NCBI RefSeq assembly: GCF_030128875.1
Contig: NZ_CP124620.1
Coordinates: forward strand, 4,262,501 to 4,326,500
Length of the DNA: 64,000 bases
Origin: Stenotrophomonas sp. BIO128-Bstrain
Lineage (GTDB): Bacteria; Pseudomonadota; Gammaproteobacteria; Xanthomonadales; Xanthomonadaceae
Direction of reading: 5' to 3'
How positions within the stretch are numbered: position 1 is the first letter of the stretch; every line of letters starts with the position of its first letter. The notes under the pieces are model-generated. The model had not been told where the DNA came from, searched no databases, and saw only the letters and a list, made by a program, of their open reading frames with translations. The translations under genes were made by a program, and so were the position numbers. Below, piece after piece: positions 1-64,000 of this stretch.

Positions 1-835
1 GCAGCGAGAGCATCAATGCGTTCATCGGCGCATCCATCCACGCCGGCACCGGCCGCCACCAGTAATTGACCAGCACGTTGAACGCCTCCAGCCCTTCCAT
101 GTGGTGCCACCACAGCGATGGAATGAACACGGCATCGCCCGGCCCCAGCTCGGCCACCTGTGCGTGCGCCAGTGCCGCGCTGAAGCGTGGAAACCGCACC
201 AGGTCCGGTGCGGCGAAATCGACCAGGCTGACCGCCTGCCCGGCCGGCGTGAAATCCAGTGGCCCGATATACAGATTGCCCACCTGCGATGGGGGGAACA
301 GGGTGACGCGGCGGCGGCCGGCGGCTACGCAGGCCAGGTTGTCCGGCACGTCCTGGTGGGCGGCGATGCGCGAGCGGTTGCCGATCCAGATGCTGGCCAG
401 CGGATCGTCCACCCCCAGTTCCAGCGCATTGGTCTGGCGGAAGCCAGGCAGGAAGCTGTCCAGCGTGGTCGATGCCACATAGATCGACGGCGGTGCCAGT
501 GCCGGCGCGTACTTGAGCAGGGTATCGAGCACGACCTTCAACGGGATCTGCTCGCGGCGGAAATTGAAGCCGCTCATGTCCGCGTTGTAGAACACCCGTC
601 CCCGGGCCTCCGGTGGCGCCGTGGTGGCAGTGACCGGCAGCGCGCCGTGATCGAACTGCTTGAGATGGTCAACCGCCGCCTGCGCGGACCGGGTCGCTGC
701 GGCGACCAGCGGCCACCCGGCCACCAGCCCGCGGATCACCTTCGGCGTGGTCCAGCCGGGCAACTGCGCGTGCAGCTGCGCCGGATCCAGATCATGCAGT
801 TCCTCGATCGGGCCGGGCATGGCGGACATCGGCAT
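1..835 (-). CDS. cupin-like (Cupin_8/JmjC-type) protein, 3' end outside window
   Basis: The reading frame starts at ATG 835 and runs off the left edge, giving about 278 residues without a stop. It shows the JmjC-like iron site: His160-Gln-Asp162 (AAHQDVPDN) and, about 85 residues later, GDAVFIPSLWWHHMEG with His244/245, the usual HxD...H triad. This family (Cupin_8) contains 2-oxoglutarate/Fe(II) hydroxylases and related non-enzymatic folds; the substrate cannot be told. It lies 105 bp downstream of the TonB-dependent receptor on the same strand. In Xanthomonadales and Caulobacterales such cupins often sit between TonB receptors and flavin-dependent tryptophan-halogenase-like genes, so a halogenase-like gene may follow outside the window (inference). 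ATGs at 829 and 820 are alternative starts. Confidence 0.8.
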   Translation of the reverse strand, partial: MPMSAMPGPIEELHDLDPAQLHAQLPGWTTPKVIRGLVAGWPLVAAATRSAQAAVDHLKQFDHGALPVTATTAPPEARGRVFYNADMSGFNFRREQIPLKVVLDTLLKYAPALAPPSIYVASTTLDSFLPGFRQTNALELGVDDPLASIWIGNRSRIAAHQDVPDNLACVAAGRRRVTLFPPSQVGNLYIGPLDFTPAGQAVSLVDFAAPDLVRFPRFSAALAHAQVAELGPGDAVFIPSLWWHHMEGLEAFNVLVNYWWRPVPAWMDAPMNALMLSL

Positions 836-887
836 CCTGATGGCAGGGGCGGGTGGCGCCCACGGTAGCGCGCAGGTGAGGGAAGCG

Positions 888-914
888 GAAGGCCGCGGGA
901 TGAGCGCGGCCTTC
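888..914 (-). terminator. hairpin after TonB receptor gene
   Basis: Perfect 10-bp inverted repeat GAAGGCCGCG/CGCGGCCTTC (888-897 and 905-914) with a 7-nt loop, 27 bp after the receptor stop codon. The minus-strand continuation is only weakly T-rich, so it may attenuate rather than stop transcription into the cupin gene. Confidence 0.5.
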
Positions 915-940
915 CGGTGCTGCAGCTCGGCAGTGCCGAC

Positions 941-3900
941 TCAGAACTTGTAACGGACGCCGAACATGTACCGCGGGCCGGTCTGGGTGGCGTAGCGCAG
1001 CATGTTGGTGTGGCGCGAGTAGGTGCGCATGGTCTCGTCGGTCAGGTTGATCGCTTCCAGGCTCAGGGTCAGCTGCTCGCTGACCGCGTAGCTGATGTTG
1101 AGATCAAGCTGGCCGTAGGCTTCGGTGTAGTTCGGGTTGGGGCCCTGGCCGCCGATGCCGTTGAGGAACTTGTCGCGCCAGTTGTAGGCCGCACGCACCT
1201 GCCAGGCGTTCTTGTCGTAGAACAGCACCGCGTTGGCAGAATCGCTGAGGCCGATCATCGGATACTGGTCGCCCAGGCTGAGGTTGTCGAAGGTCAGGCC
1301 GGACTTCACCTTGGTGTAGTTCGCCGCGACGCCAAAGCCGGACTGGCCGAACAGATGCTGCACGGCCACTTCCCAACCCTGGAGGTGGTCCGAACGCTGG
1401 TTGGCCGGCAGGGTGACGTCAAACCCGGCAATCGGATCACCCGGCTGGCCGACGATGCTGCCGGTCTGCTGCCCTGCGGAATTGACGCCGGTGGAGGTCA
1501 CGCCCGGGTCGCCGGCATGGTTGGTGAAGATGTAGTTGCGGATGCACACCGTATCGGTGGCCACGCAGCCCGATGCCAGTGCCTCGTTCCAGTAGGCGCC
1601 GCCCACGGGGGTGTGCAGGCTGCCTGCATCCTCACGCGCGATCGTATTGCTGATGAAGTTCTTGATGTTCTTGCGGAAGAAGCCGACCGAGGCGTAGCTG
1701 GCCTCTCCGTAGTACCACTCCAGCGAGAGATCGAAGTTGTCCGAGAGCAACGGCTCCAGTGCCGGGTTGCCACGCGAGCCGGTGCCGCCCTGGGTGCGCA
1801 CGATGTTGTCCAGACGCTGCCCGCTTTCGATCTGCGTCCAGCCTGGACGGCCGAGACTGCGGCTGTAGCTGCCGCGCAGCGCCAACGATTCGCTCAGGTC
1901 CAGCTTCAGGTCGAGATTGGGCAGGATGTAGTCGTACTTGCCCTTGCCACCCACGAAGGCGCCTTCGTCGGCGTAGGTGATGTTGAACTCGTTGAGCGAA
2001 TTCCAGCTGATGGAGGTCGGGACGCGCACCAGCGCCTGCGATTCCACCTCGGTTTCTTCGTAGCGCACACCCGCGGCAATATGCAGCGGCATGTTCCAGT
2101 CAAAGGTAGTGCGGTATTGCAGGTAGGCGCTCTTGGACGTTTCCGTGGTGCGGATGTCCTCGGAGTATTCCGTCGGGGCGACATAGCAGGTGGGGCAGGC
2201 CGGTTCCACGCCATTGGCCACCTGGGCGGCACGATCGCGCAGGCGGTCGAAATCGAACACCAGGAACTGGCCCGTCAGGCGCGGATCGTTGTGGCCGGAG
2301 AACGCCTTGAAGTACTTGGCCATGTCATCGGCGTACCAGATGCTGTCATCGTAGTCCGCAGGCGTACCGACGCCGCCCCAGCTGTCTCGCTGCATGATGG
2401 CCGCCGCCGAGCGGTTGTCCACCTTGGTGTGGCCCACGCCGAAATCCAGCGCGGAGTAGTCGGCAAAGCGGAACACGCCCTTGGCCTGCAGCTGCTCCAC
2501 TTCAGACTTGTTGTAGCTGTTCTGGAAGACCGAGCCGGTCACCAGGGCATCCGATGCCTGGATGCCGCCAGGAGGCAGTGCGATGTTGATGATGGGGAGG
2601 TCGCCGCTGTAATCGACCGTGGTCTTGCCACGCACGTAAGCGGCGACGCCAAGCACGCCCGCCGAGCCGTAGGGGCCATCGGGCTGCGATTCGGCACTGG
2701 CGCGGTTGTAGTCGAAGGTCATGTCCAGCGCGTCGTTGACCTCCCACTCGACGTTGAAGCCTACCGCTTCCATGTTGTTCTTGGTCGCCAGCTTCATGCC
2801 GCCCATGGCCACGTCGCCGTTGACCACGTCTTCGCTGTAGACGATCGGCGCGGCAACCGGGCCGTTGGTCCAGGTGCTGTCGCCGGGGCCGTAGTTGAAC
2901 CACACCGACAGTTCGCTGCGCTGCTGCTGGACCTTGTTCTCGACATAGGTGTAGTCCAGCGTGGTGGTCACGTTGTCCAGCGGCTTCCACTGGAACGTGG
3001 CCTGCCCGTTGGTGCGCTGGCGCTGTACCGCATTGACGTTGTAGGCCGAGTTCTGCGGGCGGCCATAGATATCATCGGGGCCCGGGCGGTTGGTGATCCG
3101 GTCGGCATAGCCCGTGCCGGGTTGTGGCAATGCCCGCCAGTCGGTGGTGTCGCTGCCACGAAGCGTCGCCCAGCCTTCGGCAACGGTCGCCTGGTTGAAG
3201 CCGGAATCGCGTTCCTGGTGGCTGGCACTGAGTGCAACGCCGAAGCGTCCGTCGGCGTAGGTCTGGCTGAAGATGCCCGACAGCTCACCGGTGATGTTGG
3301 ACCCTTGCAGCGTGCGCGGCACGTTGTCGTTGGAGGTGTCGTGCACCGCCTTCAGGCCCAGGCTGACGACCGGCGCCGCCTCCAGTGGACGCAGCGTCTT
3401 GATGTTGATGGTGGCACCGATGCCGCCGGTCGGATTGTCGGCGCGGGTGGTCTTGTAGACCTCCACGGCCGAAATCGATTCGGAGGCGATGTTCGCAAAG
3501 TCGAACGATCGCGAGCCGTTCAGGCCGGCACCGCCGTTGCCGAGGTTGGACGCCGGCATCTGCCGGCCGTTCAGGAGCACCAGGTTGTAGTCCGGGCCGA
3601 TGCCGCGGACGGTCACCTTGGAGCCCTCGCCGCTGGAGGTACGGTCGATCGACACGCCGCTGATGCGCTGCAGCGATTCGGCCAGGTTGGTATCCGGGAA
3701 CTTGCCGATGTCCTCGGCAACGATGCCGTCGACCACGCCCTGGCTGTCGCGCTTGAGGTTCATCGACGAGGTGAGGCTGCCACGGATGCCGGTGACCTGC
3801 ACCGCATCCAGCGTGGTGGGGTCGACGCCATTCGGGGCTGTCGTGGAGGTTTCCCGGGCCGCGGGATCCTGCGCCCAGGCCGGGCCGGCCAGGACAGCGA

Positions 3901-3952
3901 GAAGTGCGGAGGTGAGCATCGCCTTGCGGGGTACGGCCTTGTACGTCTTCAT
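941..3952 (-). CDS. TonB-dependent outer-membrane receptor
   Basis: A 1003-residue outer-membrane, TonB-driven active transporter. I chose ATG 3952 (MKTYKAVPRKAMLTSALLAV...) because it gives a normal signal peptide ending AWAQ and is preceded by GGGGAGGG; the frame extends 36 codons further upstream without a signal. After the signal come a TonB-box-like stretch (DAVQVTG), the plug domain (EDIGKFPDTNLAESLQRI, then VTVRGIG and LLNGRQMP) and a long beta-barrel ending in the canonical terminal Phe (GVRYKF). The size and plug motifs fit the large carbohydrate-type receptors of Xanthomonadaceae. It is divergent from the sugar MFS gene and has a LacI-type operator 89 bp upstream, so a saccharide ligand, probably a beta-glucoside oligomer given the GH3 enzyme, is inferred. 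Confidence 0.93.
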   Translation of the reverse strand: MKTYKAVPRKAMLTSALLAVLAGPAWAQDPAARETSTTAPNGVDPTTLDAVQVTGIRGSLTSSMNLKRDSQGVVDGIVAEDIGKFPDTNLAESLQRISGVSIDRTSSGEGSKVTVRGIGPDYNLVLLNGRQMPASNLGNGGAGLNGSRSFDFANIASESISAVEVYKTTRADNPTGGIGATINIKTLRPLEAAPVVSLGLKAVHDTSNDNVPRTLQGSNITGELSGIFSQTYADGRFGVALSASHQERDSGFNQATVAEGWATLRGSDTTDWRALPQPGTGYADRITNRPGPDDIYGRPQNSAYNVNAVQRQRTNGQATFQWKPLDNVTTTLDYTYVENKVQQQRSELSVWFNYGPGDSTWTNGPVAAPIVYSEDVVNGDVAMGGMKLATKNNMEAVGFNVEWEVNDALDMTFDYNRASAESQPDGPYGSAGVLGVAAYVRGKTTVDYSGDLPIINIALPPGGIQASDALVTGSVFQNSYNKSEVEQLQAKGVFRFADYSALDFGVGHTKVDNRSAAAIMQRDSWGGVGTPADYDDSIWYADDMAKYFKAFSGHNDPRLTGQFLVFDFDRLRDRAAQVANGVEPACPTCYVAPTEYSEDIRTTETSKSAYLQYRTTFDWNMPLHIAAGVRYEETEVESQALVRVPTSISWNSLNEFNITYADEGAFVGGKGKYDYILPNLDLKLDLSESLALRGSYSRSLGRPGWTQIESGQRLDNIVRTQGGTGSRGNPALEPLLSDNFDLSLEWYYGEASYASVGFFRKNIKNFISNTIAREDAGSLHTPVGGAYWNEALASGCVATDTVCIRNYIFTNHAGDPGVTSTGVNSAGQQTGSIVGQPGDPIAGFDVTLPANQRSDHLQGWEVAVQHLFGQSGFGVAANYTKVKSGLTFDNLSLGDQYPMIGLSDSANAVLFYDKNAWQVRAAYNWRDKFLNGIGGQGPNPNYTEAYGQLDLNISYAVSEQLTLSLEAINLTDETMRTYSRHTNMLRYATQTGPRYMFGVRYKF

Positions 3953-4040
3953 GATGATCCCTCCCCAGGGAATTCGATCGTGGCGGTTCTGCGTTGTGTC
4001 GGCGCGGGTTCCAGTGCGCACGGCCCGGATTGGAGCCATG

Positions 4041-4058
4041 GTTGACAGCGTTGTCAAC
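4041..4058. promoter_or_regulatory. LacI-type operator upstream of TonB receptor
   Basis: GTTGACAGCGTTGTCAAC is an 18-bp near-perfect palindrome (two mismatched positions) with the central CG typical of LacI-family sites. It matches the sites at 4288, 6894 and 6920, and the LacI regulator is encoded in the same locus. Confidence 0.75.
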
Positions 4059-4287
4059 AAACGACGTCCCCGCTGCGCTTTGCCTGGCCATCGTCACGCG
4101 TTCCACGTTGCCTGCACATCCGGCACCTGCGCGGCGGAAGCACTGCAACGCAGGCGTTGTGGCCCGATTTCACCGGGACGTCGGCCGCCGGAAGGAGGAT
4201 GCACACGCGTTGTGCAGTGCAGAACGAAACTGCGCGAAGTGAATCGCGTGCACGCACCGCAGCATCGCGGGCCACGGACAGCGGATG

Positions 4288-4305
4288 GCTGACAGCGCTG
4301 GACAA
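4288..4305. promoter_or_regulatory. degenerate LacI-type operator upstream of MFS gene
   Basis: GCTGACAGCGCTGGACAA keeps the left half and centre of the operator (TGACAGCGCTG) but has a damaged right half. It lies 69 bp before the MFS start. The rest of the 313-bp divergent region 4061-4373 shows no further recognisable element. Confidence 0.5.
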
Positions 4306-4373
4306 TCGCGGTCCAAGCAGGTTCCATGTCTGGCCGCCGACTGGCCGGCTCTCCCAATCTGGAAGGACATGCA

Positions 4374-5651
4374 ATGGACACTCCTGCTGCCGTCCGCGGA
4401 CAACATGTGCAAAGCAATGGCGTTGCACTGGCCGTGGTCACCGCCATCTTTTTCATGTGGGGTTTCCTCACCTGCCTCAACGACATCCTGATTCCGCACC
4501 TGAAGGCGGCGTTCGCGCTCACCTGGGTGCAGGCGATGCTGGTCCAGTTCACCTTCTTCGGCGCGTACTTCCTGATGTCGCTGCCCGCCGGTCGCCTTGT
4601 CGCGGCGGTGGGCTACAAGCGCGGCATCGTTGCCGGCCTGGCCATCGCCGGTGTGGGCGCGCTGTTGTTCTGGCCGGCGGCACAGGCGCATGTGTATGGC
4701 CTGTTCCTCGGCGCGCTGTTCGTGCTGGCCACCGGCATCACCGTGCTGCAGGTCGCTGCCAATCCCTATGTTGCGCTGCTCGGTCCGGAGCAGACCAGTT
4801 CCAGCCGGCTGACCCTGGCGCAGTCGATGAACGCGCTGGGCACCACGATCGCGCCGTTGTTCGGCGGCCTGCTGATTCTCTCGGCCGCGCCGCGCACCGC
4901 CGATGAACTGGCCCTGCTGCCGCAGGCCGAGGCACTGGCTTACCGCGCCGCCGAAGCGCAATCGGTGCAGCTGCCGTACTTCGGCCTGGCCGTCGCGCTG
5001 TTCGTGCTGGCGGTGGCGATCTGGATGTTCCGCCTGCCGGCCATTCCCGGCGTGGAAGGCGCGGCCGCCACCGGCAGTGGCCGCCTGCGCGATGCGCTGC
5101 GCCATCGCCACCTGCGCTATGGCGTGCTGGCCATCTTCTTCTACGTGGGCGCGGAGGTCTCGATCGGCAGCGTGCTGGTCAATTTCCTTTCGATGCCCGG
5201 TATCGGTGAGGGGCTGACCGAGCAGGAAGCCACGCGCTACGTGTCGCTGTATTGGGGGGGGGCGCTGGTCGGCCGTCTGCTGGGTGCGGCATTGCTGACC
5301 CGGCTGGACCCGCGCCGCATGCTGGGGGTCTTCGCGTTGATCGTGATCGCCCTGCTGACGGTGACGATGCTCGGCAGCGGCAACCTGGCCAAGTGGAGCG
5401 TGGTCAGCATCGGCCTGTTCAACTCGATCATGTTCCCGACCATCTTCGCGCTGGCCATCGCCCGCCTGGGCACGTTGACCGGGCAGGCCTCCAGCCTGCT
5501 GGTGATGGCGATCGTGGGCGGCGCGGTGATCCCGCTGGCGATGGGCTGGCTGGCCGACCATCACGGGCTGCAGGTGTCCTTCCTGCTGCCGATGCTGTGC
5601 TACCTGTTCATTGCCTTCTACGCCTGGCGCGGTTCACGCCACAGCCACTGA
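4374..5651 (+). CDS. sugar MFS transporter (FucP/GluP family)
   Basis: A 425-residue inner-membrane protein with about 12 hydrophobic segments. The start is ATG 4374, preceded by GGAAGG at 4361-4366. It shows FucP/GluP-type features: FFMWGFLTCLNDILIPHLK in the first helix, GAYFLMSLPAGRLVAAVGYK in helices 2-3, and VLQVAANPYVALLG with SSRLTLAQSMNALGTTIAP in the middle. This family imports fucose, glucose, galactose or related monosaccharides with protons. Its place between a TonB receptor, a LacI regulator and a secreted beta-glucosidase suggests it takes up the glucose or disaccharide released in the periplasm. Convergent with the LacI gene, with 9 bp between stop codons. Confidence 0.92.
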   Translation: MDTPAAVRGQHVQSNGVALAVVTAIFFMWGFLTCLNDILIPHLKAAFALTWVQAMLVQFTFFGAYFLMSLPAGRLVAAVGYKRGIVAGLAIAGVGALLFWPAAQAHVYGLFLGALFVLATGITVLQVAANPYVALLGPEQTSSSRLTLAQSMNALGTTIAPLFGGLLILSAAPRTADELALLPQAEALAYRAAEAQSVQLPYFGLAVALFVLAVAIWMFRLPAIPGVEGAAATGSGRLRDALRHRHLRYGVLAIFFYVGAEVSIGSVLVNFLSMPGIGEGLTEQEATRYVSLYWGGALVGRLLGAALLTRLDPRRMLGVFALIVIALLTVTMLGSGNLAKWSVVSIGLFNSIMFPTIFALAIARLGTLTGQASSLLVMAIVGGAVIPLAMGWLADHHGLQVSFLLPMLCYLFIAFYAWRGSRHSH

Positions 5652-5660
5652 GGCAGGCGC

Positions 5661-6668
5661 TCAGCGGCGACGCGGGGGGTGCGTGGATTCGCGCACCAGC
5701 ACCGCATGGTCGACGGTGACCATGACCCCGGCCTCCGGGGAGCGGATGCGGTCGATCAACTGCTCGGTGGCCAGCCTGCCCATGGAGGCGGTCGGCTGGC
5801 GCACGGTGGTCAGCGCCGGGTAGATGTGCCCGGCGATCGGCGTGTCATCGAAGCCGCAGACCGACAGGTCGCGGGGAATGCGCAGGCCGCGCTGCCCGGC
5901 GACGCGGAACACCGCGGCGGCCATGTCATCGTTGGCGGCGAAGATCGCGCTCGGCGGCTCTGGCAGGTCCAGCAGTGCATTGGCCGCCTCGATGCCGGAT
6001 TCGAACGAGAACTGCCCGTTGACCACCAGCGCCGGATCGTAGGCGATGCCGTACTGGCGCAATGCCTGGCGGTAGCCGGCCAGACGCCACTGGCAGGCCC
6101 CGTGCGCGCGCGGGCCCTTGATATGGCCGATGCGGCGATGCCCCTGCGCGACCAGATGACCGATCAGTTCAACCACTGCGGTGGTCTCATCCATGCGCAC
6201 GCCGATGCAGCCGTCCGGATGCCGCGGTGCGATGGACGCATACGGAATCTCATGCTCTTCCAGGTAGGCCAGCACCACCGCGTCATCGGTCAGCGGCGGG
6301 ATCAGCACCACCCCGTCCGGGCGCGAATTCTCGAACAGCGCAGCCAGGTCGGGCAGGGTGCGGCGCGCCGTGCCGACCGGGCCCAGGATCAGGTTGTAGT
6401 GGTGGGCATGGCACGCCTCCAGCATCCCGTTCTGGATTTCCATGAGGTAGTTGCGCGAGGGATTGTTGTAGACCAGCGCCAGTGCATACGAGCGCTGCCC
6501 GGCCAGGCTGCGCGCGGAGAGGTTGGGCTTGTAGCCCAGCCGCGTCACGGCGGCCAGCACCCGCTCGCGGGTTTCCGCGCGCACGTTGGGCTCGTTGTTG
6601 AGCACGCGGGAGACCGTCTTGATCGATACACCCGCAACGGCGGCGACATCCTCGATACGACTACGCAT
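5661..6668 (-). CDS. LacI-family transcriptional regulator
   Basis: A 335-residue protein, the normal family length, if it starts at ATG 6668 (MRSRIEDVAAVAGVSIKTVS), with GAGAGGAA upstream. Residues about 4-24 form the LacI helix-turn-helix followed by the hinge (LNNEPNVRAETRERVLAAV, GYKPNLSARSLAG). The rest is a periplasmic-binding-protein-like effector domain (ALVYNNPSRNYLMEIQNGM; AIFAANDDMAAAVFRV; FDDTPIAGHIYPALTTVRQP). It sits between the transporter and the beta-glucosidase, and palindromes of its expected type precede the receptor, transporter and glucosidase genes. It is therefore probably the local repressor released by a sugar inducer. The inducer is unknown. Confidence 0.93.
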   Translation of the reverse strand: MRSRIEDVAAVAGVSIKTVSRVLNNEPNVRAETRERVLAAVTRLGYKPNLSARSLAGQRSYALALVYNNPSRNYLMEIQNGMLEACHAHHYNLILGPVGTARRTLPDLAALFENSRPDGVVLIPPLTDDAVVLAYLEEHEIPYASIAPRHPDGCIGVRMDETTAVVELIGHLVAQGHRRIGHIKGPRAHGACQWRLAGYRQALRQYGIAYDPALVVNGQFSFESGIEAANALLDLPEPPSAIFAANDDMAAAVFRVAGQRGLRIPRDLSVCGFDDTPIAGHIYPALTTVRQPTASMGRLATEQLIDRIRSPEAGVMVTVDHAVLVRESTHPPRRR

Positions 6669-6893
6669 GGTGCGGGGGTTCCTCTCGGAGGGGCGGGCGG
6701 CCAGGTGCCGATGGTAGTGCGCGTGTGTCACATCGATGTTGCCGATGCAGGCGGATGTTGCCATGCCGGCGACGTGCGTGGCGGGTTCGGGTTTTCCATG
6801 CCGCGATGCAGCAGTTCAAGCACGGCCTGGACATCATCTCCGGTGGTGATCCCCGCTGCAGCGGGACGCCGTTCGCAAGCGGGGCCGCGGGCG

Positions 6894-6911
6894 GTTGACA
6901 GCGTTGCCATG
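6894..6911. promoter_or_regulatory. LacI-type operator 1 upstream of GH3 gene
   Basis: GTTGACAGCGTTGCCATG matches the operator at 4041 in its first 13 bases and has a degenerate right arm. It is centred about 24 bp upstream of the second operator, a spacing that would place two dimers on one face of the helix. Confidence 0.6.
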
Positions 6912-6917
6912 GGCTTA

Positions 6918-6935
6918 TATGACAGCGCTGTCAGA
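6918..6935. promoter_or_regulatory. LacI-type operator 2 upstream of GH3 gene
   Basis: TATGACAGCGCTGTCAGA contains TGACAGCGCTGTCA (6920-6933), a perfect 14-bp palindrome and the best operator in the locus. It ends 77 bp before the glucosidase start. The remainder of region 6669-7010 holds only a palindrome CCCGCTGCAGCGGG (6852-6865) of unknown role. Confidence 0.78.
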
Positions 6936-7010
6936 GAGGGGCGCTGACCGCTGCCCGGCTGCGGTCCCGCCCGTTCCGTTCGCGCGTATTTCATCAGAGG
7001 AAGATGTCCA

Positions 7011-9542
7011 GTGACCAGCTCCAACAAGACGATTCTCGCTACCTGCCTGCTGGCTGCGCTGGCCTCGACGGCCGGTGCCGCACCGGCCACCGGTGAACGC
7101 CTCAAGGACTGGCCCCATGTGACCAGCGCGATCGGGCCGGATGCTGCGCTGGAGGCGCGGGTGCAGGAGATCGTGGCGCAGATGACGCTGGCGCAGAAGG
7201 TGGGCCAGATGACCCAGCCCGAGATCAAGATGATCACGCCCGACCAGGTCCGCCAGTACTACATCGGCTCGGTCCTCAATGGCGGCGGCTCCTGGCCGGG
7301 CATGGACAAGCACGCCACGGTCGCGCAGTGGCTGCAGTTGGCCGATGCGTATCGGGCGGCCTCGCTGGCCACCGATGCGCGCACACCGATCCCGGTGATC
7401 TGGGGTACCGATGCAGTGCACGGCCACAACAACGTCTACCGTGCCACGCTGTTCCCGCACAACATCGGGCTGGGCGCGGCCGGCGACGCCGCGCTGATCG
7501 AGCGGATCGGCCGGGCCACCGCACACGCGGTGCGTGCCACCGGCATCGACTGGGTGTTCGCGCCGACGCTGGCAGTAGCGCACGATCCACGTTGGGGGCG
7601 CACCTACGAAAGCTATTCCTCCGACCCGCACGTGGTACGGGAATTCGCCCAGGCCTACGTCAAGGGTGCGCAGGGGCGCTTCGGCGACGACGGCAATGTC
7701 GTTGCCACCGCCAAGCACTACATCGGCGATGGCGCGACCGACAGCGGCCGCGACCAGGGCGAAGCGCTGGTCGACAAGGCCACCATGATCAACGTGCACG
7801 GGCAGGGCTACTACGGTGCGCTTGGCGAAGGCGTGCAGACGGTGATGGCCTCGTTCAACAGCTGGAACGACCGCAGCGGTGGCGTCGACTACGGCAAGAT
7901 GCACGGCAACAAAGCGCTGCTGACCGGCGCGCTGAAGGAGAAGATGGGCTTCGACGGTTTCGTCGTCTCCGACTGGAACGGCATCGCCCAGGTGCCGGGC
8001 TGCCGCAACGACAGCTGTGCGCAGGCGATCAACGCCGGCATCGACATGGTGATGGTGCCCGACGACTGGAAGGCCTTCATCGCCAATACCATCGCCCAGG
8101 TGGAGAGCGGGGAGATCCCGATGGCGCGCATCGATGATGCGGTCACCCGCATCCTGCGCGTGAAGCTGCGCGCGGGCCTGTTCGATCACAAGCCGTCCGA
8201 CAGCCGCCATGCCGGTGACGTCGCCGCCGTGCAGCACCGTGAGCTGGCGCGCCAGGCCGTGCGTGAGTCGCTGGTGCTGCTCAAGAACGAGGCCAAGGTG
8301 TTGCCACTGCGCCGCGATGCGCGGGTGATGGTGGTCGGCAAGAGTGCCGACAACCTGTCCGATCAGTCCGGTGGCTGGTCGCTGACCTGGCAGGGCACCG
8401 AGAACCGCAATGCCGATTTCCCCACTGCCGATTCGGTGCTGGGTGCGCTGCGTGCCGAACTTGGCGCACAGAAGGTTGCCTACAGCGCCGATGCGACGGC
8501 GCTGGATCCCGCGCAGTTCGACGTCGTGGTGGCCGTGATCGGCGAGACGCCATATGCCGAAACCAACGGCGACATCCTCGCGTCCGATCCGGTCAGCCAC
8601 AGCCGTGCCTATCCGCAGGATCTGGCCGTGCTGCGCGCGGCCCAGGCCAGTGGCAAACCGGTGGTGACCGTGTACTTCTCCGGGCGCCCGATGTACACCA
8701 ACGATCTGCTCAACCACTCCCAGGCCTTCGTGGCGGCGTGGTTGCCGGGTACCGAAGGCAAGGGCATCACCGACGTGCTGGTGGCTGGCAAGGACGGCAA
8801 GCCCGCGCATGATTTCCGCGGGCGGCTGAGCTTCCCGTGGCCGGGCGTGCCGTGCCCGGCGCCGATCGACCGCCCGGATCCGAAGCAGCCGCCGCTGTTC
8901 GCGCTTGGCCACGGCCTGAGTTACCGCACCCCGGGCAAGGTCGACCGCCTGCCCGAAGCCAACCCGGACAACTGCGGCGAGGTCACCACGGTGCCGATCT
9001 TCAACCGGGCCGACACGCCGCCGTTCGCGCTGCATGTGGCGGCCGCTGGTGCCACCCAGCCGCTGGGCAACGACCTCAACGCCACGTTGCGCTGGCCGGC
9101 CGCCGCGCCGGTAGTGCAGGTACGCACCGTGCAGATCAATACCCAGCAGGATGCCAAGGAAGTGACCTGGCTGGCGCCGGCGCAGTTGATCGCACGCAGT
9201 TCCTCGCGGCGCAACCTGGGTGCGCTGGCCCGTAATCACGGCGCGCTGCAGTTTGACGTGCAGCTGGTGCAGCGCCCGGTGTCGCCGGTGAAGGTGACCA
9301 TGCAGTGCGGTACCGGCTGCGAGGGCGGCGTGGATATCGCGCCGGTCCTGGCCACCCTTTCGCCGGGGCAGAAGCAGACCGTGACCGTACCGCTGGCGTG
9401 CTTTGCCAAGCAGGGCGTGGACCTGGGTGCGGTGGAAGCACCGTTCGTGGTGAGCGCCGACAAGCCGTTCGCGGCGGCGTTCACCCAGGTGCGCGTATCG
9501 GTGGATGCAGACAATGCGGCGGGCGGGGTGCGCTGCCCGTAG
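7011..9542 (+). CDS. secreted GH3 beta-glucosidase / exo-1,4-beta-glucosidase
   Basis: An 843-residue glycoside hydrolase family 3 enzyme. The start is GTG 7011, with AGAGGAAG at 6996-7003 as ribosome-binding site; no in-frame ATG fits better. Residues 1-24 are a signal peptide (ILATCLLAALASTAGAAPA). The GH3 N domain carries VPVIWGTDAVHGHNNV-like substrate residues (IPVIWGTDAVHGHNN), the KHYIGDG loop, and the nucleophile Asp321 in FDGFVVSDWNG. The GH3 C domain follows (RESLVLLKNEAKVLPL; VVMVVGKSADNLSDQSGGW region). A roughly 200-residue C-terminal beta domain is of the type seen in Xanthomonas exo-beta-glucosidases. It releases glucose from beta-glucosides or cello-oligomers in the periplasm. 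Two LacI operators lie upstream. Confidence 0.93.
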   Translation: MTSSNKTILATCLLAALASTAGAAPATGERLKDWPHVTSAIGPDAALEARVQEIVAQMTLAQKVGQMTQPEIKMITPDQVRQYYIGSVLNGGGSWPGMDKHATVAQWLQLADAYRAASLATDARTPIPVIWGTDAVHGHNNVYRATLFPHNIGLGAAGDAALIERIGRATAHAVRATGIDWVFAPTLAVAHDPRWGRTYESYSSDPHVVREFAQAYVKGAQGRFGDDGNVVATAKHYIGDGATDSGRDQGEALVDKATMINVHGQGYYGALGEGVQTVMASFNSWNDRSGGVDYGKMHGNKALLTGALKEKMGFDGFVVSDWNGIAQVPGCRNDSCAQAINAGIDMVMVPDDWKAFIANTIAQVESGEIPMARIDDAVTRILRVKLRAGLFDHKPSDSRHAGDVAAVQHRELARQAVRESLVLLKNEAKVLPLRRDARVMVVGKSADNLSDQSGGWSLTWQGTENRNADFPTADSVLGALRAELGAQKVAYSADATALDPAQFDVVVAVIGETPYAETNGDILASDPVSHSRAYPQDLAVLRAAQASGKPVVTVYFSGRPMYTNDLLNHSQAFVAAWLPGTEGKGITDVLVAGKDGKPAHDFRGRLSFPWPGVPCPAPIDRPDPKQPPLFALGHGLSYRTPGKVDRLPEANPDNCGEVTTVPIFNRADTPPFALHVAAAGATQPLGNDLNATLRWPAAAPVVQVRTVQINTQQDAKEVTWLAPAQLIARSSSRRNLGALARNHGALQFDVQLVQRPVSPVKVTMQCGTGCEGGVDIAPVLATLSPGQKQTVTVPLACFAKQGVDLGAVEAPFVVSADKPFAAAFTQVRVSVDADNAAGGVRCP

Positions 9543-9580
9543 CGCCGGGCTCTGTCCGGCCGGCGTTCGGCGGAGGATGT

Positions 9581-9607
9581 GTGGAGCCGGCCAGCGGCCG
9601 GCACTAC
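9581..9607 (-). repeat. SMAG-type REP element, copy 1
   Basis: Read on the minus strand it is GTAG-TGCCGGCCGCTGGCCGGCT, a GTAG head followed by a GC-rich palindrome: the signature of Stenotrophomonas SMAG repeats. A second copy in the same orientation follows 19 bp later. Confidence 0.75.
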
Positions 9608-9626
9608 CTGCGTGGTGTGGGGATGC

Positions 9627-9653
9627 GTGGAGCCGGCCAACGGCCGGCACTAC
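9627..9653 (-). repeat. SMAG-type REP element, copy 2
   Basis: Same 27-bp unit as the element at 9581, differing at one base in the loop (GTT for GCT read on the minus strand). Tandem same-orientation pairs are a known arrangement of these repeats. Confidence 0.75.
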
Positions 9654-9670
9654 CCGGGCACCCCTCAACG

Positions 9671-9697
9671 AAAAAGGCCCCGCGATGCGGGGCCTTT
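9671..9697 (-). terminator. rho gene terminator (bidirectional)
   Basis: AAAGGCCCCGC-GAT-GCGGGGCCTTT, an 11-bp perfect stem. On the minus strand it ends in TTTTT, 23 bp after the rho stop; on the plus strand it can also serve the glucosidase gene. Confidence 0.88.
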
Positions 9698-9719
9698 CTC
9701 TGTCCGGAAGATGCGCCTA

Positions 9720-11534
9720 TCAGCGCTTCATCGAACCGAAGAACTCGTCGTTGGACTTGGTGTTCTTCATCTTGTCGAGCAGGAATTCCATCGCGGCCAT
9801 TTCATCCATCGGATGCAGCAGCTTGCGCAGGATCCAGATCTTCTGCAGCAGTTCCGGTTCGATCAGCAGGTCTTCGCGACGGGTGCCCGAGCGGTTGATG
9901 TCGATCGCCGGGAACACGCGCTTTTCAGAGATGCGGCGGCTCAGGTGCACTTCGCTGTTGCCGGTGCCCTTGAACTCTTCGTAGATCACCTCGTCCATCT
10001 TGCTGCCGGTATCGACCAGCGCGGTGGCGATGATGGTCAGGCTGCCGCCTTCCTCCACGTTGCGCGCGGCGCCGAAGAAGCGCTTCGGACGGTGCAGGGC
10101 GTTGGCGTCCACACCACCGGTGAGCACCTTGCCGGAGCTGGGCACCACGTTGTTGTAGGCACGCGCCAGGCGGGTGATCGAGTCGAGCAGGATCACCACG
10201 TCCTTCTTGTGCTCGACCAGGCGCTTGGCCCGCTCGATTACCATTTCGGCGACCTGCACGTGGCGCGCAGCCGGTTCGTCGAAGGTGGAGCTGATGACTT
10301 CGCCGCGCACGGTGCGCTGCATTTCCGTCACTTCTTCCGGGCGCTCATCGATCAGCAGCACGATCAGGTGCACGTCCGGATGATTGGTGGTGATCGCCGT
10401 GGCCACCTGCTGCATCATCATCGTCTTGCCGGCCTTGGGCTGGGAGACGATCAGCGAACGCTGACCCTTGCCCTGCGGTGCCATCAGATCGAGGATGCGG
10501 CCGGTGATGTCTTCGGACGAACCGTTGCCGCGTTCCAGGGTGAAGCGCTTGCGCGGGAACAGCGGGGTCAGGTTCTCGAACAGCACCTTGTTCTTGGATG
10601 CTTCCAGCGGCTCACCGTTGATGGTGTCCACGATCGACAGCGCGAAGTAGCGCTCGCCGTCCTTCGGGAAGCGGATGCGGCCGGACAGGTGGTCGCCGGT
10701 GCGCAGGTTGAAGCGGCGGATCTGGCTGGGCGAAATGTAGGTATCGTCCGGGCCGGCCAGGTAGCTGGCTTCGGCCGCGCGCAGGAAGCCGAAGCCGTCC
10801 GGCAGGATTTCCAGCACGCCGTCGGCGGCAACGCCGTCGCCATGACGGGTCAGCACCTTGAGCAGGGCGAAGATCACGTCCTGCTTGCGGGCACGGGCCA
10901 CGCCTTCGGAGATCTGCAGCTGTTCGGCGATTTCCAGCAGCTTCTGTGCCGGCATGCGCTTGAGGTCACTCAGCGAATAGACCGGGAAGCCTTCGGGCAC
11001 GTTGGCCTGCTGGCTGCGCACGAACGGCTGCTGTTCGCCGTTGTCCTGCGGCATGCCGTCGTCGTTGTAGCGATCGCCACCGCGGTTGCGGTCACGGCGA
11101 TTGCGGAAACGGTCGCGGCGGTTGCCTTGGCCCTGACCCTGGCCTTGGCCCTGGTTCTGGCCCTGACCCTGACCCTGCTGGTACGGGTTCTGCCCGCCCT
11201 GCTGGTTCTGGTTTTGGTTTTGGTTTTGGTTCTGGTGCCGGCCATTCTGGTTGCGCTGGCCACCGTCGCCGGTGTCCTGCTGACCACCGCCCTGCGAGGG
11301 CGATGCGTCTCCACCGGCAGGAGCTGCCGGCGCCGATGCCTGCGGGGCTGCCGAAGGAGCAGCAGCCGGCGCCGGCGCGTCAGACGCGGCAGCCAGAGGC
11401 AGAGCGGGTTGTGAGGGGGGGGAACCTGCCTCGGCAGCGGTGTTGGCGGCGGCCTTGGCGACGCGCGGCTTGCGCACGCGCTTCTCGGCGGGCGCGTCGG
11501 CGCTCCCGGGTTCGGAAGTAGTGATATCGGACAA
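9720..11534 (-). CDS. rho: transcription termination factor Rho with long N-terminal extension
   Basis: A 604-residue hexameric RNA helicase that ends Rho-dependent transcripts. The conserved part starts near residue 190 ([20 protein letters not shown]), followed by the cold-shock-like primary RNA-binding domain ([25 protein letters not shown]), Walker A (QPKAGKTMM), Walker B ([18 protein letters not shown]), and Q/R-loop residues. The first about 185 residues are additional: Ala/Pro-rich, then Gln/Asn-rich repeats (about 88-140) and Arg/Asp/Gly-rich (about 143-165). The start is TTG 11534: an in-frame TAG lies 18 bases upstream and GAGGAA is well spaced. It lies downstream of trxA on the same strand, 222 bp apart. 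Confidence 0.95.
11122..11235. repeat. low-complexity coding repeat in rho
   Basis: The hexamer GGTTTT/GGTTCT is repeated in tandem (11202-11235), followed by CCCTGG/CCTTGG-type units (11122-11180). They encode Asn-Gln and Gly-Gln dipeptide runs. Such tracts can expand or contract in steps of two codons without breaking the frame. Confidence 0.7.
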
Positions 11535-11756
11535 GTGCTGGATTCCTCGCTAGAAGGTGCGAGCGCCCGGCAGGGCGGCGAACGTTGGGAAAGGATCTGG
11601 AAGGAAACTGCGTCCAGAAGATGCGGCGCGCGAATGCGGCCGGATATGCCGACACTAACACCGGCTCGCGGCAGCGCGCAAGCCGGGTGGGGCAGGGTCA
11701 TTCATGCGGGCGATGGGCCCGCGTGGCAGCCGGACGGGGCCGGCTGCCTGCAGCGA

Positions 11757-12086
11757 TCAGGCCAGGGCCTTGTCGAGCATGCCGGCCAGCTGGGCCTTGC
11801 CGACGGCACCGATCTGCTGGGCCTGGACTTCGCCGTCCTTGAACACCAGCAGCATCGGGATCGAGCGCACGTGGTACTTGGCGGCCAGGGCACGGTTCTG
11901 GTCCACGTTGACCTTGGCGATCTTGGCGCGGCCGTTGTAGGCGTCAGCCAGTTCGTCCAGGGCCGGGGCGATCATCTTGCAGGGACCACACCATTCGGCC
12001 CAGAAATCGACCAGTACCGGTTCCTTGGAATTCAGCACTGCGCTATCAAAGTCGGCGTCGCCGACATGTACAACCTTGTCGCTCAT
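11757..12086 (-). CDS. trxA: thioredoxin
   Basis: A 109-residue cytoplasmic thioredoxin, the usual length. The start is ATG 12086 ([13 protein letters not shown]); the frame is open 25 codons further upstream but without homology. The active site is Trp32-Cys33-Gly-Pro-Cys36-Lys, with Asp27 (VDFWA) and the cis-proline loop ([12 protein letters not shown]) present. It reduces protein disulfides and supplies electrons to ribonucleotide reductase and similar enzymes. The order trxA-rho, with rhlB divergent, is conserved with E. coli. Confidence 0.97.
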
Positions 12087-12644
12087 CTTGGTTTCTCGTC
12101 TGGTAATGCACCCGGCAGGGCCGGAGGAAGTTGAATTTGGGCAACGCCAACCGGGCGTCACCCTCGTCTGGTGCCTCGTGGCCGCGGGCGGCCAGCGGTG
12201 CGTTCGGCGGATGCCTGGACGCTCACGGGGCGCAGTGTACCGCTATCGCCGTGACCGGACAGACGCTGGTTGGAAAGAAGCGTCCCGTGATCGCCCACCT
12301 GCGTTATCGCGACGATCCTGGTTGATATGCGGGGGCTGGCACGACGCTTCCAGCCCCTTCCGCCGCCCCGTTCAACCGGCGGCAGGGCCGGTGAATGCGA
12401 GGTGGAGAGCCTTCCAGGGCCTGAAACCTGCCGCAAAAGCACGCCGGGCGGACATTCTCATGGCGCTGCGCGACGGGTGATCCCGGTTTGACGCCGACAT
12501 TGCGCTAAACTGGGGCATTGTGCGGCGCCCTGGACCTGGAGTCCGGCCCTGCCAATCCCGGCGCAGGGGCCGTTTGCGACGGTGCCCCCCAAGATTGCAA
12601 GCCACCCCGCACCTCTGCCGGGATGGCCTTACCAAGACGGACTC
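12087..12644. other. 558-bp divergent intergenic region trxA/rhlB
   Basis: No convincing coding sequence. On the plus strand TGCGCTAAACT (12501-12511) is a plausible -10 region for rhlB, implying a leader of roughly 125 nt, but no good -35 is spaced from it. I found no clear promoter for trxA and no strong hairpins. Confidence 0.4.
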
Positions 12645-14357
12645 ATGAGCGACAAACCGCTGACCGATTTGACCTTCTCCTCCTTCGAGCTGCATCCGGC
12701 CCTGCAGGCCGGCCTTGAAGGAGCCGGATTCACCCGTTGCACGCCCATCCAGGCGCTGACCCTGCCGGTCGCGCTGCCCGGCGGCGACGTCGCCGGCCAG
12801 GCCCAGACCGGTACCGGCAAGACCCTGGCCTTCCTGGTCGCCGTGGTGAACCGCCTGCTGACCCGCCCGGCGCTGGCCGACCGCAAGCCGGAAGACCCGC
12901 GCGCGCTGATCCTGGCGCCGACCCGCGAGCTGGCCATCCAGATCCACAAGGACGCCGTGAAGTTCGGCTCCGACCTCGGCCTGCGCTTCGCGCTGGTCTA
13001 CGGTGGCGTGGATTACGACAAGCAGCGCGAGATCCTGCAGCAGGGCGTGGACGTGATCATCGCCACCCCGGGCCGCCTGATCGACTACGTCAAGCAGCAC
13101 AAGGTGGTCTCGCTGCATGCCTGCGAGATCTGCGTGCTCGACGAAGCCGACCGCATGTTCGACCTGGGCTTCATCAAGGACATCCGCTTCCTGCTGCGCC
13201 GCATGCCCGAGCGCACCACGCGCCAGACGCTGCTGTTCAGCGCCACGCTCAGCCACCGCGTGCTGGAGCTGGCCTATGAGCACATGAACGAGCCGCAGAA
13301 GCTGGTGGTGGAGAGCGAATCGATCACCGCCGCCCGCGTGCGCCAGCGCATCTACTTCCCGGCCGACGAAGAGAAGATCCCGCTGCTGCTGGGCCTGCTC
13401 TCGCGCAGCGAAGGCGCCCGCACCATGGTGTTCGTCAATACCAAGGTGTTCGTCGAGCGCGTCGCGCGTTCGCTGGAGAAGGCCGGCTACCGCGTCGGCG
13501 TGCTGTCCGGGGATGTGCCGCAGAAGAAGCGCGAAAGCCTGCTCAACCGCTTCCAGAAGGGCCAGCTGGAAATCCTGGTGGCCACCGATGTGGCCGCCCG
13601 CGGCCTGCACATCGACGGCATCAAGTACGTCTACAACTACGACCTGCCGTTCGATGCGGAAGACTACGTGCACCGCATCGGCCGCACCGCGCGGCTGGGC
13701 GAAGAGGGTGATGCGATCAGCTTCGCCTGCGAGCGCTACGCGATGGGCCTGCCGGATATCGAGGCCTACATCGACCAGAAGATTCCGGTCGAGCCGGTCA
13801 CCAGCGAAATCCTGACCCCGATTCCGCGCGCGCCGCGTGCACCGTCGCCCGAAGGCGAGGGTGATGCCGAGGGCGACGAGAACGAGAGCGTCGGCCAGAT
13901 CTTCCGTGAAGCGCGCGAAGCGCGTGCGGCGGAAGAGCAGCGTCGTGGCGGTGGCAGCAGCCGCGGCGGCAAGCCGTCCGGCGGTCGTGGCGAGCGCCGC
14001 GCCCCGGGTGAGCGCAGTGCCGATGGCAAGCCGCGCCGTGAGCGCAAGCCGCGCGTGGAAGGCGAGCAGCCGGTGGCTGCCGCCGCCGATGCCGTGGCCA
14101 AGCCGCAGCTCGCACCGATCGCCGCCCCGTCCGCCGAAGGCAGCCCGGCCGTGGAAGGCGAGCGCGCCCCGCGCAAGCGTCGTCGCCGTCGCCACGGCCG
14201 TCCGGTCGAAGGTGCCGAAGGCGCGGCAGCCACCGGCCCGGTGACCCCGGTGCAGGTGACCGCCAAGCCGATGCGCGGCACGCCGGCCGCCGATCCGGGC
14301 GCCTCGTTCCTGACCCGCCTGGGCCGCAAGATCCGCCGGATGCTCTCCGGTTCGTAA
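12645..14357 (+). CDS. rhlB: ATP-dependent RNA helicase RhlB
   Basis: A 570-residue DEAD-box helicase starting at ATG 12645 ([14 protein letters not shown]). Motifs in order: Q motif (FTRCTPIQ), motif I (AQTGTGKT), Ia (PTRELAIQ), Ib (TPGRL), II (DEAD as [12 protein letters not shown]), III (FSAT), IV-V ([11 protein letters not shown]), VI (HRIGRTAR). The helicase core ends near residue 400. A further 150 residues form a disordered basic tail with [18 protein letters not shown] and many Arg/Lys/Pro, longer than in E. coli RhlB (421 residues). It probably unwinds mRNA for RNase E-type degradosomes, with the tail as an RNA-binding arm (inference). It is divergent from trxA-rho. Confidence 0.93.
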
Positions 14358-14372
14358 GACCTGACGGCTGAG

Positions 14373-14399
14373 GTAGTGCCGGCCGCTGGCCGGCGCTAC
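14373..14399 (+). repeat. SMAG-type REP element
   Basis: GTAG-TGCCGGCCGCTGGCCGGC-GCTAC: the canonical GTAG head and palindrome, on the plus strand, 15 bp after the rhlB stop. Confidence 0.82.
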
Positions 14400-14461
14400 C
14401 GATCAGCCCCCCATCAGGTTGCCGTTACCTACGCGCCACCCTCGTCCTGCATAATCAGGGG

Positions 14462-15148
14462 ATGAGCGTCCTGCGTTTTGACAATGTCAGCAAACAATAT
14501 GCCGGCGGCCACCAGGCACTGGTGGACGTCAGCTTCGATGTCGCCCCCGGGGAAATGCTGTTCGTTACCGGTCATTCCGGTGCGGGCAAGAGCACCCTGC
14601 TCAAGTTGATCCATCTCGACGAGCGGCCCAGCCGCGGCGCGGTGATCTTCGATGAGCGCAACCTGCTGAAGGTACGCGGCGGCAGTATTCCGCGGCATCG
14701 GCGCGAGGTCGGTGCGGTCTACCAGGACCACCGCCTGCTGATGGACCGCAGCATCGCCGAGAATGTCGCCCTGCCGCTGATCCTGCGTGGCACCCGTCGC
14801 AACGAGATCGGCAAGCGCGTGCGCTCGGTGCTCGAACGGATGGGCCTGGGCCATCGCGAAAAAGCGCTGCCCTCGCAGTTGTCGGCCGGCGAGCAGCAGC
14901 GCGTCGGCATCGCCCGTGCGATTGTCGGCGAGCCCAAGCTGCTGGTCGCCGATGAACCAACCGGCAATCTTGATCCGACCCTGGCGGCAGAAATCATGGC
15001 GTTGTTCGCCGAACTGCCCGACCGCGGCACCAGCGTGCTGGTGGTCAGCCACGATCTGGCCCTGCTGCGGCGCATGCGCAAGCGCGTGCTGATCCTGGAC
15101 CACGGCCGCCTGGTCGATGACATCTCGCCGCAGGACCTGGCCGAATGA
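14462..15148 (+). CDS. ftsE: cell-division ABC ATPase FtsE
   Basis: A 228-residue ATPase of the FtsEX complex at the septum, which couples division to periplasmic peptidoglycan hydrolases. Walker A is GHSGAGKST (37-45), Q-loop VYQDHRLL, signature LSAGEQQR, Walker B LLVADEPTGNLD, and the H-loop VVSHD. The stop overlaps the ftsX start by four bases (ATGA), so translation is coupled. The sequence AGGGG touches the ATG, too close for a normal ribosome-binding site, and CATAAT lies at 14450-14455, so a leaderless transcript is possible (inference). Confidence 0.95.
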   Translation: MSVLRFDNVSKQYAGGHQALVDVSFDVAPGEMLFVTGHSGAGKSTLLKLIHLDERPSRGAVIFDERNLLKVRGGSIPRHRREVGAVYQDHRLLMDRSIAENVALPLILRGTRRNEIGKRVRSVLERMGLGHREKALPSQLSAGEQQRVGIARAIVGEPKLLVADEPTGNLDPTLAAEIMALFAELPDRGTSVLVVSHDLALLRRMRKRVLILDHGRLVDDISPQDLAE

Positions 15149-16095
15149 ATACCCCGGTGACCAAGGAAACCGCCGCGCCATCGCGCCTTGGCGTGTGGCT
15201 GCACCACCACGGCCACAGCGTGGTCTTCAGCCTCGGCCGCGCGTGGCGCAAGCCGTGGGCGACCCTGCTGACCGTGATGGTCATGGCACTGGCGCTGGCC
15301 CTGCCGCTGGGCCTGTCGATCGCGCTGGACAACCTCAAGCACTTCGCTGGCAGCGTGCAGCAATCGCGCGACATCAACCTGTTCCTCAAGACCGATGCCG
15401 GTGCCGATGCGGCCGGCCAGGTCGCCGAGACCCTGCGCGGCCGCGCCGATGTGGCCAACGTCACCGTGCAGACACCCGAGCAGGGCTTGGCCGAGCTGCG
15501 CGAGAGCGCCGGGCTGGGCGAAGCGATCGATGCGCTGCATGACAACCCGCTGCCGACCCTGCTGATCGTGACCCCGGGCGAGGGCGCTGATGACACGCGC
15601 CTGGCACAGTCGCTGGAAGGCCTGCCGCAGGCCGATCTGGTGCAGCACGATGCGCTGTGGCGCAAGCGCCTGGATGGCTGGCTCGGATTCGGCACGCGCC
15701 TGGTGCAGGTGCTGTCGGTCCTGCTCGGCCTCGGCGCCGCACTGGTGGTCGGGAATACCGTGCGCCTGGACATCCAGGCCCGCCGCGATGAGATCGGTGT
15801 GCTGCAGCTGCTCGGTGCCAGCGATGGCTTCATCCGTCGCCCGTTCCTGTACCTGGGCGCGTGGTACGGCCTGGGCGCCGGCGCGGTGGCGCTGGCCCTG
15901 ATCGGTGCCGCCGGGCTGGCGCTGCGCCCGCCGCTGGCGGCGCTCTCGCAGAGTTATGGCAGCCCGTTCGTGCTGCATGGTCTGGACCTGCTGCATTCCT
16001 CGTTCGTGCTGCTCGGCACCGTAGTGCTGGGCTGGCTGGGCGCCTGGCTGGTGACGGGACATTTCCTGCGCCAGACCCGTCCCACCGAAACCTGA
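15145..16095 (+). CDS. ftsX: cell-division permease-like protein FtsX
   Basis: A 316-residue inner-membrane partner of FtsE. It has a cytoplasmic N-terminus, TM1 (TLLTVMVMALALALPLGLSIAL, about 36-57), a large periplasmic domain of about 110 residues that binds hydrolase activators, then three TMs (VLSVLLGLGAALVVGNTVRL, FLYLGAWYGLGAGAVALALI, VLLGTVVLGWLGAWLVTG). Family-type residues NTVRLDIQARRDEIGVLQLLGAS follow TM2. It begins inside the ftsE stop codon. Confidence 0.95.
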   Translation: MNTPVTKETAAPSRLGVWLHHHGHSVVFSLGRAWRKPWATLLTVMVMALALALPLGLSIALDNLKHFAGSVQQSRDINLFLKTDAGADAAGQVAETLRGRADVANVTVQTPEQGLAELRESAGLGEAIDALHDNPLPTLLIVTPGEGADDTRLAQSLEGLPQADLVQHDALWRKRLDGWLGFGTRLVQVLSVLLGLGAALVVGNTVRLDIQARRDEIGVLQLLGASDGFIRRPFLYLGAWYGLGAGAVALALIGAAGLALRPPLAALSQSYGSPFVLHGLDLLHSSFVLLGTVVLGWLGAWLVTGHFLRQTRPTET

Positions 16096-16102
16096 GCCCC
16101 GC

Positions 16103-16945
16103 ATGCGCCCGCAAGCCCTCAAGCACCTCGTCGACGACGCACCGCGCGTGATGGTCGTCGACGGCTCCAAGCTGGTCCGCAAGTTGATTGCCGATGTGCT
16201 GCAACGCGAACTGCCGACGGTGGAGGTGGTGGGCTGCGCGAGCATCGCCGAGGCGCGTGCGGCACTCGACGCCGGGCCGGTCAGTCTGGTCACCACCTCG
16301 CTCACCCTGAGCGACGGCGACGGGCTCGACCTGGCGCGCATCGTGCGCGACGCGGCGGGCCAGGCCTATGTGCCGGTCATCGTGGTGTCCGGCGACGCGC
16401 AGCAGCATCTGGAGCAGCGTCGCTTCACCGAGTACGTCACCGACTACTTCGACAAGGCGCTCGGCCACGAAGCGCTGGCCACCTTCATCCGCGGCTATGT
16501 CCAGCCGGAGACGATTCCGGGCGCGACGATCCTGTATGTCGAGGACAGCCGCGTGGTGGCCGAGGCGACCAAGCGCATGCTCGAACGGCAGGGCTTGAAC
16601 GTGCTGCACGTGCTGACGGCCGAAGACGCCTTCGCGCTGCTCACCGCCGAGTCGCTCGGCCGCAGCAGTCACCGCATCGATCTGGTGCTCACCGATGTCA
16701 CGCTCAAGGGCGAACTCAGTGGCCGCGATGTGGTGCAGCGCGTGCGCGTGGACTTCGGCTACGGCAAGCGCCGCCTGCCGGTGCTGGTGATGACCGGCGA
16801 CGGCAACCCGCACAATCAATCCGGTCTGCTCCAGGCCGGTGCCAACGATCTGGTGCAGAAGCCGATCGAAGAGCGGCTGCTCATCACCAAGGTGCTGTTC
16901 CAGCTGCGTCTGTCCCGCCTCAACGACAAGCCTGCAGTGCGATGA
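16103..16945 (+). CDS. double-receiver response regulator (no output domain)
   Basis: A 280-residue protein made of two tandem CheY-like receiver domains and nothing else. Receiver 1 (about 14-130) has Asp20 of the acidic pocket, but the phospho-acceptor position is Ser66 ([14 protein letters not shown]), so it is probably not phosphorylated. Receiver 2 (about 145-270) is complete: ILYVEDSR, phospho-Asp198 (DLVLTDVTL), Thr (VMTGDG) and Lys (VQKPIE). Without a DNA-binding or enzymatic output it may act by protein contact or as a phosphate sink. It starts 7 bp after ftsX and overlaps ung by four bases, so it is part of the ftsEX-ung transcription unit. Its partner kinase is not evident. Confidence 0.85.
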
Positions 16946-17661
16946 ATGACGATGTAGTGCCCAGCATCCAGCTCGAACCGAGCTGGAAGACGCGTATCGG
17001 TGATTACCTGCTGCGCCCGGACATGCGCGAACTCTCCGCGTTCCTGCGCCAGCGCAAAGCAGCCGGGGCGCAGGTGTTCCCGCCTGGCCCGCAGATCTTC
17101 GCCGCGTTCGACGCCACGCCCTTCGACCAGGTCAAGGTGGTCATCCTCGGCCAGGATCCGTATCACGGGCATGGCCAGGCCCACGGCCTGAGTTTCTCGG
17201 TGATGCCGGGCGTACCGGTGCCGCCATCGCTACTGAACATCTACAAAGAGATCGAGGCCGATCTGGGCATCCCGCGCCCGGACCACGGCTGCCTGCTGCC
17301 GTGGGCGCACCGTGGGGTGCTGCTGCTCAATGCGGTGCTGACCGTGGAGGCGGGCAACGCCGGCTCTCACCAGCGGCGTGGCTGGGAGGGCTTCACCGAC
17401 CATGTGGTGGACACGCTCAACCGCGAGCGCGAGGGCCTGGTGTTCCTGTTGTGGGGCAGTTACGCCCAGCAGAAGGGCAAGGTCATCGATACCGGCCGGC
17501 ACCGCGTGCTCAAGGCGCCGCATCCTTCGCCGTTGTCGGCGCATCGCGGCTTCCTGGGCTGCCGTCATTTTTCGATGGCCAATGACTACCTGCAGCGCCG
17601 CGGCAACGCGCGCATCGACTGGTCGCTGCCGCCGCGTGCCGCGCTGGAGCCGGCGGCGTAA
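16942..17661 (+). CDS. ung: uracil-DNA glycosylase
   Basis: A 239-residue family 1 uracil-DNA glycosylase that removes uracil from DNA to start base-excision repair. The water-activating motif GQDPYH contains Asp72. The uracil-binding region ([19 protein letters not shown]) and the DNA-intercalation motif [10 protein letters not shown] with the catalytic His are intact. Length is normal for bacteria. ATGA overlap with the preceding regulator gene indicates translational coupling. Confidence 0.97.
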
Positions 17662-17797
17662 TCACTGGCGGTCGTCATCTGGACGGCCAGCATCGCGATG
17701 ATGGAGTGCGCCACCTGCCGCTTGCGGGTTGAACATGGCGGGCTATTACCAGGCGTCGGTGGGTTTGGGCCTGCCACGCGTAGCGGTGGCGCAGGGG

Positions 17798-17821
17798 GTA
17801 GAGCCAGGCCATGCCTGGCTG
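17798..17821 (+). repeat. SMAG-like REP variant
   Basis: GTAG-AGCCAGGCCATGCCTGGCT: GTAG head with an 8-bp palindrome of different sequence from the 14373 copy. It lies in the 404-bp ung-rpoH gap, whose other content is the rpoH leader described separately. Confidence 0.6.
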
Positions 17822-17997
17822 AACTGCCGACAACCTTTCCGGGCTGAATGGGCGCATCCGGCAGCCTGTTCAGCCAGAAAACACGCGCCAGCGCCCAATT
17901 CATCCGTCTATCTTGTTGATTTCATGGAGTTTGATGGTTTGTTTCCAGCCTCTCGCCACTGTCATCATTTCGCGGTACGTTAGGGGTGTCTTCGGTG

Positions 17998-18064
17998 CCA
18001 GCGTCCCATGAACAGAACGCTGGAACTTCTTTCCCCTTTAGCAGTCCAATTCCGGGACTGCTAA
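17998..18064 (+). promoter_or_regulatory. structured rpoH 5' leader, candidate RNA thermometer
   Basis: Two consecutive hairpins. The first is CCAGCGT/ACGCTGG (17998-18004, 18017-18023). The second is TTAGCAGTCC/GGACTGCTAA (18038-18047, 18055-18064), a perfect 10-bp stem with loop AATTCCG ending one base before ATG 18066. Its 3' arm includes the only purine-rich candidate ribosome-binding segment (GGGA, 18054-18057), so folding should hide it. Whether it melts with heat is inference. Confidence 0.55.
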
Positions 18065-18065
18065 G

Positions 18066-18950
<885 letters not shown>

Positions 18951-18974
18951 TGCAGTGACTGGCGTGGTCACGCG

Positions 18975-19003
18975 AAAAGGCCCGGTTTGATGCCGGGCCT
19001 TTT
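18975..19003 (+). terminator. rpoH terminator
   Basis: AAAAGGCCCGG-TTTGATG-CCGGGCCTTTT followed by CTGTTCT: an 11-bp perfect stem with U-rich end, 25 bp after the rpoH stop. Confidence 0.92.
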
Positions 19004-19110
19004 CTGTTCTGGCAGCACTGCACCCGTGTTTGCCCACTGATCTTTCCGACAGCCGGGCACGCCACGTGCTGATGAAACGACCGGAAAGGCCTCGACGCCG
19101 TCCTCTAGAA

Positions 19111-19137
19111 CAACGGCCCGGCAATGCCGGGCCGTTG
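19111..19137 (-). terminator. purD terminator hairpin
   Basis: CAACGGCCCGGC-AAT-GCCGGGCCGTTG: a perfect 12-bp stem 36 bp after the purD stop on the minus strand. The following minus-strand sequence is TTCTAGAG, only weakly T-rich. Confidence 0.7.
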
Positions 19138-19172
19138 CGCTGTACGGCAGCCGTCGCTGCCCTTGACCCGCC

Positions 19173-20459
19173 TCAGCCCTGCTCGCGCGCGATCGCCCGC
19201 CAGCCGATATCACCGCGGTGGAACTCATGCGCCCAGTGGATCGCACCGACGCCGGCGTAGGCGTTGCGCTGTGCTTCGCCCACCGTGCCGCCCAGTGCAG
19301 CCACGCACAGCACACGGCCGCCGGCGCTGAGCACCTGGCCCTGCGCGTCCAGCGTGGTGCCGGCATGGAACACCTTGGCCGTCGCGGCGACAGCGTCCAG
19401 GCCGTGGATCACGTCACCGGTGATCGGGGTCTCCGGATACGGCGAGGCCGCCATCACCACGCCCAGCGACGGGCGCGGGTCCCACTGCGCCTCCACGGTA
19501 TCCAGGCGCTCGTCGATCGCCGCTTCGACCAGATCCACCAGGTCCGACTGCAGGCGCAGCATCACCGGCTGGGTTTCCGGATCGCCAAAGCGCACGTTGA
19601 ATTCGATCACCTTCGGCGCGCCATTGGCATCGATCATCAGGCCGGCATAGAGGAAGCCGGTGAACGGAATGCCGTCGGCGAGCATGCCCTGCACGGTCGG
19701 GTTGACCACCTCGCGCATCACGCGCGCATGTACTTCATCGGTCACCACCGGGGCTGGCGAGTAGGCGCCCATGCCGCCGGTGTTGGGGCCGGTGTCGCCG
19801 TCGCCGACACGCTTGTGGTCCTGCGAGGTCGCCATCGGCAGCGCGGTCCTGCCGTCCACCATCGAGATGAAGCTGGCTTCTTCGCCGTCCAGGAATTCTT
19901 CGATCACCACGCGGGCGCCGGCATCACCGAACGCATTGCCGGAGAGCATGTCGCGCACCGCGTCCTCGGCCTCGGCCAGCGTCATCGCCACGATCACGCC
20001 CTTGCCGGCGGCCAGGCCATCGGCCTTGACCACGATCGGGGCGCCCTTCTCGCGCAGGTAGGCCAGCGCCGGTTCGATGTCGGTATGCACGGCATAGAAC
20101 GCGGTCGGGATCCCGTGGCGGGCCAGGAAATCCTTCGCGTACGCCTTGCTGCCTTCCAACTGCGCGGCGGCGGCGGTGGGCCCGAAGATGCGGTGCCCGG
20201 CGGCGCGGAAGCGATCGACCACACCAGCCACCAGCGGCACTTCCGGGCCGACCACGGTCAGGCCGATGCCTTCGGTGCCGACCAGCGCCAACAGACCGTC
20301 CAGATCGGTGACCTTGACGTCCACGTTGCGGCACTTGGGCTCGGTGGCGGTGCCTGCATTGCCGGGGGCGACGATGACCTCACGGACCTTCGCGGACTGG
20401 GCCAGCTTCCAGGCCAGGGCGTGTTCGCGGCCGCCAGCGCCGATGACCAGGATCTTCAA
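19173..20459 (-). CDS. purD: phosphoribosylamine-glycine ligase
   Basis: A 428-residue ATP-grasp enzyme making GAR from phosphoribosylamine, glycine and ATP in purine synthesis. The start is TTG 20459: translation then begins KILVIGAGGREHALAWKLAQ, matching the family N-terminus at its first residues. An in-frame ATG exists at 20519 but would add 20 residues without homology. Motifs: PGNAGTATEP, VVGPEVPLVAG, GSKAYAKDFLARHGIPT, VKADGLAAGKGV, FLDGEEASFISMVDG, TGPNTGGMGAYSPAP and NVRFGDPETQPVMLRL. purH lies upstream on the same strand with one lipoprotein gene between. Confidence 0.95.
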   Translation of the reverse strand: MKILVIGAGGREHALAWKLAQSAKVREVIVAPGNAGTATEPKCRNVDVKVTDLDGLLALVGTEGIGLTVVGPEVPLVAGVVDRFRAAGHRIFGPTAAAAQLEGSKAYAKDFLARHGIPTAFYAVHTDIEPALAYLREKGAPIVVKADGLAAGKGVIVAMTLAEAEDAVRDMLSGNAFGDAGARVVIEEFLDGEEASFISMVDGRTALPMATSQDHKRVGDGDTGPNTGGMGAYSPAPVVTDEVHARVMREVVNPTVQGMLADGIPFTGFLYAGLMIDANGAPKVIEFNVRFGDPETQPVMLRLQSDLVDLVEAAIDERLDTVEAQWDPRPSLGVVMAASPYPETPITGDVIHGLDAVAATAKVFHAGTTLDAQGQVLSAGGRVLCVAALGGTVGEAQRNAYAGVGAIHWAHEFHRGDIGWRAIAREQG

Positions 20460-20552
20460 TGCAGTTCTCGCGTAAGAGGGCAGGAACGTGATTTTACGCG
20501 GTGCGGGCGGCGGGTGCATTGGGGCGGTCGGTGGCCGTGGCAACCCACGGCC

Positions 20553-21491
20553 TCAGCTGTCGGCGCAGCCGTCGCGCTGGAGGTCGTCCGGCACCGGATA
20601 CGCGCGCTGCCGGGCATCGAAGATGAGGTGGTAGAACGCGGTCGCCGGGCCCGTGCAGTCGTGGCCGCTGGCACGCACCGTCAGCGGCCAGTAGCCATCC
20701 ACGGCGTTGCTGTCGCCCACCGTCGTGCTGAAGTCGACCGAGAACACGCCCTCGCCGCAGTCGGCCGGATGGCCGTCACAGCGGTGCAGGGCAAGATTGT
20801 CGAGGTGATCGCGGTACCGGGCGACATCGCGCAGACGATGATTGTGTTCGGCGATGTAACTGCGCCAGACGCGCCGATGGCCGCGCCGGTGTTCTTCGTG
20901 GGTGATCTGGAAGGCATGGCGCTGCGGGCCAAGCTGCGCGATCTGGACCGTACCGGGTGCGCCGTGGCGCCCGTATGGGCCCTGCAGGCGCTGGGCCATC
21001 ACCAGCAGCGGATCCTTCTTGGCAGGCAGTGGGGCGAACATGCCGCCGCGGTTGGCCTCTCCGTCGTCTGTGCCCACGCGCAGCACATACAGATCGACCC
21101 GGCCCGGCTCGACCGTGGCTGCGTCGTCCAGGGTCTGGCACACCGCGAGCAGGGTCTGCTCATGACCGTCGGCCGTGACCGTGTCACGCGCGCACACGCT
21201 GCGGGTGACCGGGCGTAGTGCCTCGACCTCGGTGTCCTCCCACGCATCCTTCCACGGCGCATCCAGGACGGCCTTGTCGCCATAGCGCGTGCGAAGGAAG
21301 GCCAGCAGGCGCTGGGTGTGATCGCCCCGGACCCGGACGGTGTCTTCCGGCTGCGCCGTGGTGTCGAGCACGCGGTGTGGTTTGGCCGGTTCGGAAGACG
21401 CCCCCGGTTCACTGGCAGGCGTGCAGCCCAGCACCCCCGCAGCAGTGGCGATGACCACCGCTGCGAGGCGATTGCGGAGCGAGGACGACAT
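20553..21491 (-). CDS. hypothetical lipoprotein between purH and purD
   Basis: A 312-residue protein of unknown function. From ATG 21491 it begins MSSSLRNRLAAVVIATAAGVLGCTPAS, a lipoprotein signal with lipobox LGC, so the mature protein should be anchored by that Cys in a membrane. GGGGGG lies 10 bases upstream. A second possible start, ATG 21509, overlaps the purH stop as TGATG. The mature part has several cysteines (VCQTLD, HRCDGHPADCGEG, HDCTGPA, DGCADS), which suggests disulfides in the periplasm, and no domain I recognise. Same strand as purH and purD, so probably co-transcribed, but nothing suggests a purine role. Confidence 0.8.
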   Translation of the reverse strand: MSSSLRNRLAAVVIATAAGVLGCTPASEPGASSEPAKPHRVLDTTAQPEDTVRVRGDHTQRLLAFLRTRYGDKAVLDAPWKDAWEDTEVEALRPVTRSVCARDTVTADGHEQTLLAVCQTLDDAATVEPGRVDLYVLRVGTDDGEANRGGMFAPLPAKKDPLLVMAQRLQGPYGRHGAPGTVQIAQLGPQRHAFQITHEEHRRGHRRVWRSYIAEHNHRLRDVARYRDHLDNLALHRCDGHPADCGEGVFSVDFSTTVGDSNAVDGYWPLTVRASGHDCTGPATAFYHLIFDARQRAYPVPDDLQRDGCADS

Positions 21492-21507
21492 CCGTGTCGA
21501 TCCCCCC

Positions 21508-23092
<1,585 letters not shown>

Positions 23093-23195
23093 GGGGGCAG
23101 GAGATCGAAGCGGAGCGGGGCCATATTGTAGGCCAGTGGCGCTGGCATGGCCGCGTTGGTGGTCACCACGACGGCCTGCGGGCCCCTGAAACGAC

Positions 23196-23231
23196 GAAGG
23201 CCGGTACCGAGGCGTGCTCGATCCGGCCTTC
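23196..23231 (-). terminator. hairpin between fis and purH
   Basis: GAAGGCCGG/CCGGCCTTC (23196-23204, 23223-23231) with an 18-nt loop. It lies 36 bp beyond the fis stop; the minus-strand tail GTCGTTTC is weak, while the plus-strand side ends in TTTT. Confidence 0.6.
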
Positions 23232-23267
23232 TTTTCCTCGGGCACGATGCGCGCGCCCGGCCCGGCA

Positions 23268-24574
<1,307 letters not shown>

Positions 24575-24604
24575 GGGCAAGGGACCGGGCAGGGGACGGG
24601 CTAT

Positions 24605-25525
24605 TCAAGCACGGCGGACGCCGGTGATGCGCATCCAGTCGCCATCCTGTGCCACGGCCAGCTGCTCGAAGGCCGGGGCATAGCGCTCCAGCAGTTCACC
24701 TTCCTGCCCGTGCAGGATGCCCGACAGCGCGATGCGACCGCCCGGGGCGACGCGCGCGGCCAGCACTTCGGCCAGTGCATCCAGGGCCGAGGCGAGGATG
24801 TTCGCCACCACCACCGGGTACGTGGCCTGCGGTTCGTCCTCCGGCAGATAGACCTGCACCCGGTCCTGAAGACCATTGCGCTCGGCGTTGTCACCGGTGG
24901 CGATCACCGCCTGCGGGTCGTTGTCCACGCCCACCGCGCGGGCAGCCCCGAGCTTCAGCGCCGCCAGGGCAAGGATGCCCGAGCCGCAGCCGAAATCGAG
25001 CACGGTGTTGCCGGCCAGCGCGCCTTCGGTGGCCAGCCCGTCCAGCCAACGCAGGCACAGCGCGGTGGTGGGGTGGGTGCCCGAGCCGAACGCCAGGCCC
25101 GGGTCCAGGCGGACCACGGCGGCATCCTCGGCCTGCGCGGCCTCCGGCAGGTCGTGGTTCCACGGCACGATCCAGGTGCGGTCGCCGAAGGCCATCGGCT
25201 GGAACTGGTCGATCCAGGCGCGTTCCCAGTCTTCGTCGGCCACGGCGCGGAAGCTGGCATTGGCCCAGTCCAGGCCCGGATCGAAGGCGTCCAGCGCGGC
25301 CAGCAGGGCCAGCGCATTGGTGTCGCCCGGGAACAGCGCGGTCAGCACCAGGTCGTTCCACAGTGGCGTCTCGCCCACGCCCGGCTCCAGGATCGCGCGC
25401 TCGTTGCTGGTGTCGGCATCGGCATCGAGCAGGGTCACCGCCAGCGCGCCCACGTCGTCCAGCGCATTCTCATAGCGCGGCTGGGTGGCTTCGGTGCAGT
25501 GCAGGGTGAGTTCCAGGAAGGGCAT
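24605..25525 (-). CDS. prmA: ribosomal protein L11 methyltransferase
   Basis: A 306-residue SAM-dependent methyltransferase that trimethylates ribosomal protein L11. I chose ATG 25525 ([19 protein letters not shown]); ten earlier codons are also open. The N-terminal L11-binding domain contains [25 protein letters not shown]. The methyltransferase part has [20 protein letters not shown], motif [31 protein letters not shown] and the NPPY-like [10 protein letters not shown]. It reads into the DUF3426 gene after 30 bp. Confidence 0.95.
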
Positions 25526-25677
25526 GGGGCAGGGGACCGGCGGAAAACCGTGCATGTTAGACCAGTGCGGGCCGATGGTCCCGGCGGCCGCGCGGCGCGG
25601 GCGTCTCGCCGGCCGGTAAGATTGGCCTGACAGCCGGTTCAGACAGCCTCGCGGCTGCTTGCTAAACTCGGCGTTCT

Positions 25678-25696
25678 GCTGTCAACCGCTGACAGC
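25678..25696. promoter_or_regulatory. palindrome between prmA and 25713 gene
   Basis: GCTGTCA-ACCGC-TGACAGC: a perfect 7-bp inverted repeat ending 16 bp before the start codon at 25713. It could be an operator or an mRNA hairpin shielding the ribosome-binding region. TAAACT at 25662-25667 is a possible -10. Confidence 0.4.
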
Positions 25697-25712
25697 CTGT
25701 GACGTCCTGCCC

Positions 25713-26675
25713 ATGGCGCTCGTGCCGACCCTGAAAACCTGGTTGCTGGTCGTACCGGCCTTGGCGTTGCTGGGGGTGGTGGGCTATCGCGCGGGCGATC
25801 GGGTGCTGCACGCCGAACCGGCCACCTCGCAGGTGGATGGGCCGCAGGCCGGCGAGGCCACCAGCGCGGTTCCGGCCGAAGCGCGGCAGCTGGCCCGGCG
25901 TCTGCTCGGCAGCGAGCGCGGCACCGCGGTGGCCTCGGGCCTTCCGCTGGACCTGCGCGCGGATATCGAAGGCGACACCGACCTGTTCGCCTACGCGCAG
26001 CGGCTGCAGTTCCAGGCCGCCAATGGCAACGCCGAGGCCGGGTGGATGGTGAGCCGGGTGTACGACTACTGCGCCATGTACGCGATGGACCCGGGCGGTT
26101 ACCAGCTCGACAACACCCTGCTCACCGGCATGGGCATGAGCGCGTCGGCACCGATGGTCGCCGCGCGCGAGCGCGTGTCGCGCCGCTGCGCGGGCTTCGT
26201 CAGCAGCGATAATCTCGGCCGCCCGTTGATCCTGACCCAGCGTCTGGAGGCTGCCAAGGCCGGCAACCTGGCTGCGGAGGCGTCGCTGTTCGCCGAAGGT
26301 CATCCGCTGGAAACCGCCCCGGCCTATCGTCGCGGCCTGGTCGAGCGCGTGATGGATTCGCGCGATCCGGAAGCCTTCATGGCGCTCGCGCCAGGCATGG
26401 GTCAGCGCGCCAGCGGGGACAGCGCGATGAGCGGCCTGGTGGCCGGCGATCAGTTCAGCGAACTGGCCTGGCGGCTGGCGGCCTGCGAACTGGGTATGGC
26501 CTGCGGCCCGGACAGTGTGCTGATGAACAATTTCTGCGCGAACGGAGGGATCTGTTCGCAGAACGGTGGGCAGGACTTTGCCACTTTTGTGTATGACGCC
26601 GCGGTATCGCGGCAAGGTGCGGGGAAAATGAACGTGTTGGTCGAAGAGCTGGTCAAGCAGAGGAATGGGCGATGA
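25713..26675 (+). CDS. hypothetical protein with N-terminal membrane anchor
   Basis: A 320-residue protein that I do not recognise. From ATG 25713 it begins MALVPTLKTWLLVVPALALLGVVGYRAG, one TM or uncleaved signal, followed by a periplasmic domain. The latter has helical repeat-like stretches (FQAANGNAEAGWMVSRVYDYC, RLEAAKAGNLAAEASLFAEGH) reminiscent of Sel1-like or TPR repeats, and several Cys. It overlaps the next gene by four bases (ATGA), so the two are translated together and may form a complex. Divergent from prmA. Confidence 0.78.
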   Translation: MALVPTLKTWLLVVPALALLGVVGYRAGDRVLHAEPATSQVDGPQAGEATSAVPAEARQLARRLLGSERGTAVASGLPLDLRADIEGDTDLFAYAQRLQFQAANGNAEAGWMVSRVYDYCAMYAMDPGGYQLDNTLLTGMGMSASAPMVAARERVSRRCAGFVSSDNLGRPLILTQRLEAAKAGNLAAEASLFAEGHPLETAPAYRRGLVERVMDSRDPEAFMALAPGMGQRASGDSAMSGLVAGDQFSELAWRLAACELGMACGPDSVLMNNFCANGGICSQNGGQDFATFVYDAAVSRQGAGKMNVLVEELVKQRNGR

Positions 26676-27046
26676 ATTACCGTCGAATCCTGCACGGTGC
26701 GAAATTCTGGTTCTGGGTGGCGTTGTTCCTCGCGTACTCGGCCGGAGCAGTGGGCCTGGTGATGATCGATACCTACGATGATCGTTACCGAAGCCTGTCC
26801 AAGGTGCAGTTGACCTCGGTCAAGGCCGATGCCGAAGTGCGTCGTGCCGGTGCCAGTCAGGTCGCTGCGGTGTATCGCGCGCAGAGTGGCATGCCGTTCG
26901 CTTCGTTGCCGACCGGTAGCACCTTCCAGGTGGTGTGGCCGGATGGTTCCACCGAGACGATGGTGATCGTCGATCCGACCTCGTCGCTGGGCGTGGAGCC
27001 GGTGAAGAATTCGCAGGTCACCGCGGCCGATACCGCCAAGCGGTAA
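26672..27046 (+). CDS. small hypothetical membrane protein
   Basis: A 124-residue protein with one N-terminal TM (FWFWVALFLAYSAGAVGLVMI) and a periplasmic tail of about 90 residues (VWPDGSTETMVIVDPTSSLGVEPV). No known domain is recognised. The start ATG 26672 lies inside the stop of the preceding gene. The pair probably acts together at the inner membrane; the role is unknown. Confidence 0.78.
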   Translation: MNYRRILHGAKFWFWVALFLAYSAGAVGLVMIDTYDDRYRSLSKVQLTSVKADAEVRRAGASQVAAVYRAQSGMPFASLPTGSTFQVVWPDGSTETMVIVDPTSSLGVEPVKNSQVTAADTAKR

Positions 27047-27167
27047 GCACGCGCGGCATGCCCCGTCCTGCGGGGCCGCGGCGTGCCTTCGCCATGGCTC
27101 GGGTCAACCAACCCCGGCTTGGCGCCACCGGCATCGCGGGCCATGGCAGCTCGGTTCGCGCAAACAA

Positions 27168-27191
27168 AAAGGCGGGGAAATCCCCGCCTTT
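27168..27191. terminator. bidirectional terminator accC / 26672 gene
   Basis: AAAGGCGGGG-AAAT-CCCCGCCTTT, a 10-bp stem with A-rich flank on the left (CAAACAA), thus TTTTTGTTTG on the minus strand after the accC stop at 27219. Confidence 0.9.
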
Positions 27192-27218
27192 CTGCTGTCC
27201 AGCGTCCCGCGCAAGCGA

Positions 27219-28586
27219 TCAGGTCAACGCGATCGACTTGTTCTTGCGTTCGGCCAGGCGCTTTTCCAGGTAGTGGATGTTCTGTCCACCGGCCTGGAAG
27301 CCCTTGTCGCGCATGATGCGCTGCTGCAGCGCGACGTTGGTCTTGATGCCGTCCACGACCAGTTCGCTCAGCGCCACGCGCATGCGCGCGATCGCGGTCT
27401 CGCGATCCGGGCCGTGCACGATCAGCTTGCCGATCATCGAGTCGTAGTTCGGCGGCACGCGGTAACCACTGTAGATGTGGGTATCCACGCGCACACCGGG
27501 GCCACCCGGCGGATGGAACGCGGTGATCTGGCCCGGGCTCGGCACGAAGGTTTCGGCATCTTCGGCGTTGATGCGGCATTCGATCGCGTGGCCGGTCAGC
27601 ACCACGTCGCTCTGCTTGATGCTCAGCTTCTGGCCGGCGGCGATGCGCAGCTGCTCGCAGACCAGGTCGATGCCGGTCACCATCTCCGTCACCGGATGTT
27701 CCACCTGCACGCGGGTGTTCATTTCGATGAAGTAGAAGCGACCGTCTTCGAACAGGAACTCGAAGGTACCCGCGCCGCGGTAGCCGATGCGGATGCAGGC
27801 TTCCACGCAGACCTTGCCGATCTCGTCGCGCAGCTCGGCGGTGATGCCCGGTGCCGGCGCTTCTTCCACCACTTTCTGGTGGCGGCGCTGCATGGAGCAG
27901 TCGCGTTCACCGAGGTGGATGGCGTTGCCCTGGCCGTCGGCAAGCACCTGGATCTCCACGTGGCGCGGATTCTCCAGGAACTTCTCCATGTAGACCTGAT
28001 CGTTGCTGAAAGCGGCCTTGGCTTCGGACTTGGTGGTCTCGATCGCCGCCTTCAGCGAGGCCTCGGCATGCACCACGCGCATGCCACGACCGCCACCGCC
28101 ACCGGAGGCCTTGATGATGACCGGGTAGCCGATTTCACGGGCGATCTTGGTGTTGGCCACGATGTCGTCGGTCAGCGGGCCGCCCGAGCCGGGCACGCAC
28201 GGCACGCCGGCCGCCTTCATCGCGCGGATCGCTTCCACCTTGTCGCCCATCAGGCGGATGGTGTCGGCCTTGGGGCCGATGAAGATGAAACCGGATTCTT
28301 CCACGCGCTCGGCGAAGTCGGCGTTCTCCGAGAGGAAGCCGTACCCCGGGTGGATGGCCTGCGCGTCGGTGACTTCCGCCGCAGCGATCAGGGCCGGGAT
28401 GTTGAGGTAGCTCTCCGAGGACGGTGCCGGACCGATGCAGACCGACTCGTCGGCCATGGCCACGTGCTTGAGGTTGCGGTCGACCGTGGAATGCACAGCC
28501 ACCGTGCGGATGCCCAGGGTATGGCACGCGCGCAGGATGCGCAGCGCGATCTCCCCTCGGTTGGCAATAACGACTTTGTCGAGCAT
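27219..28586 (-). CDS. accC: biotin carboxylase subunit of acetyl-CoA carboxylase
   Basis: A 455-residue ATP-grasp enzyme that carboxylates the biotin on AccB for malonyl-CoA and fatty-acid synthesis. It begins [20 protein letters not shown]. Motifs: [17 protein letters not shown] loop [65 protein letters not shown], and C-terminal [16 protein letters not shown]. It follows accB by 10 bp and is the last gene of the unit, with a strong terminator behind. Confidence 0.97.
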
Positions 28587-28596
28587 GGACTAATCC

Positions 28597-29085
28597 TTAG
28601 CCGATCACGAACAGCGGCTGGTCGAATTCGACCGGCTGGCCGTTTTCGCCCAGGATGGCGACGATGGTGCCGGAAACATCGGCTTCGATCGGGTTGAACA
28701 TCTTCATCGCTTCGATGATCGCCAGCGTTTCACCGGCCTTGACGGCCTGGCCGACCGACACGAAGGCCGGCTTGTCCGGCGAGGACGAGGCGTAGAACGT
28801 GCCGACCATCGGCGCGCGCAGCACGTGGCCGTCCGGCAGGGCGTTGCCGGCCTTGGCGGTGCCACCGGTGGAGGCTTCGGTCGGCGACTGCATCGGCATC
28901 GCCGGGGCAGCGGCCTGGGCCGGTGCCGGGGCCATCATCATCTGCGGCTGGGCCTGCACCATGCCGTAGCCGGAGACGGGCGCGCGCGACAGGCGCACGG
29001 ACTCTTCGCCTTCCTTGATTTCGATTTCGGCGAGGTTCGACTCTTCCAGCAGGTCGATCAGCTTCTTGATTTTGCGGAGATCCAT
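28597..29085 (-). CDS. accB: biotin carboxyl carrier protein of acetyl-CoA carboxylase
   Basis: A 162-residue carrier. The N-terminal helix ([23 protein letters not shown]) and an Ala/Pro/Met-rich linker (about 40-80) lead to the biotinyl domain ([25 protein letters not shown]), with the biotinylated Lys in [12 protein letters not shown] and the thumb typical of AccB. It lies 55 bp after the LprI-like gene and 10 bp before accC. Confidence 0.97.
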
Positions 29086-29139
29086 AGGGGCCTCTGTGGT
29101 CTTGATGTCAGTGGAGAGGGAAAGCGCGGTGCGCTCGGG

Positions 29140-29562
29140 TCAAAGCAGTTCGTAGAAATCGCGCAGCTGCCGCGTACGGTCGCGCGCGAGGGTGGTCAGG
29201 CAATGCATCTGCGCGCCATTGCGCGAGGTGCCATCGGCGTTGAAGGCGTAGACCGCGTCGCAGTCGTGGTCGCGCAGCTGCATCCACGCGCGCTGGGCCA
29301 GGACCAGCTGCTTCTCGGCATCGGCGCAGTGCGTGCAGGCGCCTTCGGCAGCCTGGCTGCGCAACTGCTGGCGCGCCTGGGCGTACACCGCGTTCAATTC
29401 GGTATCGGCCTCGCTGGCCACATCCGAGGCGCACAGGTCTGATTCCATGGTGCCGCTCGGCTGCGCGCAGTCGATGCCTTCCGCGCTGCGATCAGCGGCG
29501 ATGGCGGCGCCGCACAGGCAGCCCCACAGCGCGACGCTGGCCAGGACCCGCGGCAGCGTCAT
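29140..29562 (-). CDS. LprI/DUF1311-type secreted protein
   Basis: A 140-residue protein with signal peptide ([24 protein letters not shown]). The mature part has the DUF1311/LprI pattern: paired cysteines, ESDLCASDVASEADTELNAVYAQ, ACTHCADAEKQLVLAQRAWMQLRDHDCDAVY and a final RTRQLRDFY. LprI proteins are periplasmic or lipoprotein lysozyme inhibitors in some species; that function is not shown here. ATG 29562 overlaps the aroQ stop as TGATG. It splits the usual aroQ-accB-accC order. Confidence 0.83.
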   Translation of the reverse strand: MTLPRVLASVALWGCLCGAAIAADRSAEGIDCAQPSGTMESDLCASDVASEADTELNAVYAQARQQLRSQAAEGACTHCADAEKQLVLAQRAWMQLRDHDCDAVYAFNADGTSRNGAQMHCLTTLARDRTRQLRDFYELL

Positions 29563-30011
29563 CACGCCGAAGCGGCCGCCAGCCGGGTCAGCGCTGCATC
29601 CATCGCGTAGCGATAGCTGTCCGCACCGAACCCACAGATCACCCCGACCGCCTTGTCGCTGAAATAACTGTGCTGGCGGAAGGGCTCGCGTGCATGCGGG
29701 TTGGACAGATGGATCTCGATGAAGGGCAGGTCCACCGCGGCCAGCGCATCGCGCAGGGCCACCGAGGTGTGGGTGAACGCCGCCGGGTTGATCAGGATGA
29801 AGGCGGTGCCGTCGTCCCGGGCGGCCTGCACGCGGTCCACCAGCACGTGCTCGGCGTTGGACTGCAGGTTCTCCAGGGCATGGCCCGCGGCCTGCGCCTG
29901 GGCCAGCAGGGCCTGGTCGATCTGCGCCAGCGTGGTGTGCCCATAGACCCCCGGCTCGCGCGTGCCGAGCAGGTTGAGGTTGGGGCCATGCAGGACCAGC
30001 AGTTTCGCCAT
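29562..30011 (-). CDS. aroQ: type II 3-dehydroquinate dehydratase
   Basis: A 149-residue enzyme of the shikimate pathway (3-dehydroquinate to 3-dehydroshikimate). It begins [24 protein letters not shown] with the catalytic Tyr in VYG and the mobile-loop Arg. [29 protein letters not shown] and the C-terminal catalytic-His region [21 protein letters not shown] are all present. It heads a unit with the LprI-like gene, accB and accC; a palindrome lies 76 bp upstream. Confidence 0.96.
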
Positions 30012-30086
30012 GGGTGTCGAACAACAGGAAAGGGCGGAGTCTGGCGGAACTGGTGGATCGTGTCCAGTTCGGCGAAGTTACGCGTG

Positions 30087-30106
30087 TTTCAAACGGTTGT
30101 TTGAAA
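30087..30106. promoter_or_regulatory. PsrA-like palindrome upstream of aroQ-accBC
   Basis: TTTCAAACGGTTGTTTGAAA is an 8-bp inverted repeat with a 4-bp spacer. It fits the published PsrA half-site pattern (C/GAAAC-N2-4-GTTTG/C) of TetR-type fatty-acid regulators. Sited before the fatty-acid genes accB/accC, it may link them to acyl-CoA or fatty-acid signals (inference). Confidence 0.5.
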
Positions 30107-30150
30107 TTCGCGTGCGGCCCCTGTCCCAGCACGGCATGCCGGCGCCGGGA

Positions 30151-32946
30151 TCACCGCACCTCTGCCAGCACCGCGCGCACCCGCAGCGCCAGATCTTCCA
30201 GCGTGAAGGGCTTGCCGATCACGTGGACTGCGGGGTCCAGCACCCCATCGTGTTCCAGCGCATTGCGGCTGTAGCCGGTGGTGAACAGCACTTTCAGGTC
30301 GGGCCGCCGTTTGAGGGCTTCGTCGGCCAGTTGCCGGCCGTTGACCTCCGGCATCACCACATCGGTGAACAGCAGCGCGATGTCCGGATGCTGCTCGAGC
30401 AGCGCCAGCGCGCCGGCCGCACCGTCGGCGGCAAGGACCGGGTAGCCCAGTTCGCTCAGCGCCTCGATGGAAAACTGTCGCACGCCCGGTTCGTCTTCCA
30501 CGACCAGGACCAGCTCGCGGCCACCGCTCAGCGGGCGACTGTCCGCGGGTGCTGTCGAAGGACCCGCGTCGATCTCCCCCTCCCGGCGCGGGAGATACAG
30601 CGCCACCGTCGTTCCCTTGCCGAGCGAGGAATGGATCTTCACGTGCCCGGCCGATTGGCGGACGAAGCCGTACACCTGTGACAGGCCCAGCCCGGTGCCC
30701 TGGCCGACCTTCTTGGTGGTGAAGAACGGATCGAAGGCCTTGGCGATCACCTCCGGTGGCATGCCGCCGCCGTTGTCGGCCACGGTGATCAGCACGTACT
30801 CACCGGTGGGCACGTCGGCACGCATGGCGTCTGCGGCAGAGGCGATCCGGCAGTTGGCCGTTTCCACCACCAGCCGCCCGCCGCCCGGCAGCGCGTCGCG
30901 CGCGTTGACGGCCAGGTTGAGGATCACGTTCTCCAGCTGATTGGCATCGGCGAAGGTGCACCACACCTGCGCGGCCAACACGGTCTCCAGGCGGATGCTG
31001 CTGCCCAGCGAATGCACCAGCAGGTCGGACATGCCCGCCACCAGGTGGTTCACGTCCAAGGGCACCGGCTGCACGGGCTGTTGCCGGGAAAACGCCAGCA
31101 GGCGCTGGGTCAGCTGCGCGGCCCGGGTCGCGCCGTCGATGGCCATGTCGATATAGCGCTTGGCGCGCGGATCGCTGTCGCCCATGCGCATCGCAAGCAG
31201 GTCCAGCGGGCCGATCACGGTGGCGAGCATGTTGTTGAAGTCGTGCGCGATGCCGCCGGTCAACTGGCCCACCGCCTCCATCTTCTGGCTTTGGCGCAGG
31301 GCATCTTCCACGCGCGTGCGTTCGGCGACCTCTTCGAGCACGCGGCTCTCGAGGTGTTCGTTCAATTCCTGCAGGCGTGCGTCGGCGAGCTTGCGCGCCG
31401 TGATCTCGATCGCCACGCCGACCACCCGCACGCAGCGGTCGCCTTCGAAATGGCCACGCCCCTTTGCCGCCACCCAGCGCACGACACCGTCTTCCTTGCC
31501 GACGGTGCGGTACTCCACGTCGTAGAGCGCGCGCCGGGCCGGGTCGGCCGCGGCGGCGAAGGCCGCGAAGGTTGCCTCGCTGTCATCGGGATGGATGCCG
31601 TCGTAGAAGTCGCGCAACGTCACTGCCACCCCGGGCGAGATGCCGAACATCGCCTTGGTCCGTGCCGGCCAGATCAGTTCATCGCGGACCAGGTCGACAT
31701 CCCAGAAGCCCATGTCACCGGCCTCGGTGGCAAAGCGCAGGCGTTCCTCGCTCTTGGCCAGCGCAGCTTCGGCGGTATTGCGGACGGTCAGGTCGAGCAT
31801 CGCGCCGATCATCCGCAGCGGCTCACCCACGCCGCCACGCAATACGGTGCCGCGGTCGAGCACCGGCGCAAAGCTGCCATCGGCGCGCCGGAACCGGTAT
31901 TCGCTGTTCCAGCTCGTCCCGCCGCCTTCGATCACCGCATGGATGTCGGCATCGACGCGCGCACGGTCATCGGGATGGATGTGGTCCAGCCACCATTGCG
32001 CCGTGGTCTCGGCCAGAGGATGGCCGAACAGGGTGGTGAGCGCCTCGTTCCAGATCACATGGCCATCGGAGATCCGCCAGTCCCAGATCGCATCGTTGGT
32101 GGCCTGGGCGGCCAGCCGATAGCGCTCCTCCACTTCCAGGTGGCGCGCCTCGGCGGCCTTGCGGTCGGTGATGTCCAGCGAGGTGCCGACCAGGCCGACC
32201 ACGGTGCCGTCGGCGTCACGCAACGGTGACTTGGTCGACAGCCAGTAGGCGCGCCGGCCATCGGGGAAGCTCACTTCCTCTTCGAGCTGCTCGGTCTGCC
32301 CGCTGGCCATGACCCGCTCGTCGGTGGCCATGACCGTGGCGGCCTGGGCTGGGTCGTTCAGCAGTTCGGCATCGGTGCGGCCCACGTACACCTCCGGCGG
32401 CAGGCCGATGAGGTCGGTGGTGCCGCGGTTGCCGATCAGGATCCGGCCCTGGCGGTCCTTGGCATACACCACGCCGGGGGCTGCCTCGACGAAGGAGCGC
32501 AGCAGGGTCTGTGCCTGGTCCCGCTCGGCTTCGATTCGGCGGCGTTCGTCGATATCGATGAGCACGCCGGGGAAGCCGATGGCCTCTCCCTGCGCATCGA
32601 GATCCACCCGGCCGATCGCTTCGATCCAGCGGTACGCGCCGTCCGGGCCGCGGGTACGGTACTGGTGCGCATAGCGACCGCCCCGGCGGACCGCCTCGGC
32701 GATCGCATCGGCCAGGCCGGCGCGGTCGTCGGGATGAACGGCGGCGACCACCTGTTCCAGCCGCAGTTCGGTGCGCGCCAGGGCAGGGTCCAGGCCATGG
32801 GCCAGGGCGAGGGCATCATCCACCGTGAGGTTGTCCCGGGCCACGTCCCAGAACCAGGTGCCGATGATCGCGCCGGCGGCCAGCGCCATCTTGACGCGCT
32901 CGGAATCCCGCTCGCGGTGGGAGCCGGGGGAAGGTGAAGAACTCAA
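30151..32946 (-). CDS. multi-PAS hybrid sensor histidine kinase
   Basis: About 931 residues if started at TTG 32946 ([15 protein letters not shown]), which has AGG at -10; TTG 33018 and ATG 32817 are alternatives. No TM is visible, so it is probably cytosolic. Four PAS/PAC units occur in the first about 560 residues ([67 protein letters not shown]). Then HisKA with the phospho-His in [12 protein letters not shown], the ATPase domain ([29 protein letters not shown]) and a C-terminal receiver with Asp in [13 protein letters not shown]. This layout is typical of light- or redox-type PAS hybrid kinases; no His-phosphotransfer partner lies nearby. Confidence 0.87.
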
Positions 32947-33115
32947 GCGGTACCTGCGATCGGCGGGGGGCGGCTCCGGAACCCGGTGGCCCGTACTGCA
33001 GGCGACACGGGGCGGCAACGATAGGGTATCGCTGCCGGGCGCCGCTTTGGAACACCCCCCGTTCGCCCCCGCTGCCGGGGCTGGAGCCCGTCGGTCGCCC
33101 GTGGCTCCGGCTCGA

Positions 33116-34180
33116 TCAGGGGATCAGGCGCGCCGCCCGCAGGCGGGCGAACAGGTCGAAGAACGCATCGTCGCTGGGCTGGTAGTCCAGGAAGCCCATC
33201 CGGCGGCTTTTGGACATGTCCGTGATCACCTCCAGCGGGCGCCCGAGATCGGCATCGGTGTGCCAGGGCGAGATCAGCCGATGGATATCCGGCTCTGCCA
33301 GACCGTGCGTGGCGGCCAGTGCGGACCAGGGCGCGGCATCGTCGGCCATCTGCGCCGCCAGCGGCCGCACGTGGCCACTGAAGGGCACGGCCTCGATATC
33401 GAACCACGCCGCGATCCGGCCCCACATCGAGCGCCACCGGAACACGTCGCCGTTGACCACGTTGAAGGCCTGGTTGGCGGCGGCCGGTGTCTGCGTGGCC
33501 CACAGCAGATGACGCGCCAGCAGCCCGGCATCGGTCATGTCGGTCAGCCCCTCCCATTGGGCGAGCGAACCGGGGAACTGGAACGGGCGCCCGGTGTGCC
33601 TGCACAGGCTCGCGTGCACGGCCAGGGTCGTGCCCATGTTCATGGCATTGCCCACCGCCGCGCCGATCACCGTGTGCGGACGGTGCACGCTCCAGTGGAA
33701 GCCATCGCGGGCGGAGGCGGCAAACACCTCGTCTTCCTGTGCGTAGTAGAAGTTGTCCACGGGCAGGCGCGGTTGTTCTTCACGGAAGGGCGTCTGCGGC
33801 AGGTTGCCCTGCGCGTACGCCTCGAACGGGCCGAGGTAGTGTTTCAGGCCCGTCACCAGCGCTACGTGCTGCACCGTGCCAGCCGGCGCCAGGGCCTGCA
33901 GCAGGTGACGCACCATCGCGCCGTTCACCCGGATGTTCTCGGTCTCGTTGGCCTGCCGGGACCAGGTGGTGATGAACACGTGCGTGGGTGCCAGTCCGGA
34001 CAGCGCAGCGCGCGTGGCCTGCGCATCGTGCAGGTCGGCGCAGACGCCGTGGGCGCCGGCGGGCAGCGAATCGGGCCGACGGGCCAGGCCGTGAACTTCC
34101 CAGCCCTCCTGAAGCAGCCGTTGTATCAGTGCACTGCCCACGATGCCGGTTGCACCGACCACCAACGCTTTCTGCCTCAC
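33116..34180 (-). CDS. PRISE-type SDR reductase (progesterone 5-beta-reductase/iridoid synthase-like)
   Basis: A 354-residue atypical short-chain dehydrogenase. It begins MRQKALVVGATGIVGSALIQ, a Rossmann NADP(H) motif with RR (LARRP) favouring NADPH. The family-diagnostic NFYYAQEDEVF (catalytic Tyr) and WSVHRPHTVIG are present, with FQFPGSLAQWEGLTDMTDAGLLA following. Members reduce activated C=C bonds of enones; in plants they act on progesterone or 8-oxogeranial, while bacterial substrates are mostly unknown. It is divergent from an HxlR-family regulator 86 bp away, suggesting induction by an electrophilic enone or quinone (inference). Confidence 0.88.
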   Translation of the reverse strand: MRQKALVVGATGIVGSALIQRLLQEGWEVHGLARRPDSLPAGAHGVCADLHDAQATRAALSGLAPTHVFITTWSRQANETENIRVNGAMVRHLLQALAPAGTVQHVALVTGLKHYLGPFEAYAQGNLPQTPFREEQPRLPVDNFYYAQEDEVFAASARDGFHWSVHRPHTVIGAAVGNAMNMGTTLAVHASLCRHTGRPFQFPGSLAQWEGLTDMTDAGLLARHLLWATQTPAAANQAFNVVNGDVFRWRSMWGRIAAWFDIEAVPFSGHVRPLAAQMADDAAPWSALAATHGLAEPDIHRLISPWHTDADLGRPLEVITDMSKSRRMGFLDYQPSDDAFFDLFARLRAARLIP

Positions 34181-34224
34181 GATGTCGCCTCTTTCATTGC
34201 TTTACAGGCGCACACCTTAGGATA

Positions 34225-34240
34225 TCGAGGTACGCCTCGA
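34225..34240. promoter_or_regulatory. candidate HxlR operator in divergent region
   Basis: TCGAGG-TACG-CCTCGA, a perfect 6-bp inverted repeat in the middle of the 86-bp gap between the reductase and regulator genes. It is placed to act on both promoters. Confidence 0.45.
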
Positions 34241-34266
34241 AAGAAGGCACCAAACGGTAACCACAC

Positions 34267-34647
34267 ATGAAAACGGGTACTCCCGAAGAGCACTGGCGAG
34301 AGGATTGCGCCCCCCGGCGGGTGCTGGAGCTGTTCAGCACCAAGTGGACCTCGATGGTGCTGCACACCCTGGCCGTGCGGCATGACGGTACCGCCCGCAG
34401 CAACGCGCTGCACCGCAGCCTGCCGGCCGTCTCCAGGAAGATGCTGATCCAGACACTGCGTGACATGGAGCATGCGGGGATCGTGCTGCGCACCGAGTAC
34501 CCCACCGTGCCGCCCTCGGTGGAGTACACATTGACCCCGCTGGGGCGGCAACTGGTCGAACCGATCGAACTGATCTACGACTGGGCGCGCCGCAATGCTG
34601 GCGCCCTGGACGCGTTGCAGCCGCGCGCGACCTCACGTCGGCGCTGA
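34267..34647 (+). CDS. HxlR-family winged-helix regulator
   Basis: A 126-residue DNA-binding protein. Family features: an N-terminal Cys (DCAPRRVLELFSTKWTSMVLHTLA, Cys14), the recognition helix (SRKMLIQTLRDMEHAGIVLRTEY), and the wing VPPSVEYTLTPLGRQLVEPI. The single Cys in the N-terminal helix is the residue alkylated or oxidised by aldehydes and quinones in HypR/YodB-type members, so it may sense electrophiles. It probably controls itself and the divergent PRISE-type reductase. Confidence 0.92.
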   Translation: MKTGTPEEHWREDCAPRRVLELFSTKWTSMVLHTLAVRHDGTARSNALHRSLPAVSRKMLIQTLRDMEHAGIVLRTEYPTVPPSVEYTLTPLGRQLVEPIELIYDWARRNAGALDALQPRATSRRR

Positions 34648-34794
34648 GCGGGACGTGCCTGCCGGATCGGTAGGGTACGGCTCCCCTCCAGCGGATCGAT
34701 GCCGTGGCGGCCTGACAGGATCAGCGGTCAGTGCGGTGTGGTACCGGCAATCCCTCAGGCGCACGGTGACAGTGCGGACCGACCCTGCCAGGCC

Positions 34795-35338
34795 TCACTT
34801 TTGTCCTGTCGTCTCCAGCGCCGCCTTTTCAGCCACGGTCAACGCGCGATGGCCGTAGCTCAGCACCCGGGTCATCTGCCATTGCCCGTCCTTGTGCTGC
34901 CAGACCATCACGAACTTCGCGCTGCCTTCGCACTTGCCGGTGGCCACCTCGCAGAAGCGGTGCTCGCCTTCCTCGATCGCGCCGAAGTTCTTGATCGGGT
35001 AGACCTTGAGCGTCCCGGGAACCCGTTCGCGGCGGACCTTGTGGCAAATGTACTTGCGCGTGTTGGAGACCACCGTGTCGCGATCGAACGTGGCCCCGCC
35101 GCTGTCGTGATAGAACTCGACGGTAGGCGAAAAGTAGCGGGTAAAGGTCTCCAGGTCGCAGCGGTTGTAAGCGTCGAAGACCTGGTCATCCAATCCGGTG
35201 ATGGTGCGCGTGAGGGCAGCGGCATCTTCGGCCTCCTCGCCAGCGAATGCCGCCAGGGGCGCGAGCATGCCGGCGGCTACGAGCACGGCGGCCGGCGGCT
35301 ACGAGCACGGCGGCGACAACAGCGGGGAAGCGTTTCAT
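34795..35338 (-). pseudogene. NTF2-like secreted protein gene, frame broken by 22-bp tandem duplication
   Basis: From ATG 35338 the frame starts as a clean signal peptide (MKRFPAVVAAVLVAAG) and then runs out of frame because 22 bp (35269-35290) are exactly repeated at 35291-35312; the shifted product would stop at 35186. Removing one copy joins it to MLAPLAAFAGEEAEDAAAL and a 173-residue SnoaL/NTF2-like protein (FDAYNRCDLETFTRYFSPTVEFYHDSG; KFVMVWQHKDGQWQMTRVLSY). The body is intact and could be read from GTG 35286, but then the signal lacks its charged start. Function unknown. It may be phase-variable, decaying, or an assembly artefact. Confidence 0.82.
35269..35312. repeat. exact 22-bp tandem duplication
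   Basis: The unit GCCGGCGGCTACGAGCACGG plus CG occurs twice in direct succession with no mismatch. As 22 is not a multiple of three, it shifts the reading frame of the gene containing it. Confidence 0.95.
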
Positions 35339-35463
35339 CGGCAGTGCCTGCTTCAATCGGACCAGAGCGGGCGTCACTTTTCGCACGGGCCGGAACGCCC
35401 TTCAAGTGTCATTCGGACGGATGACCTCCGGCGCACGGAATGACGGGCGAGGGCAGTGGCCCC

Positions 35464-35661
35464 CTACAGCGTGCTGGAGTCCACCCGCTGGCGACCGGCC
35501 TGGGTGAGGTCGATGTCACCATCTTCGGCCTGCGCGGCGTAGCCGGCCTTGACGGCCCAGTTGGCCGCCTCATCGCTGACCGGACGCGTAGCGTTGATAT
35601 CGCGAAGGATCTGCCGCTGTTCTTCAGTGAGGGGCGCCCGGGTGCTTTCGCTTCCGCTCAT
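35464..35661 (-). CDS. small hypothetical protein (65 aa)
   Basis: A 65-residue acidic cytosolic-type protein: [20 protein letters not shown], later [20 protein letters not shown] and [15 protein letters not shown]. The N-terminal part may be a short helical or winged-helix-like fragment; no family is recognised. Its ATG lies within the stop of the 47-residue gene upstream (ATGA), which supports it being real. Confidence 0.6.
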
Positions 35662-35801
35662 GGCGCGCGCACCTCGACGCTGATCGCGCCCTGGGCCAGC
35701 CGTGCGCGCTTGGCCCGCCGATGGTTCACCCACCACACCAGCCCCGGCAGGCCGTACAGCAGTGCACCGGCGAGCAGAAAGATCTTGAAGGCGGCATTCA
35801 T
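35658..35801 (-). CDS. very small membrane protein (47 aa)
   Basis: Reading frame of 47 residues from ATG 35801, preceded by GGAGAGAG. It starts [20 protein letters not shown] and continues [17 protein letters not shown], then ISVEVRAP. One TM (about 6-27) is followed by a strongly basic stretch, so the C-terminus should face the cytoplasm. It overlaps the 65-residue gene by four bases. No function can be assigned; a regulatory small membrane protein is possible. Confidence 0.6.
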
Positions 35802-36055
35802 GGCGGTCTCTCTCCGTGCGGTATGGCGTTGGTGCGTCGTGATCGGCCCGAGGTGCGGTGGCGCGCACCGGCGCCTGCAGCGGCCCCGGCCGCGACCCCA
35901 GCGCTAGTTCAGCGCAATCGCCGTGAAGGCGCTGTCCCTGCGAGGGATACCCCGAGCCGCAGGGCGCTCGTCGCCGGACCGTCATCACTCCGTCGTCTGG
36001 CTCGCTTACAACGGGAGCCGCTGGCGACGCCATGGCCGCTGGTTGAGATGGGCCC

Positions 36056-36082
36056 TAAAGTTCATCCAAAACCCGCCGATAT
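36056..36082 (+). promoter_or_regulatory. sigma-28 (FliA) promoter of chemoreceptor gene
   Basis: TAAAGTTC-N11-GCCGATAT: seven of eight bases match at -35 (TAAAGTTT) and seven of eight at -10 (GCCGATAA) with the exact 11-bp spacer of flagellar-class sigma-28 promoters. It ends 28 bp before the chemoreceptor ATG. The rest of 35802-36055 holds nothing recognisable. Confidence 0.88.
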
Positions 36083-36110
36083 CGATGCGTCCTTCCGCCT
36101 GGAGTACGTG

Positions 36111-38672
36111 ATGTCGGCCGTCCCCCGCCGCCTGTCGTTGTTCGTCGCCCGCCTGGGCGACCGGTTCCGCTTCCGTCTGGCCCCGCCGTCCCGGTTGGCC
36201 GGGCTCGGTCGTCTCAGCGTGGCACAGAAACTCAGGGCCAGCCTGCTGATCTGCGGCCTGGGCCTGTTCGCGGTGGCCGTGGTGTACGGCTGGACGCGGC
36301 ATGATACCGAGCGGGCGGCCGAGACCTTCGCCGCCCACCAGCAGGAGGCCGCGCTGGCCGCCACGCTGGCAACCGAGGTCGCCGAGGCGAGACGCCTGCA
36401 GACACGGTATGCCAGCACCTTCGATGATGTCGATCGCGACGCCCTGCAGGCGGCGCACCAGCGCTTGCAGGCCACGCTGGCCCAGCTGCAGCGCGATCCG
36501 CACGATGCCGGCAGTGCCGGTGCGCTGCGTGAGTTGGCGACGCGGGCAGCCGACTTTGCCGAGGGCATCACCGCATTGAACGCCCGCGTGGACGAGATGG
36601 GACGCGGCTATGCCGGCCTGCGTGCACAGCTGGAGGCAGCGGCTGCCACGCTGGAGGCCAGCGTCGAGGCCAGCGCGCGCCCGGCGCTGATGGCCCAGCT
36701 GCAGAAGATGCGCCGCGAGGAGAGCCTGCTGCTGCTCACCGGCGATTCGGCGCACACCGATCGCGCCAGCGAACAGAAGCTGCCCTTCGATCTCGCACTG
36801 GGCCAGGCGCGCCTGGGGCCGGAGATGCAGGAGGCACTGCGGACGCAGATGGACGACTACCAGGGCGCGCTGTTGGCCTACACCGCTGCCCGCATCGGGC
36901 TGGACGTGGAAGCGCAGTCACTGGCCGAGACCGCGGCCCAGATCGGCCCGGGGCTGCAGGCGCTGCAACAGGCGCAGACGCGGGCCTTGGCGGCGGCACG
37001 CGAGCGACAGGCCGCGCGGGCCAGCACCATGGGGATCGTATTCGCGCTCACGCTGCTGCTGGTCGCGGTGGTGTTGATCGCCACGCTGCTGCTGGTGCTG
37101 CGCGCGGTCCGCCATCCGATCACCGATACGTTGCGCTTTGCCGAGGACATCGCCGAGGATCGGCTCGACACCGTCCTGCCCCTGCATAATCCGCACGATG
37201 AAATCGGCCAGCTGGCCGCGCGCCTGCGCCACATGCAGCACCGCCTGCGTGAGCGGATCGACGCCGAGCGCGCGGTGGCGCGCGACAACACCCGTGCCCG
37301 CCAGGCGCTGGACTGCGCACAGACCGGGGTGATGGTGCTCGACGGTGAGGGGCAGATCGGTTTCCTCAACCAGGCGCTGCTGGCCGAACTGCAGCTCACG
37401 CACGCGGACTGGAGCGGCCAACCGGCTGCCGCCCTGCATCCGGCCTTCGCCACCCTGGTGCCGACGCTGCAGGCCGGCCAGCGCGCCAGCCGCGAGATCG
37501 AGCACGCGGGCATCCGCTACCAGCTGGTGATCACCCCGATCGTGGACCACGGCCAGCTGCTGGGCGCAGCGGTGGAGTGGCGCAGCCGCGCGCTGGAAAC
37601 CACGGTGGAAAACGAAGTCGCCGCACTGGTGGACGCCGCCGCACGGGGGGAACTGCACGGGCGCATCTCGGTGGACGACAAGCAGGGCTTCGTCAAAACC
37701 CTGGCCCTGAGCATCAACCACCTGCTCGATACCTTCCAGAGCAATCTGTCCGGGCTGCAGGGGCTGCTCTCGGCGCTGTCGCAGGGCGATCTGCGCGTCC
37801 GCATGCACGGTGACTTCCACGGCGTGTTCGCCCGCCTGCGCGACGATGCCAATGCCACGGTGATGCAGCTGACCGACATCGTCGCGCGCATCCAGCAGGC
37901 GTCGCTGGCGATCAACCATGCCGCCGGGGAGATCGTCGCCGGCAACCACGACCTCTCCGATCGCACCGAGCGCCAGGCGGCGCACCTGGAAGAGACGGCC
38001 TCGTCGATGGAGGCGCTCTCGGCCACCGTCCGGCAGAACGCGGATTCAGCGCAGCAGGCCAACCAACTGGCGATACGCGCGGCCGAAGTTGCGGCCCGCG
38101 GTGGCGAATCGGTGGCGCAGGTGGTCACCACCATGGCCGATATCGCCCTGTCCTCGCGGCGGATCGGGGAGATCACCGGGGTGATCGACGGGATCGCGTT
38201 CCAGACCAACATCCTGGCCCTGAACGCCGCCGTGGAAGCGGCGCGGGCCGGCGAGCAGGGGCGCAGCTTCGCGGTGGTGGCCAGCGAAGTACGCCTGTTG
38301 GCACAGCGCAGTGCCGACGCTGCGCGCCAGATCAAGCAGCTGATCGAAGCCTCGGTAGAGAAGGTCGATGCCGGCACGCGCCAGGTCGATGACGCGGGTG
38401 CGACCATGGGTGAGATCGTCGGCAGCGTGCAGCGGGTGACATCGATCATGGCCAGCATTTCAGCCGCGTCGCAGCAGCAGACGGCGGGCATCGAGCAGGT
38501 GAGCCAGACGTTGCTGCAGATGGATGGCAGCACGCAGCAGAATGCGGCGCTGGTGGAAGAGGCTTCGGCCTCGGCGCGCGCCCTGGACCGCCAGGCCTCG
38601 CTGCTGGGCGAAGCGGTGGATGCCTTCGTCGTGACGCCACCGCCGCCGGCGCGTGTGCGGGCGACGGCCTGA
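36111..38672 (+). CDS. methyl-accepting chemotaxis protein
   Basis: An 853-residue transmembrane receptor. The start is ATG 36111 with GGAG 6 bases upstream; the frame is open further back but lies upstream of the sigma-28 promoter. TM1 is at about 43-61, a helical periplasmic sensor at 62-303, and TM2 at about 304-330 ([22 protein letters not shown]). Then come HAMP, a PAS-like segment ([21 protein letters not shown]), a second HAMP-like region and the signalling domain. The hairpin tip [21 protein letters not shown] at about 694-714 contacts CheA/CheW. No CheR-docking pentapeptide is seen at the C-terminus. The ligand is unknown. The FliA promoter places it in the flagellar/chemotaxis regulon. 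Confidence 0.94.
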
Positions 38673-38744
38673 GGCTGCGTCAAGGCCGCGCTCACCGTTC
38701 TTCACCGGCGGTGAGCCGGCGCTGTGGTTCGCTATTGTCCACGT

Positions 38745-41378
38745 ATGAAGAAATCCACGCGCCGGCCGTCGCCTCCCACTGCCCCGGATGCCTTCGTGCG
38801 CGTCCGGGGTGCACGCGAACACAACCTGAAGAACGTGGATGTCGAGATCCCGCGCGATGCGCTGGTGGTGTTCTCCGGCATCTCCGGCTCGGGCAAGTCG
38901 TCGCTGGCGTTCGGCACGCTCTACGCCGAGGCACAGCGCCGCTACCTGGAATCACTGTCGCCGTATGCGCGCCGGCTGATCGACCAGGTCGGCGTGCCGG
39001 ATGTGGATGCGATCGAAGGGCTGCCACCGGCCGTGGCCCTGCAGCAGCAGCGCGGCACCGCCAGCGTGCGCTCCAGCGTCGGCAGCGTGACCACGTTGTC
39101 GAGTCTGCTGCGGATGCTGTACTCGCGCGCCGGTACCTATCCGGCCAGGCAACCCATGCTGTACGCCGAAGACTTCTCGCCGAACACGCCGCAGGGCGCC
39201 TGCCCGAACTGCCACGGCCTGGGCTACGTGTATGAGGTGACCGAGCAATCGATGGTGCCCGATCCGTCGCTGAGCATCCGCGAGCGCGCCATCGCCGCGT
39301 GGCCGCCGGCGTGGCACGGGCAGAACCAGCGCGACATCCTGGTCACGCTGGGCTACGACGTGGATGTTCCCTGGCGCGATCTGCCCAAGAAACAGCGTGA
39401 CTGGATCCTGTTCACCGAGGAACAACCGGTGGTGCCGGTCTACGCCGGCTTCACCCCGGCCGAAACCCGCGCCGCGCTGCGGCGCAAGGAAGAACCCAGC
39501 TACATGGGCACCTTCAGCGGTGCGCGCCGCTATGTGCTGCACACCTTTGCGACCACGCAGAGCGCGATGATGAAAAAGCGCGTGGCCCGCTACATGATCG
39601 GCGCCCAGTGCCCGGTCTGTGATGGCCGCCGGTTGAAGCGCGAGGCGCTGTCGGTGACATTCGCCGGCATGGACATCGGCACGCTGTCGCAGCTGCCGCT
39701 CAGTGCGATGGCGCAGGCGCTGCGTCCTGCGGCCGAAGGCCACTTCGATGCACCGGCCGCTACGGCCACACGCAGCCGCAGCGCAGGCCGGCAGGCCACC
39801 GCCAAGCGCGTCGCCGCCGGTGGCAATGCGCATGCCGGCGGCAGCGACGTACGCCGCACGCCGGATCTGTCCGAAGAGAAACGCATCGCGGCACAGCGCA
39901 TCGCGCACGATCTGGTCGAGCGGATCGGCACGCTGCAGTCGCTGGGCCTGGGTTATCTGTCGATGGACCGCGCGACCCCGACGCTGTCGCCGGGCGAACT
40001 GCAGCGCCTGCGCCTGGCGACGCAGATCCGTTCCAGCCTGTTCGGCGTGGTGTACGTGCTGGATGAACCCACCGCCGGCCTGCATCCGGCCGATGGCGAG
40101 GCCCTGTACGACGCGCTGGCCCAGCTCAAGGCCGGCGGCAATACCTTGTTCGTGGTCGAGCATGATCTGGAGATGCTGCGCCGCGCGGACTGGCTGGTGG
40201 ATGTCGGCCCCGGCGCAGGGCAGCATGGCGGCCAGGTGCTCTACAGCGGGCCGCCGGACGGCCTGCGCACGGTCAAAGCCTCGGTCACTGCGCCGTATCT
40301 GTTCCAGGACGCCACCGGCACGCGCCGCACGCCGCGCGCGCCGTCCGGCTGGCTGGGCCTGCAGGGCGTCCACCGCAACAATCTGCATGGCGTGGAGGCG
40401 CGCTTTCCGCTTGGTGCGTTCACCGCAGTCACCGGCGTCTCCGGCTCGGGCAAGTCCAGTCTGGTCAGCCAGGCACTGGTGGAGCTGGTGGGCGAACACC
40501 TGGGCCAGGAGCCGCTGACCGAGGAAACCGACAGCGAGTTGCCGCAGCCCAGCCGCATCGAACGCACGCGTGGCCGCTTGAACGGGGCCAAGGCGATCAA
40601 GCGCCTGGTCAATGTGGATCAGAAGCCGATCGGGCGCACGCCGCGCTCGAATCTGGCGACCTATACCGGCCTGTTCGATCATGTGCGCCGGCTGTTCGCC
40701 GGTACACGCTCGGCCAAGGCGCGGCGCTACAGCGTCGGCCGCTTCTCCTTCAACGTCGCCGCCGGCCGCTGCGAGACCTGCGAAGGCGAGGGCTTCGTCC
40801 ACGTCGAACTGCTGTTCATGCCCAGCGTCTATGCGCCGTGCCCTACCTGCCACGGGCAGCGTTACAACGCCAAGACGCTGGAGGTGCAGTGGAACGGGCG
40901 CAACATCGCGCAGGTGCTGGCGATGACGGTGGAGGAGGCGTTGGCGTTCTTCGCCGACGAGCCACCGGTGCAGCGGCCGCTGCAGCTGCTGCGGGATATC
41001 GGGCTGGGCTATCTGCGCCTGGGCCAGCCCGCCACCGAGCTGTCCGGCGGCGAAGCGCAGCGGATCAAGCTGGCCACCGAGCTGCAGCGCAGCCAGCACG
41101 GCAGCAGCCTGTACGTGCTGGACGAGCCGACCACCGGCCTGCATCCGGCCGACGTGGACAAGCTGATGGCGCAGCTGCACGGTCTGGTGGATGCCGGCAA
41201 CACGGTGATGGTCGTCGAGCACGACCTGCGCGTGGTGGCCGATGCGGACTGGGTGATCGACGTGGGGCCGGGGGCTGGCGAAGAGGGCGGACGGATCGTG
41301 GCCGAGGGCACGCCGGCACAGGTCAGCCGGGCCAGGCAGGGGGCGACGGCGCGCTATCTGCGCCGCTGGTTCCCCTGA
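38745..41378 (+). CDS. UvrA-like excinuclease ATPase (class II UvrA)
   Basis: An 877-residue ABC-type DNA-damage ATPase starting at ATG 38745 ([17 protein letters not shown]). It has two nucleotide-binding domains: Walker [13 protein letters not shown] and [12 protein letters not shown]; signatures [12 protein letters not shown] and [12 protein letters not shown]; Walker [12 protein letters not shown] and [11 protein letters not shown]. Zinc-ribbon cysteine pairs occur in [25 protein letters not shown] and CPTCHGQ. It is shorter than UvrA1 (about 940-1000), and the region expected to bind UvrB appears reduced. A Ser/Arg/Ala-rich insert lies at about residues 343-385. Class II members are linked to antibiotic self-protection or crosslink repair. 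It stands alone, convergent with the next gene. Confidence 0.88.
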
Positions 41379-41393
41379 GCGGCCGGGCGTTGC

Positions 41394-43908
41394 TCAGTAC
41401 ACATCGCGACGGTAGCGTCCGTCGTTGAGCGGGGCATCGACCGGATCGTTGCCCAGTACCTCGCGCAGCACCGCATCGACGCCTTCGGCCATGCCGTGCA
41501 GCGAGCCGCACACATAGATGCTGCCACCCAGATCCACCCATGCGCGCAGTGCCTCCGGTGCGGCGCGCAGACGATCCTGCACATAGCCGCCACCCTCGGC
41601 ATCGCGCGAGAACGCCAGGTCCACGCGGCTCAGATGGCCCTTCGCCTGCCAGGCCTCGATCTCCTCGCGATAGAGGAAATCGTGCGCGCGGGTGCGCTCG
41701 CCGAACACCAGCCAGTGCCCGCGGTCGCCCTGTGTGTCCGCTTCGCGCAGCAGGCTGCGCAGGCCGGCGATACCGGTGCCGTTGCCGATCAGCAGCATCG
41801 GGGCATGCTCGGGATGGCGATGGAAGCCGGTGTTGCGACGTACCCGGGCCGCGATGCTCTCCGCCTCGGTGGCATGCACGCACAGCCAGCCAGAGCCCAG
41901 CCCATGGCGGCCGTCGGGCAGCGCGGTCAGGCGGATCACCAGCTGCACGGCCCCATCGGCCGGTACCGAGGCGATCGAGTACTCGCGATGGGGCAGCGCC
42001 GGCAGCCGCGCCAGCCAGCGCGGCATCGGCTGCGGCGGCGGGATCACGTGGCTCCACAGCCTCCGGCAGCACGCGCGCGGCAGCCGCTTCGAGCAGCGTC
42101 GTGATCCGTCCATCGACCGTCACCGGTGCCTGCGGATCCAGGCCGTTGCGGGCCAGTGCCGCCAGCACGTGGGCACGCGCGTGGCGGGGCGCCATCTCCA
42201 GGATGTCACCGGCCTGCCAGTGCGCGTGGGCCGGCGGGTGCAGTGCCACCTGCCAGATCGCCCGGGCGGCGCTGCCCGGATTGAGCACGGTTCGCGCACC
42301 GAGTGCCCACGGCTGCAGCGCGACCGGCGCCGGCAGCGGCGTGTGGTCCTCAACGCCGGTCAGCAGGGCCAGCTGCTGCTGCCACTGCGCCAGTGGCACC
42401 GCATCGGTGCGATCCACCTCGATGCTGGCGAACAGCCGCTGCGCGCCCTGCGCCGCCAGCCAGCCATCCACCTGGCGCGAGAAACCACAGAAGCGGCCGT
42501 ACTCGCGATCGCCGAGCCCGAGCACGGCATACCTCATTCCCTGCAGCGCAGCGGCGTGCGCCAGTACGCGTCGCTCGAAGGCACGCGCGGCGTCCGGTGC
42601 TTCGCCATCGCCGAAGGTACTGATGACGAACAACGCGGTCTCCGTGTCTGCCAGGACTGCGGCATCCACCTGCGACAGCGGGCGGACGTGCACCGGCAGG
42701 CCGGCCGCCTGCAGCTGTGCAGCCGTGCGCCAGGCCAGCTGTTCGGCAAAGCCACTCTGGCTGGCGAATGCCACCAGCCACGGCTGCCCGGTGCCGACGG
42801 CCGTTGCCAGCGGCAGGCGCGAGGCGCGCACGTCGCGTTTCTTGCGGCGGCGGTCCAGGTACAGCATCCAGCCGGTGATGAAGAACACCAGCATGCCCAG
42901 GCTGGAGAGCATCACGATGATCCGACCCGGTAGCCCGAAGAAGCTGCCCGAGTGCAGCGCGAACACACTGACGATGATCTTGCCGCCAACGTTCTTGCTG
43001 CGGTAAGGCTCGTAGGAGAGCAGGGCACCCGTGGACGGATCGAGCTGGAGGATGTCCTGCGCGCGGTCGTGCGCGGTGTTGCTTCCCTGCACGCGGCTGG
43101 TGAGCGCACGGCCTGGCTTGGCCGGGAAACGAAGGTCGATGTACCCGCGCCGCACGCCTTCCAAGGCGTACAGCGTGGTCTGCACCTTGTGCAGGTCCAG
43201 TGGGCCGCCACGGGTGCGCGGCGCGGTCTGCTCGACGGTTGGGCCGCCAAGCAATGCGGTTGCGCCCTTGCGGTACCAGTCGAACGACCACCACAGCCCG
43301 GTCAGCGCGATTATCAGGTAGACCAGCAGCACCCAGGTGCCGACCACCGAGTGCAGGCTCCACAGGAAACTGCGCCCGCTGCGTGCCCACTCCACCGCCA
43401 GCCAGGTGCGCCAGTGCCACCAGCGCCGCGGCCAGCGCAGGTACAGGCCGGACAGGCAGAAGAACACCAGCGCGATCGCGCAGCTACCGGTGATCAGGCT
43501 GCCGCGCTCACCGCTGACCAGGTGGCGATGCAGATCCTCGACGAAGGCGAAGAAGGCCAGCCCCTTCAGCCCGGTGAGCACGGTGCCGGTGTACGGATCG
43601 AAATAGCGCCAATTCGCCTGGCCGCCTTCGAAACGCGCCACCGACAGGCGCTGCCCGGTGGCGTCCACGCGCAGCCGCTGCAGCGGCTGTGGCATGTCCT
43701 GCTGCAGCCGTGGCAGCAGCTCTGTCAGGGCCAGTGGCTGCTCGCCCGCCGCGTGCCGCTGCACCACCTGCGCCAGGGCCGGGTTGGCCGCGCGCATGAT
43801 CTCGTCTTCAAAGGCCAGCGTGGCCCCGCTCAGGCCCATCACCGCCAACACGGTGCCGGCGGTAATGCCCAGCAGCCAGTGCAGCTGGAAAATGATGGTC
43901 TTCAACAT
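41394..43908 (-). pseudogene. PepSY-TM / sulfite-reductase-type flavoreductase, frameshifted
   Basis: Starts at ATG 43908 (MLKTIIFQLHWLLGITAGTV). Residues 1-370 are a PepSY_TM domain with about four TMs; then a flavodoxin domain (LVAFASQSGFAEQLAW; STFGDGEAPD; LGLGDREYGRFCG) and a CysJ-like FAD domain. Near 42035-42065 the frame changes: the FAD/NADPH part (HREYSIASVPADG, LIGNGTGIAGLRSLL, YVCGSLHGMAEGVDAVLREVL, final RDVY) continues in another frame, consistent with one extra base. The unshifted frame carries on as nonsense to 41323. Intact homologues are inner-membrane electron-transfer proteins, often iron-linked ferric reductases. This copy is inactive in its reductase end, or the base is a sequencing error. 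Confidence 0.85.
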
Positions 43909-43947
43909 GGGGGCGGTCCGGCGGCAAGGCGAAGCGCGCCCGGCGGT

Positions 43948-43970
43948 GGATGAGAATGGATCTCGTCATT
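43948..43970. promoter_or_regulatory. possible Fur box upstream of flavoreductase gene
   Basis: ATGAGAATGGATCTCGTCAT contains ATGAGA-N5-TCTCGT, an inverted repeat resembling Fur sites (ATGAGAAT...TCTCAT), 40-62 bp before the start. The match is partial; iron control would suit a ferric reductase. Confidence 0.4.
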
Positions 43971-44053
43971 GTTGGGTGCAGGCCGGAGGCGGTCAATAGC
44001 CCAGGTCAGGCCCGTACGGCCCCCCGATCAAACAGCCACTTCGCCCAAGCGCG

Positions 44054-44614
44054 TCAGGGCGTTGCCCAGGCCTCGATTTCGCCGGCCGCAAACGGCCCCA
44101 GCTTCTGTTTCACGATGCGCCCCTGCGCGTCGATCAGCACGGAGTACGGCAGCAGCCCCTGCGCATTGCCCAAGCGCACGCTCGCATCGGCCGGCCCGGG
44201 GGTATCGAGCACGATCGGATAGGCGACCGGGACGCGGGTCAGGAAATCGCGCACGCCCTCGGGCGTATCCAGCGCCAGCCCGAGCACCTGCACGCCCGTA
44301 GCGCCCTGGGCATCGGCAAAGGCGGTCAGCCCGGGCATTTCCTCCACGCAGGGGCCGCACCAGCTGGCCCAGACATTGATCAGCAGCGGACGCCCGTGGA
44401 AGCTGGCCAGGTCCTGCGGTTTCCCTTGGAGGTCCGGCAGGGTGATCGCCGGCATCGGATCCCCCGGTTGGGCCGCGACCACCGCCGGCCGTGGCGGTGG
44501 CGGGGCAGTGGCCGGGCGCTCGTCATGCCCGGCGAACCAGACGCCGACGCCGATGCCCAGCACGGCCGCGATCACGGCCACCACGACCGTCCGCCGTGGT
44601 GGCCGCAGGCTCAT
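44054..44614 (-). CDS. TlpA-like membrane-anchored thioredoxin
   Basis: A 186-residue periplasmic thiol-disulfide protein with an N-terminal membrane anchor (VVVAVIAAVLGIGVGVWFAG, about 10-29), a Pro-rich linker and an AhpC/TSA-Redoxin fold. The active site is Trp85-Cys86-Gly-Pro-Cys89 in NVWASWCGPCVEEMPGL, with the cis-Pro in GLLPYSVLIDAQGRI. It probably receives electrons from the DsbD encoded immediately upstream and passes them to cytochrome c maturation or other periplasmic partners. ATGA overlap with dsbD. Confidence 0.92.
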   Translation of the reverse strand: MSLRPPRRTVVVAVIAAVLGIGVGVWFAGHDERPATAPPPPRPAVVAAQPGDPMPAITLPDLQGKPQDLASFHGRPLLINVWASWCGPCVEEMPGLTAFADAQGATGVQVLGLALDTPEGVRDFLTRVPVAYPIVLDTPGPADASVRLGNAQGLLPYSVLIDAQGRIVKQKLGPFAAGEIEAWATP

Positions 44615-46971
44615 CGCGCGGTCCGCAGCAGCGCTTCTTCGACCAGCGCCTGGGTCAGCACGGTCGGCAGCACGGTCGGCGGGGCGCCCGGGCCGTAGAC
44701 CACGTACAGCGGCACGCCGACGGCCTTGTGCTCATCCAGGAAGGCGGTGATCTGCGGGTCGACATTGGTGTAGTCGCCGCGCATGTAGACCGCGTTGGTC
44801 CGCCGCAACGTATCGCGGAAGGCGTCGGTGCCCAGCACCGCGCGCTCGTTGGCCTTGCAGGTCACGCACCAGTCGGCGGTCATGTTGACGAACACCACGC
44901 GGTTGTCCTGGCGCAGGCGGTCCAGCATCTGCGGCGAGTACTCCACCACGTTGTCGCTGGCCGACTGTGCGGCCTTGGCCGGCGGATCCAGGCGGGTCAC
45001 GCCCCAGATCGGGTACAGCGCGCCGAGCACCAACAGCAGGGCCAGCAGGCCGCCCACGCGCTGGCTGCGCCAGCGGCTGCGCTCGAACCACCACAGGGCC
45101 AGCGACAGGATCACCAGGCCGCCCAGCACCAGCGCCATGGCGTCCACGCCGCGCTGCTTGCCCAGCACCCACAGCAGCCAGATCGCGGTGCCGTACATCG
45201 GGAAGGCCAGCACCAGCTTGAGGGTTTCCATCCACGCACCGGGGCGCGGCAGGCGGCGCGCCAGCGAGGGCACGAAGCCGATCAGCAGGAATGGCAGCGC
45301 CAGGCCCAGGCCGAGCGCCAGGAACACCAGCATCGCCTGCAGGCCGGGTGCCGCGAAGGCGTAGGCCAGGGCCGGCCCCATGAACGGAGCCACGCACGGG
45401 CTGGCCACCACGCAGGCGAGCACGCCGGTGAAGAAATCGCCGACCGGACCGCTGCGCGAGGCCAGCGACTGGCCCATGCCACCCAGGCTGCCGCCGAGGG
45501 TGAACACGCCCGACAGGCTCAGGCCCACGGCGAACATCAGGTACACCAGCGCGGCGATGAACCACGGGTGCTGCAACTGGAAGCCCCATCCCGCGGCCTG
45601 GCCGGCCGCCCGCAGCGCGATCACCAGGGCGCCAATGGCAGCGAACGCCACCAGCACGCCGGCGGTGTACCAGAGCGCATGGCTGCGCGCGCGCTGGCGG
45701 CTCTCGCCACTCTGCGCCACGCCCAGCACCTTCAGCGACAGGATCGGCAGCACGCACGGCATCAGGTTGAGGATCAGGCCACCGGCGACGGCGAACAGCA
45801 GCAGCACCAGCAGGTTGCCGGGTGCGGCGGCCGGTGCCACCGGCGGCGGGGTGCGCTGCGCGTTGTCGGCACTGGCATCGGGCGGGGTGGCGGTATCGCC
45901 GGGCACGGCCAGCGCCGGTTCGTTCGGGCGGATCAGCATCGGCTGGCTGCCGGCGTCGCTGCGGGCCTGGTCGCGCTTGTCGCGATTGGGCAGGGGGGCG
46001 ATGACCTCGGTCTTCTGCGCGACCTCATCGGCCTTGGCGTTGATCGTGCCGGCCGGCAGCGCCAGCTTCACCCGGCGCGTCATCGGCGGGTAGCAGATGC
46101 CATCGGTCTGGCAGCCCTGGAAGGTGATCACCAGCGTGGCGTCGGTCGCACCGGCGGTGCTGCGGCGCAGGGGCAGCGGCACATCGATCTGGTCGAAATA
46201 CACGGCGACATCGCCGAAGTGTTCATCGCGGTGCGATTTGGCAGCCGGCCACGTGGGCTTGTCCGCGCGGATGCCCGGGGCACCTTCGAGCGCCAGCGAG
46301 GTGCGGTCGCGATATAGGTAGTAGCCCGGCGCCGGGGTGAAACGCAGCAGCACGGTATTGCCATCGCCGACGATCGCATCGAAGCCGAACGCGCGCTCGG
46401 AGGGCAGCGGCAGCGCCTGGGTGGTGCTGGTGCCGGGCAGGCGCAGGCCGGTGCCGCTGTTGCCGGCCAGCGGGTTGTTGAACGGGGAGGCGGCAGCGCT
46501 GGCGGCAGCCGGGGCGGTGCTGGCCGCGCCGCTGCCACCGCCCGGCAGTTTCACCTGCAGCGTGCGCTTCTGCGGCGGGTAGCACACGCCAGCATCGGCG
46601 CAGCCCTGGTAGCGCACTTCCAGCGTGACGGTGTCGGCGCCGTCGGCGGCCTTGCCGGGCAGGACACCGGTCAGGCGCTCGCGGTAGGTTTCCACCTCGC
46701 CGAAGAAGTCATCGTGGTGCTTCTTGCCGGCCGGCAGCTGCAGCGCCTCGGCATCGAAGCCGGCCTCGGCCTTGACCGTGGTGCGGTGGCGGTACAGGTA
46801 ATAGCCCGGGGCGATCTTCCAGCTGATCTCCACGCGATCGCGGTCACGCGCCTGCGCAGTAAGCCCGAAGGCCTCATCGACCGGGAGCAGGTCTTTTTCA
46901 CTGACGGCCCAGGCCGGCAGGGAGACCACGAGCAACGCGCACAGCGCGGCAACACGACGAAACAGCGTCAT
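44611..46971 (-). CDS. dsbD: thiol:disulfide interchange protein DsbD with duplicated N-terminal domain
   Basis: A 786-residue inner-membrane protein carrying electrons from cytosolic thioredoxin to the periplasm. I chose ATG 46971, overlapping the cutA stop as TGATG. After the signal (LCALLVVSLPAWA) there are two DsbD-alpha domains: APGYYLYRHRT...YQGCADAGVCYPPQKR and APGYYLYRDRT...FQGCQTDGICYPPMTRR. E. coli has one. Eight or so TMs follow with the redox pairs (LMPCVLPILSLK; ACVVASPCVAPFMG), and then the C-terminal thioredoxin domain with Cys702 and Cys705 (ADWCVTCKANE). The cutA-dsbD order is widespread. Confidence 0.95.
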   Translation of the reverse strand: MTLFRRVAALCALLVVSLPAWAVSEKDLLPVDEAFGLTAQARDRDRVEISWKIAPGYYLYRHRTTVKAEAGFDAEALQLPAGKKHHDDFFGEVETYRERLTGVLPGKAADGADTVTLEVRYQGCADAGVCYPPQKRTLQVKLPGGGSGAASTAPAAASAAASPFNNPLAGNSGTGLRLPGTSTTQALPLPSERAFGFDAIVGDGNTVLLRFTPAPGYYLYRDRTSLALEGAPGIRADKPTWPAAKSHRDEHFGDVAVYFDQIDVPLPLRRSTAGATDATLVITFQGCQTDGICYPPMTRRVKLALPAGTINAKADEVAQKTEVIAPLPNRDKRDQARSDAGSQPMLIRPNEPALAVPGDTATPPDASADNAQRTPPPVAPAAAPGNLLVLLLFAVAGGLILNLMPCVLPILSLKVLGVAQSGESRQRARSHALWYTAGVLVAFAAIGALVIALRAAGQAAGWGFQLQHPWFIAALVYLMFAVGLSLSGVFTLGGSLGGMGQSLASRSGPVGDFFTGVLACVVASPCVAPFMGPALAYAFAAPGLQAMLVFLALGLGLALPFLLIGFVPSLARRLPRPGAWMETLKLVLAFPMYGTAIWLLWVLGKQRGVDAMALVLGGLVILSLALWWFERSRWRSQRVGGLLALLLVLGALYPIWGVTRLDPPAKAAQSASDNVVEYSPQMLDRLRQDNRVVFVNMTADWCVTCKANERAVLGTDAFRDTLRRTNAVYMRGDYTNVDPQITAFLDEHKAVGVPLYVVYGPGAPPTVLPTVLTQALVEEALLRTAR

Positions 46972-47309
46972 CAATCACTTTCCTCACGGGTCTGCGCCCG
47001 AATCCAATCCAGGTACGCCGGCAGGCCGGCGCGGGTTTCGACCGCGATGCACTCGGGGAGTTCATACGGATGCAGGGCCTGCACGCGCGCGATCGCGGCA
47101 TCCAGGCGGCTGCCGGTGGTCTTGATCAACAGTTGGACCTCGTGGTCCTCGGTGACCTCGCCCTGCCAACGGTAGGTCGAGTGCGCCCCGTCCAGGCGCG
47201 TCACGCACGCGGCCAGGCGTTCGTCCACCAGCGCATGTGCCAGCCGCGTGGCGCAGGCCACGTCGGGGCAAGTGGTGAACAGCAGGAAGACGGGATCGGC
47301 AATCGACAT
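46971..47309 (-). CDS. cutA: divalent-cation tolerance protein CutA
   Basis: A 112-residue trimeric cytosolic protein of the PII-like fold. Family motifs are present: FTTCPDVACATRLAHALVDERLAACV, STYRWQGEVTEDHEVQLLIKTT, and the core LHPYELPECIAV. It has been linked to copper tolerance in E. coli, though its exact role is unsettled. The first gene of cutA-dsbD-tlpA-like, all overlapping, so one transcript is very likely. Confidence 0.95.
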   Translation of the reverse strand: MSIADPVFLLFTTCPDVACATRLAHALVDERLAACVTRLDGAHSTYRWQGEVTEDHEVQLLIKTTGSRLDAAIARVQALHPYELPECIAVETRAGLPAYLDWIRAQTREESD

Positions 47310-47344
47310 GACCGCCGAGTATAGGACCGCTGGAGGCCAATGGT

Positions 47345-47375
47345 CCGACCGGCGCCACGAGGGGGCGCCGGTCGG
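47345..47375 (-). terminator. strong hairpin after endonuclease gene
   Basis: CCGACCGGCGCC/GGCGCCGGTCGG (47345-47356, 47364-47375), a perfect 12-bp stem 7 bp after the endonuclease stop. No T-run follows on the minus strand, so it may instead protect the 3' end. Confidence 0.55.
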
Positions 47376-47381
47376 CCGGGC

Positions 47382-49169
47382 TCAGTTGGCCAGCTGGCAG
47401 GTGGCCGGCCTGGCCGAGGTGAACAGGGCCGGGGTGGCCCATTCGGGGTGGTCGATGAACGGATTGCGGTTGCCCTGGAAACTGAAGATCACCTCGTTGC
47501 GAGCGCGTTCTGCCGCGTCCGGCGGGTCGGCAAGGTGCCAGTCGATCAGGGTCGAGAGCAGGCCCATGTAGGCCGGCGAGGCCGACGTTTTGACGATCTT
47601 GCTGCGGTCGTCGGTCAGCTCCAGATCGGGCTCGGACTGGCCGGTTTTCGCATCTTTACCGCCTTCATAACGGATCGCCATGTACATCACCGCACGCGCC
47701 ATATCGCCCTTGCGATGGCCCCACACTTCGAACGAGCCGCCATTGCCATCGGGCGTGCGCACCCAGTTGGAGGTGCCCGGGTAGCCGCCGCTGCCGCCGC
47801 CGGACCCGTTGTTGGATTCGGTCGCACGCTCACCGCAGTTGCTGTCGCATTTGGCATAGGGCTTGTTGCCGCGGTCCGCATTCCACTGCGCATCGGTCAG
47901 GTACAGCATGTGGGTGTCGGTATACGGCGCGTAGGGCAGGCCCTTGTCGCCGTTGGTGCTGGCAAAGCCCAGTGAGTTGGGCCAGGTGTGCTCGCGGTTG
48001 TAGGTCAGCCCACTGCCGGTGCCGGCGCGCCCGCTGACCTTGGTGTAGCTGCGGTTGCGGTAGGCATCGAGGATGTTGCCGCTGTTGTTGGGATCTTCGT
48101 CGGCGATCTCCAGGATCGTCCAGGTGCTGGTGCCCGAGCCGCTGTACGGATACGCGGTGTGCCCCTTGATGGTCTCGTGCAGCGAGCAGCGCAGCTGGCT
48201 GGGGCTGGAGGTGTTCACCTTCGCGTAGTACTCGCCGGGGTTGCCCGGATTGCCCGGGTCGGGCGTGGTGGCGGTGGCCACGGTGAACGCGATGCGGGTA
48301 TCGGCGGCCGGGCGCGCGCCCTGGGCATCCTTCACGCGGGTGGCGCGGATATCGAAGCGGCAGGCTTCCCCCGCCACCAGCGCGGTGTGGGTGGCCAGCG
48401 TGAAGCGGGTACCGGTGGTCGGATGGCTCAGCGCGACCGTGCCGGACTGGCCGCAGCTCAGCGCGAACGCGCCGCTGGAGAGGGTGACCGGCTCACTGAA
48501 GGTGACGCCCAGGTCGGCCGCGGCCGGGAACGTGCTGGCGCCCTGTTCGGGGGTGGTCGCCGTGACCGAGGGCGCGGTATTCGGGCCGGTCGGGCCGCCG
48601 CCGCCGCTGAAGCTCTGGCCGTGGTTGCAGGCGCCGAAGGTCTGCCCGGCCGATTCGGCCCAGGTGAAATGCGCGTACTGGCTGCCGGTGCCGGTCAGCT
48701 GCAGGGAGGTGCCCGGGGCGGTGCTGTTGGTCTCGCTGACCGGGAGGTTCTGGCTGGTCAGGCCCGCCGCGGGTCCCCCGGCCGCGGTGATGGTGCCCTC
48801 GTAGCTGAGGAACTGGACCACCTTGCCGCTGGCATCGACCAGGGCGATGCCATCGTTGGGCCCGTTCTGGAGGCCGTTGGTCGGGTAGCTGACCGTGGCC
48901 AGCCGCGCGCTGCCGCAGCTGGCGGTGCCGGCCGGGACCGCGTTATTGGCGTAGACCGCGGCGGCCGAGGGATTGCTGCCGTTGTAGAGGTAGAGCCGGT
49001 AGCCGGACAGGTCCTCACCGGCGGTGGCGACCACCTCGATCGCCTCGCCGACATCCCCGGCCGGGGTGCTGTCGTCGTAATGCAGTTCATTGATGAATAC
49101 ATCGGCCCGGGCCGGGCTGGTGGCCAGTACCAGCAGGCAGGCCAGGGACAGCGGCGTCAGCAACCTCAT
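47382..49169 (-). CDS. large secreted endonuclease I with lamin-tail-like N-terminus
   Basis: A 595-residue exported protein: signal peptide MRLLTPLSLACLLVLATSPARA; then a lamin-tail-domain-like region (VFINELHYDDSTPAGDVGEAIEV...GYRLYLYNG), a linker and an Ig-like (Big_5 type) domain (APSVTATTPEQGASTFPAAADLGVTFSEPV, about 205-300). A Pro/Gly linker leads to the endonuclease I domain (about 320-590) with the metal/catalytic motif YNREHTWPNSLG, GDKGLPYAPYTDTHMLYLTDA and NRNPFIDHPEWA. EndA-type enzymes degrade extracellular or periplasmic DNA; E. coli EndA has only about 235 residues. The extra domains probably mediate surface or substrate binding. Roles in nutrient gain or breaking DNA traps are inference. 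Confidence 0.92.
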   Translation of the reverse strand: MRLLTPLSLACLLVLATSPARADVFINELHYDDSTPAGDVGEAIEVVATAGEDLSGYRLYLYNGSNPSAAAVYANNAVPAGTASCGSARLATVSYPTNGLQNGPNDGIALVDASGKVVQFLSYEGTITAAGGPAAGLTSQNLPVSETNSTAPGTSLQLTGTGSQYAHFTWAESAGQTFGACNHGQSFSGGGGPTGPNTAPSVTATTPEQGASTFPAAADLGVTFSEPVTLSSGAFALSCGQSGTVALSHPTTGTRFTLATHTALVAGEACRFDIRATRVKDAQGARPAADTRIAFTVATATTPDPGNPGNPGEYYAKVNTSSPSQLRCSLHETIKGHTAYPYSGSGTSTWTILEIADEDPNNSGNILDAYRNRSYTKVSGRAGTGSGLTYNREHTWPNSLGFASTNGDKGLPYAPYTDTHMLYLTDAQWNADRGNKPYAKCDSNCGERATESNNGSGGGSGGYPGTSNWVRTPDGNGGSFEVWGHRKGDMARAVMYMAIRYEGGKDAKTGQSEPDLELTDDRSKIVKTSASPAYMGLLSTLIDWHLADPPDAAERARNEVIFSFQGNRNPFIDHPEWATPALFTSARPATCQLAN

Positions 49170-49320
49170 CTACGGCTCCTTGTGATTGGTCAGTGCCGCT
49201 CGAATCTACGCAATCCAGATGACACATCCGCCACCCTGTCGGATTCGACCTTTCGCACTGAGAACTGCGTCAAACATTCACGTCCGACGACCGGCCGGCA
49301 AAAAAATCCGATCGGCTGCC

Positions 49321-49348
49321 CTTGAAAGGGCAGGGGCCAGCACCATCT
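49321..49348 (+). promoter_or_regulatory. sigma-32 promoter of groESL
   Basis: CTTGAAA at 49321-49327, a 13-bp spacer and CACCATCT at 49341-49348: perfect -35 and one mismatch to the -10 CCCCATNT of heat-shock promoters. Start would be near 49356. Confidence 0.82.
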
Positions 49349-49388
49349 CTGCTCTGTCCCGCACCGTCGGGTTTTTTCGTGAGCGTGG

Positions 49389-49415
49389 CTGGCAGTCGCC
49401 CTGTGCGAGTGCTAA
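49389..49415. promoter_or_regulatory. CIRCE-like HrcA operator before groES
   Basis: CTGGCAGTC-N9-GAGTGCTAA: the right arm equals the CIRCE consensus and the left arm matches 6 of 9 (TTAGCACTC), with exactly nine bases between. It lies in the predicted leader, 48 bp before the groES ATG, as in organisms with dual HrcA and sigma-32 control. Confidence 0.75.
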
Positions 49416-49462
49416 CATCGCCAGACTTTCCTAGACCAATCAACAACTTAAAAGGGTCTCAC

Positions 49463-49750
49463 ATGAGCATCAAGCCGCTTCATGACCGCGTCGTAGTCAA
49501 GCCGATCGAAGCCGACGAAATCTCGTCCGGCGGCATCGTGATTCCGGATTCCGCCAAGGAAAAGTCGACCAAGGGTGAAGTCGTGGCCGTCGGCCCGGGC
49601 AAGCCCCTGGACAACGGCAGCGTGCGCGCGCCGTCGCTGAAGGTCGGTGACAAGGTCATCTACGGCCAGTACGCCGGCAGCAGCTACAAGTCCGAAGGCG
49701 TCGAGTTCAAGGTCCTGCGCGAAGACGACATCCTCGCCATCGTCGGCTGA
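49463..49750 (+). CDS. groS: co-chaperonin GroES
   Basis: A 95-residue heptameric lid of the GroEL chamber. ATG 49463 follows [25 protein letters not shown], the mobile loop [20 protein letters not shown] and [22 protein letters not shown] region ([20 protein letters not shown]) are canonical. groEL follows after 91 bp. Confidence 0.98.
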
Positions 49751-49754
49751 GTGA

Positions 49755-51491
<1,737 letters not shown>

Positions 51492-51528
51492 TGTCGCTGC
51501 CGGCCCTCGGTCGGCACACATCGGAGCG

Positions 51529-51554
51529 GTAGGTACCCACCGTTGGTCGGTACC
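51529..51554 (+). repeat. SMAG-like REP variant after groEL
   Basis: GTAGGTACC-CACC-GTT-GGTC-GGTACC: GTAG head and an imperfect palindrome, between the groEL stop and its terminator. Confidence 0.5.
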
Positions 51555-51575
51555 ACCATCCGCCACGGCAGTACG

Positions 51576-51605
51576 AAAAACCCCGCCGGAACGCGGGGTT
51601 TTTTT
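51576..51605 (+). terminator. groESL terminator
   Basis: AAAAACCCCGC-CGGAAC-GCGGGGTTTTTTT: 11-bp stem and T-run, 85 bp after the groEL stop. It can also serve the convergent LysR gene. Confidence 0.95.
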
Positions 51606-51622
51606 GTGCGCGGAGTACCGAC

Positions 51623-52522
51623 TCACAGCGCGCTGGTGGGGGCCTCGACCTCGTCCTGCAGCCAACCCAGGAAGGCTGCGATGGACGGTGTCTCCTCGGC
51701 GCCGGGCAGGGTGACGGCGTAGTACGCAAACCGCGTCGGCCAGGGCTGATCCAGCACCACCGCCAGCCGACCGCTGGCCACTTCGGCGTCCACATACAGA
51801 TCGCGCACCAGCGCGATGCCCTGGCCCGCTTCCGCCGCGCGGATCAGCAGCACGTCATCATCGAAGGCCGGGCCACGCTCGATGCGCGGATCGGCGGGCA
51901 GACCAAGCGCGCGGAACCATAGCGACCAGTCACTGCGATCGGAATCCTGCAGCAGCGGGTACTGCAGGCAGTCCACGGGGGAGTGGATCGGCGGTCCCTC
52001 GGCGAGCAGCGTCGGGCAGGCCACCGGCAACAGCACCGGTGCCGCCAGCGGGCGCGAGACCAGCCCGGGATACTCGCCGAGACCGTGGCGGATCGCGATG
52101 TCGATGCGATCGCGGCGCAGATCCGCCAAGGCCGACGAGGCTTCCACGCGCACCTCGATCTCCGGATGCCGCGCGGTGAAGCGGCCCAGCCGCGGCACCA
52201 GCCAGGCGGCGGCAAAGCTGGGCACGGTGCTGATCGTCAGCGTCTGCCGCGCATGGATGGCGTCCAGCGTCGCCATGCCGTCCTGGATCTGATCGAACGC
52301 ACGCAGCAGCGCAGGGTGCACCTGCGCGCCGGCGGCGGTGAGGGCGACGCCGTGCCGCGTGCGGGTGAAGAGCTCCACGCCGGTGCGCGCCTGCAACAGC
52401 TTGAGCTGCTGGCTGATCGCACCCGGGGTGACGCCCATGACCGCGGCGGCCGCCTTGAGGCTGCCATGTCGTCCGGTTTCGACGAAGGCGCGCAGCGCGA
52501 GGAGGGGAAGGACAGCGCCCAT
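51623..52522 (-). CDS. LysR-family transcriptional regulator (GcvA-like)
   Basis: A 299-residue regulator from ATG 52522 (MGAVLPLLALRAFVETGRHGS). The N-terminal helix-turn-helix (SLKAAAAVMGVTPGAISQQLKLLQ; ELFTRTRHGVALTAAG) and a type 2 periplasmic-binding effector domain (TISTVPSFAAAWLVPRLGRFTARHPEIEV; DIAIRHGLGEYPGL; IRAAEAGQGIALVRDLYV) place it in the GcvA-like subgroup. It is divergent from a glutathione transferase and a flavin monooxygenase, its probable targets. The inducer is unknown. ACGATAAATCGT (52551-52562) in the 220-bp gap is a possible binding half. Confidence 0.92.
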   Translation of the reverse strand: MGAVLPLLALRAFVETGRHGSLKAAAAVMGVTPGAISQQLKLLQARTGVELFTRTRHGVALTAAGAQVHPALLRAFDQIQDGMATLDAIHARQTLTISTVPSFAAAWLVPRLGRFTARHPEIEVRVEASSALADLRRDRIDIAIRHGLGEYPGLVSRPLAAPVLLPVACPTLLAEGPPIHSPVDCLQYPLLQDSDRSDWSLWFRALGLPADPRIERGPAFDDDVLLIRAAEAGQGIALVRDLYVDAEVASGRLAVVLDQPWPTRFAYYAVTLPGAEETPSIAAFLGWLQDEVEAPTSAL

Positions 52523-52742
52523 GACGTTAGATTTTCTCTCTTGAGCAAGCACGATAAATCGTTCTACAGCAGGCAACGGACTGCGTAGCATCGTGATCAT
52601 GTTGATTCACGACGGTTTAGTCCAGCTGCATTGCATGAACTCCACCAATGCGCCCGCAGCCGGCATGCGCTGCCATCGCGGCGTGGCGTCGTGACGTGAC
52701 GTGACCTCCCTCCGCCATCCATCCCCTGCCAAGGAGACCCGC

Positions 52743-53378
52743 ATGTCCCCAGCGTCGCTGCACCTGTACACCGACAGCTCGCCCAACGGCTTCAAGATCA
52801 CCATCGCGCTGGAAGAGCTCGGCATCCCTTACGTGCTGCATCACGTGCGCATCGACGCCGGTGAGCACCGCCATCCCGATTTCCTTCGGCTGCATCCACA
52901 CGGCCGCATTCCGGTGCTGGTCGACGAGGCAACCGGTGTCACGGTGTTCGAATCCGCCGCCATCCTGCTGTATCTGGCCGAGCAGAGCGGACGGCTGTTG
53001 CCCGACGCGCCACGCTCGCGCTCGGAGGCCATCACCTGGTTGATGTTCCACTCGGCCAGCGTCGGGCCGATCCTTGGGCAGCGCGTGCACTTCGAGATGT
53101 TCGCCGACGCGCCCTACGCACCCGCCATCGAACGCTACCGGCGCCTGAGCGCCGAGTTCTTCGCCACCCTGGACCAGCGCCTCACAGGCCGCTCATGGCT
53201 GGCAGGCGAGGCGTACTCCATCGCCGATATCGCCGGCTATGGCTGGACCCATATCGCCCGGCTCATCGGCTTCGATTTCAGCGCCTACCCGCACCTGAGT
53301 GCGTGGCACGCGCGCATGTCGCAGCGGCCCGCCGTACAGCGTGGGGTGCTGCTCCCCGAACCGGCCACCGGCCCCTGA
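52743..53378 (+). CDS. glutathione S-transferase (YfcG/Ure2-like)
   Basis: A 211-residue GST starting at ATG 52743 with AAGGAG upstream. The N-terminal thioredoxin-fold has LYTDSSPNGFKITIALEELG, HPHGRIPVLVDEATGV and FESAAILLYLAE; the C-terminal all-helical domain contains SWLAGEAYSIADIAGYGWT. The Nu-class pattern (Thr/Asn near TDSSPNG) suggests disulfide-bond reductase or peroxidase activity rather than conjugation. It probably shares a transcript with the monooxygenase gene 16 bp downstream. Confidence 0.9.
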   Translation: MSPASLHLYTDSSPNGFKITIALEELGIPYVLHHVRIDAGEHRHPDFLRLHPHGRIPVLVDEATGVTVFESAAILLYLAEQSGRLLPDAPRSRSEAITWLMFHSASVGPILGQRVHFEMFADAPYAPAIERYRRLSAEFFATLDQRLTGRSWLAGEAYSIADIAGYGWTHIARLIGFDFSAYPHLSAWHARMSQRPAVQRGVLLPEPATGP

Positions 53379-53394
53379 CCCAGGAACGACCACG

Positions 53395-54444
53395 ATGACC
53401 CTGTTGACTGATATCACCCCGATGCAGGCGCCACTGACCGGCGCATCCGCACCGACGTTCGCCCGCCATGCCGGTTACCAGCGCATGTTCCGCGAGGGGG
53501 CGCTGACGCTGGGTGTGTTCCTGCCCCTGCGCTTCTATCAAGGCGACATGCAGGTGCTGGCCGGGCAGGCGGATCTGGTGAGCCAGCTCGACCGTGACGG
53601 CTTCGCTGCGGCCTGGGTGCGCGATGTGCCGCTGTTCGATCCTCTGTTCGGCGATGCCGGGCAGGTGTTCGATCCGTTTACCTATCTGGCCTTCCTGGCG
53701 GCACGCACGAAGCGGCTGGCGCTGGCCACAGGCAGTGCGATCTTCTCGCTGCGCCACCCGATCGATCTGGCCAAGTCGGCCACCACCATCGACCAGCTGT
53801 CCGGTGGGCGCCTGGTGCTGGGCATCGCCTCCGGCGATCGTCCGGTCGAGTTCCCCGCGTACGGTCTGGAGCATGCCGACCGCGGCCACCGCTTCGCCGA
53901 TTCGGTGCTGTACGTCAGGCAGCTGATGCAGCACGGTCCCTTGCATATCGACTCGCCACTGGGCGCGCTGCAGGGCGTAGAGCTGTTGCCCAAGCCGGTG
54001 GCCGGGGCGATTCCCCTGCTGGTGACCGGCACCTCGCGCCAGACACTGGACTGGGTCGGGCAGCATGCCGATGGTTGGCTGACCTATCCCGAGGCAACCC
54101 ATCACGCGGGCGGACCGCGGCGCCTGGCCGACAAGATCCAGGCATGGCGCCGTCTCATCCCCGACGGTGGCTTCCGCCCGCATGTCACCAACGAATGGCT
54201 GGATCTGGTCGAGGACCCGAACCATCCCCGCACGCCGCTCAATAGCGGCTACACGCTGAGAACCGGCCGCAACGGATTGATCGATCTGCTGGGCGAGTGG
54301 CAGCGTGCCGGCGTGAACCATGCTGCGCTGGGCATCCAGTTCTCGCAGCGCCCGGCGGGCGAGGTGCTGCAGGAACTGGCCGAGTACGTACTGCCGTTGT
54401 TTCCTTCGCATGACGGGGCGCTGCCGGCTGGCACGCGCTGGTAG
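53395..54444 (+). CDS. luciferase-like (LLM class) flavin monooxygenase
   Basis: A 349-residue bacterial-luciferase-fold oxidoreductase from ATG 53395. Family features: TLGVFLPLRFYQGDMQ, DGFAAAWVRDVPLFDP, GQVFDPFTYLAFLAARTKRLALATGSAIFSLRHPIDLAKSA, DQLSGGRLVLGIASGDRP, and TGTSRQTLDWVGQHADGWLTYP. The enzyme would use reduced FMN (or F420 in other taxa) and oxygen; the substrate is unknown. With the GST and LysR it may detoxify a xenobiotic or organosulfur compound. Confidence 0.9.
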   Translation: MTLLTDITPMQAPLTGASAPTFARHAGYQRMFREGALTLGVFLPLRFYQGDMQVLAGQADLVSQLDRDGFAAAWVRDVPLFDPLFGDAGQVFDPFTYLAFLAARTKRLALATGSAIFSLRHPIDLAKSATTIDQLSGGRLVLGIASGDRPVEFPAYGLEHADRGHRFADSVLYVRQLMQHGPLHIDSPLGALQGVELLPKPVAGAIPLLVTGTSRQTLDWVGQHADGWLTYPEATHHAGGPRRLADKIQAWRRLIPDGGFRPHVTNEWLDLVEDPNHPRTPLNSGYTLRTGRNGLIDLLGEWQRAGVNHAALGIQFSQRPAGEVLQELAEYVLPLFPSHDGALPAGTRW

Positions 54445-54485
54445 GCATGCCCTCCGCTCCGCCATGCGGGGCGGCGCGGCATGTG

Positions 54486-54770
54486 TCAGGCCGGAGAACG
54501 CCCCGCGCGCCGACGCTCGCGCCAAGCGAGGCCGAGATGCGCAAGCAGGAAGGACAGTGCGCCGCCCACCAACATTCCCTGCGCGTACGCCATGGGCAGC
54601 CATATCGCTGCCGCCGCGCCGAGCGCCATGCCGACCAGGCTGACGGCGGCGGCAACGCGTTGCCGCGCCAGGTGCTGCGCCTGCGCACGCTGACGTTGCT
54701 GGACGGCCTCGCGCTTGTCGTCCGGCCGCAGGATGGCCTCGGCGATCGCGTCAGCTTGGGAAGGGGTCAT
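54486..54770 (-). CDS. small two-TM membrane protein
   Basis: A 94-residue protein from ATG 54770, with AAGGATG upstream. A charged N-terminal segment (TPSQADAIAEAILRPDDKREAVQQRQRAQAQ) precedes two TMs (VAAAVSLVGMALGAAAAIWLPM and GMLVGGALSFLLAHLGLAW) and a short basic end. No family is recognised with certainty. It stands alone, convergent with the monooxygenase gene. Confidence 0.75.
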   Translation of the reverse strand: MTPSQADAIAEAILRPDDKREAVQQRQRAQAQHLARQRVAAAVSLVGMALGAAAAIWLPMAYAQGMLVGGALSFLLAHLGLAWRERRRAGRSPA

Positions 54771-54865
54771 CTACGCATCCTTGTGGTTGATCCTGGCCCG
54801 GATCTTCGCCTGTCATCGGGGCGAGGTAAAAGCGCGGCGGGGTGTCAGACAAGTCGCAGGAGCGG

Positions 54866-54871
54866 TATAAT
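54866..54871 (+). promoter_or_regulatory. -10 box of marR operon
   Basis: TATAAT, a perfect -10 in the extended context GGTATAATTAG, 30 bp before the MarR-type start; the -35 (TGTCAG, 54843-54848) is weak. AATTAG and TACTATT flank CCGCCG just downstream and might form a MarR operator. Confidence 0.6.
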
Positions 54872-54901
54872 TAGCCGCCGTACTATTCCGGATCCGCCTG
54901 C

Positions 54902-55396
54902 ATGCTGGAAATCAAACACCAGGCTTTCCTGACCGAACTGGCGCGACGTGGCCAGCCGGATACGGGGGAATTGGCGCTGTGTTTCCAGGTGCTGTCGCTG
55001 GCCAGCGCGATCGACCAGGACTGCGCGAGTCGTCTGGCACCGCTGGGCCTGAGCGAAGGGCGTTTCGTGCTCCTGTTCCTGCTGCGCGGTGCGGATACGG
55101 CCTTGTCGCCCCACCAATTGGCCGAGCGCGCCGGCGTCACCCGTGCCACCGTTACCGGCCTGCTGGATGGCCTGGAGCGCGAACACCTGGTGAGCCGCCA
55201 CAGTGATCCGGATGACAAACGCCGCATCCATGTACGGCTGACCCCGGCGGGTCAGGCACTCGCTGCGCAACTGTTCGACCAGCAGACCGACTGGATCGCC
55301 TCGCTGTTCGCCGACATCAGCCCCAGGGAACGGCGCACGCTTAGCACGCTGTTGCAACGCGTGTGGTCGCGCACTGACGCAGGACGTGCCGCATGA
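54902..55396 (+). CDS. MarR-family regulator
   Basis: A 164-residue winged-helix repressor from ATG 54902. The dimerisation helices (LCFQVLSLASAIDQDCASRLAPLGLSEG), the recognition helix (SPHQLAERAGVTRATVTGLLDGLEREHLVSRHSDPDDKRRIHVRLT) and the C-terminal helix are typical. It is the first gene of a unit with an AlkC-like DNA-repair protein (ATGA overlap) and a small protein, so it may sense a DNA-damaging or reactive compound (inference). Confidence 0.93.
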   Translation: MLEIKHQAFLTELARRGQPDTGELALCFQVLSLASAIDQDCASRLAPLGLSEGRFVLLFLLRGADTALSPHQLAERAGVTRATVTGLLDGLEREHLVSRHSDPDDKRRIHVRLTPAGQALAAQLFDQQTDWIASLFADISPRERRTLSTLLQRVWSRTDAGRAA

Positions 55397-56133
55397 AACC
55401 GCCCGTCACCCGCGAGCGACGCGGACAGCTGGATCGCGGTGAAGCCGAAGCCACGCATCTGACCGAAGTGCTGGCCGTCGATTTCGCCAAGCTGATGGCC
55501 AATGTCGCCCCTGATTTGCCCGCGTCGGCGATCACCCCGATGCGCAACGCTGCCAAGCGCGGCATCACCCTGCGCATGCAGGGCGCCGCCACGCTGCTGC
55601 GCGTGCACGGACACGGCGATCACGCGCGGTGGTCGCGCCATGCCAGTGACACGGTACGTGGCTGGGCCTGCTATCTGATTGGTAGCGACCCGGGGTTGTC
55701 ACTGGAGCACAAGCTGGATGCGCTGCGCGCGCTGGCCGATGACGCACACTTCGGCGTGCGCGAGTGGGCGTGGCTGGCCGTGCGTCCGCATATCGTGTCC
55801 GAACCGCTGCGGGTGCTCACGCACGTGCACGGCTGGACCACCGACGCCTCGCCCAACGTGCGCCGCTTCGCCTGCGAAGCGCTGCGACCGCGGGGTGTTT
55901 GGGCAGCCCACATCGCGCTGTTCAAGCAGGAACCACAGCACGCCCTGCCGCTGCTGCAGGCGCTGTGCTGCGATGCCTCGCGCTACGTGCAGGATTCGGT
56001 CGGCAACTGGCTGAACGATGCGGGCAAAAGCCAGCCTGACTGGGTCCGCGCGCTGTGCAGCGAATGGCAGCAGCACCACGCCGATGATCCGGCCAACACC
56101 TATATCCGCAAGCGCGCACTGCGCTCGCTCTGA
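55393..56133 (+). CDS. AlkC-like DNA alkylation repair protein
   Basis: A 246-residue HEAT-like-repeat protein. The pattern SPNVRRFACEALRPRGVWAAHI, DASRYVQDSVGNWLNDAGKSQPDWV and YIRKRALRSL matches AlkC-type (COG4335) 3-methyladenine DNA glycosylases, although the catalytic residues cannot be verified by eye. AlkC/AlkD enzymes excise N3-alkylated bases. Translation is coupled to the MarR gene by an ATGA overlap, making the repair function inducible by whatever that regulator senses. Confidence 0.83.
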   Translation: MKPPVTRERRGQLDRGEAEATHLTEVLAVDFAKLMANVAPDLPASAITPMRNAAKRGITLRMQGAATLLRVHGHGDHARWSRHASDTVRGWACYLIGSDPGLSLEHKLDALRALADDAHFGVREWAWLAVRPHIVSEPLRVLTHVHGWTTDASPNVRRFACEALRPRGVWAAHIALFKQEPQHALPLLQALCCDASRYVQDSVGNWLNDAGKSQPDWVRALCSEWQQHHADDPANTYIRKRALRSL

Positions 56134-56147
56134 CCTCAAGGAATGCC

Positions 56148-56495
56148 ATGTCGCACATGTTGATCGAGCTCTACACCGCCACCCCCGCCTGGACCGCGCT
56201 GGACCCGGTGTCGCGCGGGGCGTTCTTCGCCCGCATCGGCGCCGGCATGCAGCACGTGGATCCGGCCCGCATCACGCCGGTGGCGATGGGCCGCATCGAA
56301 CAGGACGTTCCGCACACCACGGCCGAGCAGTTCTATGCGGTGTGGCAGTGCGCCGAACGGCTCGATGCCGATGCCTTGCTGGCCGCGATCGGCGCTACCG
56401 GGTGGCACGAGTACTTCACCACGACGCACGCGGTGGGGGCAGCAGGCACGCTGCAGCAGCACCTGGCCGAGCTGGCGGCGTTGCCGCGGGGGTGA
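56148..56495 (+). CDS. small protein of unknown function (DUF6616-like)
   Basis: A 115-residue soluble protein (MSHMLIELYTATPAWTALDP; ARITPVAMGRIEQDVPHTTAEQFYAVWQC). The start MSHxLIELYT and the conserved Phe-Tyr-Ala-Val-Trp segment resemble small dimeric alpha/beta-barrel-like families such as DUF6616; this is tentative. It follows the AlkC-like gene by 14 bp and is probably the third gene of the MarR operon. Confidence 0.7.
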   Translation: MSHMLIELYTATPAWTALDPVSRGAFFARIGAGMQHVDPARITPVAMGRIEQDVPHTTAEQFYAVWQCAERLDADALLAAIGATGWHEYFTTTHAVGAAGTLQQHLAELAALPRG

Positions 56496-56550
56496 GCGCA
56501 CCGCTCGCGGGGAGGGGCCTGAACCGATGCCGCAGTTGCGAATGAAACAG

Positions 56551-56579
56551 TTGGCACCTCCAAACCCCTGTGTTATCAA
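56551..56579 (+). promoter_or_regulatory. putative aroG promoter
   Basis: TTGGCA (56551-56556), a 17-bp spacer and TATCAA (56574-56579). Transcription would start near 56586, almost at the leader-peptide ATG (56589), so the leader may be translated leaderless; no ribosome-binding site is seen before it. Confidence 0.55.
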
Positions 56580-56588
56580 TACTCCCCA

Positions 56589-56669
56589 ATGAACGCACGC
56601 CCCGCCAATTCCTACTTTTGGTATTACTTTCCGAAGCCACCGGCGGAGGAAGGCATGCGCTCACCCTGA
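56589..56669 (+). CDS. aroG leader peptide (aromatic-codon attenuator)
   Basis: A 26-codon frame reading MNARPANSYFWYYFPKPPAE then EGMRSP and TGA. Codons 9-14 are Tyr-Phe-Trp-Tyr-Tyr-Phe, a run hardly expected by chance in a short frame directly before a terminator and the first enzyme of aromatic biosynthesis. Ribosome stalling there when charged tRNA-Phe, tRNA-Tyr or tRNA-Trp is scarce should control the downstream hairpins. CCCGCC (56601-56606) can pair with GGCGG (56642-56646), and GGCGG can alternatively pair with CCGCC (56697-56701) inside the terminator stem, the antiterminator. Confidence 0.82.
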   Translation: MNARPANSYFWYYFPKPPAEEGMRSP

Positions 56670-56692
56670 AGAAACCTTCAGACGCATTCCCG

Positions 56693-56722
56693 AAAGCCGC
56701 CAGCGCACCTGGCGGCTTTTTT
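56693..56722 (+). terminator. aroG attenuator terminator
   Basis: AAAGCCGCCAG-CGCAC-CTGGCGGCTTTTTT: an 11-bp perfect stem, 5-nt loop and T-run located before, not after, aroG. It is 24 bp after the leader-peptide stop, as in trp/phe attenuators. Confidence 0.93.
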
Positions 56723-56767
56723 GTTGCCGCCGCGCTGGGGACCCCCACTTCCAAGGAGTTTTCCCCC

Positions 56768-57841
56768 ATGCCCCCGCACACCGATGACCTGCGCATCCGC
56801 AAGATCGAACCGTTGACCCCGCCGGCCCAGCTGCTGGCCATGCTGCCCTGCGACGATGAAGCCTCCGATACGGTCAGCGCCTCGCGCACGGCCCTGCACG
56901 AGATCCTGCACGGCCGCGATGACCGCCTGGCGGTAGTGATCGGCCCGTGCTCGATCCATGACCCGGTGGCCGCCATCGAATACGCTCAGCGCCTCAAGCC
57001 GCTGCGCGATGCCTACGCCGACGAGCTGGAAATCGTCATGCGCGTGTACTTCGAGAAGCCCCGCACCACGGTGGGCTGGAAGGGCCTGATCAACGATCCG
57101 GACCTGGACGGCAGCTTCAACATCAACAAGGGCCTGCGCGTGGCGCGCGGTCTGCTGCGCGACATCAACAAGCTCGGCCTGCCGGCCGGCGTTGAATTCC
57201 TCGACGTGATCTCGCCGCAGTACATCGCCGACCTGGTCGCCTGGGGCGCGATCGGCGCGCGGACCACCGAAAGCCAGGTGCATCGCGAACTGGCATCGGG
57301 ATTGTCGTGCCCGGTCGGGTTCAAGAACGGCACCGACGGCAACATCAAGATCGCTGCCGATGCGATTGGTGCGGCCTCCAACCCGCATCACTTCCTGTCG
57401 GTGACCAAGGAAGGCGGCACCGCCATCGTGGCCACCGCCGGCAACCCGGACTGTCACGTGATCCTGCGCGGCGGCAAGACGCCGAACTACGATGCCGACC
57501 ACGTGGAAGCGACCAGCCAGACGCTGGCCAAGTCGCACCTGGCCGCACGCATCATGATCGATGCCAGCCACGCCAACAGCAGCAAGAATCCGGAGAACCA
57601 GCCCAAGGTCATCGCCGACATCAACGCGCAGCTGGCCAATGGCGAAGAGCGCATCGTCGGCGTCATGGTGGAGAGTCATCTGGTGGCCGGCCGGCAGGAC
57701 CTGGTGGACGGCCAGCCGCTGACCTACGGCCAGAGCATCACCGATGGCTGCATCGGCTGGGACAGCTCGCTGGCGGTGCTGGAGAGCCTTGCCGAGGCAG
57801 TGCGGGCACGGCGGGCGGCGCGGATCAGCGAGGCGGCGTAA
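56768..57841 (+). CDS. aroG: DAHP synthase (type I, AroFGH family)
   Basis: A 357-residue 3-deoxy-D-arabino-heptulosonate-7-phosphate synthase, the first committed enzyme of the shikimate pathway (PEP plus erythrose 4-phosphate). ATG 56768 follows AAGGAG. Motifs: VVIGPCSIHDPVAA (metal Cys), MRVYFEKPRTTVGWKGLIND, GSFNINKGLRVARGLL, GARTTESQVHRELASGLSCPVGFKNGTDG, IMIDASHANSSKNP, and IVGVMVESHLVAGRQ. Feedback class cannot be decided by eye. An aromatic attenuator precedes it. aroQ of the same pathway lies at 29562-30011 on the other strand. Confidence 0.96.
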   Translation: MPPHTDDLRIRKIEPLTPPAQLLAMLPCDDEASDTVSASRTALHEILHGRDDRLAVVIGPCSIHDPVAAIEYAQRLKPLRDAYADELEIVMRVYFEKPRTTVGWKGLINDPDLDGSFNINKGLRVARGLLRDINKLGLPAGVEFLDVISPQYIADLVAWGAIGARTTESQVHRELASGLSCPVGFKNGTDGNIKIAADAIGAASNPHHFLSVTKEGGTAIVATAGNPDCHVILRGGKTPNYDADHVEATSQTLAKSHLAARIMIDASHANSSKNPENQPKVIADINAQLANGEERIVGVMVESHLVAGRQDLVDGQPLTYGQSITDGCIGWDSSLAVLESLAEAVRARRAARISEAA

Positions 57842-57850
57842 CGGGTGGAG

Positions 57851-57871
57851 GCGCCCCCATTCGCGGGGCGC
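57851..57871 (+). terminator. hairpin after aroG
   Basis: GCGCCCC/GGGGCGC (57851-57857, 57865-57871), 10 bp after the aroG stop, without a T-run. Confidence 0.4.
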
Positions 57872-57963
57872 TCAGGCCTACGGTTTTCCGGGGAAACTCC
57901 CGATTTTCCATGGAGAGCCAACGGATTACCCTTGCCTTACGATCTGAGAAGAGGGGGGAGCCG

Positions 57964-58001
57964 TTGAGCGATCATCCAGTTGTGTGTACATTGTATGCAC
58001 A
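57964..58001 (+). promoter_or_regulatory. promoter and operator of DUF1778-GNAT pair
   Basis: TTGAGC (57964-57969), 17 bp, TACATT (57987-57992). The -10 overlaps TGTGTACA-TTG-TATGCACA (57983-58001), an imperfect palindrome well placed for autorepression by the antitoxin-toxin complex, as in TacAT-type systems. Confidence 0.6.
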
Positions 58002-58020
58002 GACCTCCGGAGCGCCTCCC

Positions 58021-58290
58021 GTGGCCCTCGCCAGCAAAGTCATCAACTTCCGGGCGCCCGCCGACAAGCAGGCGCTGATCGACCGCGCCGTTGAGGTTAC
58101 CGGGGTGAGCCGAACCGAGTTCATTCTGGATGCTGCCTGTGAGAAGGCGCGGGAGGTACTCGCGGACCAGACACAGTTCTCCCTGGATCCTCAGCAGCTG
58201 CGACGCTTTAATGCGTTGCTGGATGCACCGCTGGAAAACAACGCGGCCATCAGGAAACTGTTGAGCACGCCTGCACCCTGGGAGCGCTGA
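58021..58290 (+). CDS. DUF1778 (TacA-type) antitoxin
   Basis: An 89-residue ribbon-helix-helix antitoxin. The start is GTG 58021 with GGAG 8 bases upstream. The N-terminal DNA-binding part (KVINFRAPADKQALIDRAVEVTGVSRTEFILDAACEKAREVL) is the DUF1778 signature. The C-terminal LDPQQLRRFNALLDAPLENN is the toxin-binding tail. It neutralises the GNAT toxin encoded 3 bp downstream and probably represses the shared promoter. Confidence 0.93.
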   Translation: MALASKVINFRAPADKQALIDRAVEVTGVSRTEFILDAACEKAREVLADQTQFSLDPQQLRRFNALLDAPLENNAAIRKLLSTPAPWER

Positions 58291-58293
58291 GCG

Positions 58294-58770
58294 TTGCGGT
58301 TGTCTGTGCCGCATGCGCTGGCTCAAGCGCATCGGTTGGAGCAGTTTCGATGCAGCGCGGCGGAGCTGACCTCGTGGTTGATGGAGCGTGCCCACCAGAA
58401 CCAGGCATCGGGGGCATTGCGGTGTTTTGTTGTATGTGATGCGCAACACAATGTGGTGGGCTATTACGCGCTCGCTGCCGGCGGCGTTTCGCACCAGCTG
58501 GTTCCCGGTCGCCTTCGCCGGAACATGCCGCACCCCATTCCGGTCATCGTGCTGTGCAGGTTGGCCGTCCATGCCGACTGGGTCGGCCAGGGTGTCGGCG
58601 CGGGACTGCTGAAAGACGCTGTGCAACGCACGATGCAGGTCTGCGGGCACATCGGCGCGCGCGCCTTGTTGTGTCATGCGTTCGACGACACTGCCAAAGC
58701 GTTCTATCTCAAGCATGGCTTCATCGCGTCGCCGATGGATGGCAGGACGATGATGTTGCCTGTTGCATAG
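58294..58770 (+). CDS. GNAT-family (TacT-type) toxin
   Basis: A 158-residue acetyltransferase. The start is TTG 58294, with GGGAG 9 bases upstream. The acetyl-CoA pyrophosphate loop is Gln99-Gly-Val-Gly-Ala-Gly104, preceded by VIVLCRLAVHADWVG. The catalytic Tyr138 is in AFYLKHGF, and the N-terminal part (CSAAELTSWLMERAHQNQASG...VVGYYALA) is typical of TacT/AtaT toxins that acetylate the amino group of aminoacyl-tRNA and stop translation. Its residues appear intact, so it should be active when free of antitoxin. Confidence 0.92.
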   Translation: MRLSVPHALAQAHRLEQFRCSAAELTSWLMERAHQNQASGALRCFVVCDAQHNVVGYYALAAGGVSHQLVPGRLRRNMPHPIPVIVLCRLAVHADWVGQGVGAGLLKDAVQRTMQVCGHIGARALLCHAFDDTAKAFYLKHGFIASPMDGRTMMLPVA

Positions 58771-58785
58771 CGCGCCCGTTGATGA

Positions 58786-61700
58786 TCACGCGGCGCGCCG
58801 CAGCTTCGCCGACGCCAGATAGATCGCCGGCGTGGTGTACAGGGTCAGCCACTGGCTGACCAGCAGGCCACCGACAATGGCAATGCCCAACGGCTGGCGC
58901 ATCTCCCAGCCTTCGCCGGTGGCCAGCATCAGCGGCAACGTGCCCAGCAACGCGGCCACGCTGGTCATCAGGATCGGGCGGAACCGCAGTCGTGCCGCCT
59001 CGCAGATCGCCTCGTAGGACGACAGGCCGCGCTCGCGTTCGGCCGACAGCGCGAAGTCGATGATCAGGATGGTGTTCTTCATCACCACGCCCACCAGCAG
59101 GAACAGGCCGAGCAGCGAGATCAGGTTCAGCTCGTTGCCGAAGGCCATCAGCGCCAGCAACGCGCCTACGCCGGCCGAGGGCAGGGTGGAGAGGATCGCC
59201 AGCGGCTGCACGAAACTTTCGTACAGCACGCCCAGCACCAGATACACCGCCAGCATCGCGCCGAGGATCAGCCACAGCTGGCGCTCGCGCAGTTTCTCGA
59301 AGCCACCGGCCTCGCCGCTGAGCCGCGCCTGCACATGGGTGGGCAGCATGATCCTGGCCATGGCCTGGTCCACCGCTTTCACCGCCTGGTCCAGAGTGAC
59401 GCCGGGCGCCAGCGCGAACTCGATCCAGACCGAGGCGAACTGCTGGCTGTGATAGATCCGGTCCGGCGCCATGCCGTACTCCCACCGCGCGATGGACGAC
59501 AACGGCAGGCGCTGGCCGTCCTTGCCGATCACATGGATCTGCTCCAGCGTGGAAGGATCCTGGGTGTAGCGCGGGTCCAGCTCCATCACCACGCGGTACT
59601 GGTTGAGCGTGTCGTACAGCGTGGCAACCTGGCGTTGGCTGAAGGCATTGTTGAGCACGGAAGCGATCATGCGCATGTCCACGCCCAGGCGGGCGGCGGC
59701 ATCGCGGTCGATGTCGAGCACCACCTGCCGCATGCCTTCATCGCCCTTGGATTCCACGTCGACCAGCTCGGGCAGGGCGCGCAGCGCATCGGCCACCCTG
59801 GGCGTCCACTGCCGCAGCGGTTCCAGCTCGCCGGAGAGCAGCTGGAACTCGTACTGGCCGCTGTCGCCGCTGCCTTCCAGCTTGATGTCCTGGTCCACCC
59901 ACAGGAACATGCCGCCGCCCGGAATCTTCGGCATGTTGGCGCGCAGGCGGTCGATCACCTGCTGGCTGGAGACCTTGCGCTCGGCCAGCGGCTTCATCTT
60001 GATCATGATGAAGGCGTTGTTGACCCCGCTGCGGCCGCCGATGTACCCGATGATGTCGCTGATCGCCGGGTCGGCCAGCAGCAGCTTGCGGTAGGCCTCG
60101 ATCTTGGGCTGCATCACCTGGAACGAGAGGCCGTCGTCGCCGCGCGCGAAGCCACGCAGCTGCGCGGTGTCCTGCTTGGGCACGATGCCCTTGGGCACCT
60201 GTTGGAACAGCCACACGTTCAGTGCGATCACACCGGCGAACAGCAGCAGCGGCAGCGCGAGCCAGCGCAGCATTGTCTGCAGGCTGCCCACATAGGCGCC
60301 GCGCAGACGCTCGAACAGCGCGGTGCCGGCGCGCTGCAGGCCATTGCCGGGGCCGGGCCGTGCCTGCCCGAGCAGGCGCGCGCACAGCATCGGGGTCAGG
60401 CTCAGCGAAACCAGCAGCGAGACACCCATCGCCGCCACCAGGGTCAGCGAGAACTCGCGGAACAGCTTCTCGACGAAGTCATCCAGGAACAGGATCGAGA
60501 TGAACACCACGGCCAGCGCGATGTTCATCGACAGCAGCGTGGCACCGACTTCCCCCGCGCCCCGCAGCGCGGCGGTCATCGGTGAGGCGCCTTCTTCGCG
60601 ATGGCGGGCGATGTTCTCCAGCACCACGATGGCATCGTCCACCACCAGCACCGCGGCCACGATCAGCGCCATCAGCGAGAGCGTGTTGAGCGAGAACCCG
60701 AGCAGGGCGATGATCGCCAGCGCGCCCAGCAGCGAGACCGGGATGGCAACGGTCGGCACCAGCGCCGCGCGCCAGTGGCCGAGGAAGGCCAGCACCACCA
60801 GCACCACCAGGGCGATCGCCAGCAGCAACGTCAGCTCGGCCTCGCGCAGGGTGGCGCGGATCACCGGCGAACGGTCCATCACCACCTGCATGTCGATGTT
60901 GGCCGGCAGCAGCGCCTGCAGCGTGTCCATCTGTGCCTGGATGGCGTCGACGGTCTCGATGATGTTGGCCTCCGGCTGGCGGCTGACGATCAGCAGCACC
61001 GCCGGGCGCTCGTTGTGGAAGCCGCTGGCGTAGCGGTCTTCAACCCCTTCGCTGATCCCGGCCACGTCCTCCAGGTACACCGGGCGGCCATCGCGCATCG
61101 CCACGATCAGGCGGCGGTACTCGGCGGCGGTGCGCAGCTGCAGCGTCGCTTCCAGCTGCCACTGCTGGGCCTGGCTGGCGACGGTGCCCAGTGGCTTGAG
61201 TGCGTTGGCATTGCGGATCGCCGCGGCGATGTCGTCCAGCGCGATGCGGTGATGGTTGAGTGCATTGGGATCCAGCGAGACGCGCACCGCGGGCAGTGAG
61301 CTGCCGCCCACCTGCACCTCGCCGACGCCGGGAATCTGCGCCAGCTTCTGTGCGATCACGGTGGAGGCCACGTCGTAGATCTGGCCCGGCGCGAGGCTGT
61401 CCGAGCTCAGCGCCAGCGCCATGATCGGCGCCTGCGAGGGATTCACCTTGCGGTACTGGGGCATGCCCGGCATGCCGCTGGGCAGCTGCGCGCGCGCGGC
61501 ATTGATCGCCGCCTGCACGTCGCGCGCGGCATCGTCCACGTTGCGGCCGAGCGCGAACTTGAGCTCGACCTGGGTCGAGCCCTGGGTGCTGGCCGAGTCG
61601 ATCCCGGTCAATCCCGGGATGGTGCCCAGGGCACGCTCCAGCGGCGTGGCGACGTTGGCCGCCATCGATTCCGGACTCGCGCCCGGCAGGCTGGCACTGA

Positions 61701-61851
61701 CGTTGATGGCCGGGTAGTCGACCTGCGGCAACGGCGCGACCGGCAGCAGGCGCAGCCCGAGCAGGCCGGCCAGCACCACCGCGACCGCGAGCAGCACGGT
61801 GGCGACGGGATGCCGGACGAACCAGCCGATCGCCCGCGACAGCGGACTCAC
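58786..61851 (-). CDS. mdtC: RND efflux permease, MdtC-like
   Basis: A 1021-residue inner-membrane proton/drug antiporter of the MdtABC (MuxABC, SmeIJK) type. The start is GTG 61851, overlapping the stop of the preceding pump gene (GTGA). It has TM1 ([22 protein letters not shown]), porter domain [24 protein letters not shown], and the proton-relay pair Asp-Asp in [19 protein letters not shown] (TM4). A second half repeats the topology. Two different RND subunits in one operon form a heterotrimer, as in E. coli MdtB2C. In S. maltophilia the comparable system is SmeIJK; identity with it is inference. Confidence 0.9.
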
Positions 61852-64000
61852 GCCAGCGCCTCGTCAGCCCCGTCGGTCACCGGCGCCGGGCGCTGGCGGA
61901 AGCGGTCGAAGAACAGGTAGATCACCGGCGTGGTGAACAGGGTCAGCACCTGGCTGACGATCAGCCCACCGACCATCACCAGGCCCAGCGGCTGGCGCAG
62001 CTCCGCGCCCGAGCCACTGGCGAACATCAGCGGGATCGCGCCGAACAGCGCGGCCAGCGTGGTCATCAGGATCGGCCGGAAGCGCAGCAGCGCGGCCTGG
62101 TGGATCGCCTGGCGCGGCGCCATGCCGTGCTCGCGCTCGGCCTCCAGCGCGAAGTCGATCATCATGATCGCGTTCTTCTTGACCAGCCCGATCAGCAGCA
62201 CGATGCCGATCACCGCGATCAGGTCCAGGCTGCGCCCGCTGACCAGCAACGCCAGCAACGCACCCACCGTGGCCGAGGGCAGGGTGGAGAGGATGGTGAT
62301 CGGATGGATGAAGCTCTCATAGAGCACGCCCAGCACCAGGTACATCACCACCACCGCGGCCAGCACCAGCCACAAGGTGCTCGACAGCGACGCGCGGAAC
62401 GCATCGGCCGCGCCCTGCAGGCGCAGTTCGACGCTGGCCGGCAGCCCGATCGCGGCGCGTGCACCTTCGATCGCCTCCACCGCTTCGCCCAGCGATGCCT
62501 CCGGGGCGAGGTTGAAGGAGAACGTCACCGCCGGGAACTGGCCGACATGGTTGATCAGCAGCTGCGCGGGGCGCTGTTCGATCCGTGCGATGCCGCCCAG
62601 CGGCACCTGCCGTCCGTCCGGACCGGTGACGTGCAGGCGTGCGATCGCATCCGGGCCGAAGGCCACGTCCGGGCGCGCTTCCAGCACCACGCGGTACTGG
62701 TTGGCCTGGGTGAAGATGGTCGAGATCTGGCGCTGCCCGAACGCGTCGTACAGCGCATCGGCGATGGTCTCCACGCTGATCCCCAGGCGCGCGGCGGCGA
62801 CCCGGTCGATCACCACGTGTGCCTGCAGCCCTTGGTTCTGCAGATCGCTGGCGACGTCGGCCAGTGCCGGTGCCTGCTGCAGATGCTCGAGCAGGCGCGG
62901 CGTCCACGTCTCCAGCTGCGCGATATCCGGGCTGGTCAGGGTGAACTGGTACTGGGTCCGGCTGATCCGGTCTTCGATGCCCAGCTCCTGCACCGGCTGC
63001 AGGTACAGCCTGATGCCCGGGACATGCGCCACGCGCTGCTGCAGCCGCGCGATGATCGCCTGCGCATCGGCAGCGCGCTGTGCGTGCGGTTTCAATTCGA
63101 TCAGCAGGCGCCCGCTGTTGAGCGTGGCGTTGTTGCCGTCCACGCCGATGAACGAGGACAGGCTGGCCACGTCCTCATCCTCCAGCAACGCCGCCGACAA
63201 CGCCTGCTGGCGCTGCGCCATCGCCTGGAAGGAGATCGACTGTGGCGCCTCGCTGATGCCCTGGATCAGCCCGGCATCCTGCACCGGGAAGAAGCCTTTG
63301 GGCACCCACACGTACAGCAGTGCCGTCAGTACGAGGGTGGCGACGGTGGCGGCCAGCATCAGCGGCTGGCGCTGCAGCACCCAGTGCAGCTGGCGATCGT
63401 AGACCGCCACGACGCGATCGAACGGGTCACCCTGCTGCGCCGATTCCTGCCCATCCGCATCGCGGCGGGTGGCATGACCGGCCTTGAGCAGGCGCGCGCA
63501 CATCATCGGCGTCAGCGTCAGCGAGACCAGCAGCGAGATGCCGATCGCCACCGCGAGCGTGATCGCAAACTCGTGGAACAGCTTGCCGACCACATCGGCC
63601 ATGAACAGCAGCGGGATCAACACCGCGATCAACGACAGCGTCAGCGAGATCAGGGTGAAGCCGATCTGCCTGGCGCCCTTCAGTGCTGCCTGCATCGGCG
63701 TGGCACCGCGCTCCAGGTGGCGGGCGATGTTCTCCAGCATGACAATCGCATCGTCCACCACGAAGCCGGTGGCGATGGTCAGCGCCATCAGGGTGAGATT
63801 GTTGAGCGAGAAGCCGGCCAGCAGCATCACCCCGAAGGTGCCCACCAGCGACAGCGGGACCGCGATGCTGGGAATGATCGTGGCCGGGATGTTGCGCAGG
63901 AACACGAAGGTGACCATCACCACCAGCGCGATCGCGATGAGCAGCTCGTGCTGCACGCCGCGGATGGACGCGCGGATCGATTCGGTGCGATCGCTCAGGA
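61848..64000 (-). CDS. mdtB: RND efflux permease, MdtB-like, 5' end outside window
   Basis: At least 716 residues; the N-terminal about 320 lie beyond the right edge. The visible part starts [20 protein letters not shown], the start of the TM2-3 region. The relay Asp pair is in [20 protein letters not shown], followed by the second-half porter domain ([17 protein letters not shown]) and the final TMs ([25 protein letters not shown]). It is the first of the two RND genes; an MdtA-type membrane-fusion gene should precede it outside the window. Confidence 0.92.

Follow-up and report, generated by a model that had tools for sequence, protein, structure and literature searches.

An aromatic leader peptide and terminator conserved ahead of aroG in Stenotrophomonas and its relatives: a probable ribosome-dependent transcription attenuator

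The window, a 64,000-nucleotide stretch of DNA from a Stenotrophomonas strain, contains a type I DAHP synthase gene, aroG, which is preceded by a short frame carrying six consecutive aromatic codons and by an intrinsic terminator (Table 1). The 26-codon frame, the aromatic codons, the terminator and segments 1, 2 and 3 were all located where an earlier note on this DNA had placed them, and position 56767, at which that note ended the region, is the final base ahead of the aroG start codon. The aroG product matched the AroG model NF006723 (573 bits, cut-off 568), TIGR00034 (538.1 bits, cut-off 173.2) and PF00793, and a search of solved structures confirmed the AroG family. The 140-nt leader RNA was predicted to fold with z = -4.25, none of 200 shuffled sequences folding equally well. 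A built-in scan for strict consensus sequences reported 0 terminators and 0 promoters; the failure to report the terminator was attributed to its T's, which here form part of the stem. Only one other run of five or more aromatic codons was found in the window, at 11203 on the plus strand. This run (11 codons) was rejected as an artefact, being antisense to a Q/N repeat in rho. Rho itself, encoded at 9720-11534 on the minus strand of the window, matches TIGR00767 over residues 187-603 (679 bits); its N-terminus carries a long extension in which Q, N, G, A and P are abundant.

Table 1. Positions in the window of the features at the aroG locus
Feature	Position	Strand	Description
DUF6616 gene	56148-56495	+	upstream of the leader
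Predicted promoter	56551-56580	+	-35-like TTGGCA 56551-56556, 17-nt spacer, extended -10 TGTTATCAAT 56571-56580; from sequence
Leader peptide frame	56589-56669	+	MNARPANSYFWYYFPKPPAEEGMRSP; ATG...TGA, 26 aa, without Shine-Dalgarno, probably near-leaderless
Control codons	56613-56630	+	Tyr-Phe-Trp-Tyr-Tyr-Phe, TAC TTT TGG TAT TAC TTT
Segment 1	56601-56606	+	CCCGCC, pairing with segment 2 possible
Segment 2	56642-56646	+	GGCGG, antiterminator 5' side, within the leader frame
Intrinsic terminator	56693-56722		11 bp, AAAGCCGCCAG-CGCAC-CTGGCGGCTTT; arms 56693-56703 and 56709-56719, loop 56704-56708, T's 56717-56722
Segment 3	56693-56703	+	terminator 5' arm and antiterminator 3' side, core CCGCC 56697-56701
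Segment 4	56709-56722	+	terminator 3' arm and T tract
aroG	56768-57841	+	type I DAHP synthase, 357 aa; NF006723, TIGR00034, PF00793

The conservation of this arrangement was assessed with a detector that looked, ahead of aroG, for a reading frame in which four or more of eight residues are aromatic and, downstream of it, for a hairpin bearing a T run. Three overlapping samples were searched, 61 genomes of the genus, 149 of the family and 121 of the order (Lysobacterales/Xanthomonadales), which together gave 103 distinct genomes with AroG. AroG was present in all 61 genomes of the genus and in 36 of the family, the other 113 of the 149 having no match to an AroG of the window's type; 26 matches were obtained from the 121 genomes of the order, one of them spurious. 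Leader and terminator were detected ahead of aroG in 103 of the 103 distinct genomes (by sample 61/61, 36/36 and 25/25 real matches). Loss of the aromatic run or of the terminator from a genome that keeps aroG, which had been named as evidence against attenuation, was looked for in these genomes of the order and was found in none. Applied to 183 aroG upstream sequences the detector gave 151 matches, compared with 1/183 on the reverse strand and 41/915 in shuffled sequences. The occurrence of leader and terminator before aroG is not due to chance. The control rates correspond to a false-positive chance of ~5% for a single match, so that less certainty attaches to lone matches, L051 and L054 among them.

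In a wider search the combination was present at 48 of the best 80 loci (of at least 590 stretches), eight from the window's order and 40 from elsewhere. Among these best 80, the carriers included Burkholderia, Paraburkholderia, Caballeronia, Massilia, Rugamonas and Janthinobacterium, as well as Bradyrhizobium, Mesorhizobium, Devosia and Methylosinus. The remaining 32 of the 80 loci, where leader and terminator were not detected, include all the Enterobacterales, Vibrionales, Azoarcus, Thauera and Methylotenera loci listed, and one (L049) with an upstream sequence too short to judge. An aromatic frame was seen at L069, from a Chloroflexota MAG, and at L039, but no hairpin with a T run was found at either.

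Transcription begins, as a rule of thumb, 6-9 nt past the end of the -10 hexamer, and by this rule the start site would fall at 56585-56588, only 1-4 nt ahead of the leader AUG. The motif TGnTA begins 16-18 nt ahead of the leader start in 81 of the 82 distinct upstream sequences from the order, against 3.7 expected from shuffling. A Shine-Dalgarno-like motif precedes the leader in 0/82 of the same sequences; one precedes aroG itself in 63/82. These data suggest that the leader is probably near-leaderless in the window's order, and lend sequence support to the earlier proposal that it begins at or near the transcription start. TGnTA as an extended -10 has been reported upstream of leaderless mRNAs in Bradyrhizobium japonicum, in the available part of PMC4842269. 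The claim is limited to the window's order, because TGnTA was found at the leader in none of 13 alphaproteobacterial loci and none of 26 beta and other loci; Shine-Dalgarno-like motifs were found at 0/13 and 2/26, respectively.

Pairing within the leader RNA was examined in an alignment of 58 sequences, in which segments 2 (GGCGG), 3 (CCGCC) and 4 (GGCGG) hardly vary. The earlier note had proposed classical, mutually exclusive pairings and suggested covariation among segments 2, 3 and 4 as a check. The terminator (3:4) covaries strongly, with 95.9% of 637 cells paired and double-sided changes in 28 cells compared with 8.9 in shuffles (0/500 as high); one of its pairs is G-C in 36 sequences, A-U in 21 and G-U in one. 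The antiterminator (2:3) is paired in 79.4% of 564 cells, its core pairs being kept in 55-58 of the 58 sequences, and its flanks contain 14 double-change cells, spread over five pairs, compared with 5.0 in shuffles (0/500). Thus the 3:4 and 2:3 parts of the proposal stood. The protector hairpin (1:2) can be drawn in the window; across the relatives it is paired in 65.0% of cells, no better than in shuffles, and it lacks covariation support. In many relatives segment 2 reads GCTGGCGG and has CTGGCGG in common with the terminator 3' arm, so that it competes with segment 4 for segment 3. The antiterminator of the window is weaker than that of its relatives, the sequence being CCGGCGG, with CC rather than CT ahead of segment 2, and not GCTGGCGG.

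The final aromatic codon ends a median of 11 nt ahead of segment 2 (n = 60 representatives; quartiles 11 and 11; 10-90% range 8.9-17). A ribosome on the leader was modelled in 57 of the 60 representatives by masking the RNA from -15 to +13 around the ribosomal A site and calculating the probability of 2:3 pairing for a transcript that does not yet include segment 4. When the A site lay on the run the modelled 2:3 probability averaged 0.82; it averaged 0.00 at 10-15 codons past the start of the run, and 0.46 when no ribosome was present. By position, it was 0.84-0.87 at the first four codons of the run, 0.30 at +7 and 0.05 at +9. For a ribosome waiting at the stop codon, which lies 20-odd nt beyond segment 2, the modelled mean rose again to 0.40 (near 1 in L017 and L146), and termination must therefore depend on either timing or 1:2 pairing. 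The modelled value on the run exceeded that at the stop codon by more than 0.1 in only 36 of the 57, and that without a ribosome in 34. Modelled stalls at codons -6 to -1 ahead of the run also favoured 2:3 (0.72-0.83; 0.76), and the geometry is therefore not specific to aromatic codons. What the model suggests is that a stall must not lie past the run, and not that aromatic codons alone would work. The averages varied little with the mask; the values for the window itself did vary, F10 and W11 being high with three of the four masks and Y9 and Y12 with one each.

Taken together, the analysis points to the aroG leader as a ribosome-dependent transcription attenuator acting on the first enzyme of the pathway, a reading to which a probability of nearly nine in ten was assigned. 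The attenuator is real and widely conserved, and very probably functional; conservation, RNA pairing and spacing all give good support to the earlier proposal that an aromatic leader attenuates aroG. Most likely, the speed of translation over the aromatic leader decides whether aroG is switched on. We infer that RNA polymerase would start a few bases ahead of the leader AUG and that a ribosome would load directly on the near-leaderless 5' end and translate the leader. If charged Phe-, Tyr- or Trp-tRNA were short, the ribosome would pause on the aromatic run; segment 2, left free, would pair with segment 3, the terminator would be blocked and aroG would be transcribed. When the tRNAs are charged the ribosome would clear the run and cover segment 2 while segments 3 and 4 are made, allowing the terminator to form and presumably to act in vivo.

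The amino acids in the run bear on which of the three would be sensed. Phe, Tyr and Trp are all present in the run of 46 of the 60 representatives (31/32 from the order, 8/8 alphaproteobacterial, 7/12 Burkholderiales/other beta or unplaced and 0/8 Oxalobacteraceae), or in 48 when the whole peptide is counted instead. The other 14 have Phe and Tyr without Trp: all eight Oxalobacteraceae (L008, L009, L012, L014, L015, L022, L027 and L052), five of the 12 other beta or unplaced and one of the order. The last of these, L170, carries Gly (GGG) in place of Trp (YYFGYYG), the single apparent loss of Trp in the order. Codon choice is unusual: among 173 Phe codons within or close to the runs of the 60 representatives the fraction of TTT is 0.79, compared with 0.15 of 302 in aroG, short loci contributing only part of aroG to the latter count.

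Somewhat less than even odds are given to an alternative in which attenuation operates but responds to just one or two of the three amino acids, Phe for example, the other aromatic codons being tolerated. Sensing of all three is suggested by the codons, and the absence of Trp from 14 of the 60 runs favours the alternative, while its presence in 31/32 representatives of the order and 8/8 alphaproteobacterial ones goes against it. The ribosome model is similarly divided. Modelled stalls gave similar mean 2:3 probabilities at Phe (0.84), Tyr (0.79) and Trp (0.87) codons, compared with 0.33 at other nearby codons (every second representative), a result that goes against the alternative; in the window, stalls at the last two codons of the run (Tyr13 and Phe14) gave no antiterminator, with 2:3 at or below 0.01 under every mask. 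There is also a precedent for the alternative in Corynebacterium glutamicum, where the AroR leader contains Phe-Tyr-Phe and precedes the DAHP synthase gene aroF (PMC11802643, PMC4046766); according to the accessible part of PMC11802643, Phe limitation acts on aroR-aroF and Tyr availability is without effect, though codons for both are present.

It is highly improbable that the terminator belongs to the upstream gene and that the small frame encodes a free-standing small protein. The DUF6616 gene does lie upstream on the same strand, but the terminator is found between leader and aroG in all 103 genomes, ten loci have a separate terminator, picked up upstream of the leader, and segment 2 is able to pair with a terminator arm. 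Moreover, the end of the peptide differs between clades while segment 2 is kept; in Massilia L022 a 1-nt deletion relative to L012 alters the peptide end and leaves the segment 2 RNA intact. Just as little credence is given to control of aroG by a metabolite-binding riboswitch or T-box with an incidental frame, for although the leader is structured and has a terminator, its conserved parts are the frame, segment 2 and the terminator, and no Rfam family reached its gathering threshold anywhere in the window. The sub-threshold Rfam matches were judged to be chance or terminator likeness: Phe_leader (RF01859; 22.7 bits, cut-off 55) was carried by the terminator, which resembles that of the family, and asX2 was weak (21.7 bits, cut-off 70).

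A tree of 96 AroG proteins was used to investigate the history of the proposed attenuator. On this tree the leader was clustered, requiring eight changes compared with 27 with shuffled labels. AroG from alphaproteobacteria (Devosia, Methylosinus, Mesorhizobium and Bradyrhizobium; 13 rows) and 22 rows from the window's order formed one clade (96/82) in which all have the leader, a grouping in keeping with aroG and its leader having been passed together from one class to another. L185 and L187, from the order and with leaders, fell with L058 outside that clade, in a group where 25 of the 28 rows have no leader. One gain alone is therefore insufficient, and at least six changes are forced by the starred branches. 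A covariance model was also searched against 274 genomes of the class, with strict filters that lose weak matches; 74 genomes had a match at E 0.01 or better, many weak matches spanning only the terminator end of the model. Of five matches with E <1e-6, three lie ahead of AroG genes from the window's order; the remaining two lie ahead of a different type I DAHP synthase gene. Twelve loci of weaker or new matches were read, nine of which have no leader; the other three were L203, L204 and an ilv leader, L192. L203 and L204 (genomes G413 and G529), from another family of the class, have similar aromatic leaders (MQSRNFFAFYFWFSVPGG... and MQTQRAYFFYFWFSPPAAER) and a terminator before a type I DAHP synthase gene. 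The L203 enzyme matched TIGR00034 with 536 bits and the AroG model with 542.1, under the cut-off of 568; L204 was judged by eye.

The genome of the window has one AroG match and one class II DAHP synthase (TIGR01358, 735.5 bits), and no aromatic leader was seen in the 420 nt upstream of the latter when three frames were read. A second PF00793 match in the genome was set aside as KDO-8-phosphate synthase, not a DAHP synthase. In several lineages of the gammaproteobacteria, TyrR and TrpR are treated as proteins that regulate aromatic genes (PMC5343134). Searches of the genome with one TrpR and one TyrR-type family found neither TrpR nor TyrR proper. The Trp_repressor match was rejected as TrpR, being of the YerC/YecD type (TIGR02531 53.0, cut-off 42.2; TrpR 23.9, cut-off 67.25), and the HTH_50 match was rejected as TyrR, being a sigma-54 activator (235.5 against a TyrR cut-off of 576). 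The YerC/YecD-type protein (L189, 1471-1791, minus strand) is encoded directly before hisG and is a candidate for the regulation of histidine genes. The apparent lack of TrpR and TyrR is in keeping with attenuation of aroG, yet aroG is one of two DAHP synthase genes. The suggestion that a single leader replaces the system of three isoenzymes with TyrR and TrpR was therefore overstated, as the class II enzyme is present without such a leader.

Among known systems, the aroR-aroF attenuator of C. glutamicum was reportedly described by Neshat et al. in 2014. As described in the accessible part of PMC11802643, it is alike in having an aromatic-codon leader before a DAHP synthase gene and ribosome-dependent attenuation, and differs in belonging to another phylum, in the ineffectiveness of Tyr and in that no Trp codon is named there. 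The pheL and trpL leaders of Escherichia coli, ahead of pheA and trp, also have control codons followed by a mutually exclusive antiterminator and terminator, but they are Shine-Dalgarno-led. In addition, each responds to one amino acid and controls genes of a terminal branch, as far as the available part of PMC11802643 describes them. Attenuators have been predicted for DAHP synthase genes in other orders and for other isoenzymes, and the likeness is drawn from table entries: Vibrio aroA(I alpha, Tyr)-tyrA, in a table drawn from a website of predictions (PMC1173090), and Shewanella aroF and aroH (PMC2659441), with an 'attenuator sensing tyr-tRNA' for aroF. The aroG case may itself be listed on the website cited in PMC1173090. 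In Sinorhizobium meliloti trpL-trpE(G) the small ORF is likewise leaderless, the transcript starting at the AUG, but it is described as concerning Trp only and trpE(G) (available parts of PMC7298713 and PMC10117765).

Multivalent ilv attenuators have, in one leader, codons for several amino acids of one pathway, and differ from the aroG leader in that these are branched-chain amino acids. No report of this aroG leader, or of a Phe-Tyr-Trp leader, was found in searches of open-access literature; in Naville and Gautheret 2010 (PMC2965389), aroG and DAHP are absent from the main text. As far as these searches reach, the aroG leader is new in its place and in its set of codons for three amino acids, and of a known kind.

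A broader joint reading is offered tentatively, and we consider it somewhat doubtful. The leaderless leader could serve as a three-input OR gate, opening aroG on a shortage of any one of charged Phe-, Tyr- and Trp-tRNA. Gate and aroG could have passed together, as a single cassette, among gamma-, beta- and alphaproteobacteria, with the gate taking the place of repressors that control separate isoenzymes. Termination may in addition set the leader free as a small RNA that encodes a free peptide, as with rnTrpL/peTrpL.

An aroG attenuator would provide a simple answer to how entry into the aromatic pathway is tuned in Stenotrophomonas, Xanthomonas, Burkholderia and some rhizobia, a single RNA element perhaps monitoring whether as many as three tRNAs are charged. 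Being conserved, near-leaderless and covered by no Rfam family at cut-off, it would be an addition to the known attenuators, and may be of use in annotation and in the metabolic engineering of aromatic compounds. The ilv leader L192 lies in the genome of the window (G000:C1:159151-159283, minus strand); it is a branched-chain leader (...IHSLLVLVLITQPTGAGRTGV) with the same layout as the aroG leader, located before ilvC (NF004017, 512 bits) and an acetolactate synthase gene, and the end of its frame copies the terminator 3' arm (CAGGTGCGGG).
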